Made by a program: the position numbers and the translations under genes | In this document: piece by piece, positions 1 to 26,505 of the stretch | Layout: each line of letters begins with the position of its first letter | Position numbering within the stretch: the first letter of the stretch is position 1 | Notes under the pieces: generated by a model | The model's database searches: none | The model's input: only the letters and a program-made list of their open reading frames with translations | What the model was told of the DNA's origin: nothing | IMG/VR virus record: IMGVR_UViG_3300025131_000351 | Coordinates: 1 to 26,505 of that record | DNA from: a virus | Reading direction: 5' to 3' (one strand) | DNA: 26,505 nt

Positions 1-839
1 TTTGTAATTCTATGTCTGAGGAGAACTACTGAATTGTTGGCTCTCCCTCTTTGTGGGTTTTTTTCCCACCAGTTTCCGGTTTTGGCGGCGAGCATTTCAT
101 CATCATCAGCCGAAAAAAGTGATATAAGAGCAGCACGACGAATCCCCCCGGCAAGAACAGCATCAGCAATGTGACAAACAATATCGTGAACTTCAATAGG
201 ACGTAATTTATCACCAGTCTCCTTTTCGGCTAGAATACCTTCAATTTTGACAAGACATTCGCGCAAAGGTTGCGGGCCAGGTGCCTTGCCGCCACTAGTA
301 ACTAGTGAGGCGCCCTTCGGACGGATATCAGAAAAATCAAATCTTAGCGGGGTACCTCCAAAAAAATAACTTTTTATTAAAGTCTTGATAGCATCGGCCC
401 AGCCCTCAATTGAATCGCCAATCAAATACCGTTTTGTTCTTTTCGATACAGGTTTTTGTATTTCAGGAAGCTTCTCAATATGGTGCTTTTGTACACTAAA
501 TCCAACACCAGTTCCCCCAAGTAAGAGAAACATTGTTTCACTGAAAGATAACCAATTATCAACAGGAAGGTAGGCACAATTATAAATACGGTTAGGAGCC
601 ACCTCGATAGGTTTACCGCCAAATTGCATAGAGCGCATAGAAGGGAGGACTTTTTTGTTATAGACATATTCATAAGCATTTTTAATCTCCTCTTTGAGTT
701 GAGGGTATTTCTTAAGGTGCATATTTTTATTTCGTGTAACTAGTTCTTTCCAGGTCTCACGACGATTTTTCTTCTTTAAATAACGCGCATATTTCATGTA
801 AATTGTAATATCTGATAAAATTTTTGATGATAGCTCCAT
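1..839 (-). CDS. nrdJ: Adenosylcobalamin-dependent (class II) ribonucleotide reductase, N-terminal part, runs off the window
   Basis: This open frame has no stop before the window edge, so only the first 279 codons are visible. Class II reductases convert ribonucleotides to deoxyribonucleotides using vitamin B12 and need no oxygen or second subunit. Visible family motifs are LPSMRSMQFGG (residues 65-75), the active-site NC (C88) in YNCAYLPVD, the glycine-rich GGTGVGFSV (108-116), DFSDIRPKGA (168-177) followed by TSGGKAPGPQP (181-191), and CHIADAVLAGGIRRAALIS (222-240). The layout is closest to the monomeric RTPR-like group rather than class I NrdA; this subgroup call is from memory of motif order. 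The start ATG overlaps the helicase stop in a TAATG junction, so the gene is translationally coupled to the helicase. Role: dNTP supply for phage replication. The thiyl-radical cysteine and C-terminal redox cysteines lie outside the window. Confidence 0.88.
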   Translation of the reverse strand, partial: MELSSKILSDITIYMKYARYLKKKNRRETWKELVTRNKNMHLKKYPQLKEEIKNAYEYVYNKKVLPSMRSMQFGGKPIEVAPNRIYNCAYLPVDNWLSFSETMFLLLGGTGVGFSVQKHHIEKLPEIQKPVSKRTKRYLIGDSIEGWADAIKTLIKSYFFGGTPLRFDFSDIRPKGASLVTSGGKAPGPQPLRECLVKIEGILAEKETGDKLRPIEVHDIVCHIADAVLAGGIRRAALISLFSADDDEMLAAKTGNWWEKNPQRGRANNSVVLLRHRIT

Positions 840-2203
840 TAGCTTAGTACTCCGTCTTGTCTGTATTTTTTATATTTATCTTTAAGTTTTTGATTCAAAT
901 CTCCAGGATCAGAAGCCGGCATGATATTTCCAATCTCAGTCTTGTCAATAATTTGTAATCTTACACACGACGTATCCATATGCATAGAAAATATCAGCCC
1001 GTCGGGGCCATTGCGATTTTTAGCAATGTACATTCTTGCTTGGTTAGAATTTTTATCTTTGATTGTTCTCGATATAGAACAAATAAAATCTGCTACAAAA
1101 CATTTATTGAAGGCTTCTGAGATTGATTCCATAGTTACGACTTCGGCACTTAATCCTGAACGATTTGTCTGCGATGCTGTCCAGATTGGACATTGTTGTT
1201 CTTGAGCAATTGCCCTTAGCTCTTCATAAATAGACTCTAATTCATTCCTTTTCTCTTTGTAAGTTTTGGTCGGTCGGAGCAAATCAGCGTAATCTACTAT
1301 AATCATATCAATTTTTCGATTTTGTTTTTTTAATTTTTCTAAATGTTTTCTTATTGTGTTGGGAGAAGCAGTTTTTGTTGGGTATTCTTTAATTATAAGA
1401 GATCCTTTAATATCTACAATATTTTCAAATACTTCGTCCTTTCTATCGAATAATTGTGACAATGGTACGCCTGTTGTACAACTATCATATCGCTGGCCAG
1501 TTACGGCTTCAGACAGTTCCAAAGTATAATGTACTATATCTAGCCCATTTTTAACAGCTGTCGATCCCAAGTGGGCCAGAGCCATCGACTTACCAGCACC
1601 AGTAGGGGCAATAATAACACCTAACTCCCCGGAACCAATACCTTTTCCTAGGATACTATCAATCTTTTCCCATCCGGTTGAAACAGGATTGCGCGCCCTA
1701 ATTTCATATCGCGCCTCAAAATCTTTTAGGAAGTCATGGCCAAAATTATTGTCCATTCCTAGTTTCAAGGCTTCATCAATAACTTGTTTTACCTCATCAA
1801 AAGATGAATTACGAATTAGCTCTACAGACTGTACCAGCGCGCTTTTTAGCTTTTGTTTCTTACAAAAATCTAAGCTTGTGTCTTTGATATATTTCTTATC
1901 TTGAATATCACGAGCTTCGCAGCGCGCATAATAATCACGAACCTGTTTTTGTAAAGCAGGCGAATAATGTTCTAATTCTGTACGCAATATTGACGTGAAT
2001 ATATCTGTCGACGGATGTACTCCGTATTGCTTCCTATAATTAAAAACGCGCTCAATAAAGGCGCGCAAATACTTTAATTCAAAAAAGTTTATATCTAATA
2101 CTTCTTCAATTTGATCACAGAAAGGACGATCTTCAAATATTAGCTGTGCTAATGATTCTTGAAAGGCCTTTCCATACTTGGAAAAATCCATACCCTCAGT
2201 CAT
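839..2203 (-). CDS. DnaB-type replicative DNA helicase (T4 gp41-like)
   Basis: This is a 454-residue replicative helicase, expected to form a hexamer on the lagging strand and unwind the fork using ATP or GTP. The N-terminal 160 residues are helical, as in the DnaB N-terminal domain. The RecA-type motor follows, with Walker A APTGAGKS at 199-206, a HYTLELSEA segment around 225-233 carrying the usual catalytic Glu position, Walker B MIIVDYADLL at 300-309, and the ASQTNRSG sensor/H4 segment at 343-350. The length is close to T4 gp41 (475). The ATG start is preceded by AGAGGAT at good spacing. It lies 9 bases after the exonuclease gene and ends in a TAATG overlap with the reductase. No primase (gp61) is visible in the window. 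The helicase identity is secure; gp41 orthology is inferred from context. Confidence 0.93.
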   Translation of the reverse strand: MTEGMDFSKYGKAFQESLAQLIFEDRPFCDQIEEVLDINFFELKYLRAFIERVFNYRKQYGVHPSTDIFTSILRTELEHYSPALQKQVRDYYARCEARDIQDKKYIKDTSLDFCKKQKLKSALVQSVELIRNSSFDEVKQVIDEALKLGMDNNFGHDFLKDFEARYEIRARNPVSTGWEKIDSILGKGIGSGELGVIIAPTGAGKSMALAHLGSTAVKNGLDIVHYTLELSEAVTGQRYDSCTTGVPLSQLFDRKDEVFENIVDIKGSLIIKEYPTKTASPNTIRKHLEKLKKQNRKIDMIIVDYADLLRPTKTYKEKRNELESIYEELRAIAQEQQCPIWTASQTNRSGLSAEVVTMESISEAFNKCFVADFICSISRTIKDKNSNQARMYIAKNRNGPDGLIFSMHMDTSCVRLQIIDKTEIGNIMPASDPGDLNQKLKDKYKKYRQDGVLS

Positions 2204-2212
2204 TTTATCCTC

Positions 2213-3181
2213 TTACTGTTTCGCCATTCTCTGGAAAGCCTGAAACATCCCAGAGAAACTTACCTGTGCAAATTCATCTCGCATCATCATCTTCATAACA
2301 TTCATTTTGCTAAAAGTCAAATCTGGATTTTCAATTACTTCTTGAATTTCTTTTTTGTGATCCAGAGACAATTGTGGAGCGTAAAGTTGCATCATCTTAT
2401 AGTTTAATCTAATAACCCTTTCATTATCGACAACCTCTTTCCACATTTTTCTTTTACTAGTTTGTTGATTTTCGCGACAATAATCTAATAATTCATCAAT
2501 TGTAATTTGTTGATCGCTATTAAATTGCGGAAAATCCTTTTTGATTCGGCCTTCGCCAACCCCAGAAATTCCCGGTAAGTTATCACTCTTGTCGCCAATC
2601 ATTGCTTTTGCTAAAGCAAAATTATGAGGATGTATTTTAAATTCATTGAGAACGGTTCTGCTATTATATACACGATTCTTTTCGATTGGGCGCATCAATA
2701 CTGTTTTGCCAGAAACTAATTGATAAAAGTCTTTATCATTAGATACGATTACCTTTTCACAATTTTCTAGTTCTGGCATTTGACAAATATATGCCACGAT
2801 ATCATCCGCCTCAATATTATCGAAACGAAATTGAATTACTGGCATTTCGTTAAAATATTCAATCAAGCGAAGCTCTTGAAAAAAACGATTCTGTTTTGCC
2901 TCATCTTCATCCAAATGATGAAAAGCTCGATTTAAACGCAATGGCGCTCTTCCTGCTTTATAATCTTTCTTCATTTGTTTGCGCTTTAATGAGCCGCCGG
3001 GACCATCCCAACAAATAACAATATGATCTGGCTTTATATCATTACAAAGTTTCTGTAATGATTGTAAAGTACCTTTAATGCCCCCAATCGGCCCCCATTG
3101 GGACTCTGATGGATTGACCACATAATTACGCAAAAACAAGTTGAGCTGATCAATGACCAACACCCTTCCACTAATTGACAT
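2213..3181 (-). CDS. 5'-3' exonuclease / flap endonuclease, T4 RNase H-like
   Basis: This is a 322-residue nuclease of the FEN/PolA 5'-nuclease family, which removes RNA primers and flaps during lagging-strand synthesis. The acidic metal-binding residues are in place: D11 in VIDQLNLF, D59 in CWDG, IEADD at 123-127, NDKDF at 148-152 and GDKSDNLPG at 196-204. A helix-hairpin-helix GISGVG (204-209) then binds DNA. The basic segment KRKQMKKDYKAGR at 66-78 matches the helical arch. T4 RNase H is 305 residues. The start is supported by AGAGG eight bases upstream, overlapping the stop of the preceding gene. It sits between the recombinase group and the helicase. The large polymerase domain of a PolA fusion is absent here; a separate polymerase-only protein is encoded at 6422-7597. 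Confidence 0.93.
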   Translation of the reverse strand: MSISGRVLVIDQLNLFLRNYVVNPSESQWGPIGGIKGTLQSLQKLCNDIKPDHIVICWDGPGGSLKRKQMKKDYKAGRAPLRLNRAFHHLDEDEAKQNRFFQELRLIEYFNEMPVIQFRFDNIEADDIVAYICQMPELENCEKVIVSNDKDFYQLVSGKTVLMRPIEKNRVYNSRTVLNEFKIHPHNFALAKAMIGDKSDNLPGISGVGEGRIKKDFPQFNSDQQITIDELLDYCRENQQTSKRKMWKEVVDNERVIRLNYKMMQLYAPQLSLDHKKEIQEVIENPDLTFSKMNVMKMMMRDEFAQVSFSGMFQAFQRMAKQ

Positions 3182-3190
3182 TTTAAACCT

Positions 3191-3520
3191 CTATCTGTAA
3201 ATTCGACTATAGTATTTTGAAGCCTTCACCGGCATAAAAGAATATACGCCTTGAATTTTTCTGGCCTCGGTGGACATTTTGCGAAGATGTGATTTGAGAT
3301 TATTCTCTGATAAAAAGAAACGTACATTTAATGTTACTCGCTCAACAGCATCAGAAACAGGTTTTGAGGGTACCGTGACATTAACAATTGTAATGCCACA
3401 AACGCCACGTAATTTATCTGATATAATTGTTAGATTCTCGTCTCGTGAAAGTCTCATTATCACAGTTGCTTCAAACAGACCTTCATCGAACACTTCTTTT
3501 ATCAAGTTTTTTAAATTCAT
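3191..3520 (-). CDS. Small protein of unknown function in the replication cluster
   Basis: This protein has 109 residues and I do not recognise a function. The centre (about 34-72) alternates short beta-like stretches such as CGITIVNVTV and RVTLNVRFFL, followed by a basic helix KSHLRKMSTEARKI and a C-terminal GVYSFMPVKASKYYSRIYR. This gives an alternating beta/alpha pattern that could be a small ferredoxin-like or ACT-like fold; that is inference only. The frame is intact, compact and co-directional between uvsX and the exonuclease, with 10 bases to the next gene, so it is likely real. The ATG is not preceded by a Shine-Dalgarno sequence; instead the AT-rich ACTATTTAATAATAGT lies immediately upstream. 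Confidence 0.7.
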   Translation of the reverse strand: MNLKNLIKEVFDEGLFEATVIMRLSRDENLTIISDKLRGVCGITIVNVTVPSKPVSDAVERVTLNVRFFLSENNLKSHLRKMSTEARKIQGVYSFMPVKASKYYSRIYR

Positions 3521-3521
3521 A

Positions 3522-3536
3522 CTATTATTAAATAGT
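3522..3536 (-). promoter_or_regulatory. Degenerate copy of the AT motif before the 109-residue gene
   Basis: ACTATTTAATAATAG on the coding strand ends one base before the ATG, too close to act as a promoter for that start. It is one base longer than the late-gene copies, so its significance is doubtful. Confidence 0.25.
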
Positions 3537-3585
3537 TATAATCAAATATAGAAACTCTTTAATCTGAAATATCGCAAATATTATC

Positions 3586-4674
3586 TTATGCTTTATTTTT
3601 ATCCATCGAATGCCAACCCTGTACAACAACCTCGTCCATTATCTGGAGGATTCTTGATCTAAACTTTTCATTCTTAATTTTCTCGTGCCACTTGGTAAAT
3701 TGAAACTTTTCTGACGTTCCATCTTCAAATACCAGAGTATACCATGCGCCGTTACGTTGTAGGTGTTCAGATGGCTGAATCGCATCAAACCAACTTTCTT
3801 CATCACATATTCCAACGTTGCCGCCCCAAAGAATCTTAAATGTACATTCTCGACCTAGGGATCCAAAACGTGACTTTTTAATTCGCGCCTTGACTTCAGA
3901 ACCAATCTTGTAGCCATATTCATCGGTGACATATGATGCTTTCGCTTTTCGTACAGTAAGCCAAATTCGTAAAGAATATGAATATGGTAACGCTTTGCCT
4001 CCAGGTGTGACATATGGTTCTGTCATCAAAGAAGCACGATCGGTTGTAATATTTGTCTTTAACTGGTTCAAAGCCAGCAAAGTACATTGACCATTAGCGA
4101 GCGGTATCGTCATCTTTTTCATTGCCTTAGATAAAAGACGTGCCTTATAGCCAATAGACGATTGCGGATCAAAATCCTCATCCAACATCTTTCTAGTTGG
4201 CGTTTGAGCAACACTATCCCAGACAAACAAAATTTTCTTATCAGTTTCGCCCAAGAGCATTTCCATGGTCTCATACACAAATTCAACAGTTTTTGCTTGC
4301 GTATAGACAATATCGGCAACATCACAGCCGGCCTGCTCTAAAAATGCCGGATCTAGCGCTGATTCTGAATCAAAATAAACAACCGAGATTCCCATCTTTT
4401 GAGCATTTGCAGCAATTTGAGCTGCCATATAAGATTTACCTGATCCTTCTAGGCCAGCTAATTCTGTAATTTTACCAACGGGAACTCCCCCATTTACGTT
4501 GCCCACACAAACAATTTTGTTGAGCCATGTTGATCCGGTTGGAATCCATTCTTTGACTTCTGTTGGATTGTCCTTCGTGAGATCATAAGCGAGAACTTCG
4601 CCTGCCTTTTTATTGATTAAGTCTCTTAAACTTGTCGTATCTAATCTGCCATTTGTATTCTTTTTCTTGGCCAT
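3586..4674 (-). CDS. uvsX: UvsX/RecA-like recombinase
   Basis: This is a 362-residue strand-exchange ATPase. It should form filaments on single-stranded DNA and drive recombination-dependent replication and repair with the gp32-like protein encoded just upstream. Motifs are Walker A GLEGSGKS (74-81), FDSES (101-105, with the catalytic Glu position at E104), Walker B ILFVWDS (148-154), and ALNQLK then a PGGKALPYSYSLRIWL segment resembling the RecA/UvsX L2 region and following strand. T4 UvsX is 391 residues. The ATG follows CCGAGGGAATAA, a clear ribosome site. The gene lies 62 bases after the SSB gene, with a weak hairpin in the gap. UvsX rather than bacterial RecA is favoured because of length, phage context and the adjacent gp32. 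Confidence 0.92.
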   Translation of the reverse strand: MAKKKNTNGRLDTTSLRDLINKKAGEVLAYDLTKDNPTEVKEWIPTGSTWLNKIVCVGNVNGGVPVGKITELAGLEGSGKSYMAAQIAANAQKMGISVVYFDSESALDPAFLEQAGCDVADIVYTQAKTVEFVYETMEMLLGETDKKILFVWDSVAQTPTRKMLDEDFDPQSSIGYKARLLSKAMKKMTIPLANGQCTLLALNQLKTNITTDRASLMTEPYVTPGGKALPYSYSLRIWLTVRKAKASYVTDEYGYKIGSEVKARIKKSRFGSLGRECTFKILWGGNVGICDEESWFDAIQPSEHLQRNGAWYTLVFEDGTSEKFQFTKWHEKIKNEKFRSRILQIMDEVVVQGWHSMDKNKA

Positions 4675-4689
4675 TTATTCCCTCGGATT

Positions 4690-4719
4690 AAAAATTGGGA
4701 CCTCTGTAAACCCAGGCCC
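4690..4719 (-). terminator. Weak hairpin with T tract between SSB and uvsX
   Basis: Coding-strand arms GGGCCT and AGGTCCC (one bulged T) around a 10-base loop, followed by AATTTTT. The stem is short, so it would terminate only partly, if at all; a competing upstream stem GCCCTC/GGGGGC overlaps it. Confidence 0.4.
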
Positions 4720-4736
4720 CCCTGCGGTTGAGGGCT

Positions 4737-5474
4737 TTACCCGTTCAATAGCTCTTTAAAAGCGCGATCGGTGTTGCTATCACTGCTGTCATAGCGCTTC
4801 GATTCGGTTGAAACGTCTTCCGCATCATCCTGACTCAGGAGAAATTCATCAAGCATGGTTCGAACCTCTTGCGGGGTCTTGCGCTCAAAAACCTCCTCAA
4901 AGTTAGGAATGGAATCAAGCCACGCATGAACCTGATTTTCGTCCTCCGACAAAGCAGAAGTCTTACGACGAGGCGTAATTGACGTCTGCGGAAACTGTGC
5001 GCCAACAGGCTTGCCATAATTAATGACTAAATCAGTACCCTCGGCTGTGTCGGTAACATCGCCGTAATCGGGGTTTAATACTAGGCTAAGCAGCTCTTTG
5101 TAGGCAGTCTTACCGTAGCCCCAAATTTTAACGCCCTGGTCTTCCTGGCCCCTTACAATGACCGGTGTGAAGAAACGCTGGCGTGCGCCGAGCTTCTTCG
5201 CAAGTCGGACATTATCGTCACCGCCTTCGCGATAAAGCTGGCGGATAAAACTATCCAATGGATCTTCCTCGCCGAAGTTCTTCTTCGGGCTCAAGAATCC
5301 CGGGTTGTTTCCAACGTTGTAGTGAAACCAATACTCCTTGAAAGGATCGCCATCAGCAGTCGGCACCAGGCGAATGGTGGTTTCTCCGTCATCGGGGCGC
5401 CAAAAAATATTCTTGCCGCCTCGGTTCTCTAGTGCGCTCATCTTCTCGCGCATCTTCTTCAAATCAATACCCAT
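4737..5474 (-). CDS. Single-stranded DNA-binding protein (T4 gp32-like), lacking the zinc motif
   Basis: This protein has 245 residues, against 301 for T4 gp32. It should coat single-stranded DNA in replication and recombination. The basic N-terminus (MGIDLKKMREKMSALENR) fits the self-association domain. It leads into the OB-type core with NIFWRPDDGETTIRLVPT and PFKEYWFHYNVG, then an aromatic/basic region ARQRFFTPVIVRGQE and KIWGYGKTAYKELLSL. The last 35 residues are rich in Asp, Glu and Ser, as in the gp32 acidic tail. The His-Cys3 zinc site of T4 gp32 has no counterpart; the whole protein contains no cysteine. A strong sigma70-type promoter ends 75 bases before the ATG, and an AAAGGAG ribosome site supports the start. 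The location directly before uvsX fits the role. Confidence 0.88.
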   Translation of the reverse strand: MGIDLKKMREKMSALENRGGKNIFWRPDDGETTIRLVPTADGDPFKEYWFHYNVGNNPGFLSPKKNFGEEDPLDSFIRQLYREGGDDNVRLAKKLGARQRFFTPVIVRGQEDQGVKIWGYGKTAYKELLSLVLNPDYGDVTDTAEGTDLVINYGKPVGAQFPQTSITPRRKTSALSEDENQVHAWLDSIPNFEEVFERKTPQEVRTMLDEFLLSQDDAEDVSTESKRYDSSDSNTDRAFKELLNG

Positions 5475-5549
5475 GATAAACTCCTTTTTTTTTGTTCCGT
5501 TAAGGTATAGTCAGTCCGATTGGTCGATCGAACCGCTTATTATGTGTAT

Positions 5550-5578
5550 ATTATAGTAACGCTATTCTTCGGAGTCAA
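5550..5578 (-). promoter_or_regulatory. Sigma70-type promoter for the SSB gene
   Basis: Coding strand carries TTGACT (5578-5573), a 17-base spacer, and a perfect TATAAT (5555-5550). The -35 lies inside the last codons of the tubulin-like gene. Predicted start is near 5543, giving a leader of about 68 bases ahead of the SSB ATG. Confidence 0.8.
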
Positions 5579-6422
5579 GAGAAAAATCATAATTTTCTTC
5601 TTGAATCATCGAAGCGAAAGAACAAGAATACACATAATCTTGATCATAGTTGTTTTCGTATACTGAATACGAAACTTTCATTTTGTCTGTCATGAAAGAT
5701 CTAACTTGTTTCTTTATATTTTTGATCAATGACGCGTCCGACTCTAAGTTCTTTTTACATATTGAATAATATAGGTGTTTTTCCCTCGGAAACTTTAAAT
5801 CATAAAATAAAGATTCTTTTCCATCTTTATCGACCAAGCCAAAAGTCGCTATCTTGCACATCTCCTGTGGACTTCCCTGTGTTTGTATAATTGGATCAAT
5901 ATTTTGATAAACGTTATACATATGAAAAGTCGACGCAATCAATTCATTGATTTTGCTAAAATAGCTCTTTATTGTTAAATCGCCCAAGGCCTCTTCACAT
6001 TGAGAATTTGAAACAACAAACATCTTATCTAATAAGCTTGAACGGGCGTATTGCTGTAAAACATGAAACACCAAGCGTTCTTGTCTATAAGCCGCCTCAG
6101 ACAATAGATCAATATCGGGCTTAATATATAAAATTGATATCTTTTGTGAATCAATTTGTTCCAAAAGTCGCAATATAGCGCCGGATATAGCGCCGGATCC
6201 ACCAACAATAACGGTATAGGGATTTTTTGTACCCTCCAAGAATTCTTTAATAGAAGGAAAATTTTCTTCATATTTTTCAATATTTTCTTGTGCTTCTATA
6301 AGCTTAAAATTTTCTTCATCTCGACCTTGAGAATCAATATACAACGTTTTGTATTGTGGATATTTATTCAATATTCGAGCAATATTGCAGCCGGCGTTTC
6401 CTAAACCAATAATAGTTGACAT
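5562..6422 (-). CDS. Divergent FtsZ/tubulin-superfamily-like protein
   Basis: This protein has 286 residues. Its plan follows FtsZ/TubZ: an N-terminal nucleotide loop TIIGLGNAGCNIAR (3-16, with G-x-G-x2-G-x-N), a strand ending in YID (28-30), then the tubulin-signature position VGGSGAISGA (73-82) instead of GGGTG[ST]G. Next comes a strand plus loop ILYIKPDIDLLSE (97-109), a long helix with QERLVFHVLQQYA (114-126), and MFVVSNSQCEEALG (134-147), which parallels the FtsZ TIPND/LLKVLG segment. A possible T7 loop NIDPII (174-179) keeps N-x-D but lacks the last acidic residue that promotes GTP hydrolysis. The C-terminus is acidic. Phage tubulins such as PhuZ and TubZ form filaments that position DNA or capsids; whether this protein polymerises is unknown. 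The start overlaps the polymerase stop (TAATG). It could instead be another Rossmann-type nucleotide-binding protein. Confidence 0.62.
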   Translation of the reverse strand: MSTIIGLGNAGCNIARILNKYPQYKTLYIDSQGRDEENFKLIEAQENIEKYEENFPSIKEFLEGTKNPYTVIVGGSGAISGAILRLLEQIDSQKISILYIKPDIDLLSEAAYRQERLVFHVLQQYARSSLLDKMFVVSNSQCEEALGDLTIKSYFSKINELIASTFHMYNVYQNIDPIIQTQGSPQEMCKIATFGLVDKDGKESLFYDLKFPREKHLYYSICKKNLESDASLIKNIKKQVRSFMTDKMKVSYSVYENNYDQDYVYSCSFASMIQEENYDFSLDSEE

Positions 6423-7597
6423 TATATTTTTCTCATATCTCCAAAATTTCTACCCAATGAAACGTTTGTTTTAAATATTCCAAGATCTGTATTTGAAAAT
6501 ATTTCAATGATTTCATTAAGTTTATGTCCTTCTGACTTACAAACATCAATTATAATACTATCGTGTATAACAAAAGCAATAAAAGATTTTTCAAGAAGTT
6601 TGTTTATTTTAGTGGCCTGCTTCAATACCAGATCGCTGGTTGTGCTCTGTATAATATAGTTCAGAGCTTTTCTTTCTTCAACGAGAATTTTTCGATCATA
6701 AAAAGTATTAACAAACTCGCCATCGTAATAATAATCTAATATCTTCTCTTTGTCAAATATTTTTTCTAATTTCTTATTCGAAGCCTTCGTATTATAAAGC
6801 CAGGCAAATGTTTTTTCTTTGGATTTCTCTCTTGTAATCTTGTTGTTAAAGACATTTTCCAATATCCAATCATGAATATCAATTGTTGGCTGCTCCATCT
6901 TCAAGAGTCCAAATGCAGTTCTCAACTCTGCTGAATTGTAATCAAGTTCCAAAAATAAATCATTTTGAGGCTCGATTATGTTTCTACTTTCTTTGTTAAT
7001 CGTTAATATTGGAAAACTACTTGATGTTGTGGCCAATCGTCCTGTTTTGGTCTTCCATGGATCATAGCAAATTTTATTGGGCATATGTGGCTTCTTTTTT
7101 AAAAGGGCCCTCGACTTTATATTTGTTGTTTTGATCGAATTCCAATTTAAATTTAAATCGGCACCCTCAATACCGGCAATCAACTCAACTATATCTTTCA
7201 TTAAATCATAATTTTTAGGTTTCTCGTAATTTTCGAAAATCCACTGGCATATTTCATTTTTAATCTCGCAATATTGAAATAAAAATTTTTGAGGCACCAA
7301 ATCATAAAAACAAACATCGTTTAAATTAAGTTTAGCAACACCAAAGCTGGTGTAGAAAGTACGTAATTTTGCCTGAGCTGTCTCCCACTCTTTTTCAAGG
7401 TGTTCCGGACATATTTCATCCAGAGTTTTTCCTAGTACATATATTTGTGCATAATCTATATTTTTATCAATTAATGCGGAATTTTGTCTCCAGGTCATAG
7501 AAAAATCTTCTTTTGCCTCGGGCCAAAATTGCTTTTTATGATAAAAGTTAATACAACCATTTTTATTATCAAGCGCTTGAAACAACATATAGTACAT
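6422..7597 (-). CDS. Compact family A DNA polymerase, polymerase domain only
   Basis: This 391-residue protein carries the Klenow polymerase signature in order. TGRLATTSSSFP (185-196) is followed by motif A LDYNSAELR (218-226, with D219 and E224 at the D705/E710 positions), DIHDWI (240-245), and the O-helix with R256, K260, F264 and Y268, spaced as R754/K758/F762/Y766. YIIQSTTSDLVLKQA (314-328) and motif C VIHDS (343-347) then follow. The catalytic Asp (D346) is present, but the following Glu of the usual HDE is Ser. No 3'-5' exonuclease DEDD motifs are visible in the first 170 residues, and the 5' nuclease is a separate gene (2213-3181). The fingers are short compared with Klenow. The start is uncertain: no clear ribosome site precedes either Met1 or Met4. 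The gene sits between virion and replication modules and is coupled to the tubulin-like gene. Confidence 0.82.
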   Translation of the reverse strand: MYYMLFQALDNKNGCINFYHKKQFWPEAKEDFSMTWRQNSALIDKNIDYAQIYVLGKTLDEICPEHLEKEWETAQAKLRTFYTSFGVAKLNLNDVCFYDLVPQKFLFQYCEIKNEICQWIFENYEKPKNYDLMKDIVELIAGIEGADLNLNWNSIKTTNIKSRALLKKKPHMPNKICYDPWKTKTGRLATTSSSFPILTINKESRNIIEPQNDLFLELDYNSAELRTAFGLLKMEQPTIDIHDWILENVFNNKITREKSKEKTFAWLYNTKASNKKLEKIFDKEKILDYYYDGEFVNTFYDRKILVEERKALNYIIQSTTSDLVLKQATKINKLLEKSFIAFVIHDSIIIDVCKSEGHKLNEIIEIFSNTDLGIFKTNVSLGRNFGDMRKI

Positions 7598-7619
7598 TAT
7601 AGCAACGATTTATAAAAAA

Positions 7620-8948
7620 TCAATAAGATTTAAATGATACATGGCTCGTTCCAACACTCGTTGGAACAATATTTTGTGAACTTTTCGGAAAAGTACGTCC
7701 AGAATTTAATAAAAACGCGGCTTCAGTGAGTTCATTTAAGAAATATTTTTTAATTCTTCGATTTAAAAACCCATAAGCATGATCAGGGCTTTTTGCCACA
7801 TACAATGTTTTTGCTATCTTCATAGTATATTTTATATCTTCTTCCTTTAAATCATGTTTAAGTTCCAAAAGCCTGAATCTAAAAACTTTTTCCATCCAAT
7901 AATCTTTATAATTGTAAACTACACTTTTTTCATAATCCGTGAGTTCTTTCCTGGGAACGCTTCTTCTTAGGAGACCACCAACGTTATTTCTACATACATA
8001 ATAAGAAGATTCTGGATATTTCACTTTGTATTGGAGCAATGTTGTATACATCGCATACATATACTCTCTTATCAGGCTATAATCTAAAATAAATGTCTTT
8101 ATATAATATTGATCAAAAAGATTTTTCGTACCATATTGATATGTTATATCAAAGGCCGGCTGAGCCATCATAATTTGCATTGATTCAGAATTTAAATTGG
8201 CTATTAAGCGCCAAGGAATATTTCTGTCGACCGCAAATCCAAATTTGTTTGCCAGATTTTTGAAAAAGCTAAAATTAATATCATTAACAAAAACATTTTG
8301 TTTTGGCAAATCATCTGCCGGATTTGCTCCAAAAAATAAATCTATTATCAAGCCACTAATGTGGGGCGGCACTAAGTTACTTGTAACATAAGAAGAAAAC
8401 GTAAACGGAGATCCGTGCGCCGTAACATTGTCTCGAATAAATATAAAAAACTCTTCCACAAAGTCATCAAAATTTGAAACACGATACTCTATGTTCCGAT
8501 ATTCCAGATAAGAGGTAAACATATTAAGCAAACTAGTCATATATCTATGATAAGGTTGATATGCCGCACTGAATGCTTGACCAGGAGTAAATTGTCTAAA
8601 TACTGTTTGGTTACTTGGTATTAGATTTTTTGCCAAATATTTATTCATTTCAATTAACAGTTGATTAAATGCCAATGAAACAAAATTTAAAGTATAATAT
8701 GTTTTATTATCTTTTGCTTTTAGAGATCTCAGAAAACTTTCTCGCGCAACAATAATATTTCCTTTTCTATCAAGCCTGCCATATAAATTTCTATCATACC
8801 ATAAATCAGCAGTACCAATTTCAGGTGGGCGCTCTGCTTGTCCCTTATTAACTAAAATATCTTTTTTATATTTCTTTCTATAGGCATATAGATCAAGCGT
8901 ATCTGATGTATTTGTTGCTAAAGATTTTGGTGGTAAATTTATTGACAT
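7620..8948 (-). CDS. Unknown protein, probably virion- or baseplate-associated
   Basis: This protein has 442 residues with no motif I can name. It is rich in Phe, Tyr and Asn, with no signal peptide or membrane segment. Visible stretches are GTADLWYDRNLYGRLDRKGN (about 45-64), SNFDDFVEEFFIFIRDN, VPPHISGLIIDLFFGAN and AVDRNIPWRLIANLN, followed by a basic region with paired arginines (LLRRSVPRKE and NRRIKKY). It directly follows the 1094-residue gene with a 17-base gap and an AGAG ribosome site, and precedes the polymerase gene by 22 bases. Its place at the end of the tail/baseplate series suggests a structural or assembly protein of the particle. That is inference from position only. Confidence 0.72.
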   Translation of the reverse strand: MSINLPPKSLATNTSDTLDLYAYRKKYKKDILVNKGQAERPPEIGTADLWYDRNLYGRLDRKGNIIVARESFLRSLKAKDNKTYYTLNFVSLAFNQLLIEMNKYLAKNLIPSNQTVFRQFTPGQAFSAAYQPYHRYMTSLLNMFTSYLEYRNIEYRVSNFDDFVEEFFIFIRDNVTAHGSPFTFSSYVTSNLVPPHISGLIIDLFFGANPADDLPKQNVFVNDINFSFFKNLANKFGFAVDRNIPWRLIANLNSESMQIMMAQPAFDITYQYGTKNLFDQYYIKTFILDYSLIREYMYAMYTTLLQYKVKYPESSYYVCRNNVGGLLRRSVPRKELTDYEKSVVYNYKDYWMEKVFRFRLLELKHDLKEEDIKYTMKIAKTLYVAKSPDHAYGFLNRRIKKYFLNELTEAAFLLNSGRTFPKSSQNIVPTSVGTSHVSFKSY

Positions 8949-8965
8949 ATATTAAATCTCTTTTA

Positions 8966-11900
8966 TTAGTAAATCAGGTCCCAAATATCTCCTATGAGAG
9001 TCGTTGGGTCGTCGTCGGCTGCGGCGTGAGCTACGGTTATAGTCTTACAGCCGCTATGGGTCCAGCCCGGGGTATTCATACAGTCGTCATACACTTGTTT
9101 TCTCTCCGGATCCAAGCCATTAATCCACTCTCGGTCGACGGCTGCGCCCATCTCGCCGGCAGTCCCCGGTGGCGCCTCCGGTGGAGGGCCAGTTGTTGGC
9201 GTAGTAGCGCCGCCCGTTGATGGGGGGCCCACAATAGTAGCCGACGTTAGCGCACTGCCGGCAACCTCTTCTTCTGAATCAGCGCATACACCATTTGAGT
9301 TAAACATACACTTGAGCTTTGTAACATAGCCGGACGGACTCAATTGCCCCGCCACATTAAAAATATTATAATAGCCACCCAACCCTATTGTGCGCGCAAC
9401 TTCCGAATCGACGCCCATAGTTTTTGGATCCAAAAAAACATATTGACCATTTCGAAACATTGGGCAGCCAAATAAATCTACAGTAGCATTAAATTTTGCG
9501 AATAATTGGCCTAGGCCGGTCTGGCCATCATAAATCGTTCGGGCTTCAGTCGCATATTTTAAATCAGCGGCTTCAAATTTTATATTTTTTACAATGCCTC
9601 GATCAAGACCAATGCCCAAGTGATATATGCCATCTTTCTCATCTTCTACTTTATTGACTTTTCGCTTTATAAGATTTCGGGCTGCGCCATGGAGTATATT
9701 ATAATGAAGTATTTTGTCAGAAGAAACGCCATCTAGTGGACGAGTAAAAAAGTCTGATATAGGTTGTCCCCGGGCCGATAAAACTCCGAGTTGGGAAGTA
9801 ATTCTAGGATATTTCCATTCGGCGGCCGGCGTACGAAGATCCTCTCCTTGTGTTCGAGGACCGTCCTCCAGGACTCTGGTACCCGTCGCTGCCCTAGTCA
9901 TGCGCGGAATTGGCTCACATTTCGAAACATCGCCAGGATTATGGCACTGACCGGCCGGTCTGTATTTGGTAGTAATTGAGGTGGTACTCAGAGCCGGAAC
10001 GGGAGCACCGCGACCGCCGATGCATGCGTCGCCCATGGCTCTAAAAAATAAATCATTCATGATGTCTTTGATATAATCTCCAACAAAATAACTCGTACGA
10101 CCGGGTTTAATTACATGTTCTCTCCAGAACATAACAAATTGATCAAGTGACACCGGAATATCAGCGATGTTCACAGATTTGGGGCGTTCTTGAAAATCAT
10201 GATAATCAATTTTTCCGGTACACAAACGCGAATTTGTTCCCGCAATAGTTGCCTGTTGGTTCGCCGCGTTGAGGCCAATATAATTTGGATTCATAAAATT
10301 AACGTAGTACATCCCCAAATCGAGAAGATCCCCCATAAATATAAAGGTAACAACGCGGCGGTTTGATTGTGCCATCGAGGATTGTATGAAACTCTCACAG
10401 TCGATGATCTCCTCGGCGTCCTCCGGCTCTTCGGCCTGATCAACGATAGGCTGCTGCGGATCCTCTCTGCCAAAATATTCGGATTCGCGACCTTCTTCGC
10501 GGGCTCGGTCCAGCGCTCGGCCGGCCTCTCGACTTATTCGACTAGTTTCACAATCAATGGCGGCGACCATTCCTCCTTCGGTACCGCGGGGGCCTCGGCC
10601 AATGCCTGGACGTCCATCAGGACCAAGCATACCAGAACCGCCCGTAAGGCCTTGGGTAGCCGGCGCGCCGTGGCCGCGCTTCGTGCGTCTGAGTGTAGTT
10701 AGAGTTTGATCCAAATCTTTTACTAACATGGCTTGCGTCACGCCATGCCAAGAAGAAGAGGTATTTGCGGCTTCGCGTGCGCTGGCATAATCTTTGTTCT
10801 TGGCTTCGATTTCGCCAGGCTTGATTTGAGAGCCTACAGCCGGGTCCATCTGATCAACTGCCCTATATTGCTTAAGCGTATCGTCCCTCACATAAAATTG
10901 ATAAACTTTTTCGTGCGCCAACAGATCTTCTAGAAATCTTCTATAAAAGTTAAGCCTGTGTATTTCAATTATGGCTTTTGTGGTCTTATCGACTGACTGT
11001 AATTCTCTTTTGGCTTGTTTTTTTATTGCCTCTTTTGATAGTTTTTTGGTCGCGCATGCACCGGGGAGTACCCCCGTCTCAACTTGATCAATCTTGTTCG
11101 AACGTTCTTGTTTTATGCTTTCCTTTTTTTTGTTACCTCTCATGGTACGATCGCGGATCTGATCTTTTAATATGTAAAACATATCAGCAGTTGGCTCTGT
11201 TAATTCACCCTCAAGAGAACCCCTATAATCAATCGTTAAAGATACTGTTCCATTGTTTTTAAAATCCAAATTATAATTTATCATCTCTAAGAAAATATCA
11301 AGTTGTAGGTCTCTAATAAGATTTCGATCATCCTGAGAGAAAATAACGTCATCAGATGCTGGTGGCACTGCCCAGCCAACAGAAGCCTTAATTCTTCGAT
11401 ATTTTGGATTAAAAATTAATTCACTGTTTGGCTTATATACATCACGCTCCTCTTTTGCTGTTCTACAAAAATTTAATATGTTATCGCTCGTATATGCTTT
11501 GTTATAATCATATCTGGGTATCATTCTTTTGGTACGAAGCAACAAATCTAAAAATGCGACACCATTGCGTTTTTTGGTAAGAGCTTCAAAATTTGTAAAT
11601 ACTAATTCTAATCTTGCCTTAATTGATTTACGAGTTGTCGCAGGATCTTTACCATCAAATTCATAATCAAAACTTTTTAATCCTATGCCATATGCCCTTC
11701 CTTTATGATTTGTCATTATATCGTCGATGATATCGCTGCTGATATAGTCATCAAAAAGAAATTCTGAACTCGAAATTTCTTGTGGTAGTGGCCGGCCCTC
11801 CTCGCTCGACGCTGGATGATCTAGAACATTAGTATTTTGATTTTCATATTGAATCATAAATAATCTTATTTTAGGGATAAGAAACGATAATTGATGTGGC

Positions 11901-12250
11901 TTATATGTGAAGAACTTCTCGGCGCCTGGTCGGTGAGCCAACTTACTAATAGCTGCAGCCGGATCTCCGCCGATCGGAATTAAATCATGCCATCGATTAT
12001 TAAGATCTCCCGGCGGAAGGTAATTACGTATTACATCTTGAAAATCAAGTAAAAGGCACTGATCTTGAAAAGCGGCGATACGGCGGGCAGTCTCAGCGGC
12101 TTCAAAAGTTCCTTCATCATCATCTTCATCATCATCATCGCCCGGGTCGTCGTCGCAATCCTCGTCGGCTCTGATGAAACAATATTGACGCTGTTCTATA
12201 AAAAGAGGATCTAATCGCTCTTCTATATCTAATTTATCAAATAAAAGCAT
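8966..12250 (-). CDS. Large multidomain virion protein, possible baseplate hub component
   Basis: This protein has 1094 residues and is the largest gene in the window; its function is not recognised. It begins with a short ordered segment, then an acidic run around 24-50 dominated by Asp and Glu. A long globular region follows to about 540. A Gly/Pro/Arg/Glu-rich, probably disordered linker covers about 545-640. Next is a domain containing VVTFIFMGDLLDLGMYYVNF and a SLDQFVMFWREHVI segment, then another with GMFRNGQYVF-like wording (FRNGQYVFLDPKTMG) and GLGGYYNIFNVAGQLSPSG. That last pattern resembles the late beta-rich segment of gp27/gpD-type hub proteins. A Pro/Thr/Gly linker near 1020-1045 leads to a short Cys-containing tail. 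It follows the gp53-like gene by 3 bases. A baseplate hub role is only a guess from position and the C-terminal beta pattern. Confidence 0.75.
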   Translation of the reverse strand: MLLFDKLDIEERLDPLFIEQRQYCFIRADEDCDDDPGDDDDEDDDEGTFEAAETARRIAAFQDQCLLLDFQDVIRNYLPPGDLNNRWHDLIPIGGDPAAAISKLAHRPGAEKFFTYKPHQLSFLIPKIRLFMIQYENQNTNVLDHPASSEEGRPLPQEISSSEFLFDDYISSDIIDDIMTNHKGRAYGIGLKSFDYEFDGKDPATTRKSIKARLELVFTNFEALTKKRNGVAFLDLLLRTKRMIPRYDYNKAYTSDNILNFCRTAKEERDVYKPNSELIFNPKYRRIKASVGWAVPPASDDVIFSQDDRNLIRDLQLDIFLEMINYNLDFKNNGTVSLTIDYRGSLEGELTEPTADMFYILKDQIRDRTMRGNKKKESIKQERSNKIDQVETGVLPGACATKKLSKEAIKKQAKRELQSVDKTTKAIIEIHRLNFYRRFLEDLLAHEKVYQFYVRDDTLKQYRAVDQMDPAVGSQIKPGEIEAKNKDYASAREAANTSSSWHGVTQAMLVKDLDQTLTTLRRTKRGHGAPATQGLTGGSGMLGPDGRPGIGRGPRGTEGGMVAAIDCETSRISREAGRALDRAREEGRESEYFGREDPQQPIVDQAEEPEDAEEIIDCESFIQSSMAQSNRRVVTFIFMGDLLDLGMYYVNFMNPNYIGLNAANQQATIAGTNSRLCTGKIDYHDFQERPKSVNIADIPVSLDQFVMFWREHVIKPGRTSYFVGDYIKDIMNDLFFRAMGDACIGGRGAPVPALSTTSITTKYRPAGQCHNPGDVSKCEPIPRMTRAATGTRVLEDGPRTQGEDLRTPAAEWKYPRITSQLGVLSARGQPISDFFTRPLDGVSSDKILHYNILHGAARNLIKRKVNKVEDEKDGIYHLGIGLDRGIVKNIKFEAADLKYATEARTIYDGQTGLGQLFAKFNATVDLFGCPMFRNGQYVFLDPKTMGVDSEVARTIGLGGYYNIFNVAGQLSPSGYVTKLKCMFNSNGVCADSEEEVAGSALTSATIVGPPSTGGATTPTTGPPPEAPPGTAGEMGAAVDREWINGLDPERKQVYDDCMNTPGWTHSGCKTITVAHAAADDDPTTLIGDIWDLIY

Positions 12251-12253
12251 TCA

Positions 12254-12595
12254 TTAAATTCCCAAAAACTGATATACAACTTCTAAAGGGCCCGGGATCA
12301 TAATAAGATTTCCTGTTTGAACATGGGCTTCGGTGGGCTTTTGATTAAACCATCCAATAACCCACCACGCAGCGGGATCATCATAATAACTTGATGCTAA
12401 TTTCCAAAAACGATCTCCGGTTGTCCAGGTATGGTGTTGAACACTGAAACTACTCATTTGTTCTGTTGTTGGATATTGAAATCTTTTTGAGCCATAATGT
12501 GCTATAAAAGGCACATATCGATCTTTGAGTATTTTGCTATATATATCATTATTGTTCAGAAAAGTAATTCTTAATTTATCTCTTTCGATTGCCAT
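12254..12595 (-). CDS. gp53-like baseplate wedge protein with LysM-type motif
   Basis: This protein has 113 residues. The second half reads as a tail LysM-like module: TTGDRFWKLASSYYDDPAAWWVIGWFN (about 59-85), then a GNLIMIPGP turn near the end. This is the pattern found in T4 gp53 and in small tail proteins such as P2 gpX, where it helps join the baseplate wedge or hub. T4 gp53 is longer (196), so this is a reduced form. A strong GGGAGGTG ribosome site lies just before the ATG. It stands between the tube-initiator-like gene and the 1094-residue gene, in a baseplate run. The LysM-like call is fairly sure; equating it with gp53 is less so. Confidence 0.78.
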   Translation of the reverse strand: MAIERDKLRITFLNNNDIYSKILKDRYVPFIAHYGSKRFQYPTTEQMSSFSVQHHTWTTGDRFWKLASSYYDDPAAWWVIGWFNQKPTEAHVQTGNLIMIPGPLEVVYQFLGI

Positions 12596-12634
12596 AATAT
12601 AACACCTCCCTGGCTATTGATTGTTTATCATATA

Positions 12635-13612
12635 TCAAAATGTTTGGAATGCTTTAGCGACGCCAAACATTTGACCCACCTCTGAATCTCTAAATGATCC
12701 TTCTGGTGTCACAACTGCGCTATTTTGACATGTAGCATCTGTTGTGAGGCCTAGGCCGGTCACATAATCAGCTGCTTCACATTCTTTGGTCCCTGTTGCT
12801 AAGTCGGGCGGCCTCGTGGTACCAAAGTCACCGACGACGGCGGTACCGTATGGAAAATTTTGTTTTCTTCTTTCTATGCTTGTTCCAGATAATTTAAATC
12901 CCAGACCGTGCTCGTGTAAAACGTTAAATGAGCAATTTAAACTAAATTCCATTGGAATGAGTGTTCCCGAGGCCCCCTTATCATGAAAGCCGGCTTCAAA
13001 GTTTGGTGTAAAATTAATCCCATCTAAATAACCAAGTAAACCTCCCGTTACAACATCAGGAAGAGGACCAAAGCTGGCCTTCGTTATTAAATTTCCAAAT
13101 TTCATCCTCAAGAGAGGGGCGCCCACAATTTGACTGGCGCTGCCACCAGATTGTTCCTGATAAACAGGATATAACATGGTAATTAATCTACTTAATTTAT
13201 CAAAATTACCCTTGGCCTCTTTATTATCATATGAAGGAACGCCAAATGAAACATTAAGTCTACGCGTAGTATTCTCAAATGTAGCAATTGGGTCCATACG
13301 TCCATATACGGAATTTGGTGTCCATTTCGATGTATATTGATCGTCAAAAGCCGTTAAAAAAGCTTTAAAACTAACTACGAGCGGTTTTGATGTCCCTGAC
13401 GCAACATAGAAAAAAGAAAGCTTTTGTTGTTTTCTGAAATACAGTGTATCAGTTGGATCAAAACTAACATCTTTCGCCGCAAGTTCAGAAGGCGGCGACG
13501 ATTCACCACCAAATGCAGCCGCAAGGCCTGCACCTATAGTACCGCCAGTCCGAGCACCAGAAGCAATACCTCCTACGGTGTCTCCGATATTAAAATCATC
13601 AAAAAATGCCAT
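12635..13612 (-). CDS. Baseplate tail-tube initiator/cap-like protein (gp48/gp54-like)
   Basis: This protein has 325 residues, near T4 gp54 (320) and gp48 (364). It starts with a short low-complexity Gly/Ala segment (GGIASGARTGGTIGAGLAAAF). A tube-like beta domain follows, containing KPLVVSFKAFLTAFDDQY, VYGRMDPIATFENTTRR and LNVSFGVPS, then SRLITMLYPVYQ and LLRMKFGNLI, and later a MEFSLNCSFNVLHEHGLGF strand pair. The motif DPIATFENTTR plus F-x-VP is typical of myophage proteins that nucleate the tail tube on the baseplate. It sits directly after the tape measure, the usual place for such proteins. The ATG has only a modest AAGG upstream. Whether it corresponds to gp48 or gp54 cannot be decided; only one such protein is visible here. 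Confidence 0.68.
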   Translation of the reverse strand: MAFFDDFNIGDTVGGIASGARTGGTIGAGLAAAFGGESSPPSELAAKDVSFDPTDTLYFRKQQKLSFFYVASGTSKPLVVSFKAFLTAFDDQYTSKWTPNSVYGRMDPIATFENTTRRLNVSFGVPSYDNKEAKGNFDKLSRLITMLYPVYQEQSGGSASQIVGAPLLRMKFGNLITKASFGPLPDVVTGGLLGYLDGINFTPNFEAGFHDKGASGTLIPMEFSLNCSFNVLHEHGLGFKLSGTSIERRKQNFPYGTAVVGDFGTTRPPDLATGTKECEAADYVTGLGLTTDATCQNSAVVTPEGSFRDSEVGQMFGVAKAFQTF

Positions 13613-13651
13613 TATTATATACCTTGTTCTTATTCATTTAAATCTCCTGTA

Positions 13652-16177
13652 TTAGGATCCAACATCTTTTATCATCCCCATTAATCGTCCGGATATGTAA
13701 GGAAGTACCACTTCCGCCATGCGATAGCCATCAGCTTCCATTATTACCGTACGCGAACCTCCTCCTCCTCCGCCTCCTTTACCACCAGCCTCAAATGCCT
13801 TAGATAATTTAGTAAGTACGTGAATTAGTTTATCCATAAATTGTAGATTCTTTTCATCGACTTTTAGCTTCGCAAGTTGCACAGTATTTTTAAGAATACC
13901 TTCAGTTGCCACCGCTGCCGAAGCATCAATTTCAGATACTTTTGTAACCAAATGTGTTACCCGTATGATGCCAGCTGAATCTGGAACATCAAGATCAGCA
14001 AGAGCATCAGTCACGGTTAAGAAATTACTTACTGCGCTCGATGTCAAGCTGCCAATACTGGAAAATAAAAAACCAAGAGCATTAATTTCATCTTCCGGCA
14101 ATAAGGCGAGGGACAATGCCAAAATGGCAAGGGAGCCGCCAATAGCCGCCATACCGGCGCCGAGGACGAGAGCACCGCCGGCCATGAGGAAGGCGCCGAG
14201 GAGGGTGGCTGCGCCGGTAAAAGCAGCTAACCACTTCAAGACATCCCATAATTTATCGGTATCAAGACCTTGCAAAGAAGAAAACATAAGACCAAAACCG
14301 CCGGCGAGGAGTCCGATGCCGGCAGCTGCTAAACCAATGCCAGCGCCTATTTCCAAAACAGCCACACCAAATGCTGCCATACCACCCGCAGCTCCGCCGG
14401 CTGCTGTTCCCAATGCCGCTACAGGGGGCCCCGCGAGTCCGGACGCTAGCGCCTGTGCTTCTGTTGCTGCAGCGACGGCGGCCGTATTTGCCGCTAACGC
14501 AGCTTGAATGCCACTAATAGCAGCTATACCAGCTTTCATAGCTGCCATTGCCTTGTATGCTCTTACTACTTTCCATATGATTCCAACGATACCACCAATG
14601 ACGATGAGATAGGCTGCCCATGTATTATCCGATAACCAATCAACGACAGTTTTTAAGCCGTCCGCGAGCCAGGAGATCACTCTGACTAGATCATCTAATA
14701 CAGGAGTGAGTTGGAGCAATAAAGCGTTAAATTTTTGACTCCAAGATAAGTTTTTAAAAGCTTCGCTGGAAAGATCTCTTAAGCTCATTTCGCCACCTTC
14801 GGCCAAAGCCTGAAGTTCATCGTAAGCTGATAAACTTGTATTAAATAATTTATTGGCCTCGGCCATATCTGTGATACCAGCAGCATTTGCAATTGCTTTT
14901 TGCTCAAAACGTCCAAGCTGATTGAAAGATTTTCCAGTGGCCGCAACTCCTTGTATCAATAATCTAACTCTTTCTGATTCTGTGGCAGTAACCATCTGAA
15001 CTGTATCAAAATAAGCGCCGCCCAAAAGAGCGTTTAAGCTACCAACTTTATCGCCGGCGTCTGCAAATGTATCGAATCCTGCGACGGTATTCAAAAGAGA
15101 ATCCATAGACATTGCTGTTGCCTTGGCTGCAGCCGAAAGATCTTTAAATTCTTGTTCCATTCTACCGCCATGAGCCATTAAAGTAGTAGCTGCGCGGCCA
15201 TAATCTTCCATTATTATGTGAGGCGGAACCTTTAATTCCATCGCGAGGCCCCTAAGATTATTTATCAGCTGTTCTGACTCTCTGCCTGTTTTTCCTTGGG
15301 CCGCTGTCATGACGTCAAAAGCCGTAGCAAAGCTGCGGGCTTCAATACCAAACATCGCCATGGTTGACGCTGTTGTCACTACACTTTCTTGGACGCTCTG
15401 ATCATATTGTAAAAATCTTGCGGAGGAAGTGCCCAACTCCTCATAAGTTTGGCCGACGTGCTCGGACGCAATACCAAGTTTCTTAACATTTCTGGTTACC
15501 TCGGCAACAGATCTAGTTATTTCTGGGCCCACGCCTAATGTCACCCTTAAGTCAGCGGCGACTTCAGAAAGTTTATTTACATAATCTAAGGCTTGGGCAA
15601 CGATTTTTGTCATCAGAGAACCAAACATATTCATCGGATTCATTGTTTCCTTAATGTTCGAACCAATTTCAGACATTGCTTGACCGAGATTAACACCCTT
15701 GTCAAGAGCATTAATTAGACTACCAGTGAGGCCGGCCGCTCTCCAATTATTATCGATACCAAGAATACTTCCGGCCGTCTGACCAAATGCCGAACCAAGA
15801 TCTCTTGCCGCTTCTGTGCTCTGCATAAGCGCAGCCGTCATATCAGCTTGAGCCTCAGTTCTGCGCATCGTATCTCTTATTTCTTCATCGCTAGCGCTCT
15901 TAAGAAATTTAAAATGCTCTTGTTGTGCTTCTGTAAGTTTTCCAAGCGCTTTTCTTTGCGCAAGAATCCATTTTTTACGTTCAACAGAGTCGGCAGCGCC
16001 GGATTGCATAGCGCTTATTCTTAGTTTGTTTTGCTCACGTAGAGCAGTAATCTGCTTTTCATACTCTTTTATCTCTATATCGATAAGCTTTATATTAGAT
16101 TGCGTAATCTTAGCAATCTCTTTTTTAAGAGCAATCTCTTTTTCTAGAGAAATATTTGCATCATCTCGCGAAGCCAT
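13652..16177 (-). CDS. Tail tape measure protein
   Basis: This protein has 841 residues. It sets tail length and is threaded inside the tube. The N-terminal 110 residues are strongly heptad-like and charged (LEKEIALKKEIAKITQ and onward). Helical Ala/Gly-rich repeats follow. A central block of hydrophobic segments (about 515-720) includes AYLIVIGGIVGIIWKVV and several Ala/Gly/Leu-rich stretches that look membrane-active, as in many tape measures. A GGKGGGGGGGS linker lies near the end, followed by a short conserved-looking tail that ends the protein. At roughly 0.15 nm per residue, a general rule for tape measures, the tail would be near 125 nm. It stands in the usual place after tube and chaperone-like genes. 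T4 gp29 is shorter (590). Confidence 0.9.
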   Translation of the reverse strand: MASRDDANISLEKEIALKKEIAKITQSNIKLIDIEIKEYEKQITALREQNKLRISAMQSGAADSVERKKWILAQRKALGKLTEAQQEHFKFLKSASDEEIRDTMRRTEAQADMTAALMQSTEAARDLGSAFGQTAGSILGIDNNWRAAGLTGSLINALDKGVNLGQAMSEIGSNIKETMNPMNMFGSLMTKIVAQALDYVNKLSEVAADLRVTLGVGPEITRSVAEVTRNVKKLGIASEHVGQTYEELGTSSARFLQYDQSVQESVVTTASTMAMFGIEARSFATAFDVMTAAQGKTGRESEQLINNLRGLAMELKVPPHIIMEDYGRAATTLMAHGGRMEQEFKDLSAAAKATAMSMDSLLNTVAGFDTFADAGDKVGSLNALLGGAYFDTVQMVTATESERVRLLIQGVAATGKSFNQLGRFEQKAIANAAGITDMAEANKLFNTSLSAYDELQALAEGGEMSLRDLSSEAFKNLSWSQKFNALLLQLTPVLDDLVRVISWLADGLKTVVDWLSDNTWAAYLIVIGGIVGIIWKVVRAYKAMAAMKAGIAAISGIQAALAANTAAVAAATEAQALASGLAGPPVAALGTAAGGAAGGMAAFGVAVLEIGAGIGLAAAGIGLLAGGFGLMFSSLQGLDTDKLWDVLKWLAAFTGAATLLGAFLMAGGALVLGAGMAAIGGSLAILALSLALLPEDEINALGFLFSSIGSLTSSAVSNFLTVTDALADLDVPDSAGIIRVTHLVTKVSEIDASAAVATEGILKNTVQLAKLKVDEKNLQFMDKLIHVLTKLSKAFEAGGKGGGGGGGSRTVIMEADGYRMAEVVLPYISGRLMGMIKDVGS

Positions 16178-16189
16178 TCAGATAAACCC

Positions 16190-16504
16190 TTACTTAAAGG
16201 GCCACTTGATACCTGTGACCCGTTCAAAATTTCTTGTTGCGTTATTAAGCAATGCCTTACTATGATATGTACGTGGATCATTTAGGCCATACTGTAGGTA
16301 TGCGCCCATATATTTTTTTTCTTTAACCAAGGTATCCAAAAAACTTTGGATATCTTGTTTTGAGCCCTTCACAGTCGTTGGCAAGCTAATACCGCCAAAC
16401 ATGGCACTCAGAATTCTCTTTACTTTTAGACCCAGGTTACCAAGTGTTCGGCCGGCCGCCTCATCGATTGTACTTTTTGTTAAATCAATTTCAATAATTT
16501 CCAC
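16190..16504 (-). CDS. Small unknown protein between chaperone-like genes and tape measure
   Basis: This protein has 104 residues and starts with GTG, since no in-frame ATG fits and GAGG lies about 8 bases upstream. The N-terminus is acidic (MEIIEIDLTKSTIDEAAG). A basic middle KVKRIL follows, then TVKGSKQDIQSFLDTLVKEKKYM and a C-terminal FERVTGIKWPFK. I do not recognise a family. It ends 12 bases before the tape measure gene, and a copy of the shared late AT motif lies 17 bases before its start. Its position suggests a tail assembly or minor tail role. The function remains unknown. Confidence 0.72.
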   Translation of the reverse strand: MEIIEIDLTKSTIDEAAGRTLGNLGLKVKRILSAMFGGISLPTTVKGSKQDIQSFLDTLVKEKKYMGAYLQYGLNDPRTYHSKALLNNATRNFERVTGIKWPFK

Positions 16505-16521
16505 GATTAAACCTCATAACG

Positions 16522-16535
16522 CTATTATAAATAGT
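16522..16535 (-). promoter_or_regulatory. Shared late AT motif before the 104-residue gene
   Basis: ACTATTTATAATAG on the coding strand, ending 17 bases before the GTG start. The arms CTATT/AATAG form a dyad, and the complement contains TATAAATA (16526-16533). Confidence 0.5.
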
Positions 16536-16557
16536 ATTTTAATGAAAATAAAGACTG

Positions 16558-16839
16558 TTAAGATAACGTATGAGTTTGTTTGCCGGAAGAGGCACCTTTA
16601 CCACGGGCTTTCTCAATTTGCTCATGTTCATATTCTTTTTGTTGATTTAGCCTTTCTGTAAACCAATTTCTTAGTTTTACAGGCAGGTTATAAATCTCAA
16701 TAAAGCTCCAATTTCCATGATATTTGAGAGCGAATGCTTGTTCGTATAAATGCTTTTGATAATTATGATCTAGGCCAAAAAAATTCCGTAGTAAACGGCA
16801 CCTCCATATCTTGGGAATGTCCACATTCAAAACACTCAA
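16558..16839 (-). CDS. Downstream frame of the tail chaperone pair, probably expressed by ribosomal frameshift
   Basis: This 93-codon open frame overlaps the preceding gene by 77 bases in the +1 frame. It contains no ATG; the first possible start is a TTG at 16839 with no ribosome site in front. The part after the upstream gene's end is protein-like: GLDHNYQKHLYEQAFALKYH, then GNWSFIEIYNLPVKLRNWF, then a charged coiled helix RLNQQKEYEHEQIEKARGKG. The portion within the overlap is poor (MSVLNVDIPKIWRCRLLRN). The natural reading is a 72-residue C-terminal extension joined to the upstream protein at the T7 run (16777-16783), giving about 354 residues. Its place between tube and tape measure equals that of lambda G/GT-type chaperone extensions. 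Real coding probably covers 16558 to about 16777. Confidence 0.72.
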   Translation of the reverse strand: MSVLNVDIPKIWRCRLLRNFFGLDHNYQKHLYEQAFALKYHGNWSFIEIYNLPVKLRNWFTERLNQQKEYEHEQIEKARGKGASSGKQTHTLS

Positions 16840-17623
16840 AAAATTGAGTCAAGTCGACATTGGGTACTATTTTGGAATAATGATTACGTAAATATTTTGA
16901 ATCAAAGGCTGGCATTACATTAATAAATTCTGCAATAAGGTTTCTATCCTCGACATCATTTACTGCTACAATATACGCCTTAAATTGATCTGTTAGGGTA
17001 AATTCATTTTTATTCTTTTTTGAACTTTGTAAAAGTCTTTTTTCATCGCGTCCGGTTAAAAGCCTGGTTTCAACAACCGCTTTTGATCTAGGAAGGGTAA
17101 AAGCAAATGTGCCACGCTCTGTTACTTTGGCTTCTCCAAGATCTAGATCATCAGGGGTTTTTGTTGTATTATCCTCTAAATTAAATGTAAATTCTTGTGC
17201 TGCCGCGCATGCTGGACATGTAACAGAGGCTTTATATTCGGCGCCATATGCCGAAATTCTACTGGCTACAATTAATGCATTCTTATCTCCAATACATAAA
17301 TCTTCCAGTCGAACGCCGGCTGTAACGATAAGCGATTGAAGCATTCTATCAAGAGCGACGCCCTTTTTAAGAAGAGATTTATTAACTAAAATATCTTCTT
17401 CTTTCGCTGTCATTAATTTAATTTCCACCTCTTCTTTCATATGAAGTGGATGTCCTTGCGGATAAAAACGTCCCTTTGTTGGTAAATCAACCAGCTCAGT
17501 GGGTACAACAAAGTGTAAACCGCCAGAAACATCTGCTGCTTCAACGGTCTCATCTGTTATATCATTGTGGGGGACGTTTGGAGTAGGCGCCTGAAAGCGG
17601 GCGCTATTATCTCTAACTGTCAT
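16763..17623 (-). CDS. gp26/T4_baseplate-family protein with zinc ribbon, in tail chaperone position
   Basis: This protein has 286 residues. The conserved entry segment VPTELVDLPTKGRFYPQGHPL (from about 40), followed by VEIKLMTAKEEDILVNKSLLKKG (66-88) and LDRMLQSLI, is typical of the myophage gp26-type baseplate/tail assembly family (Pfam T4_baseplate, recalled rather than searched). Two CxxC knuckles, C136/C139 (CPAC) and C264/C267 (CFEC), probably form one zinc ribbon that brackets a beta-rich domain. The protein ends FFWPRS, five codons after a run of seven T that can shift the reading frame into 16558-16839. RBS AAGAGG precedes the ATG, 22 bases after the tube gene. Position before the tape measure suggests it works as a tail assembly chaperone; T4 gp26 itself is assigned to the baseplate hub. 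Confidence 0.8.
   Translation of the reverse strand: MTVRDNSARFQAPTPNVPHNDITDETVEAADVSGGLHFVVPTELVDLPTKGRFYPQGHPLHMKEEVEIKLMTAKEEDILVNKSLLKKGVALDRMLQSLIVTAGVRLEDLCIGDKNALIVASRISAYGAEYKASVTCPACAAAQEFTFNLEDNTTKTPDDLDLGEAKVTERGTFAFTLPRSKAVVETRLLTGRDEKRLLQSSKKNKNEFTLTDQFKAYIVAVNDVEDRNLIAEFINVMPAFDSKYLRNHYSKIVPNVDLTQFFECFECGHSQDMEVPFTTEFFWPRS
16777..16783 (-). promoter_or_regulatory. Candidate +1/-2 programmed frameshift site (T7 run)
   Basis: On the coding strand the sequence reads GAA TTT TTT TGG CCT in the zero frame. Slipping the phenylalanine tRNA from TTT to the next TTT by +1, or back by 2, keeps perfect pairing and opens the frame GGC CTA GAT, which encodes the downstream extension. A -1 slip would meet TAG two codons later, so it cannot be the productive event. 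The zero-frame stop TAA follows five codons after the T run. No strong downstream stem was seen by eye. Confidence 0.6.
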
Positions 17624-17645
17624 GAAAACCTCTTTTTTGTATTAG

Positions 17646-18335
17646 TTATGAAGACTCACCACCGGTATCGATAGTATTTGGAATGAATGCCGACCCAATA
17701 ATATCTTTAGCGAGACCCAGGCCGGCAGAATTGTTAATAATCTGACTAATTCCATTACTCTCGCCGCCGGCTTTGGTCATGTAGGCAAAGTCATATTGAA
17801 GAGTCATACTAACTGTAGTAAGCTCTTCATTGCCATAATCCAGTGATCCAAAATCAACAGTACCTTGAATAAAAGGATTAATTAATCTCCATTGATCAAC
17901 TATTCTTTGTAGTGGGGGTGTCGTAAGATCAAAATTTGGGGGAATACCAAGTTGCGAGATCGTAACATCGCCTAAAACGCCAACCATCGATCCTTTAGTA
18001 AGATTTGTTGCTGCTGCATTTGCGGCGACGGAAGCACCGCCGGCCGGCACCTCGTAACCAGCCAATCTTAGAAAAGACATGACTGTCGCAGACGAGTCAG
18101 TCGGACTGACAGGATCAACTAATGTTAAACTAATTGGTGACCAAGTAACGCGACCAGGATAATTAAAAGTATGATTAATGTACTGATGGGGAGTGCTGGA
18201 AACTTCAAATTTAGGTTTATCAACGGATTTAACAAGCCACTTGATATTATCAAAATTAGATATGCTGACAACAAATCTAAAATTTCTTTTTGGCTCAACT
18301 GCGGGGCTATCCCAGAAATTATCGAACGATCCCAT
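17646..18335 (-). CDS. Tail tube protein (gp19-like)
   Basis: This protein has 229 residues, longer than T4 gp19 (163) but with the same plan. The N-terminus FDNFWDSPAVEPKRNFRFVV introduces a beta-barrel tube fold, followed by WLVKSVDKPKFEVSS and YPGRVTWSPISLTLVDPVSP, the usual tube-protein motif order. After a variable Ala/Gly insert (about 95-125), the closing strands INPFIQGTVDFGSLDYGNEELTTVSMTLQYDFA match the gp19 C-terminal half. It polymerises in hexameric rings inside the sheath and is the channel for DNA. It follows the sheath gene by 58 bases, as in T4 (18 then 19). The GGGAG ribosome site lies about 12 bases before the ATG. Confidence 0.9.
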   Translation of the reverse strand: MGSFDNFWDSPAVEPKRNFRFVVSISNFDNIKWLVKSVDKPKFEVSSTPHQYINHTFNYPGRVTWSPISLTLVDPVSPTDSSATVMSFLRLAGYEVPAGGASVAANAAATNLTKGSMVGVLGDVTISQLGIPPNFDLTTPPLQRIVDQWRLINPFIQGTVDFGSLDYGNEELTTVSMTLQYDFAYMTKAGGESNGISQIINNSAGLGLAKDIIGSAFIPNTIDTGGESS

Positions 18336-18393
18336 TTATTTAAAGTCTCCCTGTATGATACTAACTCATTTATAATTAGTTGTTAAATTGTTT

Positions 18394-21360
18394 TTAATCT
18401 TCGAAAGATGCTCCACTGCGTGTAATTAAGAAATCAATCGCAATAAATTCAATTGCCTTGGCAGGTTTCAAGAATATTTTTGCGTACATAATGTTTCTAT
18501 CACGCATTTCCGGAGTGGTCGTTGACTCATCCAAAATGAGTTTGTAATCTTCAAGACCAAATTTTGATTGAACATCTTTAAGAACCGGATTTGCTGCGCC
18601 GACGAAACGGGCCCAAGTTGAGGGAACGTTTTGATCAAATAAAACCAGGTTTGCAATTTGAGAAATTCTCTTTTTGAGATAAATCATCAAGCGACGAACA
18701 TTAATTCTATCTAGCGCCGATTGCTCAAGCTGTAGTGTCTTCTGTCCAAAGACCACAATTCCTTCTGCCGGAAAAGAAGCAATCGGATTGATTCTAACAT
18801 CATAAAGATCATCTCTTTCACGCGAAGTAAGTTTTCTGCGAACATTTGTTATCGGAATACCGGCAGCACCCTTGCTCAAGCCGCCTCGATTAAAGCCGGC
18901 TGGAGCAAACCAAAGTTCACTTCTTGCGGCAGAACTACCCATTGTTCCCAAAGCAGCTACAGAAGATGGAATCCACAACATTTGGCCTGTGCCCCCATCA
19001 ACTGTCTGTACCCACGGGAAGAAGGCGCAGCCATAACTTGAATTTGTAGATCTGGCTCTCATACTAGCAACGGCTTGAGCAACATCCGGAACTGCTGGAT
19101 ATGAAGTTGAATCTGGATCACCTTCCTGTACTGGTACGTAATCATTTTCTACATCGATGATCGCCAGAGCATCGCCCCGGTCTTCACAAACTTCGATCAA
19201 ACGGTCAGTAAACGCCGGCACGTAAACACCAGGTATCGTCGCAAGATTACATTCTACAACTTCTGGATCCGCAATAATATTGATTGCTCTATTCACCGAG
19301 GCGCGTGCATAATTTGTAACATCGGTGGTGCCGCGGCCTCCGGTGGAGGTGACCCCATCTAATACGGTATTGCGGAATGGATCACGATCTGTAATATCAA
19401 GACCATCAAAACCTCCATGTAATACTGTGGTAAATTTACTAATCTTGTTTGTATTGATCAGTGCGGACGAGCCGGACTTGGCAGTCCAAGACGTACTGCT
19501 GGCGCGGGAGCCGGATTCATAATACCAAGAATCACCATCGGCTTTTGTTGAGCTATTCTTGCCGCCAGAACCTGTTTTAATTAGATTATCTAATGTAAAT
19601 ACATATTGATACTTGACGGGCGTCGCGATGGTGGAGCCCGGGGTCCAACTATCAAGACCCATTGGCTTAGCTCGAACCAGATCTAAAGTGCCTTCATCAA
19701 ATCTAGTTTTTGAGCCGGCTTGATTAACATTCACACCGAAATACGCATCTCGGGGGTCAATAAAGCCCATATCGCTCGAAGAACCAATAAGAGCCAAAGA
19801 TGGGGAGGTAAAGCTGCCAGTCATGCCCTCGGTGTCGGTGCCGGGGGAGGTGGCGCAACGAATGTACGTTAACGGCATTTCATAGCCCTTGGCAATAAAG
19901 CCGGCGTCTTGGGTGTGAGGGTTCCGGCCGGTGGTAGCAATCTCAGCCGACACGCTCGTGAGCGAGCTGGAGACCATTGTCCAAGTCTTATATGTTAGCG
20001 GCCCTTTTACACCAAATGGCATGAGTTCCGCGTTCAAAGTACCAGCATCCACATCAGAATCCATTTCTACACGAATGTATTTGGAAACATTATTGTAGTT
20101 TCCATAATGTACGAGCCTCTGAGTTACTGAATCGTATTGAAATCTTTTATCGCCGATTTTACGTGCTATATAATTCGGAGATTGAGGATTTAAATTACAA
20201 TTAGAGAAAGTCTCTAAAACTTTCGGACGTATATCAGTATCGCGCAATTGGCGAACTTCCAGCGTGAAAGAAGGGTAAGGATCTACTGATTTTTCTTGAG
20301 CACTTGGAGATCTTAAATCACGAATTGAAATTTTAATTTCTTTTTGTGTTTGCTCTCCATTTGCTGTCAGGCCATGAACTCTGAATAAGTTCTCCGTATG
20401 GACCGCTGGATTAAATGTAACAGCGGGAGCACTAGTATCTTGTGAAATAAACCAACCAGTGGCGGCAGCTTGAGGGCCTTTATCTGTCGTCGTAAGTCCC
20501 AAGAAATCTGCGCCATCGATTGAGCCCGAAAGAAGACCTAAAATTATACCATAATATCCGTCTGAACTTGACAATGCAGCAACAGCTTTTTCATAAGTTT
20601 CTCCTAGCCAATAATCAATTCTTTTTTCCGATGATACGGTGCCCGTATTTATTCTTGTTGGATCCGTATTAAAGGCGGCCCGAATATAATTTGAACTGGT
20701 TCGAACAAAATCAACGCTTTTTGTTTCCACAACTCCATTGGCGCCTGTTAAAGCAATCTTAAATTGTGGTGGATTTCCGGCCGTACCGACTGAGTTAATA
20801 AAAATTGCATTCCCTCGTTCGTTGCCGGCGGTACTGACAGCGCGAACAGAGCCAGATAAAACAGGAGTAGACCCAGTACAATAAAAAACCGCAGCAAGAG
20901 TACCAGTGACGGCCGTGTCGTACGAGGCCGATGGACAAATCCACAAACCATAAGCGCCGATGCCGTTGTCGTCACTGGATAAGCCGCCCGGTGACCAACC
21001 GGCTGCTCCAGCAGCTTTAGTGGCTCCGGCATTAACTGATTGTGCTCCCAATAAACGTACAAACGTTATTGGGCTGTTATTGGCCAGATATGCTTTTGCA
21101 GCATATGTAGCATACATGGGACTGGTGAAATTTCCGTTTCTCCATACATCAAGCGACGTACCTCCAGGTACAGTATCTCCAAATATTTGGACAAATTCAT
21201 CATAAGATCTAATAACTGTTGGTACAAAAGCCGGTCCCATGGCGGTTCGGCCAATAATGACGGGTCCCTGAACCACATTTCCTAAATTTGGTACTTGAGA
21301 TTGGTCGACTTCTGTTATGAAGACTCCAGGTGACACAAAACGATATTTATCTGCCGGCAT
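18394..21360 (-). CDS. Contractile tail sheath protein (gp18-like), enlarged
   Basis: This protein has 988 residues, much longer than T4 gp18 (659). The N-terminal KYRFVSPGVFITEVDQSQVP (5-24) is the classic sheath start that threads into neighbouring subunits. VVQGPVIIGRTAMGPAFVP and a YDEFVQIFG motif follow. The last 250 residues contain SSVAALGTMG, NPIASFPAEGIVVFGQKTL, LDRINVRRLMIYLKKRISQ and FEPN-like FDQNVPSTWARF, ending in the strand ITRSG; these form the conserved inner handshake domain. Much of the middle (about 120-650) is Ser/Thr/Gly-rich and is the variable outward-facing part. AAGGAG lies about 9 bases before the ATG, and a shared late AT motif lies 39 bases upstream of the start. 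The extra length is probably surface domains. Confidence 0.93.
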   Translation of the reverse strand: MPADKYRFVSPGVFITEVDQSQVPNLGNVVQGPVIIGRTAMGPAFVPTVIRSYDEFVQIFGDTVPGGTSLDVWRNGNFTSPMYATYAAKAYLANNSPITFVRLLGAQSVNAGATKAAGAAGWSPGGLSSDDNGIGAYGLWICPSASYDTAVTGTLAAVFYCTGSTPVLSGSVRAVSTAGNERGNAIFINSVGTAGNPPQFKIALTGANGVVETKSVDFVRTSSNYIRAAFNTDPTRINTGTVSSEKRIDYWLGETYEKAVAALSSSDGYYGIILGLLSGSIDGADFLGLTTTDKGPQAAATGWFISQDTSAPAVTFNPAVHTENLFRVHGLTANGEQTQKEIKISIRDLRSPSAQEKSVDPYPSFTLEVRQLRDTDIRPKVLETFSNCNLNPQSPNYIARKIGDKRFQYDSVTQRLVHYGNYNNVSKYIRVEMDSDVDAGTLNAELMPFGVKGPLTYKTWTMVSSSLTSVSAEIATTGRNPHTQDAGFIAKGYEMPLTYIRCATSPGTDTEGMTGSFTSPSLALIGSSSDMGFIDPRDAYFGVNVNQAGSKTRFDEGTLDLVRAKPMGLDSWTPGSTIATPVKYQYVFTLDNLIKTGSGGKNSSTKADGDSWYYESGSRASSTSWTAKSGSSALINTNKISKFTTVLHGGFDGLDITDRDPFRNTVLDGVTSTGGRGTTDVTNYARASVNRAINIIADPEVVECNLATIPGVYVPAFTDRLIEVCEDRGDALAIIDVENDYVPVQEGDPDSTSYPAVPDVAQAVASMRARSTNSSYGCAFFPWVQTVDGGTGQMLWIPSSVAALGTMGSSAARSELWFAPAGFNRGGLSKGAAGIPITNVRRKLTSRERDDLYDVRINPIASFPAEGIVVFGQKTLQLEQSALDRINVRRLMIYLKKRISQIANLVLFDQNVPSTWARFVGAANPVLKDVQSKFGLEDYKLILDESTTTPEMRDRNIMYAKIFLKPAKAIEFIAIDFLITRSGASFED

Positions 21361-21399
21361 TATTAATTTCTCCTTAAAAAAGCTTTGATGTGGAAATAG

Positions 21400-21413
21400 C
21401 TATAATAAATAGT
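21400..21413 (-). promoter_or_regulatory. Shared late AT motif before the sheath gene
   Basis: ACTATTTATTATAG on the coding strand, 39 bases before the sheath ATG and just beyond the end of the gp15-like gene. The arms CTAT/ATAG form a short dyad. Confidence 0.5.
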
Positions 21414-21438
21414 AAATAAATAACCAAAAAGAATTTTA

Positions 21439-22347
21439 TCAAGATTTATAGAAACTATCTTTGCCCGTAGGATTAGGAACTTCAAAAACAACTCGCTCGC
21501 GACCAATTTTAATTTCGACTGCGTTTTGCGTTTTGGTGATCTTGGGAAGATTTTCATTTGGGCCGGCGCCGTGGATATAACCAAGAACTCTTAAGCTCAA
21601 GGTCATTTTGAATTTACGCTCCTGTTCTTCTAAAGTTGATATGGTGTTATCTACCGCATAGTCAGAATCCAAAAAACCTTCATATGAGTGGCCATTGCGA
21701 CTCAAAATAATATAATTTGATGCGTTTGTCGCATCAATCATATATGCAGCAATATCATTCATTTGTTGTTGATATTCAGTGAAACACTCAACTTCATAGT
21801 TGATTTCCATGTAAGACGGCGCCGGTATTGTTATTGTTTCATATACAACCTTTTTGTTAATACGTTTAAAATTCTTGTCGCCGGCATCATTGCTTTTACG
21901 GAAAGCATCTGCTGTTGCGAACTTATTTGTATCATCTTGTGCTATACGTCGAGCGATGATAACATCTGACTCTCCTGCTTGCCGCAATCTATCAAGTGGC
22001 GAAAATAACTTTCCTCGCTTGGTGCGATCTTTTGATATTCCTCTGCGCTCAATTGTTACTGCGGGATAGACGACGGCGCCGAGATCGTCACTTTTCGCAA
22101 TAAATGTTTCATCGTCAGTCCAATTCCTGTCTTTTCTATTAAATGCGCGCTCAATGCCAACCCAAGAAACTGGAACCAATCTAAAACCTTCATTTGAATA
22201 AGTTGAAATATTTAAATTTTGAAAAAAATTATAAACAGAAAAATCAATATTTTCCAAAGTCGAAGGCATAAATATCTGCTCTTCTACCCTATCAGGCTTT
22301 TCTACTTCCGTATAAGAATAATCAATATCTTTTCTTCTATCTACCAT
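21439..22347 (-). CDS. Tail sheath stabiliser / tail completion protein (gp15-like)
   Basis: This protein has 302 residues from the ATG at 22347; a TTG three bases upstream extends the frame but the ATG has better spacing to AAAGGGA. T4 gp15 is 272. The matching plan is an N-terminal FSVYNFFQNLNIST segment and a VPVSWVGIERAF motif with a charged loop. Central strands ITIPAPSYMEINYEVECFTEY (about 192-212) are followed by QQMNDIAAYMI, which is the pattern of T4 gp15 around its ELSIFTRYEDDM segment, and a closing domain with FKMTLSLRVLGYIHG. gp15 caps the finished tail and joins it to the head neck. It overlaps the previous gene by 11 bases and lies right before the sheath gene, keeping the T4 order 13-14-15-18-19 apart from genes 16 and 17. 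Confidence 0.7.
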   Translation of the reverse strand: MVDRRKDIDYSYTEVEKPDRVEEQIFMPSTLENIDFSVYNFFQNLNISTYSNEGFRLVPVSWVGIERAFNRKDRNWTDDETFIAKSDDLGAVVYPAVTIERRGISKDRTKRGKLFSPLDRLRQAGESDVIIARRIAQDDTNKFATADAFRKSNDAGDKNFKRINKKVVYETITIPAPSYMEINYEVECFTEYQQQMNDIAAYMIDATNASNYIILSRNGHSYEGFLDSDYAVDNTISTLEEQERKFKMTLSLRVLGYIHGAGPNENLPKITKTQNAVEIKIGRERVVFEVPNPTGKDSFYKS

Positions 22348-22828
22348 CAAAAAGTCCCTTTCTCGCTCTCACACATTTAGCGGTAATTTCAAATCTATGA
22401 TCAGCTTGTCCAAATAATTGTTTAGGTTCATTTAAAGTAACAATTTCATAATAAAATTTACCATATAAAACAAAATCACCTTCTCGAATAAATATATCTT
22501 GATCTTCTGTTAATCTTCTTTTGTGAAAATGAATATTTATCGTCGTAATGACATCCAATCCGTATTTATCAGTTGTCGTTTGTAATCCTTCCCAATCAAC
22601 CAAAGCAAATACCCTAACCGGTGGTAAAAATGTTTTTTCTATCGCTTCACCATATAAAGAATGATAATCCGTTGTTGTAACATCAATCGCATAATACAAA
22701 ACTTGTTGACCAATAATTCGCTCAACTAATTCATCGTTAACCTGCTTTACAAGATCACGCTCTTTTTTGTTTAAAAATAAAGGCGGGGGTGGATCTGCGG
22801 GTTGTGACCATTTATTACTATCTGACAC
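22337..22828 (-). CDS. Probable neck / head-tail connector protein in the gp14 position
   Basis: This protein has 163 residues and starts with GTG (no in-frame ATG fits) preceded by GGGGTG. After a Pro-rich N-terminus it has an alpha segment KERDLVKQVNDELVERIIGQQ, then beta-rich stretches LYYAIDVTTTDYHSLYGEAI, KTFLPPVRVFALVDWEG and INIHFHKRRLTEDQDIFIREGDFVLYG, finishing ITAKCVRARKGLFDG. The HKRRL and REGDFV segments look like a compact beta-barrel connector or head-closure protein. T4 gp14 is longer (256) and I cannot align it by eye. The assignment rests on its place between gp13-like and gp15-like genes, with overlaps or 5-base gaps on both sides. Confidence 0.6.
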   Translation of the reverse strand: MSDSNKWSQPADPPPPLFLNKKERDLVKQVNDELVERIIGQQVLYYAIDVTTTDYHSLYGEAIEKTFLPPVRVFALVDWEGLQTTTDKYGLDVITTINIHFHKRRLTEDQDIFIREGDFVLYGKFYYEIVTLNEPKQLFGQADHRFEITAKCVRARKGLFDGR

Positions 22829-22833
22829 TTACA

Positions 22834-24102
22834 TCACCCCACATATACGCCATATGGTATAGTCTTTAGCATATTATTGGTCGATTGGGCCATAGTAGCC
22901 TGGTCTTCCACAATTTTACTATACGTTATTTCGGCCAATATAGTTTTAAGCTCTTCTCTCAGCTTATCTTGCTCTTCTTTAGCTTGAGCGGCCAATTCAG
23001 AAGCATTCAACGTGACTGATTCTCCTGGTATCGGAATTGTCGTAAATTTACCTCTTATTTGCGCCAATATCTCCTTGGCCAAAGAAAAAGCAAAGCGTCG
23101 AATCCACTGTTTACCAATTGAATTAATGTTTTGGTATGGAATATTTGCAAAAGGCAATGTATTCATATTATTGATTCCATTAACTCCAGTATCCACACTA
23201 CCGGTAGCTTCCGTCCATGGATCACTCTTGATTGTAAAATCAACATACATCTTTTTAGGAGAATAATCGCCTGGACGCGGAAAGACTCTTATTTTATTAC
23301 TCTTAATCTCATAAGAATAATGAGAATTTCTTGTATAAATTGCGTCTTCGTACGCCATAGATTGAAGTTTGTTTTGCCACGGTGGAATAACTTCAAAAGT
23401 AGAATCATCGGCGTACATGCCGTATGTCGACATATTACCAATTGCGTTAATTCCGCCATAATAGCCGAAAAATCTCCACATCGCGTGTGGTGTTTTATAA
23501 AAAACTCGACGAACTGTTACCCTATTTGTTCCTACTTTTCCATAGAATGAAGAGCTGGCATCGTTGGCTGAAGACGAAGCTATAATTTCTTGTAAATCAT
23601 AATCTTGCTGACCACTTACAATTGCAAATGAGCCAGAATAAATTGGCTCTGTGCCGCCAATACCAACTTCTGTTGCTGTTTTGTCGGCAATTTGTCTTGC
23701 GTAGCCAAAATCAAATTTAGGATATTTTAAACTGGCGCTTAACGCAGCAACAGAAGTTTCTTTTATTTCGCCATCATGATCAAATGTGCCAGTAATAGCA
23801 CCAAGAACCGATCCAATCGCATTTTTAGCCTGGTGTATATTGACTAGATATGAATACTCTAAAACAGCCTCTTCATAGGCCGCAAAAACGTTTTTTTGCG
23901 TTAATTCAACGTTTAGGACATCGCCACCAAGCTTTCGATAAGTATAATTAACTTGTTCGGCGGCTCCAGAAACGAAATCTGTATTTTCTACATATATGCC
24001 ATACGGATAATTAGCAGCACTGGCAGCTGAAGTTAAAGATCCCGTCTCCGGTAATGTTATAGCTGGTGTTGTTGACGTCGGCGTTAATGTAGGTACAGCC
24101 AT
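22834..24102 (-). CDS. Neck protein (gp13-like)
   Basis: This protein has 422 residues, compared with 309 for T4 gp13. The C-terminal helical region is characteristic: GKQWIRRFAFSLAKEILAQIRGKF, then TTIPIPGESVTLNASELAAQAKEEQDKLREELKTILAEI (about 340-395), as in gp13 proteins of T4-like phages. The middle carries beta segments with VRRVFYKTPHAMWRFFGYYGG and SYEIKSNKIRVFPRPG, and the N-terminus is Thr/Ser/Pro-rich. gp13 works with gp14 to close the filled head and bind the tail. The gene follows a late AT motif and an ACGGAGAAC ribosome site, and starts a run of coupled genes 13-14-15. The N-terminal region is longer than usual and may include a lineage-specific part. Confidence 0.78.
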   Translation of the reverse strand: MAVPTLTPTSTTPAITLPETGSLTSAASAANYPYGIYVENTDFVSGAAEQVNYTYRKLGGDVLNVELTQKNVFAAYEEAVLEYSYLVNIHQAKNAIGSVLGAITGTFDHDGEIKETSVAALSASLKYPKFDFGYARQIADKTATEVGIGGTEPIYSGSFAIVSGQQDYDLQEIIASSSANDASSSFYGKVGTNRVTVRRVFYKTPHAMWRFFGYYGGINAIGNMSTYGMYADDSTFEVIPPWQNKLQSMAYEDAIYTRNSHYSYEIKSNKIRVFPRPGDYSPKKMYVDFTIKSDPWTEATGSVDTGVNGINNMNTLPFANIPYQNINSIGKQWIRRFAFSLAKEILAQIRGKFTTIPIPGESVTLNASELAAQAKEEQDKLREELKTILAEITYSKIVEDQATMAQSTNNMLKTIPYGVYVG

Positions 24103-24123
24103 TCATTTGTTCTCCGTGGATTA

Positions 24124-24137
24124 CTAATATAAATAGT
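24124..24137 (-). promoter_or_regulatory. Shared late AT motif before the gp13-like gene
   Basis: ACTATTTATATTAG on the coding strand, 21 bases before the ATG. Its complement contains an exact T4 late-promoter octamer TATAAATA (24128-24135), so the working orientation is uncertain. Confidence 0.5.
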
Positions 24138-24151
24138 ATCTGCTGGGAGTA

Positions 24152-24361
24152 TCAAACTTTTTTAGTTGTTTTCTCGGCCACAGATCTTGAAAGATCCTTT
24201 TTTACAGGGGCCTTTTTTACAGGGGCCTTTTTTACAGGGGTCTCGACAGTTTTTTTTGGAGGTGCCGGTGGCGCTGCGACAACTGGAGCTTCTTCAACAA
24301 CTGGCGTTGCTGCAGCTGCTTGTCTCGCTAATAATCTAAGTCTTTTCTTCTTTCTACCCAT
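24152..24361 (-). CDS. Small Lys/Ala/Pro-rich basic protein with tandem repeats
   Basis: This protein has 69 residues. It starts MGRKKKRLRLLARQAAAA, continues with a Val/Ala/Pro-rich stretch (VVEEAPVVAAPPAPPKK), then three PVKKA-type repeats (41-55) and a basic tail KTTKKV. It has no folded-domain character and resembles linker-histone-like or DNA-condensing tails by composition only. The three repeats are encoded by perfect 15-base tandem copies. AATAGGAGG gives one of the best ribosome sites in the window, and a late AT motif lies just upstream, so it is probably made in quantity late in infection. Possible roles are head-core or DNA-binding protein; neither is shown by the sequence. Confidence 0.7.
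   Translation of the reverse strand: MGRKKKRLRLLARQAAAATPVVEEAPVVAAPPAPPKKTVETPVKKAPVKKAPVKKDLSRSVAEKTTKKV
24196..24240. repeat. Three perfect 15-bp tandem repeats inside the basic protein gene
   Basis: The unit CCTTTTTTACAGGGG occurs three times head to tail without a mismatch. It encodes successive PVKK-A/D units on the minus strand and keeps the reading frame, so copy number could vary without breaking the gene. Confidence 0.95.
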
Positions 24362-24379
24362 GATAATAGGCCTCCTATT

Positions 24380-24393
24380 TCCTTATAAATAGT
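24380..24393 (-). promoter_or_regulatory. Shared late AT motif before the basic protein gene
   Basis: ACTATTTATAAGGA on the coding strand, matching the first 11 positions of the consensus and ending 18 bases before the ATG. The complement contains TATAAATA (24384-24391). Confidence 0.42.
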
Positions 24394-24456
24394 TGATTAT
24401 AAAACAAAAATCTCAAAAATTGACTGCGAAAAAAAATTGACCAATTGAGTTTTCAT

Positions 24457-24489
24457 AAAAAAACCCCGCCAAGGAAAACCAAGGCGGGG
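24457..24489 (-). terminator. Strong intrinsic terminator
   Basis: Coding-strand stem CCCCGCC / GGCGGGG with an inner GG/CC pair across two T-T mismatches and a TTTT loop, followed by seven T. It ends the transcript of the two small genes 25103-24521 and separates them from the basic protein gene. Confidence 0.9.
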
Positions 24490-24520
24490 TATACTATAAT
24501 AATAAAAGTTGAATCTAAAT

Positions 24521-24823
24521 CTAAGCTGACCCAGCGCAGCCTTGAGAGCCAGTTACAAAAGTCCAAGCATAACCACCAGATCCAGACATACAAATATAAA
24601 ATCTTTGACAATTTCCATCTGTCTGTATTGTCATTGTGCCCAGTGTATTTATGTTACAAGAACCAGTCGAAGCTACGGGAAATTGAGATCCTGACAGGCT
24701 TGTTCCGCTTGAGCCCGAAATTGAAGAGGCACCATAAGTTGTCTCTCCTTCGGATCCGCTAACAGTAGTCTGACTACCACTAATTGTTGTTTCGCCTGCT
24801 GACGATGATACGTTAATCGGCAT
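24521..24823 (-). CDS. Small Ser/Gly/Thr-rich protein with a Cys-containing C-terminal domain
   Basis: This protein has 100 residues. The first half is a loose repeat of SGSQTTVSGSEGETT-like wording, rich in Ser, Gly and Thr. The second half (about 52-100) has four cysteines (in GSCNINT, DGNCQRF, YICMSG and QGCAGS) and looks like a small beta module, with CQRFYIC and YAWTFVTG strands. AAGGAG precedes the ATG, which overlaps the stop of the previous gene by 11 bases, so the pair is translated together. A strong terminator follows 32 bases after the stop. I do not recognise it; a surface-exposed head or fibre ornament is possible from the composition and its place next to the capsid gene. Confidence 0.68.
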   Translation of the reverse strand: MPINVSSSAGETTISGSQTTVSGSEGETTYGASSISGSSGTSLSGSQFPVASTGSCNINTLGTMTIQTDGNCQRFYICMSGSGGYAWTFVTGSQGCAGSA

Positions 24824-25103
24824 CTTCTTCTCCTTCTTCTATTTCCTCTAAAACAAATTTATAAAGTTTTCCATTCTGATTATTCTTTATAGACAAATAA
24901 TTACTTTCCTCTACAATTGTCCAATCACCTCTATCATTCTTTAGTTGTAAATCTTGTGTGTATATATTCGCAAATCTGTTATCGCGTGATCCTAAATTTG
25001 CGGCGCCGTTACTGGTTGGCCTAATATTTGCTTGTATTAAGATATCTTGTACTACTGCTTCTATTAGTGCTCGTATTCTTAGAGTACCGATTTTTTTGGC
25101 CAT
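24813..25103 (-). CDS. Small fibre-repeat-type structural protein
   Basis: This protein has 96 residues. After a helical N-terminus (KKIGTLRIRALIEAVVQDIL) comes NGAANLGSRDNRFANIYT (32-49), DLQLKNDRGDWTIVEESN, and LSIKNNQNGKLYKFVLEE. The LGS-x-NRF-x-NIYT-x-DL pattern is widespread in phage tail-fibre collars and in small virion proteins of T4-like phages. It ends in a Glu/Asp-rich tail. It is preceded by a GGGAGGG ribosome site and a late-type AT motif, downstream of the capsid terminator. The likely role is a trimeric fibre-base or decoration element of the particle; the exact target is unknown. Confidence 0.72.
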   Translation of the reverse strand: MAKKIGTLRIRALIEAVVQDILIQANIRPTSNGAANLGSRDNRFANIYTQDLQLKNDRGDWTIVEESNYLSIKNNQNGKLYKFVLEEIEEGEEDAD

Positions 25104-25128
25104 TAACTAATCCCTCCCTTGTTCCTCA

Positions 25129-25142
25129 CACTAATAAGTAGT
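25129..25142 (-). promoter_or_regulatory. Shared late AT motif before the fibre-repeat gene
   Basis: ACTACTTATTAGTG on the coding strand, a close variant of the consensus, placed between the capsid-gene terminator and the GGGAGGG ribosome site 25 bases before the ATG. A new transcript would be needed here to bypass the terminator. Confidence 0.42.
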
Positions 25143-25172
25143 CTTCGATGTGGGCATGCTCTCAATTTTTAT

Positions 25173-25205
25173 AAAAAAACCCCGATCTCTCGAAAGAAAC
25201 CGGGG
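25173..25205 (-). terminator. Strong intrinsic terminator after the capsid gene
   Basis: Coding-strand hairpin with arms CCCCGGTTTCT and AGAGATCGGGG (two G-T pairs), closed by a TTCG tetraloop and followed by seven T. It lies 24 bases after the tandem TAA TAA stops of the major capsid gene. Confidence 0.92.
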
Positions 25206-25229
25206 CATATCAAACTACGCTAATTGTTA

Positions 25230-26504
25230 TTAGCCGGTGCCAGACTCACCAAGGAGTCCGCGGACAACAACAAGGCCATACATATCAGGTCGGACCATCT
25301 TCTTAGCGTAACGAGTCATCACGCCCTTACGGGGCACGAAGTCTTCGGTACCGAAGATTGTCGGAGTGACCTGGAGAGGTACGTACGGGGCATATACATA
25401 ACCCGTTTCGAGGAAACTGCCACCCTTACGGCCGACAAGAACCAAGTTACGCGGGAAGTACGGATCAACCCAGAGGTCCCATTTCTTGGAAATGGATCCA
25501 ACGTTGACAGCACCAACAGTACCACGATCAGCATCAGCTGTAACGTTAGCACGGAAACCAGCAGTAAACTCAAGGATGTTAGCAACTTCAGGTGAGGTCA
25601 CCAAGAAGTTAGCTCCACCACGTAGAGTCTTTCTGTGGATCTGAGCGCTTACGTCATTAACGGTCTCGACAAGAGTCTCATACCATTCGCTGACCGTACC
25701 AGTGAAGTCAGGAGCAGCTGCGCTAGCACCAACTTCTAGACCAGTTGTACGATTAACGAAAAGTCCCGGGGAGCGCGACCAGTAGTATGTACCAGCTGTA
25801 GCACCCTGAATAAGATCGTTAACGATTTCGCGGTCAATCTCAAGAGCGATCTGCTCAGAAAGAATCTGAGTAAGCTCAACCTCGGCATCAAGGTTATGAT
25901 AAGCATTTAGGTCTTGACCTAATTCCGGAGACCACTTGGCCTTCAGTTTCTTGGTCATCGCCGTAACAGCAATACTGTCGACTTTGATATCAATCTCGGG
26001 AATGGTATTCTTAACATTTCCATCAAACTCATTATCAGGAACATTGCCAGCACCCTCCAAGGGGAAGATATCGCCGACGACGGCGCCAACAGCAGAAGCT
26101 TGATCGTAATCATCAGCAACGGGATAAGTCAAAGCAATTGTACCAGAAACAGCATCAAAGGTAGCTGCAGGACCAGCCAGAGTAACAACCAATCTTTCAG
26201 TTCCGCTGACGGTAACAAGTTTAGTCAAACGACGAACAAGCTGAATGGTCGTGGAGGCGGGCGGGTCTTCGGCGGCATCTAAGACGAAGCCATTAATTGC
26301 CGAAGCCGAAATAGCAATTAAGTTCTTGCGATTAAGCGGACCAGAATTATTACCATCAGAAGAATAATCATCACTACCGGGCACACTCATTGTAATCTGC
26401 AGATAAGTATTAGTACTATCAGCAAGAGTATCCGGATCCCAACGAAGAGAAGCCAGCTGAGCGGCACCAGCCGTAGTACCATTAAGGTTGGCCAGGTCCG
26501 CCAT
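25230..26504 (-). CDS. Major capsid protein (gp23-like), probably 5'-truncated by the window
   Basis: 424 residues are visible. The core matches gp23: MTKKLKAKWSPELGQDLNAY (from about 181), then AEVELTQILSEQIALEIDREIV, GGANFLVTSPEVANILE, and a C-terminal MTRYAKKMVRPDMYGLVVV. gp23 forms the hexamers of the head and in T4 has its first 65 residues removed by the gp21 protease. Here the equivalent core segment starts around 180, against about 265 in T4, and the family's N-terminal PAVMGMVRRA/PTG region is not visible. The ATG at the window edge may therefore be an internal Met, with the true start outside. Codon use and GC are higher than in the neighbours, as expected for a highly expressed gene. 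It ends with tandem TAA stops and a strong terminator. Confidence 0.9.
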   Translation of the reverse strand: MADLANLNGTTAGAAQLASLRWDPDTLADSTNTYLQITMSVPGSDDYSSDGNNSGPLNRKNLIAISASAINGFVLDAAEDPPASTTIQLVRRLTKLVTVSGTERLVVTLAGPAATFDAVSGTIALTYPVADDYDQASAVGAVVGDIFPLEGAGNVPDNEFDGNVKNTIPEIDIKVDSIAVTAMTKKLKAKWSPELGQDLNAYHNLDAEVELTQILSEQIALEIDREIVNDLIQGATAGTYYWSRSPGLFVNRTTGLEVGASAAAPDFTGTVSEWYETLVETVNDVSAQIHRKTLRGGANFLVTSPEVANILEFTAGFRANVTADADRGTVGAVNVGSISKKWDLWVDPYFPRNLVLVGRKGGSFLETGYVYAPYVPLQVTPTIFGTEDFVPRKGVMTRYAKKMVRPDMYGLVVVRGLLGESGTG

Positions 26505-26505
26505 C

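Follow-up and report, generated by a model that had tools for sequence, protein, structure and literature searches.

A probable +1 programmed frameshift in the gp26-type tail gene of an uncultured phage and its relatives, with a putative split Shine–Dalgarno/hairpin signal

The gp26-type gene and the frame that extends it

The analysed window is a DNA stretch of 26,505 nucleotides, comprising positions 1 to 26,505 of the IMG/VR virus record IMGVR_UViG_3300025131_000351, and the features considered here are all located on its minus strand (Table 1). The 3′-end of the gp26-type ORF reads GAA TTT TTT TGG CCT AGA TCA TAA, and a C-terminal extension is encoded in the +1 (equivalent to −2) frame, with GGC at 16776 as its first codon and TAA at 16560–16558 as its last. 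These frames and stops and the run of seven T are as given in a preliminary description of this DNA made from the letters alone. The position of the pair between the tail tube and the tape measure genes is also supported, the former being identified by profile and the latter by its size and place, as it gave no convincing match in PHROG or Pfam (best E 0.2 and 0.049, respectively). A 104-aa gene (16190–16504) separates the pair from the putative tape measure gene. The annotation of Listeria phage LIS04 places a baseplate hub gene of the gp26 type after sheath and tube and before the tape measure.

Table 1. Features of the gp26-type locus and the neighbouring tail genes in the window
Feature	Position	Strand	Remark
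gp26-type gene, short form (TAC-N)	16763..17623	minus	286 aa, ATG start
SD-like GGAGGT	16800..16805	minus	16 nt upstream of the T run
Spacer hairpin CCGU-UUACU-ACGG	16786..16798	minus	predicted; in the MFE and centroid folds of the local region
Slip site UUU UUU UGG, 0-frame codons	16775..16783	minus	U7 = 16783–16777
0-frame stop TAA	16763..16765	minus	fourth codon past UGG
C-terminal extension, +1 frame (TAC-C/T domain)	16558..16776	minus	72 aa + stop
Predicted long product (TAC-NC)	17623–16558	minus	354 aa
Tail tube gene	17646..18335	minus	phrog_4542 tail tube, E 3.2e-23
Tail sheath gene	18394..21360	minus	phrog_23, E 3.7e-58
Putative tape measure gene	13652..16177	minus	841 aa; named by position and size only

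The family named in the preliminary description was borne out by profile searches, in which residues 64–283 of the gp26-type protein matched the Pfam family T4_baseplate (PF12322; E 4.3e-14, 53.2 bits, cut-off 24.5) and the protein also matched phrog_150 “baseplate hub” (E 1.5e-15). Four cysteines with zinc-ribbon-like spacing (Cys136/139 and Cys264/267) were invariant across an alignment of 16 sequences. For the N-terminal part of the AF2 model (pLDDT 79.9, pTM 0.74), the nearest of the 592 chains aligned were the HK97 tail chaperone 2ob9 (rmsd 5.2 over 84) and YqbN 3klu (rmsd 8.2 over 91), which we take to be a tail chaperone, with a Z of 5.7 each, while the third-best Z was only 3.4. Foldseek found no significant match between the model and chaperone structures (E > 1), and the BFVD search returned 63 matches at E ≤ 0.001, the best of which include SP-15 and further baseplate hub proteins. 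Judged by eye, the elements in the AF2 models of the window protein and a gp51 relative are broadly colinear, and the latter has three additional helices at its end. The modelled N-terminal fold hints at common descent with the lambda-type tail chaperones, and the comparisons below support the view that the gp26-type gene codes for a tail-assembly chaperone probably made in a short and a frameshifted long form.

Conservation of the junction and the slip site

Homologues were sought with a gp26-body alignment ending 24 codons before the slip site, because selection on the site itself was to be avoided. The scan of viral sequences yielded at least 593 relatives in IMG/VR, and in the best-scoring 80 of these, which are not a random sample, the extension was in the +1 frame without exception (80/80); this comparison supports the chaperone-type frameshift that the preliminary description had proposed. 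Searching with the extension itself yielded 19 loci, each with TTTTTTTGG at its junction and a +1-frame extension; one of them (L005), like L003, is the window's own virus. The same architecture was found in 119 of 120 loci among the matches listed in a pattern scan, the exception (L062) having no stop over the 84 codons that remain before the available stretch ends, and in all 10 loci examined of the 11 found on genome contigs, the eleventh (L333) having a match that reaches the contig end. The loci were pooled into a set of 97, from which L015 and L020 had been excluded as near-duplicates and which contained 94 non-redundant loci. Isolated phages with YUU-U-GG and a +1 extension were Microcystis phage Mel-JY01, Flavobacterium phage immuto_3-5A, and Rhodothermus phage RM378, while in Bacillus phage SP-15, Listeria phage LIS04, and Streptococcus phage GXN1 the +1 extension is preceded by different slip codons. 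Among the homologues, in which the preliminary description had suggested looking for it, conservation was seen for the T run, the FFWP ending, and the +1 frame. An identical junction occurs on two further IMG/VR contigs, L003 (the same virus, 100% identical) and L004 (83%, protein), so it is not a sequencing error, a possibility raised at the outset; the window and L004 agree at every position of a 90-nt block spanning the site (alignment positions 812–901). The junction is conserved and real.

The slip site reads UUU UUU UGG (TTTTTTTGG) in 89 of the 94 non-redundant loci, UUU CUU UGG (TTTCTTTGG) in three and UUC UUU UGG (TTCTTTTGG) in two. The prfB-type slip codon YUU-U is present in all 94, and so is UGG at the A-site position, where the stop codon of the prfB type is absent. 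A −1 shift can be rejected: as noted in the preliminary description, it hits a stop two codons downstream in the window (TAG), the frame GAA TTT TTT TGG contains no X XXY YYZ heptamer, and the −1 frame is closed by a stop within 12 codons in 88/94 loci. Synonymous change was strongly suppressed around the site in 80 loci, the two Phe codons having observed/expected ratios of 0.08 and 0.00, the codon preceding them 0.09 and the GAG of the upstream GGAGGT 0.13, compared with a median of 1.06 and a minimum of 0.41 in the gene body. The codon before Phe-Phe, where it encodes Asp, is GAC in 63/64 cases and GAT in one, vs. GAT in 387/606 for Asp in gene bodies. The T run is directly preceded by T in one of 94 loci, and there the run itself is broken; T8 is present in the more distant locus L330, so that not all loci avoid it. 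For the first Phe, TTT is used in 92/94 loci, while TTC accounts for 79/287 of the Phe codons in gene bodies (p 5e-11). This bias exceeds what +1 slippage at the second Phe alone would need and is not fully explained; it fits a +1 shift at either Phe, or a −2 shift.

The upstream element and the alternatives to a +1 shift

The preliminary description had stated that the second frame has no ribosome site, and this has to be corrected, since a strong SD-like GGAGGT precedes the T run, although not at the distance of a start codon; both this element and the hairpin in the spacer had been missed. GGAGGT is found before the run in 86/94 loci, at a distance of 16 nt (71 loci), 22 nt (14), or 25 nt (one). 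It occurs within 60 nt upstream in 70/78 loci, whereas gene bodies totalling 57,324 nt contain it three times. Loci without GGAGGT do not belong to phages that dispense with SD sequences, as 22/38 of their ORF starts have an SD-like motif vs. 237/401 for the others (baseline at random positions, 50/470). In six of the 13 distant loci (L025, L326, L327, and L329–L331), chosen for this property, none of 32 ORF starts has an SD, and GGAGG or AGGAG still precedes the slip site in four of these six, which is unexplained.

The last 18 nt before the slip site were predicted to fold much more stably than expected: the mean MFE in the 94 loci was −4.41 kcal/mol vs. −0.76 kcal/mol under synonymous randomisation with body codon usage, and the fold was significant (p ≤ 0.05) in 57/94 loci. 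Among segments stepped along the last 200 nt only that from −18 to −1 was clearly exceptional (difference −3.72), the remaining ones differing by −0.53 to +0.60. Fixed codon choice in the alignment columns accounts for most of the difference from the body codon expectation (−0.76 to −3.12), CCG for Pro in the spacer being an example. When codons for the same amino acid were permuted within columns, the mean was −3.12 (sd 0.23) and the best of 200 reached −3.72; since none attained −4.41, pairing contributes to the signal over and above column composition. Counting pairs in a fixed register gave 68.1% of cells paired vs. 65.8% in shuffled alignments (1/500 as high), a modest excess that would be expected if the registers differ among loci; the covariation score was equalled by 2/500 shuffles, the number of pairs changed on both sides by 127/500, and a second register was weaker than the first in pair counting. 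A second set of 63 new distinct loci, picked by SD and T7 without using the spacer, gave −3.77 vs. −0.27, with 44 at p ≤ 0.05.

The hairpin and the SD-like element tend to occur together: the hairpin was found in 77/86 loci with SD and in 3/8 without it (Fisher p 0.0016, uncorrected for relatedness of the loci), being absent in nine and five loci, respectively. It was present in 15/15 loci with a 22- or 25-nt spacer. Once folded, it leaves 1–4 unpaired nt in 60/62 loci of the 16-nt class (71 members, nine of them without hairpin) and 4–12 nt in the 22-nt class (14 loci). The mean fold was −4.40 at 16 nt and −5.76 at 22 nt, but longer strings fold better anyway. L026, a 484-kb phage, has GGAGGT at 25 nt and a 7-bp hairpin, which was matched in stability by 0/300 randomisations. 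The picture in 17 more distant loci was mixed, the last 36 nt being significantly structured (p ≤ 0.05) in five of them (L024, L026, L325, L326, and L331). Little structure was seen downstream in the segment 0 to +18 (−0.65 vs. −0.41 in 62/94 loci, the rest reaching the stop), and the whole 91-nt region was no more stable than its shuffles (z +0.90). Conservation across the loci extends from the two frames and the slip codons to the SD-like element and the predicted hairpin.

We consider it highly probable that a +1 programmed frameshift, stimulated by a split SD and hairpin, yields short and long tail-assembly chaperones from this one gene. The occurrence and efficiency of the shifting, its mechanics, and the roles of the proteins, as we infer them, would be as follows. 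Normal decoding would give the 286-aa gp26-type TAC-N, while ribosomes skipping one U would produce the 354-aa TAC-NC, in which the last residues, WPRS, are replaced by the T-type domain. The peptidyl-tRNA would re-pair on YUU/U while UGG waits in the A site. GGAGGT would pair with the 16S rRNA upstream of the slip site, and the hairpin would fold out most of the 16–25-nt spacer, setting the duplex against the E site as in prfB, so that hairpin and duplex jointly push the frame forward. A split SD whose duplex is brought to a prfB-like distance by the hairpin appears to be the simplest joint reading of the two elements, and stimulation of the +1 shift the best reading of their function. The long form may bridge the tape measure and the tube in tail assembly, like lambda gpGT. 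According to passages of PMC6321510, +1 shifting at CUUUGA in a 70S system lacking RF2 is stimulated by an upstream SD duplex and likewise by a stable hairpin lying directly against the E site, and passages of PMC3014915 describe hairpins in T4 genes 38 and 25 that shorten the SD–AUG spacing from 22 to 5 and from 27 to 11 nt, respectively.

The preliminary description had left the direction open between +1 and −2; it resolves to +1 as the most likely one, with good but not absolute confidence. A −2 shift on the same U7, by which peptidyl-tRNA-Phe would move back two bases to give EFFF-GLDH, is indistinguishable from +1 by the frames. It would allow perfect re-pairing on U2–U7 in 89/94 loci, the near-constant TTT at the first Phe agrees with it, and long SD spacing favours backward shifts. 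Nevertheless, +1 is favoured because the common core YUU-U-GG is kept and the UUC forms break the −2 re-pairing: L156 and L185 (UUC UUU UGG), as well as L026 (AAC UUU CUA), retain only +1. In addition, the CUU-U variants, which besides the three loci include immuto phage (L025), reproduce the +1 codon of prfB, and in passages of PMC6321510 an upstream hairpin adjoining the slip site is reported to stimulate +1 and attenuate −1. We therefore regard a −2 shift as unlikely.

Even less probable is that the extension is translated independently as a separate small protein, by internal initiation or reinitiation from GGAGGT. The strong SD-like element could serve such a purpose, ATG, GTG, or TTG occurs at codons −9 to +12 of the extension in 52/78 non-redundant loci (most often at codon 6), the T domain has its own ATG too in S-SM2 and in an Erwinia phage, and in Mel-JY01 the extension is annotated as a gene of its own with a TTG start. 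However, 26/78 loci have no such start codon and none is conserved across the 78, the SD is 16–25 nt from the slip run and not at start-codon distance, the synonymous suppression is centred on the slip codons, and the U run would be left unexplained. The claim of the preliminary description that the second frame lacks a start thus stands insofar as homologues share no start codon that would mark an independent gene, but has to be qualified for the window itself, where the +1 frame is open upstream to TTG at 16839 and contains further TTG and GTG codons. Transcriptional slippage on T7, giving a mixed mRNA population, is very improbable: the homopolymer at the junction and the avoidance of T8 described above would suit it, but five of the 94 loci have only three or four T (TTTCTTTGG, TTCTTTTGG), and it gives the SD and the hairpin no role. 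A sequencing error or a decaying gene, conceivable for a metagenomic fragment, is refuted by the homologues, as the same junction layout is found in the 94 non-redundant loci, the 63 further loci, and isolated phages, with both frames conserved.

Comparison with known frameshifting systems

The window protein, T4 gp26, and T4 gp51 all match phrog_150, whose 282 positions are covered over 13–280 by gp51 and over 14–235 by gp26; from this coverage and its extra part, gp51 can be regarded as a gp26-like body with a C-terminal part. T4 codes the short and the long form as two genes, whereas the window has one gene and a probable frameshift. Vladimirov and colleagues, in an abstract of 2022, reportedly name genes 26 and 51, and several T4-like groups are said to frameshift. 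T4 gp26 and gp51 have been published as TAC-N/TAC-NC chaperones (Vladimirov, Gautam & Davidson, 2022, Virology 566:9). Citing that work, PRFect refers to T4-like phages with a short gene and a longer fusion gene, and a passage of the Adele paper to poly-T −1 signals in T4-like relatives, in contrast to the +1 shift proposed here. Elsewhere, passages of PMC3004832 count T4 gp26 and gp51 among the hub-assembly chaperones and describe gp51, in addition, as an essential protein of unknown function, while passages of PMC5009743 describe tail-chaperone frameshifting as widely conserved “except T4” and name one archaeal myovirus as very likely +1. The link of gp26 to the tail-chaperone scheme, made in the preliminary description, is right, but the role of the family and the idea of frameshifting were already known in T4-like phages. 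As far as our searches show, the +1 direction, the split-SD/hairpin signal, and the breadth of the group are new: among the matches listed, titles and abstract beginnings contained no description of this +1 clade and no SD–hairpin +1 signal in tail chaperones, part of which Vladimirov et al. (2022) may cover. The T4-type chaperone scheme would thereby extend to a large, mostly uncultured phage group (at least 593 relatives in IMG/VR, the best 80 of them analysed). The combination of GGAGGT, hairpin, and TTTTTTTGGCC can serve as an annotation signature for a domain that is currently overlooked or misinterpreted: the annotation of immuto_3-5A covers only the last 36 aa of the extension, calling them a hypothetical protein, and that of Microcystis phage Mel-JY01 makes the extension a separate hypothetical gene.

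The extension is tied to the C-terminus of gp51 only through intermediates, since direct profile comparison of the two gave no match (prob 0.2) and the whole fusion aligned with gp51 in the zinc-finger stretch alone (21%). The C-terminal part of gp51 (alignment without L321, which has a frame break) is homologous to the T frame of cyanophages (hhalign 94.8%, 0/100 column shuffles as high). The extension scored 46%, 28%, and 48% against cyanophage T (7.6% in a rerun, 2/100 shuffles as high), 64% against cyanophage T pooled with gp51, and 74% against jumbo-phage T. No sequence relation was seen between the window pair and lambda gpG/gpGT, which shifts by −1 instead of +1.

The gp26 of cyanophages (S-SM2 relatives) belongs to the same family and has an SD-like element upstream of Phe-Phe codons at the same place, but its signal is of the −1 type. 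The in-frame heptamer T TTT TTC was present in all 79 loci that could be read among the best 80 of 598, L306 being cut off by its contig end, and the S-SM2 heptamer with a T-like frame in −1 also in 5/10 isolate and huge-phage records read (L227 and L229–L232). GAGGG or AAGGG stands 8–9 nt upstream of it, leaving little room for a hairpin; in 76 distinct strings the spacing was 9 nt in 61 and 8 nt in 15, and GAG was always followed by GGN (61/61) and GAA by GGG (15/15). One protein family would thus reach the same end by +1 shifting, −1 shifting, or gene duplication, and the occurrence of both signal types, −1 and +1, at the same codons constitutes a natural experiment on SD distance and the direction of frameshifting.

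A YUU-U slip and an upstream SD are common to prfB (RF2) and the window clade, which has CUU-U in three of 94 loci. In prfB the SD is 3 nt away and no hairpin intervenes, while the 16–25 nt of the window clade, with a hairpin, are outside this value as raw spacing. The A site of prfB holds a stop codon, as stated in passages of PMC6321510, in place of the UGG found here. A hairpin-gated SD, if true, would add a new type to the known +1 stimulators.

The split ribosome-binding sites of T4 genes 25 and 38, in which an intervening hairpin joins the SD and the decoding site, are similar to the arrangement proposed here, except that they serve initiation and the element in the window putatively frameshifting. 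The split site of gene 25 is located at the junction of genes 26 and 25 (passages of PMC3014915), and its hairpin contains the Phe-Phe codons. The cyanophage sequence GAG GGN-Leu-x-x-Phe-Phe aligns with AGA GGC-Leu-Lys-Glu-Phe-Phe of T4, where AGAGG is 27 nt before the AUG of gene 25, the spacing given for the split site in those passages of PMC3014915. A tentative reading, to which we give somewhat less than even chances, is that the 3′-end of the gp26 family carries a modular SD whose effective distance to Phe-Phe sets the direction of recoding, and that the T4 element became the split site of gene 25. Without a hairpin, an SD located 8–9 nt away from U UUU UUC would then direct −1 shifting in cyanophages, and one at 16–25 nt, shortened by the hairpin to a few nt on YUU-U-GG, would direct +1 shifting in the window clade. 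In T4, where the long form is now the separate gene 51, the element of gene 26 would have been taken over for gene 25, and we speculate that the split site of gene 25 descended from a frameshift signal.

Bases around the slip site

Among the 94 non-redundant homologous loci with the slip site, a T that would extend the T run to T8 is avoided at the base preceding it. The Asp codon ahead of Phe-Phe is GAC in 63 of 64 cases, while the gene bodies of these homologues favour GAT (387/606; p 6e-27). In six distant loci (L025, L326, L327, and L329–L331), picked for their lack of SD sequences from 13 that were scored, an SD was not found at any of 32 ORF starts; yet GGAGG or AGGAG was retained ahead of the frameshift site in four of the six. 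At least four of these six loci came from Bacteroidota hosts or bins.

Downstream gene and a possible promoter element

The 104-aa gene has a counterpart in L004, an IMG/VR contig with the same junction, and a convincing family match was not found for it among PHROG and Pfam profiles. The CTATTTATAATAG-like element is possibly a phage late promoter, and its copy at 16522 is kept in L004. Since the whole-window tally was near chance (25 against 17.4, with 6 of 100 shuffles equally high), only its placement is notable.

Features of the window and of the T4 locus
Feature	Position	Strand	Remark
CTATTTATAATAG-like element	16522-16534, 21400-21412, 24124-24136	minus	gaps between genes, short distance 5′ of structural genes
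Same, weaker copies	18367, 24380	minus	gaps between genes, short distance 5′ of structural genes
104-aa gene, GTG start	16190-16504	minus	between extension and putative tape measure gene
T4 gene 26-25 junction	L147 3840-3800	minus	holds gene 25 split ribosome-binding site

Cyanophage and T4 counterparts

A −1 signal is conserved in the gp26 of T4-type cyanophages (L228, which is S-SM2, and L233–L312): it consists of T TTT TTC, preceded at 8–9 nt by GAGGG or AAGGG. The T frame, the counterpart of the extension, is annotated in S-SM2 as a separate hypothetical protein. In T4, the split ribosome-binding site of gene 25 falls on the codons matching those that hold the frameshift SD and the Phe-Phe pair in cyanophages.
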